Shown: piece after piece, positions 1-64,000 of the stretch
Layout of the letters: the number at the start of each line of letters is the position of its first letter
Numbering within the stretch: the stretch's first letter is position 1
From: Onthophagus taurus
Taxonomy: Eukaryota > Arthropoda > Insecta > Coleoptera > Scarabaeidae
Reading direction: 5' to 3'
DNA: 64,000 nucleotides
NCBI RefSeq assembly: GCF_036711975.1
Contig: NC_091968.1
Location: 21,948,001-22,012,000 of the forward strand
Position numbers and translations under genes: made by a program
Notes under the pieces: model-generated
Databases searched by the model: none
The model's input: only the letters and a program-made list of their open reading frames with translations
What the model was told of the DNA's origin: nothing

Positions 1-997
1 GCAGGAAAATGGCTACAGCCATAGACTTTTGTAGTAGCGTTCTTCTGCTAACCCTTCTTGAGTACTTGACCTTGGTTCTGATGCTTGCGGAGCTGCGCGA
101 TCGTGAAAATCTTTTGACAATGCTCCAAGTAAACACTTCGGATTAAATTAACCCCAACCCAAACCATCACAAAAGCAGGAAAATGGCTACAACCATAGAT
201 TTTTGTAATAGTGTTCTTCTACTAACCGTTCTTGAGGACTTGACCTTGGTTCTGATGGTTGCAGAGCTGCGCGATCGGGAAAATCTTTTGATAATGTAAT
301 AGTAAACGCTCTGGATTAGATTGAACCCAACCCAAACCATCACAGAAGCAGGAAAATGGCTACAACCATAGATTTTTGTAGTAGTGTTCTTCTGCTAACC
401 CTTCTTGAATACTTAACGTTGGTTCTGATGGCTGCGGAGCTGAGCGATCGTGAAAATCTTTTGACAATGCTCCAAGTAAACGCTCCGGACTAAATTAAAC
501 CCAACCCAAACCATCACAGAAGCAGGGAAATGGTCACCACCATAGATTTTTGTAACAGTGTTCTTCTGCTAACCCATCTTGAGTACTTAACGTTGGTTCT
601 GATGGTTGCGGAGCTGCGCGATCGTGAAAATCTTTTGACATTGCTCCAAGTAAACACTTCGGATTAAATTAACCCCAACCCAAACCATCACAAAAGCAGG
701 AAAATGGCTACAACCATAGATTTTTGTAGTAGTGTTCTTCTGCTAACCCTTCTTGAATACTTGACGTTGGTTCTGATGGTTGCGGAGCTGCGCGATCATG
801 AAAATCTTTTGACATTGCTCCAAGTAAACGCTCCGGATTAGATTGAATCCAACCTAATCCAACCCAAACCATCACAGAAGCAGGAAAATGGCTACAACCA
901 TAGATTTTAGTAGTAGTGTTCTTCTGCTAACCCTTCTTGAGTACTTGACGTTGGTTCTGATGGTTGCGGAGTTGCGCGATCGTGAAAATTTTTTGAC
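1..997. repeat. 174-bp tandem satellite, left block
   Basis: Six head-to-tail copies, each starting with GCAGGAAAATGGCT at about 1, 175, 348, 522, 696 and 880. The period is 173-174 bp except for the fifth copy, which carries a roughly 10-bp internal duplication of the AACCYAATCC type. The array runs off the left edge of the window, so its full size is unknown. It is interrupted at 998 by a LINE and resumes at 2433. Copies differ by scattered substitutions and there are no unique spacers. Confidence 0.95.
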
Positions 998-2432
998 AAT
1001 CAAATACAAATACAAATATCTTTATTTACTGTAACAACAGATTTACAATAAAATGTCCACAAACAAGAAAAACAAAAAAATATATTATCAATGTTAATTC
1101 TTATCAATTTCATTCACTGCCTCCCTAATAAATTCCTCAAAAGTGTAATATGCACTTTCAATTAGGTGTTTTTTTATAATTATATTGAATTTACTTCTTG
1201 ACATTGCCGCAATGGAGGGTGGAACTATGTTGAAAAATTTTGGACCGCAATAGTCCATCGATTGTTGTGTTCTTGAGAGTCGGTGATATGGTGTAGCAAG
1301 TTGATAGCAAGATCTAGTTGCATAACTATGTGATTCGCCGGGTGTTTGGAAAGTATTCCTATTATCGTACACGTACATTAACACCGTATGTATGTATATA
1401 CTTGGTAGGGTAAGTACTTATTCTCTAATGAAATACTCCTTACAGCTATCACGCCGTCGCAGATTACAGAGAGCCCTAATTGCTGACTTTTGTATTTTAA
1501 ATATTCTATGGAACTCAGTTGACTATCCCCAGAATAGAATTCCGTATGATGCCACGGACTGGAACAGGTTGACATACGACATTTTAGCGGCTTGGTGTGT
1601 AGCTATGCTTTTCAAACGTCTTATGGTGAAAACCTCTGTTGATAACTTCTTTGATAGGGCCTCAATATGATGGTACCAATCCAGCCGTCCATCGAGATGT
1701 AACCTTACCGACACGATTTTCTGCTTTTTTAGTTGCAGATTATTATTTTCAAACCATAACTACGCTTCGTACATTGCATTGATAGACTTCTGTTTTAGTT
1801 CACGCTTGTCTTTACTTTTTACGATGATTGATGTATCGTCCGCATATAAGCCAATTGCTTCATTGACCGTGGCAGGCAAATCATTAACATATATAATGAA
1901 TAGTAAGGGCCCTAAAATTTATCCTTGGGGCACACCTTGTTTTATGTTTAATAACTTGGAATTTTTATCTTTCCATTGAACGTATTGTTGGCGTTCGAAG
2001 AGGTAGGAGTTTAGGAGTTCTAGTTGTACTCCTCTTATGCCATAATATACCAGCTTGTCTAAAAGTATGTTGTGGCTTACAGTATCAAACGCCTTGGTAA
2101 AATTTAATAAGTTGATTTCCACTAGTTCTTTGTTATCAAGTGTTACCGATTTTTTCCGTCTGTATCCATGTTGGCAAGTTGTTAATTGGTTAAATTTTTC
2201 TAGGTAGTCAATCAAACGATTTGCTATAATTTGCTCAAATATTTTTGAGAAAGCTGGTAATATAGATATCGGTCTGAAATTGTCACATTGATTGCTATCA
2301 CCTTTTTTGTGTACTGGTAGAATTTTTGCAATTTTTAGTTCATTTGGAAAACATCCTTCATTCACGCATTTGTTTAAAACCTTGGATAGAGGTGACGCTA
2401 TCACATCGACAACTTGTTTCTTCAACTTGTTG
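998..2432 (-). mobile_element. 5'-truncated non-LTR retrotransposon (Jockey/CR1-type) inserted in the satellite
   Basis: Reading the minus strand from about 2425 gives the reverse transcriptase landmarks NFRPISILPAFSKIFE, the first catalytic box (LNFTKAFD), QGVPQG and, after a frame change, YADDTS near 1825. The conserved LINE C-terminus (TRSCYQLATP...FNIVPPSIAA) ends near 1094. The 3' end carries a short tandem TATTTG tail (998-1015, seen as CAAATA on the plus strand). The endonuclease and start of the RT are missing, so the copy is 5' truncated; several frameshifts show it is dead. Both junctions fall inside the same satellite unit, between GACAAT and CTCCAAG, with almost no target duplication. 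Confidence 0.85.
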
Positions 2433-2623
2433 TAATCTCCAAGTAAACGCTCCGGATTAAATTAAACCCAACCCAAACCATCATAGAAGCAGCAAAATGG
2501 CTACAACCATAGATTTTTGTAGTAGTGTTCTTCTGCTAACCCTTCTTGAATACTTGACGTTGGTTTTGATGGTTGCGGAGCTGCGCGATCATGAAAATCT
2601 TTTGACAATGCTCCAAGTAAACT
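2433..2623. repeat. 174-bp satellite, right block after LINE insertion
   Basis: The unit resumes at CTCCAAGTAAACG, exactly the sequence expected after the left junction at 997. It continues for about one copy and stops in AAGTAAAC at about 2622, after which unrelated sequence begins. This fixes the satellite as the older element and the LINE as a later insertion. Confidence 0.9.
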
Positions 2624-4283
2624 AGAAAAGAAGTACAGGAACACCCTGAATTCTTGGAAATTCGAGGAGATCTTTGGATATACCTTTATACTTATGGAAA
2701 TCCTTAGAAACGACTAGACGTTTTTGAAAATCTTTAAAAATCATCGAATAAGGTTCGAATTAAGAACAGTGTAACAATTACCTCTTTTGCTTTTTAGTCT
2801 GTAGATCTCCCACTCTATTTTACTTGTCCTACATCTTTTTAATCTAGTTTTTTAATGTGTTCTTATTGTTTGTAGCAAGATGCTAATCAACTTTTGACTT
2901 CGTTGTATCACTGGAATTAAAAGTATTTGCAGTCGTCTCGCAGTATAGTGTGTTCCATATGTAGACGAAGGGGATGACAACCTCAGTCTTCCTGACCAAC
3001 TTGATAACTTTAATATTTTTTATATTTATATGTGTATTTACATGTCCATCGAGAAGCAATAATGTAGAACGTTGCAAATAATTCTGATGTTGTCTAGCTT
3101 TGATTGCAAATTTGCTCAAAATCCGGATTAGCAAACTTTAACTATAATAGTATGAGCTTAACACCCAGTAATAACTTGATACTTACGTTTTGGTACAATA
3201 TCAATGTTTCATCGCATTATAATCGAGTAACTTAAAAAGAAACTGGTGTTCTGTCTGTTTTCTTATAGCATTTTGTGAATGATGCTATATAAATACTAAA
3301 GTTCTCATTCCCTTTTCCTTGGTTTTTGTCCTGCCAAATTGTTCTCTCTTACGAGTCTGTTTTCTCTGATATCAGTCTCTACTAAGTTTCATTCTTCTAC
3401 TACCGGTGTTTTTTATCTCCTTGTGTTCTTTGATCTTTTTATGTAGTCAGTGTCTTTGTATTTCCAATCTTCTTTTGACAATCTCTTTCTTCCATGATCA
3501 GTTGTTGTTCTATCTTCTATCTTTTTTTCTGATACCCAGACTTTATGTAGTTTCTTTTTTGTGTTACTAGTCTCTTTTTTCAGTCCAGGCTCAGTCCAGC
3601 ATCTTTTTTCCCTTCCCGCATTTTGCACAATTCCTTCTGTTTCATTCTGGACTCTATTCAGTCTTTTTGTTCTATTCCTACTCTTATACCTTTCTCCTTG
3701 CTTTTTGTTCAAATCAATTCTTCTCTTTCCTCCTTGCTTCATACTATCAAGTTTCTCTTTTTAGTATCTTTTTTCGGTTGCCATTCTTGTTCTTATCTTT
3801 CCAGTCTCTGCCCAGTTCTTGCGTTCTATTACTAATACCAGTCAATATTAAGTTGTTTTGTTGTATTTTCAGTCTCTGTTCAACTTCTTTCTTCTATGAC
3901 CGGTCTCCTTTTGATCTTTCCAGTGTCAATTCAGACAGTTTCCGGTATTTCTAGATTCTTTCTATTCGTCCTCCTCTCTGCTTAAGCTTTCTTTTCTCAT
4001 TCCAGTTCCTCTACAATCTGGTACTTCTATTGCCAGTCTTGTTCCAGCTTTTCTTTACTACTTACACAATCTTTTTCCAGCTACTTTTTTCTTTGCCCAA
4101 CTTGCTTTTTTCCTTTCCAGCCTCTGTTCAGTCAATAATTCTCTGTTCCAGACAATGATTTATTAATCGTATAAATTTAACAAGAAATCGTAAGTTTAAA
4201 TAAATCAATCACTTGTCATAGTTGTCACAAACCACAAAAAAAAACTTCATCATTAACAAAATTTTCAGTAAAAAAAAATAATA
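2624..4283. other. Gene-free region with a pyrimidine-rich block
   Basis: I see no credible gene here. From about 3300 to 4140 the plus strand is very rich in C and T, with degenerate recurring CCAGTCTCTGTTCAGT-like words. Open frames on either strand within it are lysine/arginine-rich or serine/phenylalanine-rich and simply reflect the base composition. Confidence 0.6.
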
Positions 4284-5071
4284 ATGTCCGATAAGAAATC
4301 ATTTGGAACAGATTTTGTAAGTACAACAAAGAAATAATGTTTTATAAACAATGTTTTTTTTTATTGCAGCGAGATATCAAGGAGAGTTATCTACAGTATG
4401 TAACAAAAACACAATTTGATGAATACATATTATCCAAAAAGAATAAGTTGACTAGAACAGCCTCGGTGAATAAAATTAAATAAATTTAATTTAAATTAGT
4501 TTAATATTTAAAATTATTTAGGAAGAACTTGTAGAAAATTACTTAAAGCTAAGACGTGAATTAACAAATGAACGAATAAAAACGTTATCAAGACCAACAA
4601 GTCCTAAGAAAAAATATAAAAGACCAACAACTCCAAAACACACCGTAAATTTATGTACTTTAATCGATTCATTCAATTCTTTTACTTAGATATTTCCAGG
4701 TAAACAAAGCTGCTTTATCATACCGCGCATCAAGGCGAATTGAAGAAATGTCAAAACCGAAAACCAGAAACTTAATTCAAAAAGAAACGATCGTTCTGGG
4801 AGCAGTAAAACCGGAAGCTTTAGAGCATATGAGTTAACTTTTTGGTTAAATTATTTTTCTCGTTATGATTTCTGGTTTTTGTTTAGCAACCGAAAAAGAG
4901 TATGAATTATCAAATCCGCGATCATGGAAGTATCCCTTGCGCGATCCTAATATTAAAAAGGAACCTTTTGCCACGTCCAAAGCGGCATTGAGATATGTAC
5001 CAACACGGAGAATTGTCAATTTGGCCAAACCACTTAAAAGAAAGATGTTCGAATACAGAAATGATCAGTAA
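4284..5071 (+). CDS. THEG-repeat protein, sperm-type (paralogue 1), five exons
   Basis: I reconstruct five exons, 4284-4316, 4370-4465, 4522-4644, 4700-4832 and 4887-5071, all with GT/AG borders and consistent phase, giving about 189 aa. The protein is lysine/arginine-rich with no signal peptide or membrane segment. Its C-terminal half contains the degenerate THEG-type repeat: ALSYRASRRIEEMSKPK followed about 70 residues later by ALRYVPTRRIVNLAKPLKRK, with TEKEYELSNPRSWKYP between. THEG (sperm microtubule-associated protein 2) relatives are testis-expressed proteins of the axoneme; that role is inferred from the family. A clear paralogue lies on the other strand at 34259-34980 and shares exon borders except the intron at 4645-4699, which the paralogue lacks. 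Agreement between the two copies supports every splice site. Confidence 0.72.
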
Positions 5072-5149
5072 CAAATAGGAAAAAAATAGAAAATAATTAA
5101 AATTTTTCCACTTATTTATTTTTCGCTTGTAAATTATTATCAAATGTTC

Positions 5150-5970
5150 TTACACAATTAGCAGCGAAGACCTAGCTCTCGAATCAAAAAGAATTCCCAG
5201 AAATGAATTGCGTTCAGGTTGTCCTCGAAAAAGCATCAAATAAAGGAAAGAAGAGGTGCAGAATATTGAATCAGACTTCAACTCAGTTACTTTCTTTCTG
5301 AGTCCTTTCATTCCTGGATTCGATTCTATTTGACGAGTATTTGCAGCTTTTTTTATTGCCGCTTTTCGTATCCCAACCTTATCACTCCAATCATCTTCAC
5401 CCAGTCCTCTCTTCTTCATCTCCACACTGATATCCTGGATCCATTTTTTCATAGGCCTACCTCTTTTGTTTCTTTCTGCTAGCACCCAGTTCTAAAAGTT
5501 CCACAAAGCTTAAGTGGGATTCTCTCTTTACTCATTCGGTGTAGATGTCCATACCATTTTAGTTGCTTTTCATTTATAACGTCTATTATTGAATTTTGTG
5601 CCATCATTCTTCTTCGTATCCTCTGTCAATTTTTATTTTCAACTGCGTCCAGCTTAGTTATGCCGCAGCATCTTCTCCAAAACATCATCTCTGCTGCTAG
5701 CAGTCTTCGAATTGTGTCTGTCTCCCATACTTTTGACCCATACGTCATTAATGGTTCTATAATGGCCCTAAAAATATTTTTCTTTGTTTGTATCATTCCA
5801 TAGCATCCATTGCCTTTATCGCTTTTTTTCTCTGCCAACTTTCCTCATTACATCTTTATTATCCTTTCCGTGTTCGTTTATAACTACCCCAAGGTATTCG
5901 TACTGGTCTATTAAGAGTTTTATTGTATACAATTTTACAATTTTTACATCATTTACAATACTATTTGCCC
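5150..5970 (-). mobile_element. Decayed LINE fragment (RTE-like 3' half)
   Basis: The minus strand reads, with frameshifts, YEYLGVVINEHGKD, then IIEPLMTYGSKVWETD, LLAAEMMFWRRCCGI and the C-terminal GRPMKKWIQDISVEMKK. That is the usual order at the end of RTE-like LINE polyproteins: post-RT thumb, then an arginine-rich tail. The polymerase core is absent. No intact frame remains. Confidence 0.75.
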
Positions 5971-5984
5971 CCTCTACACTCCTC

Positions 5985-7092
5985 CTCCATTTCCACTCCT
6001 TCGGCTCCTCGGCCCAATTACCCAATCATCCATCTTTTGCCCTCATCTCCATCTCCCACAATCTGCTTCCTGTCTAAACCCCCCACTATCCACACAAAAC
6101 CCCTATTCTTCCGCGCCACCACCATCCCTTTGTCTCCTCACCCCCACAACCCCTCTTATCCATCGCTTCCCCTCTCCTCCCTAGATCTGCACTCGGTCCA
6201 TCTCCTCCTCCCTCTACTCACTGCACCCCTTCAACATATGCTCCAACGTTTCCCATTCCTCTCTGTACAGCCTACACCACCTCTCCTCATCGGCCATCCA
6301 GTAACTGTTAGCTCTCTCCTCGTTTCCACAACGGAACCTCGCCACCAACTTCTTCCCTTCCTCATCTCCTTCCAACAACAAGTATCTAGGCAGCCCCTCC
6401 GTAATTATGTCCCTATACCTTTCATTATACCTTCCCTCTTTTATTTGTGCCCTTCTTTCCTGTCTCTGCACATCTCGGTCCCTATCTATCAACTCCCACC
6501 ACATCTCCCTACCCACCCTTCGTCTACTATTTATCTCAGTTACCGAATAGCCCGCTCTTCTATAATAGTCGCCTCTGTCTCCTTTCCCATATCTGACCTT
6601 TCCCTCTCTAATTTCCCTCCAACACTCCCCCAAGATCCCGCAGTTTAGCCTCCCTTCTATTCTTTCTTCATATTTCACTGCCAGCCTCCACTTTGGTGTT
6701 TCTCTCGCCACCCCAAGCACCCATCTCCAATATCTAGCTTGCACGTCCTCCAGCATTCCCTGCTTCCTCCATCCCCATACTTCTGCGCCATACATCATCA
6801 CACTGCTAACCAGACCTTCAAATATAATCTTCCTCGTTGCCACATTCCTTCCAAAGACTCTCTCCCCCCAACCCCATACTTATCCCATCACCTTATTCGC
6901 CTTTTTTGCCATAGCTTTCACATGCGACCCCTCCCTGTTATCCTCTCTAAACACATACCCCAGGTAAGTATACTCCCTAACCTCCTCGATCTCCTTTCCG
7001 TCCCATTCGTACTGGTCTACATGTTTTATTATGCCGGTTTCCAATTGTATGTTTTTTCCCATTCCTCCAATTAGGTGGATACCGGAGCACAT
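5985..7092 (-). mobile_element. Second LINE fragment, GC-richer, C-terminal part of the polyprotein
   Basis: Minus-strand reading from 7092 gives YTYLGYVFREDNREGSHVKA and, in the next block (6843-6214), VSSVMMYGAEVWGW, VQARYWRWVLGVARETPKW and a cysteine/histidine-bearing end (LEHMLKGCSE). These are the thumb and tail motifs of an insect LINE. The block at 6214-6843 is still an open frame of about 209 codons, so this copy is younger than its neighbours. Its GC content is visibly higher than the surrounding DNA. The long plus-strand proline/serine-rich frame opposite it is a shadow. Confidence 0.78.
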
Positions 7093-7392
7093 TCGAACAC
7101 TTTTGATCAGCTGCTTCTATTTCATCAAACATGAAAGGTAGCTACTACCTTTTAGTAATACATCAAAGTATGCTCTATTACACATGTTACAAAACGTTAA
7201 GAGTTTAAAAATAGGCCATATTTTTCCACTCAGTAATATTTATAAAAAAAAAGTGCACTTTGTCCGATACGGACATGCACGAGGCACATTCGGACAGTGT
7301 AATACAAAGGAGAAACGAGCTACAATGAATTCAAACTCTTTATTCAATGACGAAATAAATATCTAAGTTAATTGGAAACTCAGTTATTGCAT

Positions 7393-8275
7393 TTACTCTT
7401 GTAGTGCTTGACTTGATAGGTTGTGGCAGTGCAAAATGACATCAGACCTAGGAACCACTGAGTCGTCCAAGATATTCGGGAAAACAAAACCTGTATTGCC
7501 TTTTTTTCTCAAAAAGCTGACCTCGTATTCATCAGATCGATCATCAACAGCTAGGACTTTGCCAATGTAATATTTGATGCTTTTTTTTGTAGGAAACTTA
7601 ACCAAAATGTAATTATCTTTTAGTAAACCTGGTACAGTTTCTTCATATTCTAGGTCCATGTTGTCTAGATGTGATGAATCAGAAGAATATTTGCCTATTT
7701 TTGTGTTTGGAACTTCGATATCTGAATCAGATGTAGATGTCTCATCTTGAATTTTCTTTTGCCATTTCTTTTCTTTACTTACCTTCTTTTCAGTGTTTAA
7801 TTTTGGCACCTTCTTTTCGTTGGAAAGATTTGTCTTGTAGTATTTTTCATAGCTTGTTTCATGATCTTGTCCCTTTCAATCTCTTCAATTCGTTCCATTT
7901 CCGGTGTGTCGGTGTAAATTTTGGAGCTTCCTTGCCTGGATTTACCTACAATCTTTCGTGGTGGTGCTCTTGGAAAAGGGCGAATATCAGCAACCATGTA
8001 ATCCTTTTTTCTCTCTTTGAATACGTTTACAAGCAACTCTTCAACAATACTTGTCACCATCTTGATAATGTCAGTAGTAGCTTGGATTCCAGAAAGACCT
8101 GGCAAGTCACTCATTGCATCTTGTTTTGTTATGGAAATATCTAAGTCATGAATTGCCACGGGTGTGCTGAAAGGCCTGTGAGTGACCATTGCTGGAAGGT
8201 AATCATTTTCAGAGAAAACTTGAGAATTTAGCGGCAAAATTGCTATTTTAACAAACACTTTCTCAACGATAATCA
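7393..8275 (-). pseudogene. pogo/Tigger-like transposase remnant (C-terminal half)
   Basis: Two overlapping minus-strand frames join with a single frameshift near 7800. The upstream part contains ENDYLPAMVTHRPF, resembling the end of a DDE_1 transposase catalytic domain, followed by FPRAPPRK and KIYTDTPEMERIEE, the basic linker typical of insect pogo-like proteins. The downstream part ends in DNYILVKFPTKKSIKYYIGK and EYEVSFLRKK, the small beta-rich C-terminal module seen in those proteins. The DNA-binding domain and first catalytic residues are missing. It might be a domesticated exon, but the frameshift argues for decay. Confidence 0.6.
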
Positions 8276-8511
8276 GTATCAGTATCTAAATAGAAAACAA
8301 TGATTAGTAGAACTTATTAGCCAAATAATTTTGTATACTACAATAAAACAATAAAAATACGTACCTTCCATACAAAGAAAAAAAAACGAATTAAAACTAA
8401 ACACAAACGTCTTCAAAACTGAATAAGAAAAAAGCTACGAAAGGTCAGCAATTCAAAAAGGTCAGTCAGTCAAGTCAAAAAGTGTAGCAATTAGAACTAT
8501 ATTTACTTTTT

Positions 8512-9205
8512 TTGTCATGACGGTGTTTCTAGTTCTAGGTCTAGTGTTAGTTCTAGTTTTAGTGCAATAAAAATATACAACATAGCGTGCAACATCATGT
8601 TTGGACTCATTTTAATGTTTTTTTTTAATAAAGAATACATCATAAAAGAACACCATGAAGTTGTCCATTTGTCTATTATATGATAACTAACTTCAGATTT
8701 AAAATGTCAACCTCAATTTTAACATATTTGTAATCTTCATTAAATATCCTTTAAAATGAGTACAAACACGACATATTTATCTTCAATATTAATGAAGTTA
8801 TGATCAACTTCCGGTTAAAAATGTCAACGTCAATTTTAATATTAAAGTTAAATATGTCGAGTTTGGAATCATTTTAAAGGATTTTTTATGAAGTTGACAA
8901 ATATGTCAAAATTAAAAGTTGAAAGTTCGAACTTTTTGGTTTTTTGAGATAAATGCGTCAAGTTTGGACTCACTTTAAAGGTTATTTTATGAAGATTACG
9001 AATATAATAATAAAATTAAAGTTAACATTGACAACTGAAAGCTTTTTTCACGACTAAACCCGACTGTTTCTAGTTCTAGGTCTTGTGTTAGTTCTAGTGG
9101 TAGTGTAAAACTAGAACTAACACTAACACTCTTCAGACTTTTCTAAGTTCTTGTCTAAGACGCCCGGCTAAACCTAAAATTTTCTAGTTCTAGTTTTAAT
9201 TGTTA
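8512..9205. repeat. Degenerate inverted-repeat element with TTCTAG tracts
   Basis: Tracts of TTCTAGTTCTAG/GTGTTAGTTCTAG occur at about 8526-8565 and 9063-9100, with the reverse complement (CTAGAACTAACACTAACAC) at about 9107-9126. Between them are further inverted and direct copies of a module centred on CATTTTAAAGGAT and CGACATATTT (8745-8785 against 8845-8886, and again near 8946). This looks like an old foldback element; I cannot assign a family and no coding is visible. Confidence 0.5.
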
Positions 9206-9239
9206 TTTAACCCCTGAATTCTTGTACATTTTAATTAAT

Positions 9240-9860
9240 CTAAACTTTTTTTTTTTGATTTAATCCACTTACCTTGCTTATAATTTCATCCATTTACCCA
9301 TTTTGAATTAAATACAACCTTTAAATCCAATTAATTATGTGTTTTTCACTAAAAAAACTTAAATTCAACGTCAATTTTGACAAGCAACTGCAATATTTGG
9401 ATCTTAATCACCATGGTAACCGAGTCAAATTGGATAACCTTAAAATAATAAAATTTTATTCCGATTTTTTTATCAATTTTAACTTAATTTTTATTAATTT
9501 TAAAACAATTCGAATTTTTTACGATTATCTCGCATTCATAACTAATTCGTTAATTGTAATTAATTTATTATTGAATTAAGAGTATATCTCTTAATTCAAT
9601 AATAATATCTAATAATCTAATAACTAAAAATATCTCTTTTTGATTTAATCTACTTACCTTGTTTATAACACCCTAGATAAACCAATTTTGAGTTAAATAC
9701 AGATTTCTAAACCAATTAAATAAGACTTTTCCCTTAAAAAAAAACGTAAATTCAATTTCAATTTTGACAAGCACCTGCCATATTTGGATCTTAATCACCA
9801 TGGTAACTGAGTCAAGTTGGATAACCTAACAACAATAAAATTATAACCGTTAATATTTCG
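9240..9860. repeat. Tandem direct duplication of about 210 bp upstream of SF1
   Basis: The segment starting at about 9255 (GATTTAATCCACTTACCTTG) recurs at about 9638 with moderate divergence. Both copies contain the conserved block TTTTGACAAGCAMCTGCMATATTTGGATC, a central TTAATCACCATGGTAAC and TTGGATAACCT. The arrangement lies 0.5-1 kb upstream of the SF1 leader exon. No coding capacity is evident. Confidence 0.7.
9565..9605. repeat. Perfect 18-bp hairpin
   Basis: An 18-bp arm (9565-9582) and its exact reverse complement (9588-9605) are separated by five bases. The arms are entirely A/T apart from the GAATTAAGAG core. It lies between the two members of the 210-bp duplication. Confidence 0.85.
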
Positions 9861-10348
9861 CTTTATATTTTAATATATTTTTTTTAATTTTATTTTCTTT
9901 TTTTTTATATTTTTGTATATTACTTCTTAAGTGAAATACACTGTATAAATAAAAATATAGAAATGTCAATTCTTCCAATGACGTCACAGCAAGGTCTTTG
10001 CGGGGGATACGTTCATAACAACAAGAATAGTACAGAATATAAAAATTAAATTGTAAGTAAGATAATTTAAAATTTTTTTCAATTTCCTCATTAAATTGTA
10101 CTATTTCATTATAAATCGAATTAAACCAAATAAAATTTAATCACTTTTAATATATAGTTCCGTACATGATTCATAGATGTCACTCATTCATTTAATTTAT
10201 CTAAAAATTAGCTGTCAATCCGCCATTTTGATTTGTGATCGGCTTGTCAAGTGTCAACATACGCTTTTCATAAAAAATCGTTTTTATCCCTTTAAAACGG
10301 TTTAAAATCGATTACTTGAAACTTAAATCGACTTAGAATTCTTTTCAG

Positions 10349-10455
10349 GTAAGTACTCATTATTTATTTTTGCGTTTAAACCGCACCCAACTCAAATTTA
10401 TCGATCTCATTTTATAACATAAATTATAAAATTTTTTATTTTATGAATATTTTAG
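10349..10455 (+). other. Likely SF1 5' UTR intron
   Basis: A strong donor (TTTTCAG|GTAAGT at 10349) and an acceptor (ATATTTTAG at 10454-10455) bracket 107 bp just upstream of the SF1 start codon at 10477. The implied non-coding leader exon ends at 10348. I cannot place the transcription start. Confidence 0.55.
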
Positions 10456-10476
10456 GGTGTAAAGAAGCAAGAATAA

Positions 10477-13400
10477 ATGGGTTCATCTAGGCATCGTGAT
10501 AGAAGTCGCGGTCGCGATAAAGACCGTGATAAAGACCGCGATAAAGATCGTGATAGAGACCGTGATCGAAGGGATAGAAAAAGGAGTCGTGATCGAGACC
10601 GTGATCGTTCACATCGTGATAGGGATAGAGATCGTGAAAGGGACCGTGATAGACGTGAAAGAGAACGCGAAAGAAGGAGTCGTAGTCGAAGCCGAGGTGG
10701 TGGAGGCGGTGAAGGAGGAAGTGGGGTTGTTATTCCAGGGGGGAGTGTTATTAACAACATTGGTCTTGCTGGTATTGGAATTCCTGTAAGTGTCGCGCTT
10801 GAAAAGCATCTTCCACTTAAAGAAAAGACTCCTGAGCAAGATGGAGAAAAGTTATTGGCTGAAACGTTGGCTACTTTGGCGAATTTTGCTGCAACTAGGC
10901 AATATACAACTTTTAACACTACAATACATAAAATTGAGCATGAGGATGCTCATGATAATTGTGGGTTATTAAGATTTTTGTTGTAATTGATTTAATTAGG
11001 TTATGTTTTAGCCGGTATGGGAAGTGATGATTTGCGATCTAAAAAAAGGAGATCTCGTTGGGGTGGAAGTGAACACGATAAAATATTTATTCCTGGGATG
11101 CCAACAATTTTGCCTCAAAATCTTAATAAAGATCAGGAACAAGCATATTTACGTAAGTTAATTTATCATATGGTATTGATTTTTTAAATAAAATGTAAAT
11201 TAAATAAAATTAATTAAATAATAACAAAAAATTAATGAGGTAAGTTTAGCTGCAATGGAAAAAAAAAGATTTATATTATTTTCTTTTAGCAAATTGAATT
11301 TAACTTAATATTTGAGTAATAATTGTGTTTTTGTTATATTTTTTGTTGTACAATGATTTCTAACTGTTGGGCTTTGGCCCTATTCTAACCCGCTTTATTA
11401 CAGTTCAACTCCAAATTGAAGAGGTGAGCCGCAAACTGCGATCTGGGGACCTTGGAATTCCGCCCAATCCTGAAGAAAGGTTCGACACACCCCAACAATC
11501 TACAACTTCGTTTGTAACCGACCAAAAAAAAATTATAATAATACCAGCTCCTCCCCGAGTTTTTCGAAAACGACAAAAATCCGATGTTAAACGCCGCCAC
11601 ACGACGACTTCTTTTGCTTATTTCACAAGTAGAATTGACCCAAATTGACGGAGGAATTCTTTAAGATTTACTTTTTATTATGTGAATTAGAAAACTCCGT
11701 TGATTTTGTGATCAATAATTTTTTTAATCTAATTAATCACTTTTTTTAATCTTTATTATTTTTTAATTTATTTTTATGGGTGATTAGAAATGAATTAATC
11801 TAACAAGGGAATTCGATTTCATTGCAATTTGGTACAGTGATAGTTTGGGCCAAAATAAAGCCATTTAATCATCACCTGCAAAGATATGGGGTGAAATATA
11901 TAACCTCTTTCTGTATGTAATAATAATCTATACAGGGTGGTTCAGTTTTTAATCTGGACATAGTACTTGCTAAAATAACACAAGTTTTTTTGTATAAACA
12001 TAGGGTCGCAATTCTTTTTTTGTTTTCGAGCTATGAACTGTCAAAGTTGAGCCAAAAATTTACATTTCATCGTTTATTTCGGGTATGAGTAACCCATAGA
12101 ATTTGAGATTTTGTATGTATGTACTACTTTTTAATATCTTATTTTCAACCATACCTTAAACTTCCCTAGCGCCCTCTAAGGGGATGAAATTGACAACCCC
12201 TTTGATTTTTTTATAACAACTTCTTAACGCCATGGAATATTAACATAAAAAAATATGGGTTGTAAAGCTTATTCATTATTGGTACTTTTTTGTCTCTTTA
12301 GTTTTTTCCTTAAAGGTAATAGTTTTAGCATAAAAAAATAAAATATGCTACATTGTACTGTAAAGCGCTGCTATTATTAAAATAATTTTTTCTTTATAGG
12401 TGGCTATGGAAGTTGTGCACTTACTAGGATCTAGTACTAACTAAATAACACCAATTAATTGTGATTTTCATAAGAAAAACCATAAATAAGATTAATGCCT
12501 GTCTGAACAAATTGCGTTGTTTTAAACAATATTAAAAAATTGATACTCTTGCTTAATAAGCGTCAAAAATTATTAATAATCAGCAATAATTATGATGATT
12601 AAATGCTGTAAATGAAACTTACAAGTTCTCAGAGCCAACTTTTGGAATAATTTTGGCAAAACATAGCAGCATTTAGCAGTACATGGCACGATATTTTATT
12701 TTTTTACACGCAAACTATTAACTTTAAGAAAAATACTAAAGAGACAAAAAAGTACCAGTAAAGAATGAGCTTTACAACCCATATTTTTTTATGTTAATAT
12801 TCCATAGCGTTAAAAAGTTGTTATAAAAAAATCAAGGGGGTGGTAAATTTCATCCCCTTAGAGGGCGCTGGGGAACTTTAAGGTATGGTTGAAAATAAAA
12901 TATTAACCAGTAGTACATACATACAAAATTTCAAATTCTATGGGTTACTCATACCCGAAATAAAAGATAAAATGTAAATTTTTTTCTCAACTTTGATTGC
13001 TCATAGCTCAAAAAAAAGAGTTGTGACCCTATGTTTATATAAAAAACTTGTGTTATTTTGGCAAGTACTACATCCTAGTAAAGTTTCCCGATTATAAACT
13101 GAACCACCCTGTATACAGTGTGAGTTATTAATTAGTATCCTGGCGGTCGATAGTTACTAAACCGTTTGAAAAACAAAAAAATATTTTATACAAAAGTTGT
13201 TTGACTCATCACTTTCTATTACGTAAAATTATTTTCACTTATACAGGTTCCATTTAAGCGTAACGAAGAATACGTCAATTTGTTTTAATGGAACACCCTG
13301 TTTATTTTATCATATTATGAATACAACTAAATTTGTTTATACAAACCTATCTGTTACTAATTCACAACGTTCATAGTTCCTGAGATATACAATTGTTCTT

Positions 13401-16400
13401 CCAAAATATGCCCATTACAGGATTTTTTTAAAAACGATGTAAAAACGACATTTTTTCCAATTTTGTCTTGAAACTACGTCAGATAATAGTTAAAGCCTGT
13501 AGGTAGATGATAGTATTCAAAGATATTAGATACACTATACAGGCTGTTTATAAAGCTTAGTTACTTTTGATGTTTTTCAAATGGCTTTTTCTTAAGTTTT
13601 TTAAATGGAACAGCCTGTATATTGTGTGCTAGTTGAATTGGTCATCAAGTTCCCTTTAATTCATGATAAGTATGTTATATGTCTAACTTTAATAGTTTTC
13701 CTGATATTTCAAACTTAAAGAAAAATATGTAATATGTCATTATTGTACCTAAAAAAGTGACTGAATGCCTTTTTTTGTCACTTTTCTTTTGTTTTTTCAT
13801 TTTCATTTGTCTGTCATTTGTAAATCAGTAATATTATATTAAAATACAATTAAATGGCAGAACAATAAATCCCTTTTTTAATTACTAAATTATATTTGGA
13901 GGAATTGCAGCAACAAACTATTACATTATTATTATTAAACAATTACTGAACGTTGCTCAACAAGTAGGTATTAATTTAATTAATATTTAGAAGTTGTTCA
14001 ATATGCCGCCCATTTTCTCTTCTACAAGCATTAATGCGCTATATAAAGGACCTTGAGGTATCTCTTAACATGTGCGTCTTATTTTCTCTAAAGTCGCAAA
14101 TTACATGGAATATAGAATAATTCTATATTTTAACCAAGTCGCATTAAAATTTGGTATATGGCAGCAAAATTATTTTACATTATAAAATATTAACCAAATA
14201 ATAAAAAGAAAAACAAAAAAATGATAAAAATAGACAGAATATAATATTAAGTACAATAACGCATATTTTATTACACATTACTCTTTAAATTCTAAATATC
14301 AGGAAAAGTACTAAAGTAAGATATATGACATACTTATCATTAATTAAAGCTAACTTGACGGGTAATTCAACCAGTACACAATATACAGGATGTTCCATTT
14401 AAAAAAACCTATGAAAAAGCCATTTGAAAAACATCAAAAGTAACTAAGCTTTATGAACACGCTGTATAGCGTACCTAATATCTTTGGATACTATCATTTA
14501 GTTACTGGTTTTGACTATTATTTGACATAGTTTCAAGGTAAAATTAGAAAAAATGCCGTTTTTCCAAAGTTTTTAAAAAGATCCTGCAATGGACATATTT
14601 TGGAAAAAAAATTGAATATCTCAGGAACTATGAATGCTATGAGTTAGTAACATATATGGTTGTATAAACAAATTTAATTCTATTCATAATATGATAAAAT
14701 ATACAGGGAGTTCAATTTAAAAAAATCTACTAGATACTAATAACTCACGCCATATAATATTTTGAAGAAATTAGTAAATTAGTTGAAAATTAAGATTTAT
14801 GCAGTAAAATAAGCCCTATACGACTTTTAGCGGTGGATTTTGGTACAATTTAACGCAATGATTTCATTATATCATCCATGTTCAATGTGGTTGGGTATTA
14901 TCATTATTCTTAAGAGTTTTCCTAGAGGTTTCATTTTATATTTTGCAACATTTTTAAACTGACAATATAAAGTCGACATTAGGGGCCACTTTCATTACAC
15001 CTTACACTGGGCTGAATTCCGATTCTAGCTGGACAAAATTATTTTATGGACTTAACAAGGGCTAGAAGGGTAGAAAAAGTAGGTGTTTTAGTTTTCAGAA
15101 GATTAACTGAGTTTTCACATATTTTTTAGGGAAAAATTAGTATAAAATAATATGCAAAGATAAAATAAATACTAATTTAGTTTCTAGTTAAAAGAAGAAC
15201 TATTTTTATAAAAATTCAAAATACGAATCGTCTTCTGATTCGCTTGGAGAATCCTTCTCCGTTTCGCTATGCTGCTCATCAACTATATCCTCTTCCACTG
15301 AATCCGTGATCAGCTCCCTTGCTTCAGAACTCAGCTCCTTCAATGGGACTTTCTGGAACGATCTAAGGCCTGTAATAACAGGATCCGATGATATTAAAAG
15401 CATGTGAACTAAGTCTTTTATATATGAGGACTTTCTAATGTGTTGGGCTCTGAATCGCCTCATGTACTTATTCCTTGCCTCCTCTGAACGCTGTCCTAAA
15501 GAGCTTTTATGTAGACTGGGAGGCATCCTGTACCAGCCATATAGCTCCACAAACAGTTTAGTAGTATTATAGGTAAATGTGTTTTTTTTTTCTTGTCATT
15601 GTCTTTGTGAACAATTTGAGGAAGTTGTTTTATCAACTCCTGTAGCTGCAGCGGCTTCATCTGCATGCTTAAAAAATCGGCAGGACACGTTCCCAGTGTT
15701 GGACATCCCACTTCCTTGAACCACTTTGTCCACTTTTACAGTGTGTGCTGGAAGGCTTCCTGTATCAACCATCAATGACCTCAAAAACCCCCCATATCAA
15801 GCTTTGCGTAACCTATATCTCTATATTGTATCCGCCATCTTGATTTTTGAAAAGTTTTTAACTCTGACTCCAGATTTGTAATATTATTTATTGTAATATA
15901 TACTTATATCCCAGATACCTTAAATGAATTAAAAACTTAAGATATGGAGGTGAGTTGACATACTAGATTAATCCTTCTAAATCAATGTCAGCATCTTGGT
16001 GAAATTATTATACCTTCAAAGGTGCAGGCAATTACCACACTCTTCATGAAAAGGACGTGAAGAGTTGAATCATACCGCAGCCATTAGTGTGTCTTGAACG
16101 CAAGTAGAATGGATCATTTTTGAACAAAATTATTCTAACTGATGAGGTTCACTTTCATTTGCCTGGTTATGATGTCAACAAGCTAAATTGTCTGACTTGA
16201 AGCTCTGAAAACCTAAGACAGGTTACTACTATAAATGATTTTTTTATCCCGAAATTGATGCTATGGATGTGGATGACGTGTATTATCAACAAGTTGGTGG
16301 AACATGCCACACTGCTCCTGAACGATTACTATATTGCGTACAAATTTTTCTGTACGTGTAATTTCTCGAATTGGAGACATCAATAATTGATACATGCCAA

Positions 16401-19400
16401 CGTTCCAGCAACGTGAAATTGGGCAACAATTATGTGAAAGCGTGATGAAAAATTTTATTAAAAGAATACCAAGGCCGTACTTTGGACAAAAATAAAAATA
16501 TCTGCTTTTCACACAAATACTGTTTTTCTCTTAATTTAAAATGAAATCTCTAGTTGGAAGACCCTGTATTTGAATAACACAAAAATTAAAATATATATAT
16601 GTAGCCTATAGCCGTATCTCGCAACTTCTCTTCATAGTTTTCGTCCTCGTGACCGCCTTGGACTTCTTCCATTTGGCGGTTGGACATTCTTCATCCATTG
16701 AACACGTCCGAACCATCGTAGCCTCCTTACTTATATAGCTTCCAGTGTGCTAATCTGTATTCCCATTTCCTTTACGATATCGATATTCCATACTCGATCC
16801 ATCCTTGTTTTCTGGCATCATCTCCTCCAGTAGTCCAACAACGGCGTTTTTTCTTGATTCGCTTTTTATGGATCTATTTTTCATGGTCCATAGTTCGGCT
16901 CCATACGTGCCTAAACTTTCCACTACCGTCTTATATATTCGGATTTTAGTTCGATTTATTTGTTGATTCCATAGAACACCATTTCCGAAGCATATATTCT
17001 GCGCCCATTTCGTCTTCTGCCAATATAACTTTTTGTCTTCCGCAAAGTGAAGGATAAACAGTTTCATAGTCTATTTGGATCCCCATATTTTGACATTTTT
17101 TCCGTCATTTTGTTACAACTTGATTTTACACATTTAACTTGAACTTGCATTTTTGTTTAAGACCTTTGATAATATATATGTCTTCAGATATTGTTTGCAC
17201 TTTTATAACAGCTGTTATATTTTGATACAGCCTTTTAACTGCATCTATATAGATACCTTGTTTCTTCATAGTACTCTATGTCTTGAAATACTTTTTCAAT
17301 TCTCTGCTAAATAATCTTTCTAGACAACTTTTATTTTTTAGCACATATAAAACATACGTAAATCTTATTTTGTCCCATATTGTTGTACCAAATTGCAACA
17401 AAATCAATAAGGAACAATTTTGATACTTCCCTTGTAAGATATAATAATAATAGTAATTGAAAAAATTCATTTGTGGTCGCTTAATATTAAAAAATTATTT
17501 TGAAATAGCTTAGGATTTGAACGAAAAATACACAAAGAATTATACAAATTAAATATAAAAGAAAACGCAGGATCATAACAAAAAAAAAATAATAATAATA
17601 CACTTTTTAATAATATAGAACGTTTACTTTCAGCTACATTAATAATTAAAATTTTTGTTACAGCGTTAACAAAAACATCTTATCTTTTAGATCTCTACAA
17701 AATACGTTCTAATTAATCAAATTTTCTTTTTTTTAATTAATCGAATTTCTTTCTCCTTAGGGTTCGTCCAAAAATATTTAGACTCAATCTTTAAAAAAAA
17801 ATTACATTACTTTTATTATTTCTTTTTAATACACCATTTAATCGTTTATTTAAGTTTAAAATTTAAGGTTACAGTTTGTCTCGCGTCCCTAAATATTGAC
17901 TTTTCTTGGTAAAAAGATATCATTTAAAAAAATGGGGACGGGGACTTTTCAGAATGCGTTAACTAAATTCGTTCTTTTCCTACAGATCACCATCTCCGGA
18001 GCCCATCTACAGCAGCGATGGTAAACGTTTAAATACGCGCGAATTTCGCACCCGGAGAAAATTAGAGGAAGATCGGCACGCTTTAGTTTTGAAAATGCAA
18101 AATATTAATCCCGAATTTAAACCCCCCGTTGATTACAAGTAAATTTAAATCACATTTTAAAATTTTACTTTTTAACAATTTTATTAATTTAGACCTCCTG
18201 TTATCCGCGTGAGCGATAAGGTTATGATTCCACAAGAAGAACATCCCGAGATTAATTTTGTAGGGTTATTAATTGGGCCAAGAGGAAACACTTTAAAAAG
18301 TATGTAGCAAATGAAATTTTACTTTATTTCAGGTATTAATTATGTGTATGTAGCAATGGAAAAAGAAACGGGAGCTAAAATAATTATCCGCGGAAAAGGG
18401 AGCGTTAAAGAAGGAAAGGTTGGGAGGAAAGATGGGCAACCTCTTCCTGGTGAAGATGAACCTCTACATGCTTATATAACAGCAACGAATCCTGAGTGTG
18501 TTAAAAAAGCCGTTGAGAGAGTAAGTTAATAATAATAAATTCATTGCAAAAACTAACAAAAATATTTCTTAATTAAGCCGAGGTCGCTTGCGGGCGAGCC
18601 GCTACATCGATGCCATATTAACACAAAACTACCCCATTTTCAAGGATATATCTTCTAATTAAACCGAGGCGCTACATCAATGCCGGTTCAATACAAAAGT
18701 ACACAGTTTTAAAAGATATATTTTCTTATTAATCCGAGGTCGCTTGCGGGCGAGGCGCTACATCAATGCCATTTTGATACAAAACTAACCCATTTTCAAA
18801 AATATATACACTAATTACGCCGAGGTCGCTTGCGGGCGAGGCGATACATCGATGCCATATTGATACAAAACTACCCCATTTTCAAGGATATATCTTGTAA
18901 TTAAGCGGAGCCACTACATCATTGCCGTTTCAATACGAAAGTACACACTTTTAAAAGATATATTTTCTTATTAAGCCGAGTTCGCTTGCGGGCGAGGCTC
19001 TATATCAAGGTCATATTGATAAGAAGCTACACCACTTTCAAGGACATATTTCCTGATTAAGTCGAGGTCGCTTCCGGGCGAGGCTCTATATCCAGGTCAT
19101 ATTGATAAGAAACTACACAACTTTCAAGAACATATTTCCTAATTAAGCCGAGGTCGCTTGCGGACGAGGCGCTACATCGATATCATGTGGATACAAAACT
19201 ACCCCATTTTCAAAAATATATACACTAATTACGCCGAGCTCGCTTGCAGGCGAGGCGCTACATCGATGCCATATTGATACAAAACTACCCCATTTTCTGG
19301 GATATATTTTCTAAGTAAGCCGAGATCGCTTGCGGGCGAGGCGGTACATAAATGCCATGTTGATACAAAACTACCCCATTTTCAAGGATATATCCTCTAA

Positions 19401-22400
19401 TTAAGCGGAGCCACTACATCATTGCCGTTTCAATACGAAAGTACACACTTTTAAAAGATATATTTTCTTATTAAGCCTAGTTCACATGCGGGCGAGGCCC
19501 TATATCAAGGTCATATTGATAAGAAGCTACATCACTTTCAAGGACATATTTCCTGATTAAGCCGAGGTCGCTTGCAGGCGAAGCTCTATATCCAGGTCAT
19601 ATTGATAAGAAGCTACACAACTTTCAAAAACATATTTCCTAATTAAGCCGAGGTCGCTTACGGGCGAGGCGCTACATCCATATCATGTTGATACAAAACT
19701 ACCCCATTTTCAAGCATATATATCTTCTAATTAAGCCGAGGTGCTACATCAATGCCATTTTGATACAAAACTACCCCATTTTCTGGGATATATTTTCTAA
19801 GTAAGCTGAGGTCGCTTGCGGGCGAGGCGGTACATAAATGCCATGTTGATACAAAACTACCCTGTTTTGAAGGATATATCTTCTAATTAAGCGGAGCCGC
19901 TACATCATTGCCGTTTCAATACAAAAGTACACACTTTTAAAAGATATATTTGTTTATTAAGCTGAGGTCGCTTGCGGGCAAGACGAAACATCACTGCAAT
20001 TTTGATATAAAACTACCACATTTTCAATGATACATACACTAATTACGCCGAGGTCTCTTGCGGGCGAGGCGCTACATCGATGCCATATTGATACAAAACT
20101 ACCCATTTTTCAGAGATATATTTTCTTATTAAGAAGAGGTCGCTTGCGGGCGAAGCGTTACATCAATGACATTTTGATACGAAACTACCCCATTTTCAAG
20201 AATATATCTTCTAAGTAAGCCGAGGCGATATACAGTGGTACCTCGACATACGAGTATAATTCGTTCCGTAACCTTGCTCGTATCTCAAAGCAATTTTCCC
20301 CATTGAAATTACATATGTAATTGAAATGCCATTAATTCGTTCCAGCTCCCAAAACACCACCTCAGTTGTTTTTGTTAAGTGTTTTTGAATAAGAAATGTA
20401 TTTATAAGAAGAGTTTAATTTTCGACACTTGTCTTCGCTTTTTTTGTCACGCTTTACTCATTTTCACCTGCAGATCGTTTAAAAAAACTGTCCAAGGAGG
20501 TTTGTTTCTTCCTCCCTTTCAGGATATTGCGGAAATGAGTTAGGCAAGTTTCGTTGAACAACTCCGATGCACGACCAGTTGCAACTTTTTCGGGGTGATT
20601 TTTATCCACGAACTTTCTCCCACATTCCCAAGATCTCCTTTATATCTCTTGTAGAGATAACCTCCTCCATCTCTGGCTCCTCTTCAAAACTAATTTTTCG
20701 TTCAACCATCGTGTAACTCCTCGATTGTCAGCACCTGAGACTGTTCCTCGACGAGTTCGTTCACATCTCTGTCATCCACCTCCAGACCCATGGATTTTCC
20801 CAGAGAAACAATCTCCTCTACCACTGACACTTCGAGTTCCAATCCTTCGAAGGCCCTTTTAGCTACAGCCTTAGGCCACAGCTTCTTCCATGCAGAGGTT
20901 AAGGTCCTCGTTGTAACACCTAGCTAGGCCTGATCAATAATTCTTCGGCATATCATAATGTTAAAGTGGTCCTTCCAGAACTCTCGAAGGGTAAGGTTTG
21001 TGTTCTCCGTCACCTCAAAGCAGCGCTGAAAAATGTGCTTGTACAACTTCTTAAAATTAGAAATCACCTGCTGATCCATGGGCTACAGGATACCAGTGGT
21101 GTTGGGTGGTAGGTAGAGAACCTTTATAAACTTGAACTCTTCGAGTAAATCATCTTCGAGATTTGGTGGGTGAGCAGGGACATTGTCGAGGACGAGAAGG
21201 GCTTGCATGGGTAGGTTGTTTTCCTGTAAATATTTTTTAACAGAAGGGCCAAACACCAGGTTTATCCACTGCACAAAGAATTTCCTGGTGATCCACGCCT
21301 TCGGATATGCTTATGTGACTTAAAGGCTCTGGGATTTTCCGAATGGTATAGTAGCAAAGGCTTAATTTTGCAGTCGCAAAGTGCTAGAGTTAATCTATCC
21401 TTCATGGGTTTGTGACCTGGCATCGTCTTCTCCTCTGCCGTTATGTAAGTCCTATTCGGCATCCTTTTCCAGAAAATCCCTGTTTCGTCACAGTTGAAGA
21501 CTTGCTGGGGGATGTATCCTTTGGTTTCTATCAGTTCGGAAAGCGTTTTGATTCAAGCTTTAATTCAATAGACATCATTTTCTTCTTCGGACCCATGGTT
21601 ATAGGAAGAAATGTGATAATGTTTTGTAAATGTACAAAAAGCAAAAAACTCGAACCCAACTTGTCAAAAATGTCTAGTCTGAGGTGAGAGAAACTGTTAG
21701 ATCAAGCTGTTCGAAAAAATTAACTTTTTTAAAACATTGCTTTAATTTATATATCTTCAGAACATTTTCCAGAGCTACCAAAAATGTTGAACGAACAGAT
21801 GTTATACCCAGTGAGTTATTCTATCCACCCACTGGGCTTCTCAGGTGGTGTTCAATTAAGATCAATTAATCTTTCATTGCTCAATTGAATCATGATTGGA
21901 ACCATGTGCTCTGTCTTCTCTTGGTTAACAGTCAGCCCGACTATCTTTGCAACTTGTTCTAATGCAATGAGGCATTCCTCTCATCAGGGCAAGAATTATA
22001 CAGGAATGCAGCGTTCTACTAAAAGGATCTTTTATAATAAAATGTATTTGAGCAGGTATGGTTATGATATGATGCATTAGCAAGTATTGGAAAAGAAATA
22101 AACAGCTGAGTGTCATCTACATACATATGAGAATTGTATGTTTAAAACATGAAGGTGCCTATCTGATCCGAACATTGGCAAATGTGACAGCAGCTCGAAA
22201 TAATTCTGTTGAAGTTTTCCTAAACCAAGTTCTAAGAGTCCTCAGTCACGAGATTCTTTTTCTGCCGATTCCTCTTTTTCCTTTGACTTTCCCTTGCTTT
22301 ATGGATTGGATCAGAGAATATTGGTATTGACTTCTCACGACATATGAGCTATCCATGGTGTTTTGAGCATCCACCCATACAGCCACATCTCCATGGCTTC

Positions 22401-23480
22401 CAGTTTTTTAGTTGTGGCTTCTGTCAAAGTACCCTATTCTCTGCCGTATAACAATGTATCTGCCATCACCATAGTATCATCTGCATATTTAATATTATTT
22501 ATTTTGACTCCAAATTGGCATCTTCAGCCACAACGGACACACTAAGCATATCGTTAAACACTAGCAATACAACATTATATTATTTCTTGAATAACTTTTT
22601 TTCTATTTATTTTTATTAGATCAAAGAAGTTATAAGACAAGGAGTTGAAGTCCCAGAGAATCAAAATGATTTGCGTCGCATGCAACTACGCGAATTAGCT
22701 CAATTAAACGGGACTTTGCGTGAAAACGATGGTTTGAGATGTAACAATTGTGGCGCAACCGATCATAAATCATGGCTGGTATGTATTATTCCGTTAAATT
22801 AATTGATTTAAAATTAATCCTATGAAATGTAGTGCCCTGATAAACCGAATGTAACCAACAACATAGTCTGTTCGAGTTGTGGGGCTGCAGGGCACATCGC
22901 CCGAGATTGTCGCCAAAAACGTCCTGGTTTGGGCGGTCCTGCAATGATGGGTGACAAAGCTAAAATCGATGAAGAATACATGTCTTTAATGGCGGAGTTG
23001 GGTGAAGGTCCCCCACCGGAATTTTTAAAAGGAAATGGGGCTCCCAATAATACTAATCAACGCAAACCTGGTATAAACATGTTTGATCCGCAAGTCGCGC
23101 CTCGTCCTTTGATGCCACCACCAATGGCGAATGCGATGATGCCGAATATGCCTAATGGAGGCATGGGGGGGATGCCCCCACCGCCATGGGCAGGTGGAAT
23201 GCCTTGGCAACCTGGTCCACCGGGGATAATGCCACCACCTCCACCTCCGGGAGCTTCAAGTCCCCCGCAAATGATGCCTTGGATGGCAAATAATCAACCA
23301 CCTCCTCCAGGAGCTGGTGCAAACACTTTACCACCACCACCTGGTATGGGAAGTATGCAACCACCGTGGCAAACACCGTTCCAATGGCCCCCTAATAATT
23401 GTACTCCGCCACCACCACCCGGAATTGATATGACCAGTTTGTTGACGGCTCCCCCGCCGCCACCTCCAACTTCTACATAA
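10477..23480 (+). CDS. SF1: Splicing factor 1 (branch-point binding protein)
   Basis: Eight coding exons join in phase: 10477-10960, 11012-11152, 11404-11479, 17986-18138, 18193-18299, 18354-18520, 22620-22778 and 22833-23480, giving 644 aa. SF1 binds the intron branch point and hands over to U2 snRNP with U2AF. The product has an Arg/Asp-rich N-terminus (1-75), a basic-Trp U2AF-ligand motif (KKRRSRW, about 172-178), the helix-hairpin segment ([19 protein letters not shown]), an SPSP phosphorylation site (235-238), and a KH/QUA2 domain with the GPRG loop and [10 protein letters not shown] (about 285-400). Two CCHC knuckles follow (C417/C420/H425/C430 and C442/C445/H450/C455), then a proline-rich tail. 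Introns 3 and 6 (6.5 and 4.1 kb) are packed with repeats. Reading on past the exon 1 donor at 10961 would end in a short tail, a possible truncated isoform. AATAAA-type signals lie near 23541 and 23692. Confidence 0.95.
11933..13111. mobile_element. Foldback element A (CAGGGTGGTTC tips) in SF1 intron 3
   Basis: The left tip CAGGGTGGTTCAG (11933) and right tip CTGAACCACCCTG (13111) are flanked by TA on both sides (11931-11932, 13112-13113). The arms are inverted copies of at least 400 bp: the block around CATAGGGTCGCAATT (12000) matches GTTGTGACCCTATG (13025), and TAGCGCCCTCTAAGGGGATG (about 12166) matches its complement near 12855. The centre shows no intact coding. Size, TA duplication and tips point to a non-autonomous Tc1/mariner-superfamily element. 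Confidence 0.88.
13116..14753. mobile_element. Foldback element B with nested shells, abutting element A
   Basis: It begins one TA after element A. Tips CAGTGTGAGTTATTA (13116) and TAATAACTCACGCCA (about 14738-14752) are inverted. Inward, further boundary-like words appear in mirrored order on both arms: ACACCCTG/CAGGGAG (about 13305 and 14705), TACAGGCTGTTTATAAAGC with its partner GCTTTATGAACACGCTGTA (about 13538 and 14450), and ACAGCCTGTATA with TATACAGGATGT (about 13612 and 14385). The left arm has an extra insertion of about 130 bp (13140-13290). It looks like palindromes inside palindromes. Confidence 0.75.
14754..15205. other. SF1 intron 3 sequence, nothing recognised
   Basis: Unique-looking AT-rich intron sequence between element B and a decayed mobile-element ORF. 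I see no gene, RNA or clear repeat. Confidence 0.5.
15206..15790 (-). pseudogene. Decayed mobile-element-type ORF of unknown function
   Basis: Minus-strand frames read [31 protein letters not shown] and, after frameshifts, [37 protein letters not shown] and an acidic end rich in Glu/Ser. The pattern (SEEARNK, then HMLLISSDP, then a short acidic tail) resembles a protein family recurrent in arthropod genomes and probably carried by mobile elements; I know no function for it. At least two frameshifts show it is broken. It lies antisense inside SF1 intron 3. Confidence 0.45.
16040..16530 (+). pseudogene. Mariner-type (DDE) transposase relic
   Basis: The plus strand reads [18 protein letters not shown] (first catalytic Asp in the TDE context) near 16115-16170. 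It then reads [16 protein letters not shown] near 16285, where mariner relatives carry a QQDGATCHT block with the second Asp, and [16 protein letters not shown] near 16420-16470, the C-terminal helix. Stops and frameshifts interrupt every block and the second catalytic Asp is replaced. Motif order matches the insect DD41D-like type whose better preserved relative is at 32279-33293. Confidence 0.65.
16600..17110 (-). mobile_element. RTE-like LINE 3' fragment
   Basis: Minus strand from 17067: [34 protein letters not shown] and, towards 16620, a proline/arginine-rich end ([14 protein letters not shown]). These are the post-RT and tail motifs of an RTE-like LINE. No polymerase core remains and the frame is broken. 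It is antisense within SF1 intron 3. Confidence 0.68.
17111..17985. other. AT-rich end of SF1 intron 3
   Basis: No gene or mobile element recognised. There is a short AATAAT microsatellite near 17590 and several T-rich runs. The SF1 acceptor (TTTTCCTACAG) closes the intron at 17985. Confidence 0.55.
18570..20232. repeat. 85-bp satellite array inside SF1 intron 6
   Basis: About twenty head-to-tail copies of a roughly 85-bp unit with the G+C-rich core CCGAGGTCGCTTGCGGGCGAG, then GCTACATCGATGCCA, ATTGATACAAAACTACC and CATTTTCAAGGATATAT. Some copies lack the CGCTTGCGGGC part and are about 70 bp. Higher-order structure is visible: runs with CTCTATATCAAGGTCATATT recur as blocks near 19000 and 19490. 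The array ends at a Tigger-like terminus at 20233. There are no unique spacers, so this is not CRISPR-like. Confidence 0.93.
20233..21600 (-). mobile_element. Tigger/pogo-like DNA transposon, internally deleted
   Basis: The left end starts with CAGTGGTACCTCGACATACG after a TA, the classic Tigger-type terminus. The transposase reads on the minus strand: a start-like [19 protein letters not shown] near 21590; then, with the DNA-binding region deleted, [14 protein letters not shown], the [15 protein letters not shown] block, [22 protein letters not shown] and [15 protein letters not shown]. An acidic C-terminus runs down to about 20440. Several stops and frameshifts are present and I see no right-hand terminal repeat, so the copy is defective. 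Confidence 0.82.
21870..22525 (-). mobile_element. LINE fragments (RT and C-terminus)
   Basis: Three minus-strand reverse transcriptase pieces are recognisable: [13 protein letters not shown] (about 22490-22460), [18 protein letters not shown] (about 22400-22345) followed by [12 protein letters not shown] and [12 protein letters not shown] (about 22290-22210), and [19 protein letters not shown] (about 21970-21905). The order is rearranged relative to a normal LINE, so this is a deleted or duplicated relic just inside SF1 intron 6. Confidence 0.65.
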
Positions 23481-24125
23481 ATTACATAAACTAAAAATAG
23501 ATATTAATTTGGAGGGAATTCAAAGAAAATGTTAAAAAATTAATAAAAGGATAAGATGAATTAAAATTTCTTCTTTGTTAATGTGAATTAATTAATATTT
23601 CTGTGTAGGGATTTAGTAGAAGTGAATTATTTTATTGTAATAATGATATAAACAAAGATATGTTGAAAAACTTTTGTAGAATTTGATGATTAAATAAAAG
23701 ATATAACCTCTTTATATACCTTTGGATACCACCAATAGAAAATAATGAACTTAATTGATATCAGAAGTTAGGTATCAGTAGAAGTCAAAGACGCCAAAGA
23801 CATTGAATAAAATAAATGGTACAAGTGGTATAAGTGGTAGCTTGGGACCAAGATATACCAATTTTGAATTAATTCAATTTTGCTTATAGTGGATTAAAGT
23901 TTTATACCTTGCATTATACTTTTCTTTTATTTTGTTTACTTGTTTTTTTTTTTTTTTTTTTTTTTTATATAACTTATAAATTAGTAAACCTTTTTTTTTT
24001 GAAAGTAAATAATATTTATTCTACTATTTTAAAAAGTTATAGTGGGTATAATACGTTCCTATTATTTTTGCTATTATTAATATATATATATATTTTTTTT
24101 TTTCTCGTATTCCCATTTGTAGAGT
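23481..24125. other. SF1 3' UTR and T-rich spacer
   Basis: After the SF1 stop there are two candidate polyadenylation signals (about 23541 and 23692). Unique AT-rich DNA follows, then a long T run at 23942-23966 and a second T-rich tract with TA repeats at 24080-24105, immediately before the LINE ORF. Confidence 0.55.
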
Positions 24126-26891
24126 ATGAAAATTGCACACTTGAATGCTCAGTCACTGAGAGCAAAGTTCATTAGATTATTAGACGTCATTAATGAAACT
24201 AAGTATGATATTATCGGTTTATCTGAAACTTGGCTTACAACTGATGTTGACTCGGCGACGGTTGCTGTTCCTGGTTTTACGTTGGAGCGCGCGGATCGAG
24301 ATGGTAGGGGAGGAGGTGTTGCTTTTTATATAAACAACAAATTAAGGTATAAAATAATTAGTATTCCGAATACTATTGAACAGCTATGGATTTCTTTTCT
24401 TGTTGATAAAATGCGTATTGCCTTGGGCGTTGTCTATAAACCGCCGAATTTTAATTCTTCAGCTTTTATTACAGAACTTGAAAATGCGTTGGCTGCTGTA
24501 GCTGCAACGCACGATACGTTTATTTTGGTGGGTGATGTCAATATTGATGTGCTTCATGGTGGCAATGACAGTGTGAGCTTCTTAGAAATGCTTGATTCAG
24601 TGGGCTTGATTCAAATAATTGATTCGCCAACAAGAATTACAAATACCACTGAAAAATTATTAGATGTGATCTGCACATCTGATTTAGGGATGATAAGGGC
24701 AAAGGGTGTTGCACGTGGTATATCAGATCATGAGCTGGTGTTTTGTGAGATTGCGCCTGTTTTGCCATCACGTTATCCTCAGTATAGAACATTGAGGTCG
24801 TTTAAATATTTTGATCGTGAAGAGTTTTTGAATGATTTGTATAGGCTCCCCCTTTACTCGATATTTGATATGGTAAGCGTAGATGATAAAATTAACTACC
24901 TTACTAACAGTTTACTATCTGTAATAGATTTCCATCTTTCCTCAAAACGTTATAGGTTTACAAAATCACCCGTTCCTTGGTTAACGGACACTATTAGATT
25001 AATGCAGCGCATCCGTGATGATGCATATAAAAAGTTTAAATTAAAAAAATCAGTGCATGCGTGGGAGTATTATAAATCATGTAGAAATACGGTTAATGCA
25101 GCCATTGACAGTGAACGTAAGGCATTTTTGGAGTATCGGGTTCGGTGTGAAAAAGGTAATCCTTGGAGGGCGTTGCGGTCGGTAGGTATGGGCGGTATTG
25201 CGGGCAATTCAATACCAGGGCATCTTCAACGACCTGATGATTTAAATTTTTATTATGTCAATTCTGTTTCATCTCTATTACCTTTCGATGATGATTTGTA
25301 CAGATATTATAGTAGTAATCGAATTAATAGTAACACTTTTACATTTCAAAGGATAAGTAACTCTGACATATACGAAATTATAAATTCTATAAAAACAAGT
25401 GCAGCAGGAATAGATACATTGAATATAAACCTAATTAAACTTTGTTGTCCTTACATTACAGATTATATCACACATATAATAAATCATTGTTTGACGGAGG
25501 GTCTTTTTCCAATAGCGTGGAAGATAGCACTGGTAAAGCCGTTGCCTAAAGTTAGTCGGCCCTTAGTGTTTGCTGATCTCAGACCTATAAGTGTACTTCC
25601 GGTGTTATCAAAGATTGCCGAAAAGGTTATTGCTGGCCAGCTGCAACGCTATATTGATAAAAATAAAATCTTACCAGATGTACAGTCTGGATTTCGCTCG
25701 GGGTACAGTTGTGCAACTGCTTTGTTGACAATTGTTGACGATATTGTGAGGGAGTTGGATAGGGGCAGAGCTACTGTATTGTGTCTGTTAGATTTTTCGA
25801 AGGCATTCGATACAATTGATCATGAACTGTTGCGATCTGTGTTACAGTTTATTGGGCTGGATGATATTGCAGTAACTTTGCTATATAATTATATAACGCA
25901 TCGGCAACAACACGTTATTATAGATGAGGTATTATCGTGTCCTATGGATTTAAGGTCCGGTGTGCCGCAGGGTTCTGTCCTGGGTCCGCTTCTATACACT
26001 ATCTACACTAGTAGATTTTATTCTCACTTAAAATATTGCAAAATACATTTTTATGCAGACGACACTCAGTTGTATCATAGTTTCTTGCCAACAGAGTGCG
26101 CGTTAGCTAATCAACACATTAATGATGACTTGCAGAATGTTGTTGAGATCTCTCGCAGGCATGGCCTTAAAATTAACTCCATGAAAACTGAACTGGTTTT
26201 ATTCTCAACTCAGAAATATCGTGATTCAATTAAGTCTAGCCTTGATGTTTGTGTTGGTGACGTGAGGGTACCCTTTGCAGCGTCGGCAAAGACTTTGGGC
26301 CTGATTATTGACGAAAAGCTGAGATTTATTGATCATATAAATAAATGTACTCAGAGAGCTTACGCTAATTTGCGGTCAATATATAGCAACAGAAAGTTTT
26401 TAAACAAAAAAATTAAAACTATGCTTTGTAATGCCTTGGTTCTTTCCCATTTCAACTTCTGCGATGTCGTGTATTCTCCCTTTATTACAGCGCTTACAGC
26501 TCAAAGAATACAACGAGTGCAAAATTCTTGTTTGAGGCTGATTTTTGGTGTTCGGCGTCGCCAACATATAAGTCATAAGTTGCGGGAGGTAAATTGGTTA
26601 AATATGACGCAGCGACGAGCTCTGCATTCGGCGTGTTTATATTTTACAATACTAAAAACTGAAAAGCCACCGTATCTATATAGAAAAATAGTATTTCGAT
26701 CAGACGTACACACAATAAATGTCCGTTTTAAAGGTACACTAACTCCTCCTCTACACTCGCTTGAATTTTTTAAAAGTTCGTTTACGTATCAGATTACAAC
26801 AGTTATTAACAGTCTCCCGATAGATATCAGAAGTTGTAATACAATAAGGTCATTCAAAAATAAATTATTTGTTCATTTATTTAGTACATAA
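24126..26891 (+). CDS. Intact LINE ORF2: endonuclease/reverse transcriptase
   Basis: A single 921-codon frame. Residues 1-220 form an apurinic-type endonuclease (LNAQSLRAK, IIGLSETWL, GRGGGVAFYI, LVGDVNIDV, SDHELVFCEI). Residues about 450-740 form the reverse transcriptase (LRPISVLPVLSKIAEK, GFRSGYSCATALL, LLDFSKAFDTIDHELL, SGVPQGSVLGPLLY, FYADDTQLYHSF). A C-terminal domain ends with INSLPIDIRSC. Domain order and lack of RNase H fit the Jockey/CR1 group. It would nick genomic DNA and copy its own RNA into it. The catalytic boxes look intact. One oddity is YTIYTSRFYSHL after the PQGSVLGPLL box, where relatives usually have an IND/VND motif. No ORF1 is visible upstream. ATG at 24126 is chosen because the endonuclease fold starts there. 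Confidence 0.9.
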   Translation: MKIAHLNAQSLRAKFIRLLDVINETKYDIIGLSETWLTTDVDSATVAVPGFTLERADRDGRGGGVAFYINNKLRYKIISIPNTIEQLWISFLVDKMRIALGVVYKPPNFNSSAFITELENALAAVAATHDTFILVGDVNIDVLHGGNDSVSFLEMLDSVGLIQIIDSPTRITNTTEKLLDVICTSDLGMIRAKGVARGISDHELVFCEIAPVLPSRYPQYRTLRSFKYFDREEFLNDLYRLPLYSIFDMVSVDDKINYLTNSLLSVIDFHLSSKRYRFTKSPVPWLTDTIRLMQRIRDDAYKKFKLKKSVHAWEYYKSCRNTVNAAIDSERKAFLEYRVRCEKGNPWRALRSVGMGGIAGNSIPGHLQRPDDLNFYYVNSVSSLLPFDDDLYRYYSSNRINSNTFTFQRISNSDIYEIINSIKTSAAGIDTLNINLIKLCCPYITDYITHIINHCLTEGLFPIAWKIALVKPLPKVSRPLVFADLRPISVLPVLSKIAEKVIAGQLQRYIDKNKILPDVQSGFRSGYSCATALLTIVDDIVRELDRGRATVLCLLDFSKAFDTIDHELLRSVLQFIGLDDIAVTLLYNYITHRQQHVIIDEVLSCPMDLRSGVPQGSVLGPLLYTIYTSRFYSHLKYCKIHFYADDTQLYHSFLPTECALANQHINDDLQNVVEISRRHGLKINSMKTELVLFSTQKYRDSIKSSLDVCVGDVRVPFAASAKTLGLIIDEKLRFIDHINKCTQRAYANLRSIYSNRKFLNKKIKTMLCNALVLSHFNFCDVVYSPFITALTAQRIQRVQNSCLRLIFGVRRRQHISHKLREVNWLNMTQRRALHSACLYFTILKTEKPPYLYRKIVFRSDVHTINVRFKGTLTPPLHSLEFFKSSFTYQITTVINSLPIDIRSCNTIRSFKNKLFVHLFST

Positions 26892-27244
26892 TTTGATTTA
26901 CGATAATATAGCAGCCGTCGCCGTGACATCGCTGAGATTAAACATTAGAGGGTGTGCAAGGTTCTCACTACAGATGGCAGTATTATTTGCTGTTTCTTTT
27001 TCTTTTGAATTATTGTTTTATATTATTATGTTTTGGTTGTATTATTATTATTTTTTGGTATTATTTTCGTTATTATATTACGTATCTGTTTTTTTTTCTA
27101 GCTCTCTTAAGGTTAAGTTGAAAATCAGTATTATACTGAACTTCGCCTTTTCGTTCATCTTTTTATATGCATAAAATATAATTTGTATAATGTATATAGG
27201 TGTAAGTGAACGAATAAAGTCATTTATTATTATTATTATTATTA
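26892..27244 (+). mobile_element. LINE 3' UTR with ATT-repeat tail
   Basis: Downstream of ORF2 is a T-rich 3' UTR ending in AATAAAGTCATTTATTATTATT, with a tandem ATT microsatellite tail (about 27217-27244). Such simple-repeat tails mark the 3' end of many CR1/Jockey-type LINEs. I could not identify a target-site duplication. Confidence 0.7.
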
Positions 27245-27779
27245 TATATTTCGCAGTACCAAAAAATAATAGAAACACCGCAATATTACCAACTTTATCA
27301 ATAACGCAGCATTCCAGTAGAAACCACAATGCTTCCTAAACAATCTCAGCACCACCAGCGGAACACTTCAAGACTCTCATTGACCAGTTGGGCATCAAGA
27401 ACACTCAATGCTAAACTTCAAATAAAAAAATGACTAAAGAAATAAAATCAGCTCTCTTAGATACTAAGTCTAACCTTCTGCTCGAATCCATTATGGCAAC
27501 TGTAAGTTTGGATGATAGTCAGTGGTCATAATTTGGTTTCTATGTTATGTCAGTTTTATAGAGTGGACCCATGTTATTTTCAGGACGACAACGCAATGTT
27601 GCGAGGTTCACCATTGATTGGTACGGTGACAAGCCGCTTTTCAAGCCTGGAAGAAAATGCTAGCAACCATCACAAGGACTTGCAAAAAGCATGCCAAGAA
27701 AGGTTGAAGCTGAGATTGCTGCACGTAGAATTTGCCAACTGCTGAATATGAATAAAATGAATATCTCTTTTTATTACAT
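27245..27779. other. No gene recognised
   Basis: Unassigned sequence between two LINE blocks. A short plus-strand frame at 27512-27745 (with YFQDDNAMLRGSPL) has no convincing family match. Confidence 0.4.
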
Positions 27780-28650
27780 GTGTTCAAATAGATTACGGCA
27801 TCTGTTGTTTGGAATACCAAAAGGCTTTTGACTACGTCAACTGGAAAATGCTGTGGAAGGTTCTTTGCAAAATGAGAATGCCTGAACACCTCATGATGCC
27901 CATAAAAAACCTCTACGACAACAACAGGATACAAAACCGACACTCTGCCATTTAAAACTATTAGAGGTGTTCACCACTTTCTCGAGATCTCTTCAACATT
28001 TAAGGAAAATAAATAATTAGAAAGGCATTGGACGCATGGAATGGAGGAATCCCAAACACGCAGATAATACAACTTTGATAGCTGCATTAGAAGAGGAAAT
28101 GGTGGATTGTCTAAACCGAGTTGAGACTGAGAGTAATAAATGTGGCCTTAATATTAATGCAGAAAAAATCAAAATTATGATCGTCGATCATTCTGATGTT
28201 CTGTAACTACACAGATTTCAAATCGTAGACCAGATCATGTACCTAACCTCATATATTGACACAGGTTCAATATATGTGAAAGAATAGGTCTGGCTAAAAT
28301 TACAATGATGTGGAAAGACCGCTATCCCTAATTGTACTAAAGTGGGGCTAGTTCAATCACTGATCTTCTCCATCTTCTGATATGGGGCTGAAACGTGGAC
28401 AATTAAAGCAGCAGACAGAAAAAGAATTGATGCGTTTCGCAGATTAAAGGAATTGACCCTTAGAGAATTGAACATCCAGAATACACTATCTTCTATTTGT
28501 GTTACGAATATCCTGAGGTTTATTGGACACATTACACTAAGAGATGATAACAATATGGAGAGGTTGATAGTATCGGGAAACGTACAGCGACGAAGGTCTA
28601 GCTAGAGAACGCTCACCAACCCGATGGACAGACCAGATTCCGAAACTAAG
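27780..28650 (+). mobile_element. Heavily decayed LINE reverse transcriptase
   Basis: In several frames on the plus strand: YQKAFDYVNWKMLWKVL (first RT box, about 27815), ADNTTLIAALEEEMVD (altered ADD box, about 28062), ESNKCGLNINAEKIKIMI, then thumb and tail motifs including ADRKRIDAFRRL and SPTRWTDQIPKLS. Many stops; clearly dead. Confidence 0.75.
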
Positions 28651-28909
28651 TTTTACTATTCTGTAAATAAGGTTCGGAACTAAAGTCAACGACACAAATT
28701 GCTAATGATCACAATTTTCAGTAATGAGAGAACGAGTAGAAAGAAGTTCAAATAGTATGTAGTGGAATACTGCAAATTCCTGGTTTGATGTGATTTAGCC
28801 ACTTCCTGCGCAATCCTAAAATTTTTATAGTTGCGCAATCCGAAACATAAAGTCAGGTGGAGACTGTGTGTATAGGAGGGGCGTGGATGGATAGGTCGGG
28901 TGACCATGT

Positions 28910-29110
28910 CCAGTAAGGGCATTCAGCTGATGACAGGACATGGTCCATTATATGTATACTTGAGAAGATTTCGGCTGAAGGAAACGAACGGGATATGTGT
29001 GAGTGAGGACACCATACAGCATATCGTGCAGGAGTGTATCAATGAGTGAATCAGGAGGAAGATAAAGGAGAGTTGAATGGAATTATGGTTAATTTTAACC
29101 GGTTGGCAGC
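28910..29110 (+). mobile_element. LINE C-terminal zinc-finger-type fragment
   Basis: The plus strand reads LMTGHGPLYVYLRRFRLK, then a Cys-bearing SEDTIQHIVQECINE, the arrangement found after the RNase H domain of I/R1-type LINEs. A second frame just after (KGELNGIMVNFNRL) continues it with a shift. Confidence 0.6.
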
Positions 29111-29809
29111 AGGAGTTGTCTTTGATTATGATGGGGAGTTTGTGCAAGGGGCGGAAACAAATGGAATTCTTTATGGGAGCTCAATGATCGATGCGACAGT
29201 GGTATTATATGGAGCTATATGGTCTTAATGTTAGTGCTTCTTAGCGTGTTGGCTGGCCATGGAGGGTGGATCTCCGATCTAGTGCAGGACTCTTACTCAG
29301 AGATGACATGTATGTTAAGATTTCGATTTTATTAAACATTTCAATTCAACAACAATAAACATCTTTAATATTAAACAGAATAACTGAAATCGATGTTGCC
29401 CGATCGCCGTCCTATATTAGAGTAGCGCCACAGAATAACCAGAAAGGATACTGGGAGTATCCCGCCAAATCTGATTTTTCTGCGCCTGTGTAAATACTTT
29501 ATTACTCCATTTTACAAAAAAAAGCGTAGATTGCGTCAATTTAACAATAATTACATTGTAATAAAATATAAATATTAAATTGGAAAAACATGTCAATGAT
29601 ATACATCGGATTTTCCGTGACAATAGCTCTCAGTCTTCTCCGGAATCTTGGAACTGGCAGGATGCTTGTACCCTCCGAATTGTAATCTTGATACTCTGGT
29701 ACAGAGCCGTCTTCTGAATCTTAGTAAGGTGCGTTTTTGGTGGCACCAGATAGCAGTTCACCTTCCCGCGTGTGTCTAGAGGATGTGATATTTCATATTT
29801 TTTGAAAAA
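29111..29809. other. No gene recognised
   Basis: AT-rich spacer between LINE fragments. Frames present are short and match nothing I know. Confidence 0.4.
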
Positions 29810-30285
29810 TTAAAAGTAATTCTTCCTAATCAATACGGCACATTCCAGAATATAAATTCCATACAAGGTAGGTATTTTATAATGTTTAATGTAACTTCTA
29901 CAGCTATCAGTATTTTTTAGACCAAAGATTGCTCTTACACACCTCTTCTGTAGTATGAAGATTCTATCTATACCAACACCACGGCCCCAAAAGATAACTC
30001 CATATCTTAGCAAGGAATGAATAGGCATTTAATCCTGCTTCAATGCCAGCTGATTCTGAAATAATCCGAATAGCATATGAGAAATGACTGATCTTGCCAG
30101 CAAGGAAATCGATATGATTGGTCCAAGACAGTCTAGGATCCATTTTCCAATCCAGAAACGAAATCTCTCCAACATTAGCAATTTCAGTATCCTGATACCT
30201 CGTCTTGATCTGGTTAGAAGATAAATGATATAGTTGACTTTGACCATGACCTGAATCATTCGCTTCCTAAACTATTCGTGCAAAA
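29810..30285 (-). mobile_element. LINE fragment (Jockey-type RT thumb region)
   Basis: Minus strand with frameshifts: FLDWKMDPRLSWTNHIDFLA (30170-30110), SYAIRIISE, then LLRYGVIFWGRGVG, LQKRCVRAIFGLK and CRSYIKHYKIPTLYGIYILE. This is the canonical post-polymerase region of Jockey-type LINEs. Confidence 0.72.
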
Positions 30286-30660
30286 ATTCTCTTGATTTGG
30301 CGGTTGAATATTTGCTCAATCATGAATAACCTCGTCAGTGAAGAGGATGTCTTTGAGGTCCACCCATGAGAAGCGTTTTATAAATTTACGACATCCCTGA
30401 AGGCATCTCAAAGTGTGAGTCTTTTGCATCTTGATGCTACAAAACCCCAAACGATGTTTGGCTTCTTGATATTCAGCTTCTTAATCATTTTTCTGAGGCT
30501 CCTGCAATTCTAGCAAATCTTGTCCCGAACACTCGAAACCACTTGAAAATGGTGGGAGTCACGGCAGTATTTCTCTCGATAATGACGTATTATGCATTGA
30601 ATCAGTATTGAGTCACCCCGGCCTGACTCAGAATCATAATCGTGGCACTACGTCGGACAT
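30286..30660 (-). pseudogene. Tc1/mariner transposase relic
   Basis: The minus strand contains KRFSWVDLKDILFTDEVI near 30370-30325, then IFNRQIKRIFARIV, matching the first catalytic block of mariner-type transposases (TDEK, then NRQN-R). Upstream pieces resemble the preceding helix. Stops are frequent and the other two catalytic blocks are missing. Confidence 0.55.
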
Positions 30661-31095
30661 TATTACCTGAACAAGGAAAAAATAATCCTTTGGATTTTTA
30701 GAGGAATCTTCAACTCGTCATATAACAAAAACGAATAAAAGACATTTGTGACACTCTGTATATGTTTACTCCACGGGTGGTATAGTCTCCAAAAGCATTC
30801 TTGTGCATTTCGGCTCAATACGATTAATTGATTAGCGCCCATCAAGCTGATTTGACATACCATTTGGAAGATAGTTTCTATCTTTTCTGGCCTAACATTA
30901 CTGCGTAGATCAAGCAGGATATTAGCATAATTTAGGCACCGTTGAGTGTTGGGTTGCGACTTTCGTCACCTGTTCACTCGTTTTGCTTGTTTTTGTAGTC
31001 TTCTTTTGCTACTTAGTACCATCTAAATCCAATGAGTTGAGGTTGGTCCTTGCATCAATTCATTTACTGGATTACACTCAAACCCAATCATTATA
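30661..31095. other. No gene recognised
   Basis: Unassigned sequence up to the outermost tip of the composite foldback. Confidence 0.4.
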
Positions 31096-32017
31096 CAGGT
31101 GTACAAAAAGTTAGCAACGAAGATGTTTGGAATCGGTATAAGCTCCGCCCATCCCTGTGACGTCAAGGCTTAGGTTGTGTATCCCATAACTTGGTCGTCG
31201 CTACATCAAATCTTTTTAAATAAAAGTTACAATATCTCGTTTAAAGCATTAAAACCTTATGGCATTTTGCAACACCTTGTCAAAAGGAATCCAAAAACCT
31301 TAAAATATACAGGGTGTCCCACGATGAACTGCGTCGATCGATATAGGAGAAACTATGAGTAGTATCTTTCTGAAAATTTGTAGGCGCACTTAAGTCGATA
31401 TGCCCAACTCACCTAAAATATTTTCAAGACTGTCGCACTTCCGGTTATACCGGAAGTAGACAACAACTTCGTTATTTTAAATGGAACCACCTATATATTA
31501 TTACATATTTAGATTCTACATCCGATTTTAATTAACTTTTACTTAAACATCTTATATAAAATTCTTACCCGTTTCTGAAATATTTACAAATTTATGTAAA
31601 AAAATTACCTATGCAGGCTTGTATGTTATGTGTATTTCTGCTAACACTGTTAAGTATTTGTTATATCTGATGAAAGGAATTTGAAGAAGAGACTATAGCT
31701 TAACTTTTGGTAGCTCATATGTTGTCCTACTACATACAGGGTGTTCAAAAAAAGCTGCCAAATATTTATATAAGAAAAAGCGAAAAACTCAAAAAAATTA
31801 AATGGAAACCATATATTTTTTTAATTGTATCTGAATCTACATTAAAAATAAAGGTAACTTTATGTAAGGTTCCCTATATCTAACTATCGCCGTTTCTTTG
31901 TAATTTTCCTTTTAAATAGTTTAAGATTATTCAAAACAATTTTGTGTCAAAGACGGCCATGACTACCGAGAAACAAATGAAGGTAACACAAATGTCATAT
32001 CATTTATAAAATTCACT

Positions 32018-32215
32018 ATGCCCGCACGTTTAAATTATACTAATGAAGATTATCTAAATCTATTTATTATCTATGGAGAATGTAACAAAGTTTTAACAAG
32101 AACATGCGATACATTTGCTGCTCGATATCCGCGAAAACGGAAACCATCCCCGAATACCTTAAAACAAATAATTCATAACTTCAACATTTTAAACAATCTC
32201 CCGAGAAACAAATGA
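32018..32215 (+). pseudogene. Inverted copy of the transposase N-terminus in the left arm
   Basis: Plus-strand frame starting MPARLNYTNEDYLNLFIIYG and continuing through FAARYPRKRKPSPNTLKQII, ending shortly after where homology to the minus-strand gene stops. It is the N-terminal DNA-binding segment of the same transposase and retains the roughly 125 bp that the main copy (right arm) has lost. It is present because the left inverted arm extends into coding sequence. It could not encode a full transposase by itself. Confidence 0.8.
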
Positions 32216-32278
32216 AAGTATGACAAATTATGTATTAAGTAATTTGTATTTAACGTACTAAGTATGAGAAAACTAACT

Positions 32279-33293
32279 CTACTTTAATAAATGTTCAAAA
32301 TTTTTCCCTTGAACTTCTAAACATTTTTCGCATCGCAAGATGACTTGTTGATGGGTAGCCTTTCTCAAAAAATCTGGATTTAAGTTATTGAACGCATTTC
32401 GCACTCTTTCCATACAATTTTCCTGAGTGGTCAATGTCGTGCTATAAACTTGATTTTTGATAGTACCCCATATAAAGTAATCTAAAACCGACAAATCAGG
32501 TGATCTAGGTGGCCACAAGAAAGGTCCATTATTAGCAATCCATTGGCCATTAAATATATTTTCGAGGAAATTGCTAACTAAATAGCCGTTGTGCGGAGGC
32601 GCTCCATCGTGTTGGTAAAAAATTTGTGTTAATTCAACCAGAGGTAAATTTTCTAAATAATTAGTATCAAAATTTCGTAAAATGTTTAAATATCTTTCGC
32701 CTAGAAAAAAATTAATTGCAGCAATTAAAATTAATTGTAAATTATTCGTTATACCAATTATTTCTTAATTATTTACCATTTAGATTTTCCTCATAAAAAT
32801 GCAACGCTACTACTCTATCGTTTCTTATAGCGCAGTAGACATTGAATTGCCAGCTTCCTTGAAAATTACTCGTCGTAAATTTGTGAGGATTAGAATCACT
32901 CCAATAATGCGAATTATGTCTATTAAACAAACCATTTTTGGTAAATTTTGCCTCGTCAGACCAAATAATATTGTCCAAAAATTGATTATTTCCATAGTGT
33001 TCAGTTAAAATAAATTCACAAAAATTCACTCTTCTTGCGAAGTCAGTATCTCTTAAATGTTGCACTATGGAAATTGAATACGGATGATACTTATGTTTTT
33101 TCAAAATTCTGTGGATTGAGCTTTTGGAAAGTCCAGATTCTTTTGAAACTTGTCTGAGAGATATTGTCGGATATGCATTGAAATATCCTAAAACAGCGAT
33201 TTCCACATTTTCATTATCTACAATAGGCTTCTTTTTGAGAACTTTTCCTTTTACGGAACCATGTGTCTTGAAGTTATAAATTATTTGTTTCAA
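32279..33293 (-). CDS. Rosa-like DD41D mariner transposase, one intron, N-terminus deleted
   Basis: The frame opens at about 33293 (LKQIIYNFKTHGSVKGK). It shows a helix-turn-helix (ISLRQVSKESGLSKSSIHRI), first catalytic Asp in IIWSDEAKF, second in IFYQHDGAPPHN and third in RSPDLSVLDYF. I count 41 residues between the second and third Asp (DD41D). Genomic DNA has a stop near 32769, but removing a 76-nt GT-AG intron (32701-32776; donor GTAAAT, acceptor TTTTTTCTAG) restores ENLNGERYLNIL, the expected motif, and an open frame to the stop at 32279. The start region is damaged: ATG at 33311-33313 runs out of frame after a deletion of about 125 bp relative to the copy in the opposite arm. So the catalytic part looks intact but the native N-terminus is lost. 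It would cut and paste the element at TA sites if functional. Confidence 0.85.
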
Positions 33294-34258
33294 GGTGAAT
33301 TTCGTTCGGGCATAGTGAATTTTATAAATGATATAATGACATTTGTGTTACCTTCATTTGTTTCTCGGTAGTCATGGCCGTCTTTGACACAAAATTGTTT
33401 TGAATAATTTTAAACTATTTAAAACGAAAATTACAAAGAAACGGCGATAGTTAGATATAAGGAACCTTACATAAAGTTACCTTTATTTTTAATGTAGATT
33501 CAGATACAATTAAAAAAATATATGGTTTCCATTTAATTTTTTTGAGTTTTTCGCTTTTTCTTATATAAATATTTGGCAGCTTTTTTTGAACACCCTGTAT
33601 GTAGTAGGACAACATATGAGCTACCAAAAGTTAAGCTATAGTCTCTTCTTCAAATTCCTTTCATCAGATATAACAAATACTTAACAGTGTTAGCAGAAAT
33701 ACACATAACATACAAGCCTGCATAGGTTATTTTTTTACATAAATTTGTAAATATTTCAGAAACGGGTAAGAATTTTATATAAGATGTTTAAGTAAAAGTT
33801 AATTAAAATCGGACGTAGAATCTAAATATGTAATAATATATAGGTGGTTCCATTTAAAATAACGAAGTTGTTGTCTACTTCCGGTATAACCGGAAGTGCG
33901 ACAATCTTGAAAATATTTTAGGTGAGTTGGGCATATCGACATAAGTGCACCTACAAATTTTCAGAAAGATACTACTCATGGTTTCTCCTATATCGATCGA
34001 CCCAGTTCGTCGTGGGACATCCTGTACAGGTGTTCTATTTAAAAAATACACCATGTCGTAACTCATCATTTTTATTTTATTTCTACGCCAAGATATGCGG
34101 AAAATAGTTTCAAATAACTTTTATTTAAAACTTTTTTATTACAAGTTGAAGTTTAGGTAGTAGAACCATTCCATACTTTTTGTACAGCCTGTATATATAA
34201 TATAGAAACACAAAAAGAATAATTAATGAATAAAATTTTATTTTAGCATAACCCTTTT

Positions 34259-34980
34259 TCAATCGTACATCTTTCTTTCAGGTGGTTTCGCCAATTCGCA
34301 AATCCTACGCGATGGAGTGTATCTCATTGCTGCTTTTGATGTGGAAAACGGTTGATCCTTATCAGTAGAATGGTTCCAAGGAAACTTCCATGTACGCGGA
34401 GCGGATAATTCGTACTCTTTTTCAGTTGCTAAACAAAAACGAAAAATATTAAAAATTTCCAGAAAAAATTTCGACACAAAAAATTAACTTTGATGCTCCA
34501 AAGCTCCCAGCTTTACGGAACCCGGAACGATCTCCTCCTCTTTCATTAAGTATTTCCTTTTTGGTTTTGACATTTCTATGATTCTTTTTGTAGCATCGTA
34601 ATTTAAAGCAGCTTCATTTACGCTATATTTTGGAGTGATCGGTCGCTTGTATTTTTGATTCTGATTTGTTGGTAATGATAAATTTTTTAATCGTTCCTTT
34701 GTTAATTCGTGCTTTAATTTTTTATAAGCTTCAATCATTTCGGCCTAAAAAAAAGTGTTTTTGGGACATATTCAGCAACACAATTTTATTTACCAATCCT
34801 GTTTGAGTGTTTTTAGATGATTTAGATGAGGTTGTACTAAAACGATCTTTAATTACATATTGTAAGTAACTGTCTTTGATATCACGCTAAAAATTAAACA
34901 TAAAATAAATATTATTTTTTTTTATAGCAGAAATACTCCACCAATTCCCTTCTTAACGATTTCTTATGGGGCATACTCAT
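34259..34980 (-). CDS. THEG-repeat protein, sperm-type (paralogue 2), four exons
   Basis: Minus-strand exons 34980-34942, 34886-34794, 34744-34489 and 34428-34259 join in phase to about 185 aa. The order and sequence parallel the gene at 4284-5071: RDIKDSYLQYV, then HELTKERLKNLSLP, KYKRPITPKY, AALNYDATKRIIEMSKPK and TEKEYELSAPRTWKFP, with AAMRYTPSRRICELAKP at the C-terminus. It differs by fusing two exons: the intron at 4645-4699 in paralogue 1 is absent here. Both copies use the same unusual GTTAAY donor before the last exon. A sperm-axoneme role is inferred from the THEG family. It is divergently arranged with the nucleoside hydrolase gene. Confidence 0.72.
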
Positions 34981-35209
34981 TGAATTTTTTTTTGCTGAAA
35001 TTTTTAGTGACAATAATGACAAATTGTAATTCTTTAATTTATTGATAGATGGTGGATTTAAATTTAAACGATGTCAAAATTATACGATAAGATTACTCAA
35101 TAATCTTTTTTAATTAAAACCTCAACATTCTAGATAACACAAAAATAATCTATGATACATTACAGTTTAACTTGAAACTTATTTATAACAACTCTAAGTT
35201 AAGTTCATA
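34981..35209. promoter_or_regulatory. Shared divergent promoter region
   Basis: Only 229 bp separate the start codons of the minus-strand THEG-like gene and the plus-strand nucleoside hydrolase gene. Any 5' UTRs and promoters must lie or overlap here. I see no convincing TATA box; the sequence is AT-rich throughout. Confidence 0.5.
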
Positions 35210-36197
35210 ATGAGTTTATTAAGTTATTTAGAAATTCCTTCGATTTTAATCGAAGTAGATCCCGGAATCGATGATGCTTTGGCTTTAATGGTGCTCTTCG
35301 CAGCTTGGAAGCTCAATTTGATAAACATTTTAGCCATAATTTGTTCGAATGGAAACACAAATTTAACACAAACTTGCGAAAATACGAAAAAAATTATGGA
35401 TGCAAATCACATAACAGAAAATGACGTAATTATTTGAATATCTTTAAAATTTTTTTTCTGAATCATTTTTTTAGATCCCTCTTTTTTCTGGAGTAGCAAC
35501 AGGAGTTGTTAATGAAACCCCCATAGATTTATGGTTTGGCGAAGACGGTTTTGGCGATATAAAACCACCAATTGAATCAAAACCACGAAGCGTTCTTCCC
35601 GGTTATAATTTAGCGTCTTATTTAAAAAAGAATAAAAATTACGACGAAATTTCTTATTTAAGTTTAGGGTCGTTAACATTTTTAATGACCTTTTTGTTAC
35701 AACAACCCGAAGTTAATTTTAAGGATATTTGGATTATGGGGGGAAATAATTTAGGTTCTAATCACCAAGAATGGAATTTTTTTGTTGACCCGGAAGCCGT
35801 TCATTTCATTTTGAGGCAATCCGAAAAAATACCTTTAATTTTACTCATGTTTGAAAGTTGCGAAAGCGTCCAACCAACTTTGGGGTGGAGAAGAAATGTT
35901 TTAGGAGAAATAAACACTGAAATCGTCGATTTAATTAATAAAGCGGAAGCTTTTAAGCTTGAAGGAATTCCGGATGATCATATTTGGTACCAATACGATC
36001 CCGTTTTAGCGGTTGCTTTCGTTTATCCTGATGCAATAACGAGTTTGAAAGAAGCTAGTGTTAATATAACCTTGGGAAATGATCCTAATACTCGATCGGT
36101 GCTTGTTGAAGGTGACTTCAAGGTTAAATTCATCGAAAGTTTATTTTTGGAGCGGTATAAAACGATTTTGGAGGAATCTGCTAAAGTTTTAACTTGA
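35210..36197 (+). CDS. Inosine-uridine type nucleoside hydrolase (IUNH family)
   Basis: Two exons, 35210-35425 and 35475-36197, split by a 49-bp intron with matching phase, give 312 aa. The family cleaves ribonucleosides to base and ribose. The N-terminal calcium/ribose-binding signature VDPGIDDALAL (Asp17, Asp21, Asp22) is intact. So are IWIMGGNN, EWNFFVDPEAVHF and the C-terminal WYQYDPVLAVAF with the last metal-binding Asp. Length matches the family (about 310-330). There is no signal peptide, so a cytosolic enzyme of nucleoside salvage is likely. The in-frame stop just after the exon 1 donor makes splicing obligatory. Confidence 0.9.
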
Positions 36198-36229
36198 AAT
36201 ATATTATAATTAAATATATTGTTTTTATC

Positions 36230-38935
36230 TTAGTGTTGCACTGTATCTTGGCCTGTTCCAGCATCTTCCGTTATTCCAATGTGTTTCTCCAATTGATGAT
36301 GCCAAGAGTTTTGGTTCAAGTATCTTATTGCACCCCTATGCATTATTCTAACAAGAGTTTGTTTTGATATTCTCTTAAGGATGTCTCATGCAGCGCAGGA
36401 GATTGATTTTTATCAAGGTAACAAAATCAAGCTCTATTAGTGATGGAACGGATAGTGATTTTGCGAAAAGCCGGATTTTTTTAATTTCAGTCTTAAAAGT
36501 CTTAATTTGTTTTATCTTTCTTAATGTACTTGAAAGGAGGTTATAGTGCTTCAATGCATGGTACAGATGATAATTTTTATATACGGTAGTATTCACTTTT
36601 GGCAGTTTGTTTAATCTGTTAGATGTGATCTTGTATTATATTCATGATTGATTTCCGTATAAAGATTCCTTGTTTTATGAACGCTATTCTATGAAGCTTA
36701 ATAATATGTATCTTTTTTGGACGCTACTACTATCAGTGTCATTATACAGTCTATTTGTGGAAAAGGTCCGCAGTTTATTGTGCAGTATATACCTTTATTA
36801 CGTATTTATTTGTGTTTTCCAAAATTTTCTCCACCCACACAACAATACTATAATCAATCTGAGACAGTACCATAGTATCATAAAACAACTTTTTTAGTTT
36901 GTTATCGAATATGTTACGAATAGCATAACATTTAGGCAGTAAAGTCTTTAGCTTAAGGCTAAAGTTAAAAATCCGAAAGTTACAATGTGGATCTACACTT
37001 CTGTGATAAGACCCATGATAGCTCACGGAGCCATAGTCTGGTGCTCAGCACTAAAACATGCACATAAAGCTACATTGCTGCATCAATTGCAACGACTGGC
37101 CTGCCTGCTAATCACAGGCGCTATGAGATCTACACCTACGATTGCAATGGAGACTATGTTAAACGTGCTGCCCCTAGATATTTTTATCAGGGAGGTGGCC
37201 GTGATGGCATTGCTTCGGTTGCGACCAGTAAATGAAAATGGGTTGTTAAAATGGGAATAGTCCGGAGCAAGCTCTGGAGTGAGGCTGTTAGTAAACAACC
37301 CCTCCTTAAAGCTCGCACAGACTACATTACACCTACTTTCTTAGGCAAGCCACACTTTGGCATTGAAACGATACCTCAGAGCAACTCAAGCTCGGGCAAA
37401 ACGCTGACCATCTACACTGATGGATCAAAGAAGGCTGGAGGTTCCGGAGCGGGAATCTTCTCGCACGATCTCCAGCTGCACCTTTCCACTTCGTTAGGAT
37501 CGTATTGCACGACTGCTCAAGCCGAATTAATTGCTATAAATATAGCAGCCGATGCGATTATCGACTCCAAAACAGTCGGCAGAAACGTTGTAATCTGTAC
37601 TGATAGCAGACAGGCTATGCTGGGGGTTGGCAGGCATCATACTGCATCATCGTTGGTGAAGTCCTGTCGGCAATCACTCGAAGAGGCAAACGTATACAAC
37701 AACGTCACGATAAAATGGCGAAAAGGACACATCGGAATTAAAGGACATGATCATGCGGACAGGTTGGCGAAACGGGCGGCTAACAAGTCACCGATCTCCC
37801 CTGAACCGTTTGTACCACTAGCTGTTAATACAGCATCAAAACTGATAAACTCCATCTCCCACCGAGCTTTTTGCGATAGATGGGATGGGACGGCAGTAGG
37901 TGCCTTTGCTAAGAAAACTGCTCTACCCTGACCGGAAGACATCTACTCAGTTTCTGGGAAAATCGAAAAGTGATTTGAGGCTTCTCACCCACTTCCTGAC
38001 CGGACACTGCAGGTTACGTAAGCACATGTTTTACATGAAGCTGGCGAATACACCCCTCTGTAGAGGGTGTGAAATGGAAGACGAGACGGTAAGTCATACT
38101 GTTTGTGACTGTCCAAACCTCGTGTACTTAAGGGAATCTATTTTCGGAGTACCATGGCTCCAAATTTCGGATATAAGGAACATACCTTTCTGTTCTATAT
38201 TAACGTTCATGAAAAGATTGGGCTGATTTTCTGACCCTTGAATGAACAGTAAGCTGTGGGGACGTACAAAGGGTCCGCTGGGGCCTAAGTGCTGTGAGTA
38301 ACTCACCCCCACGTGAAACTACATACACATACACAAGTCTTTAGCTTCTTGGAGATGTATACCGCATGATAATTCCATTTTAAATGCTGGTCTATCACTA
38401 TACCCAAGTATTTAGCCTTTTCAGAATGTGGAATTGTTTCAGATTCACCGCAAGAGCAGCCCCCATTTTTGTAGAAACTGCATCGATCGTTATGTATTTC
38501 TAGATGTAAGTTATCAGGTGGCTTAGCTGCAGCTTTTGGCGAAAATGTTATACAGCAGGAGTTTTCGATGTTTAATGTAAGCAAGTTACATGACAACCAA
38601 CCTTTCACCCGCTGCAAAACAAAGTTCGCCTTATACTATACCCTTTCCCACTCATCCTCCTCCACCAGCACCACTGTATCATCTGCATAGCCTATAGCAA
38701 TGGAGAGAGGACGGTACCCTGAGGCAAACCAGTTGTTAAATTTTTCAGTGAGCTATAGGTACTATTGATTTTTGTCATCTGCTTTCGCCCTGTCATATAG
38801 TTTTTGATTACATTAAAGCTCTTCCTCTGATACCAAACTGTTGTAATTTTTGAAATAATCTGTTGTGAGGTACGGTGTTAAATGCCTTTTTCAGGTCGAG
38901 GAATATTGCCATTGTTTTTTTGTTATTATTAAAAC
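36230..38935 (-). mobile_element. Jockey-type LINE (minus), split by a later LINE
   Basis: Minus strand from about 38910: FLDLKKAFNTVPH, AIGYADDTVVLVEEDEW, LTLNIENSCCITFS and KAKYLGIVIDQHLKWNYHA down to about 38340. The same protein resumes at about 36955 (LKLKTLLPKCYAIRNIF, FYDTMVLSQIDYSIVVW) and ends near 36230. The break corresponds exactly to the insertion of the plus-strand LINE at 36955-38334. The element is decayed with several stops. Confidence 0.75.
36955..38334 (+). mobile_element. 5'-truncated RNase H-bearing LINE with 13-bp target duplication
   Basis: It is flanked by AAGTCTTTAGCTT at 36942-36954 and 38335-38347. The coding part (36985-38226, one frameshift near 37255 and another near 37930) gives IRPMIAHGAIVWCSA, QRLACLLITGAMRSTP, an RNase H domain (YTDGSKKAGGSG, AQAELIAI, CTDSRQAML, HDHADRLAKRAA) and a C-terminal C-x2-C...H...C finger. 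This belongs with I-group LINEs and is the same family as 52727-55325. Its 3' end reads CTACATACACATACAC with no poly(A). Confidence 0.87.
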
Positions 38936-40313
38936 AGATGAAATTTTTAAACGAAGGATATTAGAAGTGTATATTATTACAATATTTTACATAAAAATGT
39001 ATAACGTAGTATTTATATTGAAAAACACAAAACATAATCACATTTATAACTCAAAAAAGTAGTTTACTGTTACATTCACAATCAAAACATCTCAAAATTT
39101 ACATACTAATTAATGTTTGGTAGGTCCTCCTTTGGCAGCAAGAACTGCTGCTAATCGTCGAGGCATAGAATCAACTAAATTAGCTGTAATTTCTGGTGAA
39201 ATACTCTTCTATTCTCGTAATAGTGCAGCTTTTAAGTCATTTTTATTTTTAATATCTAGTTTCCGAATTTTGCGGTCAAGAAGCTCATAGATACGTGCTC
39301 TATGGGGTTTTGTTTAGGGACATTATATAATATCGACTCCGTTCCCAAGCTTAGTTTATTGACGATTCCTTTAAATTAGTTCGCAATATGTTTAGATATA
39401 TATATAGCGATCCATAATTGTTTCAACAAATACTAAACTTCTTACACCAGCCCCCGACATACAACCCCATACCATTACATTTCCTCCGCCATGCTTTACT
39501 ATGGCTTTTAAGTTTTTCTTTTTCATTTCTTCGTTGCCGAAAATATTGAACTTGCTTTCGTCCGAAAATACAACGGTACGCCAGAAAGTAGTATTCTTTT
39601 GCTCATGTAATTTGGCAAAATCGACTCTTTTTTTCGCATTTATTTCGGATATAAACTCCTTTTTTCTTGGAACTCTACTGTTATAACCTTCACTTCATAA
39701 CACCTGTCTAACTGTTTCTAAATTGACGGTTATAGAGCTTGATGCTGCGAGTGATTTGGTTATATCAACCGCAGTTGTTGTCGGCTGATCGTTGATCGTT
39801 TTTAAAATTAATCGCTTATCTCTAGGTGTCAGTTTACGTGGTCGGCCACCTCTTGGTTTGTTTTCGATTGACTGACGTTCCTTATAATTACGAATTACTG
39901 TCTGGACCGAAGAGCGACTTTTACTAACTATTTTTGCGACTTCAGTTAATGAACGACCATTGTTATGATTGTGAATTATGATATTTCGCACTCCAAGAGG
40001 TATTCCTTTCCGTTTAGCTTCCATTGTTAGGAGGATTACTAATTACTCTAATTATACGCAAACTACATCAACTATGATGTTTACAAATAAAAAGTAGTGT
40101 GGGGTTATATCTGTATGTAGACTTTTTTGAGTTACAAATATGATTATGTTTTGTGTTTTTCAATATAAATAATAAGTTATACATTTTTATGTAAAATATT
40201 ATAATAATATACACTTCTAATATTCTTCGTTTAAAAATTTCATTGAATTACATTTCAGGAGCGGAACTATTATGATTTTCTGGGGTGTATGTAGACTTTC
40301 TTGTACCACTGTA
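38933..40313 (-). mobile_element. Tc1-like transposon, decayed
   Basis: Inverted repeats at about 38942-39060 and 40110-40245 share GAAATTTTTAAACGAAG, TATTAGAAGTGTATATTATTA and CAAAACATAATCA. The right end is complete (TGTAGACTTTCTTGTACCACTG before a TA at about 40312); the left end lacks the outer 65-70 bp. The transposase N-terminus is readable on the minus strand at 40024-39695 (SLTEVAKIVSKSRSSVQTVI, then GRPRKLTPRDKRLI). Downstream pieces (FGNEEMKKK, AAVLAAKGGPTKH at the end) are broken by stops. Confidence 0.8.
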
Positions 40314-40465
40314 TGTCAACTTATTTGAATGCAAGATACAAAATGAACTTTTTTGATGCTGATTTAACTAACGAAGCACCTCTAAAAAGAGGATACTTAA
40401 TTAATAATTGGCGATATTTCCACAAGGATCCTTCAAGAAATTAATTGTATAGCGAATTTTGAAAA

Positions 40466-40665
40466 TTGCAACATCGAAAATTTTATCAAAACTTCAAATA
40501 TTGTTTTCTCAAAAACTAAAAGTTATTTTTCAAAACGGGTTGGTTCATTGGAAAGAGGACACTCTTATTAACACTTTGGAAAATTTTTATTCTCATATCC
40601 CAAGAAGTGGATTTTATACGAATTTTTAAAACTTAATCGGCGAAAATTGCAAAATGCGAAAAAAT
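40466..40665. repeat. 200-bp dispersed repeat, copy 1
   Basis: From TTGCAACATCGAAAATTTTATC to GGCGAAAATTGCAAAAT. The same sequence, lightly diverged and in the same orientation, recurs at 43503-43690. No tip structure is clear. Confidence 0.8.
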
Positions 40666-40679
40666 TGTCGATTATACTT

Positions 40680-41920
40680 CTTGGACAGGGAAAAGATACC
40701 GCTCCCGGTTCTGATAACATCATAAGGAAACTGCTGAGAAGTCTACAGTCTCAGCAAACTATCGCCCCATCTTCCTGCTCCCTGTAATTGGAAAACTCTT
40801 CGAGACGCACTTGAAGAACATTCTCCTAGCTGCGGTATCAAAGAAAATTCCGCCTTACCAATTTAGCTTCCAATCCGGCAAATCAACGTCCCAGCGACTA
40901 ACTATTCTGATTTCCAACTTCCAGGTGGCACGTTTTGTAAAACTAAAATCCGCAGCAGTGTTTCTGGACGTCCGAAAGGCCTTTGACTCAGTGTGGCACA
41001 AAGGATTGCTATTTAAACTGAATAAGCTAAAAACGCCATACTACCTTCTAATCCTGATAACCCAATTCTTGTCGAATCGCTCCTCCATTGTGAAGTTGAA
41101 AAATCACTTCTCCCACAGCTTCTCCGCTCAGCAAGGCCTTCTCTCTATACCATCTATTCTGCCTCGATCTTTACAACGACAACCCAGACGCCTTTAACCT
41201 CACTGCATACGCACTACTTTATGAAGACGACACAGCATTGGTCTCGCACAGTAGGGACATCACTTCTTCGGTCCGTAAGCTGCAGACGCTCATAAATGAA
41301 ACGGAAAATTGGTACCGAAAATGGCGCATCCTACTCAATCCCACAAAAACACAATTTTTTGTCCCATTCGTTTCACCCCGCGCTCCCTCTCCCACAATTA
41401 CAATCCAATCAACGGCAATCTCCGTCTCAACCTGCAAGTATCTTGGCATAACACTTGACAGAACGTTTAAGTTTTCCACTCCTGCAAACAAGGTGAAGAT
41501 GAAAGTAAAGACACGCGCCAAACACTTTAAATCCCTCTCGTTCAGAGGTCGCGGAATCTCTACCTCATGTGCCTCGCGCATCTACAAGACCATTTGCAGG
41601 CCGATCATAGAATATGGCACCAAGAAGAACGAAGTACCACCTGGAAGTAGCGGAAAGATCTGCACTGAGATCCATCACCCGAATTAGGAACCCCCGTAAT
41701 CCTCTCTTTAACCCTAGCAATGATCTGCTAAACCAACTTACCGATATCCCCCCTATCCATACCCGCCTTCAATCTTTGTCCGATAAATCCATCCTAAATT
41801 TTCCTACCAACGCCTTGCAACACACGGTTATATTATCGCCTCGATTACTCCACCCTCGCAACAATCCACCTCTTCTCTTCCAAAAACTCCTGGCCGTCAG
41901 AGAAGACTGAAACAAGCCGC
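40680..41920 (+). mobile_element. Jockey-type LINE fragment
   Basis: Plus strand with frameshifts: NYRPIFLLPVIGKLFETH (about 40760-40810), FSFQSGKSTSQRLTIL, AAVFLDVRKAFDSVWH, ALLYEDDTALVSHSRD (altered ADD box, about 41215), LNPTKTQFFV, CKYLGITLDRTFKF and IYKTICRPIIEYG, with the C-terminal part (ERSALRSITRIRNP) ending near 41910. It is dead; endonuclease missing. Confidence 0.82.
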
Positions 41921-41966
41921 CGCCTACAAAAATCACGGGCAGAAAGACCCTGGTCGGTGGCCCTAT

Positions 41967-41989
41967 GCATATATATATATATATATATA
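41967..41989. repeat. AT microsatellite
   Basis: About eleven AT dinucleotides directly abut the CAGGGTGTCTCACG tip of the next foldback, a TA-rich target for a TA-inserting element. Confidence 0.9.
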
Positions 41990-43266
41990 CAGGGTGTCTC
42001 ACGTAACTGGTTCGTTAGAACTTTTTTAGGTTCCACTATTCGTAGAGGTTTTGAAATTTTGGTAGCATGGGTTGTTCATTCTGAACTTTCAATCTAAAAT
42101 ATTTTCAAGATGGCCACCACTTCCGGTCTACCGGAAGTAGACCACAACTTCGTTATTTTAAATGAAATGTTATAGTTTTTATTACACCTTTCAATTATAC
42201 ATAAAAAAATATGTTGACTTTGATAAAAGTTGTTGGTACCTACCATTTTTTGTTTTCAAGTTATTTTAATTTTAAGCTTTTTTTGGCAAATTTCACCATG
42301 CTCTTTAAAAGTCTATATCTCAGTTAACGTTCATTAAAAAAAACCTCTAAATTGGCACGATTACTCTTCAGATGTTGCCAAATAGATTGACATTTCTTGT
42401 ATCAGAGTATCTTATACAGGGTGGTCAAAAATTGAATTACCGTTTCTCCATATTCAATGGCTAGAAAGTCGAAAATTTTAAATGGAATACCCCGTATTTT
42501 TTTACCCTATCAGAAAGGGAATTTAATTCTCTACAAATTATCTATAAACATTCCTATACCTATTTATTGTAGTTTCCCTGATATTGGGACATTAATCAAA
42601 GCATGCACGGAATGCGGGAAAACGTTTGATTTTTTTATTAGAAGGCAATGGAATTTTGACAGTTTTTGGTCCATATTTGTGTTATTGTTGTTGTTACTTA
42701 CTTTTGATCACGAGTGAAAGTCATTGTATATCATGGCAAATTATTCCAACGCCGATATTTTAAATTTGTTTTATATTCATGGCAATGGCCTCCACGATCT
42801 CCAGATTTAACACCATTGGATTTTTATTTTTGACCACTCTGTATAAGATTCTCTGATACAACAAATGACAATCTATTTGGTAGCATCTGTAGAGCAGTCG
42901 TGCCAATGCAGAGCTTTTTTGAATGATCGTTAGCTGAGATATGGGCTTTTAAAGACCATGGTGAAATTTGTCAAAAAACACTTAAAATTAAAATAACTCG
43001 AAAACAAAAAACGCTAGGTACCAACAACTTTTATCAAAGTCAACATATTTTTTGACGTATAATTGAAAGGTGTAATAAAAACTATAGCATTCCATTTAAA
43101 ATAACGAAGTTGTGGTCTACTTCCGCTAGACCGGAAAGGGTGGCCATCTTGAAAATATTTTAGATCGAAAGTTTAGAACGAACAACCTGTGCTACCAAAA
43201 TTTCAAACCACTACGAATAGTGGAACCTTAAAAAGTTCTAACGAACCAGTTACGTGAGACACCTCT
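41990..43266. mobile_element. Foldback element D with inner element at its centre
   Basis: Tips CAGGGTGTCTCACGTAACTGG (left, 41990; only the first 20 bases are intact on both sides) and CCAGTTACGTGAGACACCTC (right). Both arms contain GTTCGTTAGAACTTTTT, the CCGGAAGT dyad (42119-42138; degenerate at 43119-43137), and AAAAGTTGTTGGTACC. The arms end at GTATCAGAGTATCTTA and TAAGATTCTCTGATAC, whose midpoint is a TA. An inner element occupies that point. Confidence 0.85.
42418..42841. mobile_element. Inner element of D: deletion derivative of a DD41D transposon
   Basis: 424 bp between CAGGGTGGTCAAAAATTG and AATCCA...TTTTGACCACTCTG, flanked by TA. It contains a start-like MANYSNADILNLFYIHG (from 42733), the N-terminus of a mariner transposase. 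This runs directly, after a large internal deletion, into QWPPRSPDLTPLDFYF, the block around the third catalytic Asp. That pair of motifs dates it as a non-autonomous derivative of the same transposase type as 32279-33293. Confidence 0.8.
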
Positions 43267-45393
43267 ATATTTATACAGGGTGACATAGAAAAAAGTACAT
43301 TGCATAGTGCCACACAATAGAGGACACTAAAATAAGAAAAAAAGTTCCTATGAACATGGGTCCGCAAGGCCTACGGTTAAAAGATACGGGGTGTTGAATT
43401 TTAATTTTTTTTTTTATTTATTTGCAGAAACAATGATATATTGTTATTGTTATGCTTATTTTTTTATGTACTGCGTTCAGAATAAAATTTGTTTTCTTCT
43501 TCTTGCAACATCGAAAATTTTATCAAAACTTCAAATATTATTTTCTCAAAAACTAAAAGTTATTTTTCAAAAAGTGTTGGTTCATTGAAAAGAGCACACT
43601 TTTATTAACACTTTTTATACTCATATTCCAAGAAATGGATTTTATGCGAATTTTTAAAACTTAATCGGCGAAAATTGCAAAATTTGTAAAAATTTTCATA
43701 CTGATATTCCAAGAAGTTTATTTTATACGAACTTTTAAAACTTAACAAGAGATTTTATATATTGTATTGGGATTGTTACAATGAGGTTGTTAAAGACAAA
43801 CCTGATATAAATAAAGTTGTATTCAATGAAAAAGGTCCTATTGGGGTTGGGTGGGTTGGGCATTGCTATTGGGGTTGGTATTATCTACAGTGTCCAAGTT
43901 GTCCAACACCTATAAGAGATGCTAATTCCAATGAATGGAGTACTAAGTAATAGGTTTTTAATATCCGGATAACTATCTGGTATCCGGCTGGATTTTAAAA
44001 AATGACCGGATAGTTGCCGGATATCTATTCCACCACTAAGCTCTATGTATGCTGAGTTGAGCTCGAAACTATATCTACTGCGTCACACCTCATTGTTTAG
44101 CCCAGGTAATACCGATGTCGGTTCCATGTTTGGGTAATAAAGGAGGAGGGTTGCAAAGTTAGGCCAGAACTGCCACATTTACCTCGGATAATGAAGGATT
44201 AGATATGACGAAATTGCAGAATACTCTTTATATAATATCTTGTTGTATCCTATCTTGACTTGCGGCCTGGTTTAGCGGTTTTGTATAGAATACTTTTCAA
44301 ACACATACAAATATGCTATTTAACTAGTTTATGTCTACAAAGTAATATGCAATAAGACTCTTGAAACTCTTGTATCTGCTTCTCTCTGAGTTTTCCTTTG
44401 TCACGGGGTCCCTTTATATATATTTCCAAATTATGCTTTAATTACGAGAAAGTGTAATTAGATAGTGAACGCTTGTTAATCAAGATTGAAAGTGACCCGT
44501 GACCAAGTTTACCATAATTATTTGAGAAAGTGGTATACAACAATCTGTGTTGGAACAACAATTCTGAAATGCGCTATTCGCATCTATGATGAGTCTCAAA
44601 GAACGTACTCAGGCTGAGGGATGTTGCCCCAACGGTTAGTGACTTGTTGTTTTAGGCATATCTTGCATTAATGAATAAATGTTATACAGTGATGACTATT
44701 GTTGTTTTAAGTCGAAGGAACACCATGAGATAAAACAGAAACAGAATGAAATATAAAAAAAAAGTAGGAAATTGACTTTTATTTTGTTAATTTTCAATGT
44801 TTTAGTGAAGAGTTTCTAAGACATGATGACAAAATTGATTGATTATAGATTATTTAGATATAAAAGTTTATTGGAAATTAATCGATTTATGCAACCAACA
44901 TTACATCATTTAATTTGACATCTTTTAAGTCGTAATAATAATTATTGTAAGAACTAAATATTACGAAATTATTGTAAAGCTAAAAATAATATTAATTTTT
45001 CAGTTTTAATTATTATATAATAATTGTTAATAATTTTAATTATTTAAAATAAATATGAAGGGATAAAATTAAAGAACGTAGCCCAACCACCCAGCGTTAA
45101 TTTTGACCAATCAAAAAAAAAACTACTCTGACGTAACTAACAAAAATTGACAGAGTAAAGAACACATCAAAAAACTAAATAAATTCAGTTTCACGTCGTA
45201 AATTTTTGGAAAAGTCAAAATTTAAAATTGTTAAGTGCCGCAAAAAAGTTCACGCACGATCGTAATGTAAAAAACCTCGTGCTCATCTACCCACAGTTGG
45301 AGGTTACATTTTTGACAGAAATCAATTTGGAAGCCAAAATTGTCAGTCTCTTAAAACGAACGGCGTAAATTTTTTTTCATTCAACCCCTCAAT
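43267..45393. other. Spacer with partial foldback tips and a repeat copy
   Basis: A CAGGGTGACATAGAAAAAAG tip begins at about 43276 and a GGGGTGTTGAATTT tip follows near 43389, probably fragments of further foldback families. The second copy of the 200-bp repeat is at 43503-43690. From 43750 to 45393 I recognise nothing except AT-rich DNA upstream of the aminopeptidase-like exons; a short frame at 43762-43950 has no family features. Confidence 0.45.
43503..43690. repeat. 200-bp dispersed repeat, copy 2
   Basis: Direct-orientation copy of 40466-40665, with a short internal deletion around the CACTTT...TACTCATAT segment. A partial third copy of its second half (CATACTGATATTCCAAGAAG) follows at about 43700-43745. 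Confidence 0.8.
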
Positions 45394-45641
45394 ATGATGC
45401 GTCTAGGTTTTAATATGTTTAAGCCTTTTCGGCAACATTTAACGTACTTTTCCAACAATTTATCAAATAAGGTAACCTCAAATCTTTCATTTTTAATTCT
45501 TAAACAAATTTATTTGTTTTTTTTATAGAAAGGTCTTGTTCTTGGGGTTTACACTGAAGAAGGAAAACCTTTCAAATTAACAGCCGCCGCTGAATATTAC
45601 AACAAAGTTTCAAACGGACAACTCGTGAAACATATAGAACT
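45394..45641 (+). CDS. Leucine aminopeptidase-like gene, first two exons only
   Basis: Exon 1 (45394-45471) encodes 26 residues with a basic, hydroxylated, acid-free character (MMRLGFNMFKPFRQHL...), resembling a mitochondrial targeting sequence. Exon 2 (45529-45641) continues KGLVLGVYTEEGKPFKLT, then AAAEYYNKVSNGQLVKHIEL, the N-terminal alpha/beta start typical of M17 cytosol/leucine aminopeptidases, including the sperm-enriched insect members. Exon 2 ends in phase 2 at a good donor (GTACGT). No later exon (metal-binding NTDAEGR-type motif) is visible in the remaining 18 kb on this strand. The gene is either truncated, or it continues beyond the window with COP1 inside a giant intron. Confidence 0.55.
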
Positions 45642-46719
45642 GTACGTAAAGTTTTATTTAATTTTGCTATAATTCAAGAATCATCATGTGGTTTTAAAAA
45701 TCGACAATTAAGCTTAAATAACCCTTTACAAATGAAAAAAGAGTGCAGAAAGTGTAAAACATACTGAAAATTCACTTTAAAGAGTCTACATGGCGTAATT
45801 GACCATGCTAACCATATAATTTCGCAGCAGATTTGGTTAAAACGCATATTTTTGGATAAAATACGGTTGTTACTTTGGTTTTTGACGCACAATGACTAAA
45901 ATGTTGTTGTTTATCATCTATAAACTATATATAACCTAAAATATATACCTAATTTACTGATTTATTTCAGAATTTTATATAGAAATTCCACTTTGAGTTA
46001 GGATAATTAACTCCATATTCAATCATACATCTAGAGAATGCTAAAATATCCTATTAATGCTACATCTATATAAAATGAATTAAATTTTATAAATATACTG
46101 GCCATAGAAAATAACTATCCTCCAAATATAATTAATAATAGTATATTAAAAAACAAGTTTTGTAAGACACGTTTGAAATGCACCAATTCAAGTTGAAAAA
46201 CGAGTTTTTTAAGTCTTATGAAACGTGTTTTTTATGCTATTTTTTGTAATTCGCGCTTTTACCCTTTTTTATTAACAAAAATAAAATAAATTTTGACAAT
46301 GTAGGGAAATAGGTATGTAGCAGTTGGTAACACTTGAAAATAGAAATTTGAATTGACAATTAGAAACTGTCAAAACACAAAATGTATTTACCTGAAAAAA
46401 ATGTTTGGTGTATACCTCCCAAAATAAGAGAAATTGCTCAGAGTTCAAGGTCCTCATCATTGTTGACTTTGTATTCGATGCTAAGATCGTGTTTAAAGAT
46501 CCATAGACAAAAATTGTCACATTGACAACTAGAAAAATTAATGACCCAATGTCACCAACTTGAACTGGTTCCATAATATGTTACTAAAATCTCATTACAG
46601 CATCGGATTCTGTAAAGAGTCTCATTACAGCACCCGTTTGAGTACTGTTATAGCTTTCATTATCGTCGCGAATTACAAAAAATACTTTATAATACTATAA
46701 TACCCCACCACATATCGGT
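45642..46719. other. No gene recognised
   Basis: AT-rich spacer following the aminopeptidase-like exon 2. No third exon was found by eye. Confidence 0.45.
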
Positions 46720-46905
46720 TTTTACCGTATAATGAAATAAATTACAAAATTAAACATATTTTAGAACAACATAACATCGATATTGGTTTTAAAAGTAACT
46801 ATAAAGTTATAGATTTATTATCAAATTTCAAAAGTAAAGAACATTTAAATAAAAACGGTGTATACTCTATTAAATGTGAAGAATGTGATGCTCTATACAG
46901 TCTGT
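46720..46905 (+). mobile_element. Penelope-like element relic (GIY-YIG start)
   Basis: The plus strand reads IIEHNIDIGFKSNYKVIDLL, SKEHLNKNGVYSIKCEECDA and YSL, matching the linker and first strand of the GIY-YIG endonuclease of Penelope-like retroelements (GVY-x-I-x-C-x2-C). It is cut off by the foldback tip at 46914. Confidence 0.6.
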
Positions 46906-46913
46906 TTCATATA

Positions 46914-48253
46914 CAGGGTGTCACACAAAAAACGCCCCAAGCTGTAACTCTGTCATTTACAGTCCGATTTTCATGAGTGAGGTAACAAATGAAATGGTTT
47001 GATGAATACTATGATGCATGCTACAAATAAATTTTTTCCAAGACCATCTTCAATTTTAAACGATTATTAACTTTTGTTTTTCAAATTGCTCCATATATTT
47101 TTCTTCACGTCATTGGATGGAGATTGTTTTTCTGAATCCATTGATATACAAGACATCCATTTTGAAAGTAATTTTAGCAAAGAAAAGACACCTGTATATA
47201 CAGGTTATCACACAAGAAAGCCGCAAGCTGTAACTTTGTCATTTACCTTCTGATTTTCATGAACGAGGTATGAAATGAAATGGTTTGATGAATACTATGA
47301 TTCATGCTACAAATAAACTTTTTCCAGCGCTATCTTTCATTTCAAGCGATTATCAACTTTTGATTTTCAAACTGCTCGGTATGTTTTTCTACACGTTATT
47401 GTATAGAGATTTTTTTTTCTGAACCCAATGATGTACAATACATTAACATTAATTGTAATTTTAGCAGAGAAAAACAATTAAAACATTATCCGAACATTGT
47501 CTTAGTCACTTCTGTAATACTGTGTGCCATGGAAGAAAGAACGCGCAAAACTGATAACAGTCATTAAATGTTATTTCAATGCCCGAAGCAGTTGTAAATG
47601 ATACTTATAACTTGTGTTTTTATTGTTTTTCCCATGGCACACTACAGTATAATGCAAGTAATTTTAAGAGAATGTTAGGAAACTATTTTAATGTTTTTCT
47701 ATACTACAATTACAATTAATGTTTATGTATTGTACATCAATGGATTCAGAAAAGGAATCTCTATCCAATAGCGTGAAAAAAAACATACCGAGCAATTTGA
47801 AAATCAAAAGTTGGTAATCGCTTGAAATTCAAGATGGCGTTGGAAAAAGTTTATTTGTAGCATGAATCATAGTATTCATCAAACCTTTTCATTTGATATT
47901 TCGCTCATGAAAATCGGAATTTAAATGACGGAGTTATAGCTTGTGGCATTCTTGTGTGACAACCTGTATATACAGGTGTCTTTTTTCTGCTAAAACTACA
48001 TTTAAAATGGATGTATTATACATCAATGGATTCAGAAAGACAATCTCTATCCAATGACGTGAAGAAAAATATACGCAGCAATTTGAAAAACAAAAGTTAG
48101 TAATTACTTGAAATTGAAGATGGCGTTGTAAAAAATTTATTTGTAGCATGAATCATAGTATTTATAAAACCATTTTATTTGATACCTGGGTCATGAAAAT
48201 CGGAATGTAAATAACAGAGTTACAGGTTGGGGCGTTTTTTGTGTGACACCCTG
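46914..48253. mobile_element. Foldback element E, outer copy
   Basis: Tips CAGGGTGTCACACAAAAAAC (46914) and GTTTTTTGTGTGACACCCTG (48253, minor differences), flanked by TA. Mirror blocks include TGAAATGGTTTGATGAATAC, TGCTACAAATAAA, CAAATTGCT and ACATCCATTTTGAAAG. The arms converge on GACACCTGTATATACAGGTGTC, the dyad centre, where a second copy of the same family sits. Confidence 0.88.
47201..47966. mobile_element. Foldback element E, inner copy of the same family
   Basis: Tips CAGGTTATCACACAAG (47201) and CTTGTGTGACAACCTG (47966); TA on both sides. The arms are homologous to the outer element (AAGCTGTAACT, TTCATGCTACAAATAAACTTTTTCC). Its own centre holds another mirrored pair, ACTGTGTGCCATGGAAG (about 47519) and CCCATGGCACACTACAGT (about 47631), possibly a fourth boundary. 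Confidence 0.85.
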
Positions 48254-48346
48254 TATATGTGCAGGACTTCAGGAAGTGATAGCTTGTCGAAAAATTTGAA
48301 AAAAATGTCTATCAACTTACCCTCTAAAATGCACCATTTTCGAAAT

Positions 48347-48610
48347 ACAGGGGGGTATTAAAATTTAATAAAAAAATATTTTTTTGCAAATTTCTCCGGA
48401 ACCGTTTATCATACAGAAAACAGCTCATAATAAGTTCAGTGCGAGAAAAAATTTTTTAAAGTCATAATTGGTGAAGATTTCGAAGGGGTAGTGGTTGTTT
48501 TTCTCTCCAACCTCTACATTTTCTAGATACAGGGTGTTGAAATTTAATACAAAAAATCGTTTTTTGCGAATATCTCCGAAACCGTTTATCGTACAGAAAA
48601 CAGCGTTTGT
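48347..48610. repeat. Two direct copies of an 80-bp module
   Basis: ATACAGGGGGGTATTAAAATTTAAT at about 48347 (first 20 bases conserved) and ATACAGGGTGTTGAAATTTA at about 48530 each lead into TTTGCRAATWTCTCCGRAAC and CGTTTATC-TACAGAAAACAG. The spacer is about 100 bp. Confidence 0.7.
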
Positions 48611-48684
48611 AAGCATTTTCTACTCACAATCTGTGTTGTTAAATACCCGGGTATTTATTTTCAAGAGTAAATTTCCTTGATATA

Positions 48685-49320
48685 CAGGTGTCTTACGTAA
48701 CTGGTTCGTTAGAACTTTTTCAGGTTCCACTATTCATATTACACAGTTTAATTGTACGTAAAAAAATAGGTTGACTTTGATAAAAGTTATTGGTACCTAG
48801 CGTTTTTCGTTTTCGAGTTATTTTGGTTTTAAACTTTTTTTAGTAAATTTCAACATGCTCTTTAAAACTCCATATCTCAGCCAAAGTTCATTCAAAAAAG
48901 ATCTACTTTGGAACGATTACTCTTCAGATGTTGTCAAATAGATTGACATTTGTTGTATCGGAGTATCTTATACAGGATGATCAAAAATTGAATTACTGTT
49001 TCTCCATATTCAATGGCGAGAAAGTCGAAAATTTTAAATGCAACGCCCCATTTTTTTAGCCTATCAGAAACAGAATTTAATTCTCTACATATCATCTATA
49101 AATATTCCCATACCTATTTATTGCAGTTTGCCTCATATTGCGAAATTTATTAAAACATGCACGAAATGCTGGTTTTTTTATTAGAAAGCTATGGAATTTT
49201 GACACTTTTTGGTCCATGTTTGTATTGTTGCCATTAGTTATATTTGACGACGGGTGTAAGTCATTGAACATCATGGTAAATTATTCCAACGCCGATATTT
49301 GAAATTTATTTTGTATTAAC
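48685..49320. mobile_element. Partial copy of foldback D carrying the inner element at the same place
   Basis: Starts CAGGTGTCTTACGTAACTGG and follows the left arm of D (TGACTTTGATAAAAGTTATTGG, then TCTTCAGATGTTGTCAAATA, then GTATCGGAGTATCTTA). The inner tip CAGGATGATCAAAAATTG begins at 48973. The inner N-terminal transposase motif follows (NYSNADI). The right half is missing. Because the outer/inner junction is identical to that at 42418, the composite must have moved or duplicated after nesting. Confidence 0.82.
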
Positions 49321-49446
49321 GGCGAATGTAATAAACTTTTGGGCAGGACGTGTCGAACACTTAATGAGAGATGCCTAACAAACCTAACGCCGATCACAAG
49401 GAAAATTTTCAAAAAATTGATAAAGAATTTATTAGTTCTGGATATA

Positions 49447-49920
49447 CAGGGTGTTCCGGTGACTCGGGGCATAAAATTAACCTCATATACTAGAGCAAAA
49501 ATGATGACGATTCGTGAAAAAAAATTATTATAAAAGTCTTCAAATGGCCAAGATATGGGCCATCAAAGTTCGGAAATTTTAACTCATTTTTCTAAATATT
49601 TTTAATACCATTTATGGTAGAGCGTTGAAATTTGGTACAGGGTAAACAAATATCAAGAAAAATCAGTGAACCAATTTTGACTTTGATCGGGCGGCGGCAA
49701 CCATGCAATACAGGCTGTCCCTAAAATTTGTTTGCTCAGAACTTTTTTGTTCGCTCGTAACCCTACATTTATTTTTGTACTTTTTAATAGAAAATTTATT
49801 TTAGAAACTATTGTCACTCTTTGAAAATTTTGATAACATTGACCGTTTTCGAGTTATACACGAAAATATTAAGCTTTGATTTAAATCGTAACAGGGGAAC
49901 CAGGTACGTGAGACAGCCTG
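49447..49920. repeat. CAGGGTG-tipped fragments
   Basis: A CAGGGTGTTCCGGTGACTCG tip at 49447, an internal CAGGCTGTCCCTAAAATTTG at about 49713 and a right tip GTGAGACAGCCTG ending at 49920. The two halves are not mirror images of each other, so this is probably two partial elements joined. No coding recognised. Confidence 0.55.
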
Positions 49921-49969
49921 TATACTGTTAGGTATTTAGAGGTATTCATAAAATTTAATTAAAATTGAG

Positions 49970-50232
49970 TTGATGGCAATTTTGCAAGCACTTCAGGAAT
50001 GCAGAGACGATTATCAATATACCAAACTTATTTTTAACATCTACATGAATGCTACAATGGCGGTAAAATTGCATGAAAGTACTGATGATTGTGAGTAAAA
50101 CAAGGCGATACACTTTTGAACTCGAATTGTTCCTCCGAGTGCATTTAAACAACTGGATTGGACCCAAAAAGGCATAAACATTGATTGCAAATGCTTAAGT
50201 AATTTGCGCTACTCGGAGGATATAAAGATGTA
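49970..50232 (+). mobile_element. RTE-like LINE fragment
   Basis: The plus strand reads MAILQALQECRDDYQYTKLI, FNIYMNATMAVKLHEST and, after a deletion, FKQLDWTQKGINIDCK, LSNLRYSEDIKM (a mutated FADD box). Typical of insect RTE-like LINEs around the palm; the catalytic ADD is lost. Confidence 0.7.
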
Positions 50233-50271
50233 GAATGAGACACTGAAAACAACTAAGTAATAAAATATGGG

Positions 50272-50770
50272 GGGTGCCATTTAAAAAAATAAAGTTATGG
50301 TACTTCCAAATTTCGAAAAGTTAACGTGCCATAGTAAAGTGACCAAATGTTTTAGACAGCCGTTCTCGGCACCGAAACATACTCCATCATGTTGCTTAAG
50401 CATGTTCTGAATCCTAAATTGATATCCCAAAAATCGAGTGTTCTCCGATTTTTTGAACAAGTGTCTGTTGGAGCAGATATTTCTAGAAAAATTCGACTAA
50501 CTCGAGAACGGCCGAATCAAATTGCAAAAAGTAAAGTTATTCATAAACCTTGAAAACAGACAAATCCAAATATGTAAAAATATATAGGTGTTCCATTTAA
50601 AAAAATAATGTAGGTGGCGACTTCCGGTATAACCGGAAGTGCTAGAAATCTGAAAATATTTTAGTCGAAGAGAACGCAATTAATAATACTTAAATATGAA
50701 TTTGCAAATTTTTGTTTTGGCCAGAACCCTGTAAAGTTCTAATGGACGGTCGTCGTGGATGACCCTGTAT
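50272..50770. repeat. Foldback fragment with CCGGAAGT dyad
   Basis: GGTGCCATTTAAAAAAATAAAG near 50276 (first 20 bases) and GGTGTTCCATTTAAAAAAAT near 50588 are related. The second leads to a perfect dyad (50620-50640), GAAAATATTTTAG, and a right tip GTCGTGGATGACCCTG ending near 50767. The right half resembles the arm of the 31310-34024 shell. Confidence 0.55.
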
Positions 50771-51901
50771 AATGCCTGAGTTCAATTATACTCACTTCTT
50801 AGTTTAATTGATAAATAGAACACAATGGTTTATTAAATAAATTTATGTTTTTCTCTTTTAAAAAATATGACGGGCTTGAACAGCCAATGTGTTCTTAGAA
50901 TTTAGTTTTTAATCTAATTTTACCTTTTATATGTTATTTATTCTTTTACAAAAGTTGAACAAAATTAATTTTACAAACATATTTATAATAAAGTTTGTGA
51001 TATCTTCTTTATGGAAAAGAAATGTGAAGTTAACATTATGCCTGACATTATGACATATGACACTGACATTGCAAATTGTGTATGGCAGCGCTATCTAGTG
51101 GATTGTTATAGATAGTAAATAAAATTCCGTCTTCATTTAATACCTATCAACAAATCATACCCTGGTTTGTACCTGCAAAAAGTAAACTTGTATTACAATA
51201 TTAAAAATGAGTTACACAAACGCTGAAATGTGCGAAATGAAATAATATTACAGTGTAGTATTCCGCCGGGATACTAATAACTCACCCTGTATATAGGTGT
51301 CCCGTATCTTCTGTATCAGAGCATTATACGGTTGTAGAATACATTATTCTGAAGCGATCTTTTTAATAAAATTTTTCCGAAATGTTTATAATAACCGCAC
51401 GGGAACTGTTTAAAGATGTCTAATAGCGGATTCACGAATTTACGGAAAATGTTTACTTTTCTTTCCGTGTCGAATCTATTGGTGAGTACACGTGAGAAAC
51501 GTGTTATGATCGGCGCGGCGAACCGGTCGAGGGTTGGGCCGATTACCTGTATAATAATTAAATGAAAATAACTTAGGTTTGGTTAACATTACTTGTAACG
51601 TCACACAGTGTTAGAAAATTATGAATATCTGGCCAAAAATCTAATTACAACTAAATGAAGTTGAAAATGTTTAATACCATTATCATATCTCCTTAATGGT
51701 TAGCTAGGATTTATTTCATCTATAAATAGTGCTTAAAACAAAATTTAGGATTTTGAAACGAATATTTGGAAATAAAAGCGAAACAAAGGTTTTGTTGTGG
51801 GTTGGGTTGGATGTTCAAGCTAATGTAACTCCGAAAACATGGTACATTTATTTCATGTACCCTAACAATAAGTAATATATACTTATATACTATAATATAT
51901 A
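50771..51901. other. Spacer, no gene recognised
   Basis: AT-rich sequence with a lone ATACTAATAACTCACCCTGTA tip near 51272 (tip words shared with element B), and a 25-bp sequence at 51581-51605 that is repeated exactly at 56031-56055 upstream of COP1. Confidence 0.5.
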
Positions 51902-52317
51902 CAGCGTGTCTCACGTAACTGGTTCGTTAAAACTTTAAGGTTTCACTATTCATAAAGGTTTGAAATTTTGACATCATAGGTTGTTCATTCGGAACAATCG
52001 ATCTAAAACATTTACAAGATGGCTGCCACTTCCGGTCTACTGGAACTAGACCATAACTTCGTTATTTTAAATGGAATGCTACAGTTTTTATTACACTTTT
52101 TAATTGTACATAAAAAAATATGTTGACTATTAAAAAACAATTAAAGACAATTCAAAGGTGTAATAAAAACTGCTAAAAACTATTTCTGGTAGACCGGAAG
52201 TGGCAGCCATCTTGAAAATATTTTAGATCGAAAGTTCCGACTGAACAACCCATGCTACCAAAATTTCAAAACTGTATACAAATAGTGGACCCTAAAAAAG
52301 TTACGTGAGACATCCTG
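51902..52317. mobile_element. Short shell-only copy of foldback D
   Basis: 416 bp from CAGCGTGTCTCACGTAACTG to GTTACGTGAGACATCCTG, TA on both sides. It keeps the outer-arm features (ACAAGATGGCTGCCACTTCC, degenerate CCGGAAGT dyads at about 52028 and 52185) but has no inner element and a deleted middle. Confidence 0.85.
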
Positions 52318-52330
52318 TATACACTGTGTA

Positions 52331-52519
52331 CAGGGTGGGCAAATTTGGGTGTTGTTATAGGCTATCTCAGAAACTATAAGAGATACGAAAAAAGCAGGTG
52401 CCATGTCCCGGTCCTTTTTTTCGAGACTAACCCAATCCCGCAAACACCAAACGTCTATCTTCTTTTGTTTTTAAGTTAAGCCAAAAAGTCAAATGTCGAA
52501 TATCCGTAGACACCACCCT
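52331..52519. mobile_element. Small CAGGGTGG-tipped element
   Basis: Begins CAGGGTGGGCAAATTTGG and ends AGACACCACCCTG with TA on both sides. Inverted similarity is limited to about eight terminal bases. It may be a solo derivative of another family. Confidence 0.5.
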
Positions 52520-52813
52520 GTATATTAGCCATTTTATTGAAAATGAGCAATTTATTTTTTTGGGAACGGAAAGTATAGGCTTGAAACTACATAAAAAAAC
52601 TAATTTCAACCTGGGATCTCGTGGGACTTTTTTTGTAGCTTAAATTAAAGTTTAACATTGCAAATAAAATCTGTTTATGAACAGTGTTGAGAAAAACATA
52701 AATAAATCCAGCATTCAAGAACTATTGTATGTGTAGGAAAGCGGAGGGTATGCTACGCACACAGCACCTAGGCCCCAACGGGCCCCTTGTACATCCTCCT
52801 ACACTGTCTCCGG

Positions 52814-54343
52814 CTACATCAACCAGCCTAAGGAATTTCCGAAGGCTAGGATACAGCTCAGAGGTGTGTTCCTGATGCCATCTGTGGTCGGCCATTCCTC
52901 TCCGAAGTCTCTCATTCTGAGGTCTTGCAGAGTGGGGCATTCACACAAGATGTGTCGGACCGTCTCCTCGCTCTCTTTACAGAGGCGACAGAGAGGACTA
53001 ATAGCAAGCTTAAGGTTATAAAGATGCTTGTTTACCTTACAGTGACCCGTGACGAGTCCCGTTACAGTTCGTAGAGCGTTTCTACCAAGCCTTACGAAAG
53101 ACAAGGCTTCCTCTGCTGAAGGATAATGTAATACTTCCTTAGACAGATGGCAACCCTTAACCCTTTCCCACCAGTTCATGAACTTTTTGTGGGTAAAATC
53201 TTTAATTATCTCAATCTGAGTTGATAAGGACGGAGCGATTATCGGTTCAGGCGAACATGGCGCTCGCTTGGCAGCCCTTTTGGCAAGCCTATCAGCGTGC
53301 TTGTTACCTGAACAAGTCGAGTGTCCTTTTATCCATTGAAGTATGACACAGTTATGCACTGCGGCCTTCTCCAATGTCAGATGACAACCCATAACAAGTC
53401 CTGAGGTAATTGTTATTCTACTCAGGGCTAAAATAGCTTGTCTACTGTCAGTATAAATTGTAAAAGTCTTACCTACCAAGTTGGATCTGACAATAACGTC
53501 AGCGGCAAGTTGTATGGCGATTAACTCCGCCTGTATGACGGTGGTACTTATACCTAAAGGTTCAGATACGTGGAGTCGGAGATCGTACGAGAAGACTCCG
53601 GCTCCAGCTCCTTCCCGTCTCTTTGAACCATCAGTGTAGATTTTAAGGCTGTTTTTTACCTCTACTTCTGTGGAGCTTGGGTGGGTGAGATATTTCCTCG
53701 TAAAAATGTGTTGTAGGGGTGTAAAGTCCGTTACACACTCCAGAATTGGTGAGTAATCCACCATTTCATTCCAGAGATTGGCATTTTTACTATTTCTCTC
53801 ACCCATTAGAATTCCTGCTGCTCGCAGTCGAGTCATGGTCACCAATGCCACCTCTTGGATGAACAAATGAAGTGGCGTTAGGTTTAACATGTTTTCCATG
53901 GCTGCAGTGGGGGTAGTCCGCAGCGCACCTGTAACATACAAACACGCAAGTCTCTGTACTTTATTAAGTGCAGTAGTGGATGTAGACTGTAGGGTCTTTG
54001 ACCACCATACTACTGCACCATAAGTAAGCATAGGTCGGATTACAGCCGTGTAACTCCAGAGGGCATTTCTGGGTGACAAACCCCATGTCTTACCTATAGC
54101 CCTCCGGCATTGACCGAATGCAACGTACGCTTTTTTTACTCTATTATCTAGGTGGGCTCTCCATGTCATTTTATTGTCAAGTGTGATGCCCAGATATTTA
54201 ACTTCTTTTGACAATACCAATAGAGTATCAGCAAGGGATGGCATTCTGGGATTGCCAACCTTCCTCATCCGTGTGAAAAGAATCAACTCTGTCTTCTTAG
54301 GATTCACAGAGAGTCTTTGTTCGTCACACCAAATCTGTATCAT
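52814..54343 (-). pseudogene. LINE RT thumb, RNase H and zinc finger, 509-codon open frame
   Basis: In order: LSVNPKKTELILFTRM, VKYLGITLDNKMTWRAHL, YTAVIRPMLTYGAVVWW and QRLACLYVTGALRTTP. RNase H follows with YTDGSKRREGAGAG, QAELIAIQLAAD, YTDSRQAIL and KHADRLAKRAAK (Asp, Glu, Asp, Asp all present), then a finger CRLCKESEETVRHILCECP. Completely open, so the insertion is recent. The RNase H places it in the I group of LINEs. Confidence 0.88.
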
Positions 54344-54378
54344 AACTGTTGATATCCATGTTGCAAGTTTCGTTTAAA

Positions 54379-54891
54379 TATTAAAATAATAAACAAATAA
54401 ATATAACTTCTTATCTTGCAAATTCAATTTATTTTAACGGAACCGGTTTCGACTAGTTTTACTTAGTCATCTTCAGCCGAATGGTCAATAAAAAATAAAA
54501 TCAACATCACAAAGAGCATATAAATAACATTTTAAAAAATGTGAAATTACACCTTAAAATATAATATATAAATAAATAAACTGTAAAAAGACAAAACCAC
54601 ATAAGTTCTTACACAAACGATGTACAAAATAAAAAAAAATTTTTGTACATCGTTTGTGTAAGAACTTATGTGGTTTTGTCTTTTTACAGTTTATTTATTT
54701 ATATATTATATTTTAAGGTGTAATTTCACATTTTTTAAAATGTTATTTATATGCTCTTTGTGATGTTGATTTTATTTTTTATTGACCATTCGGCTGAAGA
54801 TGACTAAGTAAAACTAGTCGAAACCGGTTCCGTTAAAATAAATTGAATTTGCAAGATAAGAAGTTATATTTATTTGTTTATTATTTTAATA
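54379..54891. mobile_element. Perfect 513-bp palindrome inserted in the LINE
   Basis: Two 251-bp arms (54379-54629 and 54641-54891) appear identical base for base in inverted orientation, around a short A-rich spacer centred at 54635. Ends read TATTAAAATAATAAAC. Each arm contains GAACCGGTTTCGACTAG and the complement of CTGAAGATGACTAAG. No coding. Near-zero divergence means the palindrome is very young or kept identical by gene conversion. Confidence 0.92.
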
Positions 54892-55329
54892 AGTCTGTAT
54901 CAGTTTGAGAGCTACTTGCATCCTGTCAAACAGCACGTTTATATACTTGCCTTTGACGAGAATGGTTAAATCATCTGCGTAACCAACTGTGATAAAGTTG
55001 GCTTCGGCGAGGCGGTTCAAGAGGCTATCCAGGGTGAGGTTCCACAAAACTGGGGATAGTACACCCCCTTGTGGACAGCCTCGAGTAACTCCTCCTTGAA
55101 GACTGACATCGCCAGCCCTAAGCTTAACTATCCTATGTTTAAGAGTGTTCTCAATCCAACCACAAAGAGTCGGTGGAACATTATGCTCTAACAAGGCATC
55201 GTTAATACCAGAGAAAGTTGTTTTATCAAAAGCTCCCTCTATATCTACGAAAACCCCCAGGGCGGACTCCTTTAGGTCCAGCGCCCCACCAACAAAGCTG
55301 GTCACTGAGTGAAGAGCCGTTAGTGTCAA
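54886..55329 (-). pseudogene. LINE reverse transcriptase palm (truncated)
   Basis: Contains LGVFVDIEGAFDKTTF (first catalytic Asp), GCPQGGVLSPVLWNLTLDSL and VGYADDLTILVKGK. The N-terminus is lost at the element's truncated end and the C-terminus is interrupted by the palindrome insertion. Catalytic residues look intact. Confidence 0.85.
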
Positions 55330-55337
55330 GAACTATT

Positions 55338-56360
55338 ACAGTGTTACATAAACAACACATACAGTATAAAATTGTAGTGAAATTTCATAAGGGTACAACT
55401 TTTAATATGTTTACAATCGTTTCTCAATATTAATCAAATGTTTTTGGAAATTGATATGCAAAATAAGTGTTAACTTTACATGTCATTTTTATCCAGAGTT
55501 GAAGTTAATAAAAAGTGGTTATTGCGGAATAGCGAGTATTACAATATAACCTAGCAATCCCAATTTGCCAAAATATTAAAAATTAGTAAAATCATGGGGC
55601 TCTCCCAAAACTGGTCAATTACAATCACCCATGTCAAGTAATGTAATTATATTTCAACAAATTTATTTGCATTATTTGACATTGGTGATTGAGGAATCAC
55701 GGACAAGTCTTAGCGTTGAGTGGAAAAAATATTTATTTCAGAACTTATTTTAGTTCATTAAGTGTCTTTACTTTATACCTTTTTCAACTGGGAACAACAA
55801 CATTTGCAATTGTGAGAATTCTTTTTTATTTGGTTTGAGAAATATAAAACGTCGCGACGACTTTTTACTATAACTAGGTTTTGCAGATAAAATATTTGTT
55901 CTATTCTAAAAAACGCGCGAGCTAACGGACTAGGTATACTGTAATCAGCAGGTAAAGAAAGTAGATTATAAAGAAGTACAGACTTCTATACTTTTTAAGA
56001 CTCAAGAGAGGAGCGAAAACATTCTACTAGGGTTAACATTACTTGTAACGTCACAAAAACGTGACGTCACATCGAAACTTTAATGTTATTTTTCGGTATG
56101 TTCTACACTTTTCCGCACTTTCTTTTTATTTTTAACGTATTTTTTGTGTCATTTCACATCGATTAAAAAAAAAATCATTGATTTTTAAGCCACTTGATGA
56201 TTCTTGAATATTTCCTTAATTTTTTCCTTATCACCCAAACCCAAATTATTCCTGACCTGAAATAATTTTATTTTAACCCCAAAAATGTTTTTATTAAAGC
56301 TTAAATTGTTTCAGGTCAGTGAATATTGCTAAAATAATATAAAAAGACTTAAATATAAAA
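55338..56360. promoter_or_regulatory. COP1 upstream region with CRE-like site
   Basis: Unique AT-rich sequence. A perfect palindromic CRE-type TGACGTCA lies at 56062-56069, preceded by a 25-bp block (56031-56055, containing TAACGTCAC) also found exactly at 51581-51605. A possible leader splice acceptor (TTGTTTCAG) lies near 56313. Regulation by CREB/ATF-type factors is an inference from the motif alone. Confidence 0.45.
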
Positions 56361-58325
56361 ATGGCATCGACTCGTGATGGTCGTAGTAGCTCTGCTTCAT
56401 CACACAGTGGCACATCGGCTCCTCCAACAACCCGTTCATCATCCATTCGCACCCCAAAACGTCAACGATCAACAAACGTCTCGTTAGATGATAGTACCGT
56501 TGATTTGCAATGCCCGATTTGTTTTAACTTAATCGATGAGGCCCACATAACGAAGTGCGGCCACACTTTTTGTTATAGCTGCATAACGAAAGCTTTAGAA
56601 CCCGCGAAACGGTGTCCGAAATGCGGCGCTTCCGTCACAAACACCGACATCATCCCGAATTTCCTTTTAAACAATTTAATCAAAAAGCACAAGTTACGAT
56701 TAAACGGATTAGAAGCGTTAGGTTTAAATCGGGATAGTTCGACGGAGTTTTCGGGCCCCGCGGACGGGTTAAAAGATTTTATCGCAACCGAATCGCAAAA
56801 TTTAACTTTACCCGATGTGAATGTGATGTTGGAAATTTTAACGCAACGCAAACAGTTGTTAGAGGCGGAATCTTGCGCTGCTCAAAATAAATTGTTGTTG
56901 GAGTTTTTAACCCACTTATTACAACAAAAGAAGGAGCAAAAAGATCGGATTATTAAAGAGGTAAGTTTAATCGAATCCGATATTACGGTTGTTGAGAATA
57001 AATTAAAAGAAGTACATAGTAAGTGCCCTACGTTGGAGGATGTTGAAAGGGCGGTTTCGGCGCAAGAAACTAACCCGGATATGTCGGCGATGAAAAAAGA
57101 GATGATTGATTTAATCGGAAATATTGGCTCAACTGTTAAAGATGTTGATGGGGTTGAGTCAAAACCGGAAGGTTTAACTTTAGCGAATCGACGAAGGAGG
57201 ATGCACGCTCATTTCGATGATTTCGTGCAATGTTATTTTACAACGCGGGCTCCCGATTTATACGAAATCGATAAGTTAACTAAAAATGAGATCCCCCCGA
57301 AAGGGTTGGACGAATTTAAAGATAACTTAGTTAAATTCTCCAAGTATAGCTCGGTACAATTATTAGCAACGTTAAATTATTCCTCCGATTTATTTAATAA
57401 CTCAACGATTGTTTCAAGTATCGAATTCGATAAAGATAACGAACTCTTTGCAATCGCCGGGGTTACGAGGCGAATAAAAGTCTTCGATTACGGCACAGTT
57501 ATCCGAGATTCCGTCGACATCCATTACCCAGCCATGGAGATGGTTTCAAATTCGAAAATTTCTTGCGTAAGTTGGAACAGTTATCATAAAGGCATGTTGG
57601 CATCGAGCGATTACGAAGGAACAGTAACGATTTGGGACGCATCAACGGGACAAAGGATGAAAACGTTCCACGAACATGAAAAGCGATGTTGGAGCGTCGA
57701 TTTTAACGACATCGACACAAGATTAATCGCTTCCGGTTCGGATGATGCACGAGTTAAACTTTATTCCTTAAACGTCGAAAATTCCATTGCGACATTAGAA
57801 GCGAAAGCTAACGTTTGTTGCGTCAAATTTAACCCAAAAAGCTCCTACAACTTAGCGTTTGGAAGTGCGGATCATTGGGTTCATTATTATGATTTAAGAA
57901 ATATGCGGGAGGCTTTAACGGTGTTTAAGGGACATAAAAAAGCGGTGAGTTACGTGAAGTTCTTAAACAGCGAAGAAATCGTTTCCGCCTCGACCGATTC
58001 GCAATTAAAAATGTGGAATATAAATAAACCGTTTTGTTTGAGATCGTTTGTTGGGCATATTAATGAAAAGAATTTTGTTGGGTTAGCCACTGATGGTGAT
58101 TATATCGCTTGTGGTTCTGAAAATAACGCGCTTTACGTTTATTATAAAGGGTTGACGAAGAAATTGTTTAGTCATAAGTTCGAGGCGATTCGTGGGATTT
58201 TAGAGCAAGAACGGAGGGAGGAGGATCCTAATGAATTCGTTTCGGCTGTTTGTTGGAAACAAAATTCGAACGTGGTTATTGCGGCTAATAGTCAAGGCAT
58301 TATTAATATTTTGGAGTTGGTGTGA
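56361..58325 (+). CDS. COP1: E3 ubiquitin ligase COP1 (RFWD2), intronless ORF
   Basis: A single 654-codon frame. After a serine/threonine-rich leader, a C3HC4 RING finger has all eight ligands (C51, C54, C66, H68, C71, C74, C85, C88). A coiled-coil segment follows (about 150-225; LLEFLTHLLQQKKEQKDRII). A seven-bladed WD40 propeller (about 340-654) shows SWNSYHKGMLASSDYEGTV, SGSDDARVKLYSLN, VSASTDSQLKMWNI and the COP1-specific KNFVGLATDGDYIACGSENN. COP1 is the substrate receptor of CUL4-type ligases with DET1 and degrades transcription factors carrying VP motifs. Shorter than human COP1 (731 aa) mainly at the N-terminus. A polyadenylation signal AATAAA is at 58382-58387. Confidence 0.96.
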   Translation: MASTRDGRSSSASSHSGTSAPPTTRSSSIRTPKRQRSTNVSLDDSTVDLQCPICFNLIDEAHITKCGHTFCYSCITKALEPAKRCPKCGASVTNTDIIPNFLLNNLIKKHKLRLNGLEALGLNRDSSTEFSGPADGLKDFIATESQNLTLPDVNVMLEILTQRKQLLEAESCAAQNKLLLEFLTHLLQQKKEQKDRIIKEVSLIESDITVVENKLKEVHSKCPTLEDVERAVSAQETNPDMSAMKKEMIDLIGNIGSTVKDVDGVESKPEGLTLANRRRRMHAHFDDFVQCYFTTRAPDLYEIDKLTKNEIPPKGLDEFKDNLVKFSKYSSVQLLATLNYSSDLFNNSTIVSSIEFDKDNELFAIAGVTRRIKVFDYGTVIRDSVDIHYPAMEMVSNSKISCVSWNSYHKGMLASSDYEGTVTIWDASTGQRMKTFHEHEKRCWSVDFNDIDTRLIASGSDDARVKLYSLNVENSIATLEAKANVCCVKFNPKSSYNLAFGSADHWVHYYDLRNMREALTVFKGHKKAVSYVKFLNSEEIVSASTDSQLKMWNINKPFCLRSFVGHINEKNFVGLATDGDYIACGSENNALYVYYKGLTKKLFSHKFEAIRGILEQERREEDPNEFVSAVCWKQNSNVVIAANSQGIINILELV

Positions 58326-58689
58326 AATGATTTTTTTTGTTTTGGTGGACAATCAAACGTTGTTTAAAGTTGGAATCGTAAAATAAACGTTTTTAGAATT
58401 CGATGTGCTCTACTTAATAAATAAATAGTCTATTTCTTCGTGTTCTACACAATACAGTTCAAAGGATATACGCACAAATTTTAGTGTTTTAGCCGAGTAT
58501 ACAGAATCATTTATTGTATGTACTTTAAAAATGAAAATGTAGCGGGGTAATCGGTGTCTGGTTTATTTACAAAAATATGTATATACAGTGTGTCTTCGGA
58601 TTGTCTTAATAAAAATTGTTGGTTCAAAATATATTGTTATGTTAACATAGTTATATTCCACTTAATCGGTTTAATAAATTATTTAATCA
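58326..58689. other. COP1 3' UTR and spacer
   Basis: Contains the AATAAA signal and, near 58585, a CAGTGTGTCTTCGG tip-like word. No gene. Confidence 0.5.
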
Positions 58690-59590
58690 GTTTTTGAGGT
58701 TATCACAACTGATTAATTAGAATGTAACTATGTCTAGAAATATTGTATGAATGTTGGGAATCATTACTTCTAAAAGTTGTAGAAGTCTGTCTCAATTTCT
58801 TTTTCGCAGAATTTTTCAAATTAATCACCTGTCCTTCTCTCCTACTTTCTGTTTATCCATAATTTCATACCAACCTTTCTCATATACGTCAAAAACAACA
58901 CCTGGCAGTATTTGTGAAGATTTTGGCATTATTTTGCGCATGAAAATGATAATTGGATTAAATTCAGTGCCGTTGACACAACATGAAAGGACAACAATGT
59001 AATACATTTTTGATCTCCACTTGTTTTTATAGTTACAGTTGTAGCAGTTTTTATGGCAACACTTCTGTTACTCAACACATCAAATGTCAGAGTCATCTTT
59101 TAGTTTTGGCCATCTTTTTGCATTCAGTCAAAATGGTTTTTTCTATTGTTGGAAGGGCGAAATGCCGCTCAGCTGTTCTATATCATATTTTTCTATATTC
59201 TTTTCCATTACGAAATTAGCTACTAACAAAGCTAAATAATTAGCTAAAAAGTGTATGTTGTTTGAGGTTATAATGCAAAATCAATATGGTTTCTTTTGTT
59301 AGAAACATTATCCAACCTTTGTCATATAGGTGAAAAACAACACCTGGCAGTATTTGTGAAGGTTTTGGCATTATTTTGCGCTTGATAATGATCATTGGAT
59401 TAAGTTTAGTATATTCAGCACAACATGAACGGACAACAGTGTAATACATTTTTTGATGTCTTTTATAGTTACAGCTTTAGCACTTTTTATGGCAACACTT
59501 CTGTTACTCAGCACATCAAATGTCAGAGTTATCTTCTAATTTTGGCCACCTTTTCATTCATTCAGAATGGTTTTTTCAAAAATATTATAA
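58690..59590. repeat. Tandem duplication, period about 445 bp
   Basis: The block AACAACACCTGGCAGTATTT, then ATTTTGCGC, ACAACATGAA, GGACAACA, TTATGGCAACACTTCTGTTA and CACATCAAATGTCAGAG occurs at about 58890-59150 and again at 59332-59585. Between them, TTGAGGTTATAATGCAAAAT (about 59262) also recurs near 61132 and 62740. It is non-coding and belongs to the repeats described at 60095-63170. Confidence 0.8.
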
Positions 59591-60094
59591 TCATTTTCAA
59601 TTCAAGTTTATTGGCACCGTAGACTGCAATCATAGGCTAGATAGTGTTCTGGGTTTATAACGGCGGGACGGGAGATAGATAGTGTTAGAAATTTGTGAAT
59701 CCCCGCAATTTATGTTCGTCGCATTGGCGCACTCCTACTGCTAGTTGAATCTAATGCTGCTAGATAGAGATAGGTTTCCCGCGGCATCGAATATATGGCT
59801 ACTTTTTAAGACTGGCGGGAATTTGAAATCAAATACTGAACATTTTTATATTAATTTCGAGTATAATGAATTTGGACACAGTAAACATTTGCAAAATGAC
59901 AAAAAAAATTTTTTTCACGAACGACGCCATTTTCTAATACCTGGTGCTTCTGGGTTTTCTCTAGGAACATTAATTGATCAAGAATGCCGTCTCCTAAGCT
60001 TCTTTCCTTCATAAATTTTTCTATTTCCCTTCCAACTTCTTCTCGATCTTCTAGATTTCCTCTTTCCTGCAGGTTTCCAGTTGATAACTTGTTA
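59591..60094. other. Spacer, no gene recognised
   Basis: AT-rich sequence. A short plus-strand frame at 59745-60014 has no recognisable domain. Confidence 0.4.
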
Positions 60095-63000
60095 CTCTAT
60101 AACTCGTACCATATGAGTTATCTACCTTTTATCATGTTCACTATTGTATATGTAACTTGCATAATCTATTTGGTATTACTTTATTGAGGAAAATCCATCT
60201 CTGTAGCTTATAACACTCATTTTGTTCCGCATTTTGTTATAACATTCATACGCTCCGAGTATTTGTATTTCATGCAGCATTTGATTTGTTTCCTATTTTC
60301 CAATGTTCTCCGATACACATATGTATTTATATTTTGCTTTATTAGTGTTGATCTCAAGTCCCCTTGTGCTTTCTTCTATAAGTTTACGCGTCATATAATT
60401 TATGTCGTCTTAATCTTGTGCAATGAGATCGTTAGCGAAACGCAGTGTGTAAAACATGTCATCTTTCCAGCTTTTATAAATTTGTTCCAAATATATCTTG
60501 AACAGCGTTGGTGAGATACAACAATTATTTTTCAGACCGTTGGTTCCATTAAATCCTATTATTAACTTTTTGGCAATTTTAATTCTTCCAGCCCTTCACC
60601 CTTTTCCGTTAGCTACTTAGTTAGTTGCACCTTGTCCAGTAAAGATAGACGTGAAAGTGGGATTTGTTAGTATGCCCTGCATATTCCAGAGTTTTGTTAC
60701 ACCAACGAGACCCATACGGTAACCAATTGACCCTTTTTTTATTATCTCCTATTGGTTGATCAAGTTGATCAATTATTATGGTGCATATTTAAAGTCCGAA
60801 TGATATTTTTATACTTCTTGGAACATAGAAAACGTCTTGAAGTCATAAACTAGAGGAAATTTTCAATATGTAATGTGATTTTCATAAAGGTTGGTAAAAC
60901 ATCATTATTCACACGATAATGCTCCTCAGGCTGAAAGTTTACATATTACTTACCAAATTTAGAGTCTTGTTTTGTAATCAACAGGTGCAAATATTTTGAG
61001 GTCATATCATAAGGTCTGTTTGAAATTATCACAACTTTAATCAGTTGAGAATGTAACTATGTCCAGAAATATTTTATAATGTATATGTGGTATAAATTTG
61101 ATGACGTCACAGGTGTCCTAAAAAATGTATATTGTTTGAGGATATAATGCAAAATCAATATGGTTTCTTTTGTTAGATAAAAATCATTTGCGGCGAAATT
61201 GATTGATACGTATATATAGTCGGCGTCAAAAGTAATTAAAGAGGAACACTTTTGACGCAGACTGTATTTGGTCTCCTTTATACCTGCAGTATCGTGTCCA
61301 GCTACCTCTCGCTTTATCTTTGGTCTATGTACTTTCTGGCTTCAACTCTTCCTCGATCTTCCTGTCCTCCTCCTTCCATTACATTCTGTCTCACATATTT
61401 GTTTGACCAGGTTGTTTTCGCTCATCCTTACCAGATGTTCGAAACATCTAAATGAACTCTTCTGTTTTTATTATTATTGGTTCCATCCTTGTTACAACCC
61501 GGGGTGAGTTTTGACCTGCTGACATCTTCTTACCACCTTCTAATATTCTAATATTAGACATTCTTTGGATATGTTTATACCATGTGAATTGTCTACCTTT
61601 TATCTCGTCCACGATTGCATGCGTAACTTGTATAATCTCTCTTATTTGGTCATTTGGTATTCGTTTATTGAGGCTCTCCTGCCGAAATCCATCTCCATGT
61701 TTCTAACATTCATTTTGTTATTTGGCCACACTTCACAGCTCTTTACGATAGCAGTATAATAACATTATTATTAACACTCTCTTATACTTCTCAGATAGGA
61801 AATCCAGATAAACAACGTAATTGTATATTAATGTTTCAATCCCAAAGTACTTCATTTAATACCATGAATGTTAGATTTCGTTGCTTTCCTCCGATATTGT
61901 TTTATTAGTGTTTATTTCTAGTCTCAATTTCTGATATTTTTCCATAAGTTTTCGCGTCATATAATTTATGTCATTGTCATTTTATGCAATGAATAGCCTT
62001 GGTGAGATATAACACCTTGTCCAAAGGTCTGAATCCTGTTGTTAACTTTTTACCGATTTCAATTCTTCTGGACATCGAGAAGTTAGCCCGATGTTCCAAC
62101 CCTTCATCAGGAGGGCCGAGATTCTTTTCCGTAGGTATTGTCTTCCTTAGCCAACCAGTTCCAGATTCTGAAAAATCGCCTTTCACCCTCTTTCATTAGC
62201 TACTTTGTTACACAGTGCCCAGTGGTCACGATATAGACATGGAAGTAGGATTTGTTGTATATCTTTGAAAGCTGCGGGCGTTCCCAGAGTTTTGCTACAT
62301 CCAAGGCATCGGCAACTTCAGTGCCTCCGAGATTCCTACGCTAACCATTTATCACTAATGTGGTAAATGGTAATCAACTGGACTTCTAGAAGGTAATAAT
62401 TTTGAGCTTGTTTTTATTTTCTATTGATTGATCCCGTCGATCAATTATTATGGTGCATACTTGAGGTCCGAATGACATTTTTATACTTTTTGGATACATA
62501 TGACACTGTTTTGGGCACACTCAAACACACTGGCACATAGAGGAAGTTGTCTTGAGTATGTTTTAGTATTTAGAGTATGTTTTGTTTTGTCATCAACAAG
62601 TGCAAATATCTTGAGGCCATATAATAAGGTCTGTTTGACGTTATCACAACTGGTTGGAATGTAGCTATGTCCAAAAATATTTTATGATGTATATGTGGTC
62701 TAAATTTGATGACATCACAGGAGTCCTAAAAACTGTATGTTGTTTGAGGTTATAATGCAAAATCAATATCGTTTCTTTTATTACATAAAAATCGAAAAGT
62801 CAAAAACTATCAGTTGGGGTGAAATTGATTAACATGTATATAGGTATAGTGCGCGTCAAAAGTAATTAAAGAGGAATACTTTTGACGCAGACTGTATATC
62901 GGTCTTCCTTATACCCTTAGGTATTGGCATTGTAGTTTCTGCAGTATCATTTCCATCCTCTTTTCTTATTTTTGGTCTCCGTCTATGTACTTCTTGGTTT

Positions 63001-63170
63001 CAACTCTTCCTCGGTCTTCCTGTCCTCCTTCCATTACATTCTGTCTCCCATATTTGTTTGACCAGGTTGTTTTCGCTCTTTCTTACTAGGTGTCCGAACT
63101 ATCTAAATGAACTCTCTTCTGTTTTTATTATTATTGGTTATTTATTGGTTCCATTCTTGTTACACCTTCT
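60095..63170. repeat. Two tandem copies of a 1.5-1.6 kb segment containing RTE-like LINE debris
   Basis: Copy 1 (about 60095-61540) and copy 2 (about 61565-63170) share, in order, TATCTACCTTTTATC-type words, CATATAATTTATGTC, TTCCGTTAGCTAC-type words, CCAGAGTTTTG, GGTCTGTTTGA, TTATAATGCAAAATCAATAT, CGTCAAAAGTAATTAAAGAG and TTTGACGCAGACTGTAT, then TTCCATTACATTCTGTCTC. Divergence is about 15-25 percent by eye. Confidence 0.8.
60290..60560 (-). mobile_element. RTE-like reverse transcriptase relic
   Basis: The minus strand reads ISPTLFKIYLEQIYKSWKDD, MFYTLRFANDLIAQD and DINYMTRKLIEE, closely following RTE-like LINE palm sequences; the ADD box is altered to AND. The duplicated copy downstream keeps only short parts (near 61890-61975). 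Confidence 0.72.
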
Positions 63171-63179
63171 TCTTCTTAA

Positions 63180-63350
63180 TTTATTAGCGCTACAACACGG
63201 AGTGAGTTTTAGCCTGCTGAGTCATTTTTCGCCATTCCGCCCTCTCTCGATATCTCGCTCTCCATAGTCTTACTTCAATTTTTTTCAGATTCTCTCTGAC
63301 ATCTTCCTACCATCTCATTCTTGGTCATCCTCTCATTTATCTACCTTTAG
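63180..63350 (-). mobile_element. LINE C-terminal tail fragment
   Basis: The minus strand reads GRPRMR, a WREDVREN-like stretch with one stop, LKKIEVRLWRARYRERAEWR and QQAKTHSVL, the arginine-rich tail that ends RTE-like polyproteins. Confidence 0.6.
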
Positions 63351-63449
63351 TTTTTTCCATAGCCCCTCTATTCTATGACTTTTTATAGATCTGGGCAAAG
63401 ACAGTAGAATCTAACAAGACTGCTACATCTATTGTTGTGACAACGCAGA

Positions 63450-63629
63450 CTACGTCACACTATTTTCCACGTCCAGTCAGCTGTTATTGTGTTCTATGCA
63501 TATTTTTATAGGTTATATCATAGACATATTCATAACAACCTCAAAATTATATCTTAATGATAATAACCTCTAAAAACACACAGCAAACACATAGACAGTT
63601 AACTGGGCGTGGAAAATAGTGTGACGTAG
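63450..63629. mobile_element. 180-bp MITE with perfect 22-bp terminal inverted repeats
   Basis: CTACGTCACACTATTTTCCA begins the left repeat (63450-63471) and its exact reverse complement closes the element (63608-63629). Weaker inverted similarity continues inward (CAGTCAGCTGTTATTGTG against CATAGACAGTTAACTG). Each tip contains an ACGTCA half-site. No coding. Confidence 0.8.
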
Positions 63630-63639
63630 AGTGCAGGCA

Positions 63640-63900
63640 AGTGTTAGCGTCTATTATGTTATTTAATTCAATCTCATTTTCTCTGTGCCTTCATTATTTT
63701 GCATTGTGCCATAATTTTTTTCGCATCACGTCGTGTTAATATCCATACTTCACAGCCGTAAGTTACAATTTTCGCTTGTATGTCGTTGCTGGTGTGTTCA
63801 AGCCGTTCATGAGTTTTCCATGAACCGTCTCTTCCTCCTCATGATATTTTGTACTTCCGGCAGTGTCATACCAGGCCTGAGGGGCCTTTTCCTTCCTTAG
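63640..63900 (-). mobile_element. RTE-like LINE thumb fragment
   Basis: The minus strand reads ERLEHTSNDIQAKIVTYGCE, VWILTRRDAKKIMAQCKI and MKAQRK, matching the TYGSE-VW region after the polymerase of RTE-like LINEs. The fragment continues towards the window end without an intact frame. Confidence 0.6.
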
Positions 63901-64000
63901 CCTTCTTATGATATAAAGACCTACGAGTGGGTAACTTTGTACTCTGGTTAGTTATTCCACATATTTTTTGACATTAAAGCCTTTTTCCATGCTCTGCATG

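Follow-up and report, generated by a model that had tools for sequence, protein, structure and literature searches.

In a window of 64,000 nucleotides from the Onthophagus taurus genome (C3:21948001-22012000), three foldbacks each carry an inner element at the TA in the middle of the outer palindrome, raising the question of whether palindrome centres are repeatedly hit by transposases or whether the nested symmetry arises in another way. The geometry described in the initial annotation (31735/33598, 42416/42842 and 47199/47967) is confirmed in all three, off by 1-2 bases at most, and the palindromy of the outer arms reaches the junction TA in each case. The parts of the three structures are as follows:

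31308..31734, plus strand: left outer arm of case 1 (O1)
31735..33599, unstranded: inner element of case 1 (I1), which has long inverted arms and contains transposase pieces
33600..34026, minus strand: right outer arm of case 1, mirrored O1
41988..42414, plus strand: left outer arm of case 2 (O2)
42415..42843, unstranded: inner element of case 2 (I2), a copy with an internal deletion
42844..43263, minus strand: right outer arm of case 2, mirrored O2
46912..47192, plus strand: left outer arm of case 3 (A3)
47199..47968, unstranded: inner element of case 3 (I3)
47974..48256, minus strand: right outer arm of case 3, mirrored A3

The terminal TA of the right arm of case 1 (34025-34026) is common to the adjoining element. 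The 426-bp inner piece of case 2, considered as a whole distinct insert, is a deletion derivative; this candidate was rejected, as other copies possess a longer inner part, approximately 1,050 bp in locus L006, and the window copy is internally deleted. Further case-2 copies are situated in the window at 48683-49328, where one O2-I2 half remains and an arm is deleted, and at 51900-52319, where an O2 foldback has lost its inner part. Inverted repeats of 123 bp (95%) bound an element at 38938-40243 that has an apparent broken Tc1-type transposase on the minus strand, judged by eye, and a near-perfect palindrome of about 510 bp, with 98% identity between its arms, a very short centre and no TACAGG termini, is located at 54379-54891.

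Family-level searches of the 290.8 Mb genome (33 contigs) and 116 fetched loci, some of them overlapping, reveal how constantly the outer and inner parts occur together. Of 43 O1 candidates, 40 were scored, and I1 adjoins O1 in every one of these (30 read, 10 judged from position). O1 likewise adjoins all 41 I1 ends with at most two mismatches, 38 by position and 3 by reading, with only about 26 bases of O1 left at one of the latter three. In the case of case 2, 38 loci were fetched, 8 with a junction-spanning query and 30 with an O2-only query, corresponding to 32 distinct places (6 were fetched twice). I2 material follows O2 on at least one side in 38 of 38, with a small change at one O2/I2 junction in four loci (L017, L018, L019 and L028) and an altered second side in L002 and L003. 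Exact O2 ends whose last printed base is not G number 327; of the 100 that were listed, approximately 94 continue by eye into the start of I2, and none shows a mirror-image continuation of O2. Five of the remaining six were read: two enter a diverged I2, two meet another element at that TA, and one is unclear. Foreign elements at O2 ends are seen from the near side in L094 and L096. Meanwhile, five case-2 copies at C7:27.60-27.85 Mb (L013, L017, L018, L019 and L028) have a common left flank, resembling a duplicated segment or an assembly repeat.

In each case, outer and inner parts together form a single transposon family and are mobile as one unit. The idea of independent insertions does not survive, each nest being a multi-copy family with a constant junction, and the argument that random TA insertion would rarely be central three times fails because the three nests are not independent events at this locus. 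As a shared structure the central position is more than chance, yet the count of three is no measure of targeting.

The three foldbacks, initially called unrelated, are in fact partly related. O1 and O2 are homologous (80% over 110 bp, E=1e-20); their inner halves show no similarity, scoring 20 where shuffled sequence averages 20.5. I1 and I2 are weakly similar: their local score is 41, whereas the best of 300 block shuffles reaches 28, and leaving out the first 30 bases gives 38, with a best shuffle of 29. In case 3, the outer and inner arms are 83% identical to each other. Because each unit is an amplified family and case 1 is homologous to case 2, three independent centre hits were rejected as an explanation; these two cases could share a single nesting event. 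Different shells and families have in common a short subterminal motif around GTTATTTTAAATGGAACACC (window 31464-31502 and 42475-42504; L108:765-820; L110:700-745), perhaps part of a common end module.

Three transposase pieces are recognized in I1:

31925..32215, plus strand: N-terminal piece on the left arm side (Pfam DUF4817, E=3.3e-8)
32279..32764, minus strand: C-terminal piece, with 41 residues between the second and third D
32769..33347, minus strand: piece with an HTH (HTH_Tnp_Tc3_2, E=1.2e-4, below the curated cut-off)

Pfam yields only weak HTH matches and DUF4817 for these pieces, and a comparison with solved structures gave no match. From 5303 candidate relatives of this transposase, 150 of them scored, 10 were chosen for long frames and varied identity. 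The spacing between the second and third D is 41 in eight of them and 42 in one (L111), and was not found in the longest frame of L108; inverted repeats of 116-666 bp surround the frame in eight, and none were found in the other two. The case-1 arms are about 720 bp long, and where the ends of a copy are intact, the TA of TACAGG stands on either side as the target duplication. The three structures are two-shell transposons, and by D spacing, TA duplication and long terminal inverted repeats (TIRs) they resemble the rosa/LTIR (DD41D) Tc1/mariner group. The aphid rosa and LTIR-like elements, as described in the accessible part of PMC5490172, share the DD41D spacing and the TA duplication, have TIRs that reach about 460 bp in the LTIR clade, and also give rise to derivatives of MITE type through internal deletion. 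The present elements contain nested termini within their TIRs, a feature that the same part of PMC5490172 does not mention; a light literature search found no account of concentric shells in rosa/LTIR-like elements, and no claim of absence is made.

The left and right arms of each structure agree to nearly the same degree in the outer and inner parts. In case 1, the identity is 97.88% in the outer and 98.63% in the inner part (Fisher p=0.58), and in case 3, 88.97% and 88.13% (p=0.79). In case 2, the values are 92.52% and 92.79% over the 13 distinct loci, out of 32 distinct places, in which both arms are nearly complete (inner part taken as its first 185 bases), with p=1.0 at one representative locus. 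Within each case, the outer and inner arms look as if they were made symmetric together. One copying event per family would yield such equal divergence; an inner palindrome entering a fresh outer one, or later homogenisation of the arms, would also do so. The case-1 arms agree without a single mismatch over 267 bp across the O1/I1 junction, 9 of the 13 mismatches between them lie within the outer 300 bases, and the palindrome stops near the likely transposase start, as this start is read from the sequence.

Insertion targets were compiled from 24 case-1 copies, 22 of which provided 31 intact flanks; the count omits ends that are damaged or unmatched, and L081, a truncated copy, is not in the set. 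TG precedes the TA in 24 of these 31 flanks, against 367 of the 5593 TAs in the window. CCTG ends six of the 31 flanks, five being recognized as the end of another element and the sixth (C6:31.6 Mb) by motif only, and among sites of the TG|TA type, CCTG accounts for 6/24 case-1 sites against 48/784 in the window (p=0.003). Over 12 bp, the two flanks of a copy match each other symmetrically at 4.9 positions on average, and cross-paired flanks at 4.07 (16 copies, of which 7 have a damaged end). In the case-2 family, most flanks end in TA by eye. The dyad of a long palindrome is occupied by one of the nine case-1 copies with both ends intact, a small sample, at C5:7.66 Mb. This site is a chain of an element E, the case-1 copy, a mirrored E and then a further family, each pair of neighbours having a common TA; both E elements are complete, and their interiors differ by 6.6%. 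A single recent palindrome was set aside here because the E interiors (93.4% alike) are less alike than the TIRs within each E (96.9 and 97.6%). An element between two members of the same family always resembles an insertion at a palindrome centre because the ends of such members are inverted repeats; a centre-of-palindrome reading can thus come merely from inverted-repeat elements at one TA. The suggested preference of transposases for the looped tip of an extruded cruciform finds no support in a short TG|TA preference, this flank symmetry and the one long palindrome hit, at C5, that is a two-element junction. For comparison, PMC6911290 reports no more than a slight preference of LTR elements for palindromes, and short symmetric target motifs are described for the P element and Galileo; the short symmetric motifs are alike, but their scale is about 6-15 bp and not that of long foldbacks.

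The symmetry probably derives from end capture plus mirror copying, rather than from repeated insertion at palindrome centres. An element would insert within a relative, or right beside a relative at a common TA; an element end beside TG would make TG|TA|CA, at which the case-1 family inserts preferentially. Events of this kind exist among present copies: at C15:0.555 Mb a case-1 copy lies within an O2/I2 junction, and in L069 and L070, X elements are inserted in the left A3/I3 junction only. These two X insertions look separate because the inserts are 87-94% alike (main pieces), with hosts at least 96% alike to the window. Both loci belong to a group of eight (L069-L076), chosen from 40 scored A3 rows for having no clear inner neighbour, which by eye contains three insertions at or near the A3/I3 junction (L069, L070 and L071), one element abutting the A3 inner end (L073), two insertions in the arm (L072 and L076) and two deletions (L074 and L075); their positions are not used as a statistic because of this choice. 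Subsequently, the stretch from the junction to the terminus of the relative would be copied mirror-wise onto the opposite side, by template switching or by gene conversion between long inverted arms, and the inner element would therefore be central by construction. The product, with the terminus of the relative at both ends, would then amplify as one unit, as the copy numbers demonstrate, and repeated cycles of capture and copying would generate concentric shells. The alternative offered in the initial annotation, that replication or repair of palindromes makes centre-nested forms, fits better than the cruciform tip; insertion and unit amplification are seen, and the copying between them we infer. 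Neither an intermediate with a captured end on one side only nor a donor in which O1, O2 or the outer shells of L108 occur without the inner part turned up among the loci examined.

Mirrored pieces are also situated away from the centre. Two of the ten chosen relatives (L108 and L110) contain mirrored inner termini, those of L110 being an extra terminus in each arm within a small piece of about 46 bp. A similar arrangement exists in the window:

13242..14736, unstranded: broadly similar foldback that contains nested termini
13538..13621, plus strand: mini-element in the left arm, off-centre and bounded by a terminus on either side
14384..14463, minus strand: mirrored mini-element at the matching place in the right arm

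The mini-element occupies the same off-centre TA in both arms and is 92.9% alike between them, against 85.4 and 82.3% around it, a borderline difference (p=0.054). According to the accessible part of PMC4168063 (section 10), a transposon in one TIR of Galileo in Drosophila willistoni was transferred to the other TIR and became part of both ends of copies that transpose. The feature of this type, a foreign element at the same off-centre site of both TIRs, is present in 13538-13621/14384-14463 and in L110. Galileo also possesses long TIRs that have recruited parts of the transposase frame, so that, as far as this part of PMC4168063 describes it, the likeness comprises long TIRs, frame parts within them and an element gained at both ends. 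Unlike Galileo, which belongs to the P superfamily and generates target duplications of 7-8 bp, the present elements insert at TA and have a DD41D transposase, with a separate terminus at the start of each shell. A 7-8 bp duplication does not occur here; with TA only, they are not Galileo members, though they work like its third pattern of TIR extension.

A spacerless palindrome with a TA at its dyad might instead have been hit through a preference for a short palindromic site or an extruded tip and then amplified. The case-2 dyad TTA|TA|TAA matches the flanks of its family, which mostly end in TA by eye, the C5:7.66 Mb dyad holds one of nine intact case-1 copies, and the near-perfect palindrome at 54379-54891 indicates that spacerless palindromes can exist in this genome, a point against end capture. 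We nevertheless consider such an origin unlikely: an exact search with spacers of 0-30 detected no empty case-1 palindrome (O1 plus mirrored O1), O2 lacks any mirror continuation among the 100 ends listed out of 327, the case-1 dyad ACA|TA|TGT is unlike the present TG|TA preference of the family, the C5 palindrome is composed of two complete E elements with diverged interiors, and the off-centre mirrored pieces are left unexplained. Alternatively, an element could be flanked on each side by an abutting member of one family, whether these arrived after it or it entered between two that already adjoined, with the outer members later shortened and the whole mobilised. The C5:7.66 Mb chain with its common TAs, the CCTG flanks recognized as element ends and the terminus-like sequence at both ends of A3 agree with this origin; as the A3 inner end ACACCTGTATA is terminus-like, case 3 may be such an abutting sandwich. 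It misfits cases 1 and 2 because the inner ends of O1 (CTACTACA) and O2 (ATCTTA) are not terminus-like, and both outer members would need shortening to the same point on each side; overall it appears improbable, its weight resting mainly on case 3. Long palindromes are difficult to assemble, and the flank common to five case-2 places at C7:27.6-27.85 Mb would suit collapsed or mis-joined palindromes; however, identical junctions recur with different flanks on many contigs, and an artefact can hardly explain the nests.

End capture with mirror copying may extend beyond the three structures. In the L108-type family, represented by 22 copies, three concentric shells are formed; in the one copy read (L108), the left and right sides are identical in the outer two shells (123/123 and 299/299) and agree at 225/239 positions in the third. 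Shell two precedes all 44 exact ends of shell three, and the same shell-one end precedes 45 of 46 exact ends of shell two, the 46th (L116) having a diverged shell one. The case-1 mismatches are mostly outer while the outer shells of L108 are perfect, so the tract that was copied need not be the outermost. Tentatively, these transposons may repeatedly gain the end of another family on one side and mirror it onto the other, changing the ends that the transposase sees. If so, concentric shells would be an ordered record of past end swaps, and each shell would be a complete end module, consisting of a terminus and the common subterminal motif, through which a new mobilising transposase could be adopted in one step. 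The favoured reading removes the apparent case for cruciform-tip targeting and puts in its place a testable explanation for the growth and turnover of long inverted ends, and if end capture were general in these elements, it would bear on how non-autonomous families gain new transposases. L116 itself (C16:1825350-1826050) is by eye a chimera, in which the diverged L108 shells one and two are followed by an apparent I2 end adjoining a reversed O2 arm.
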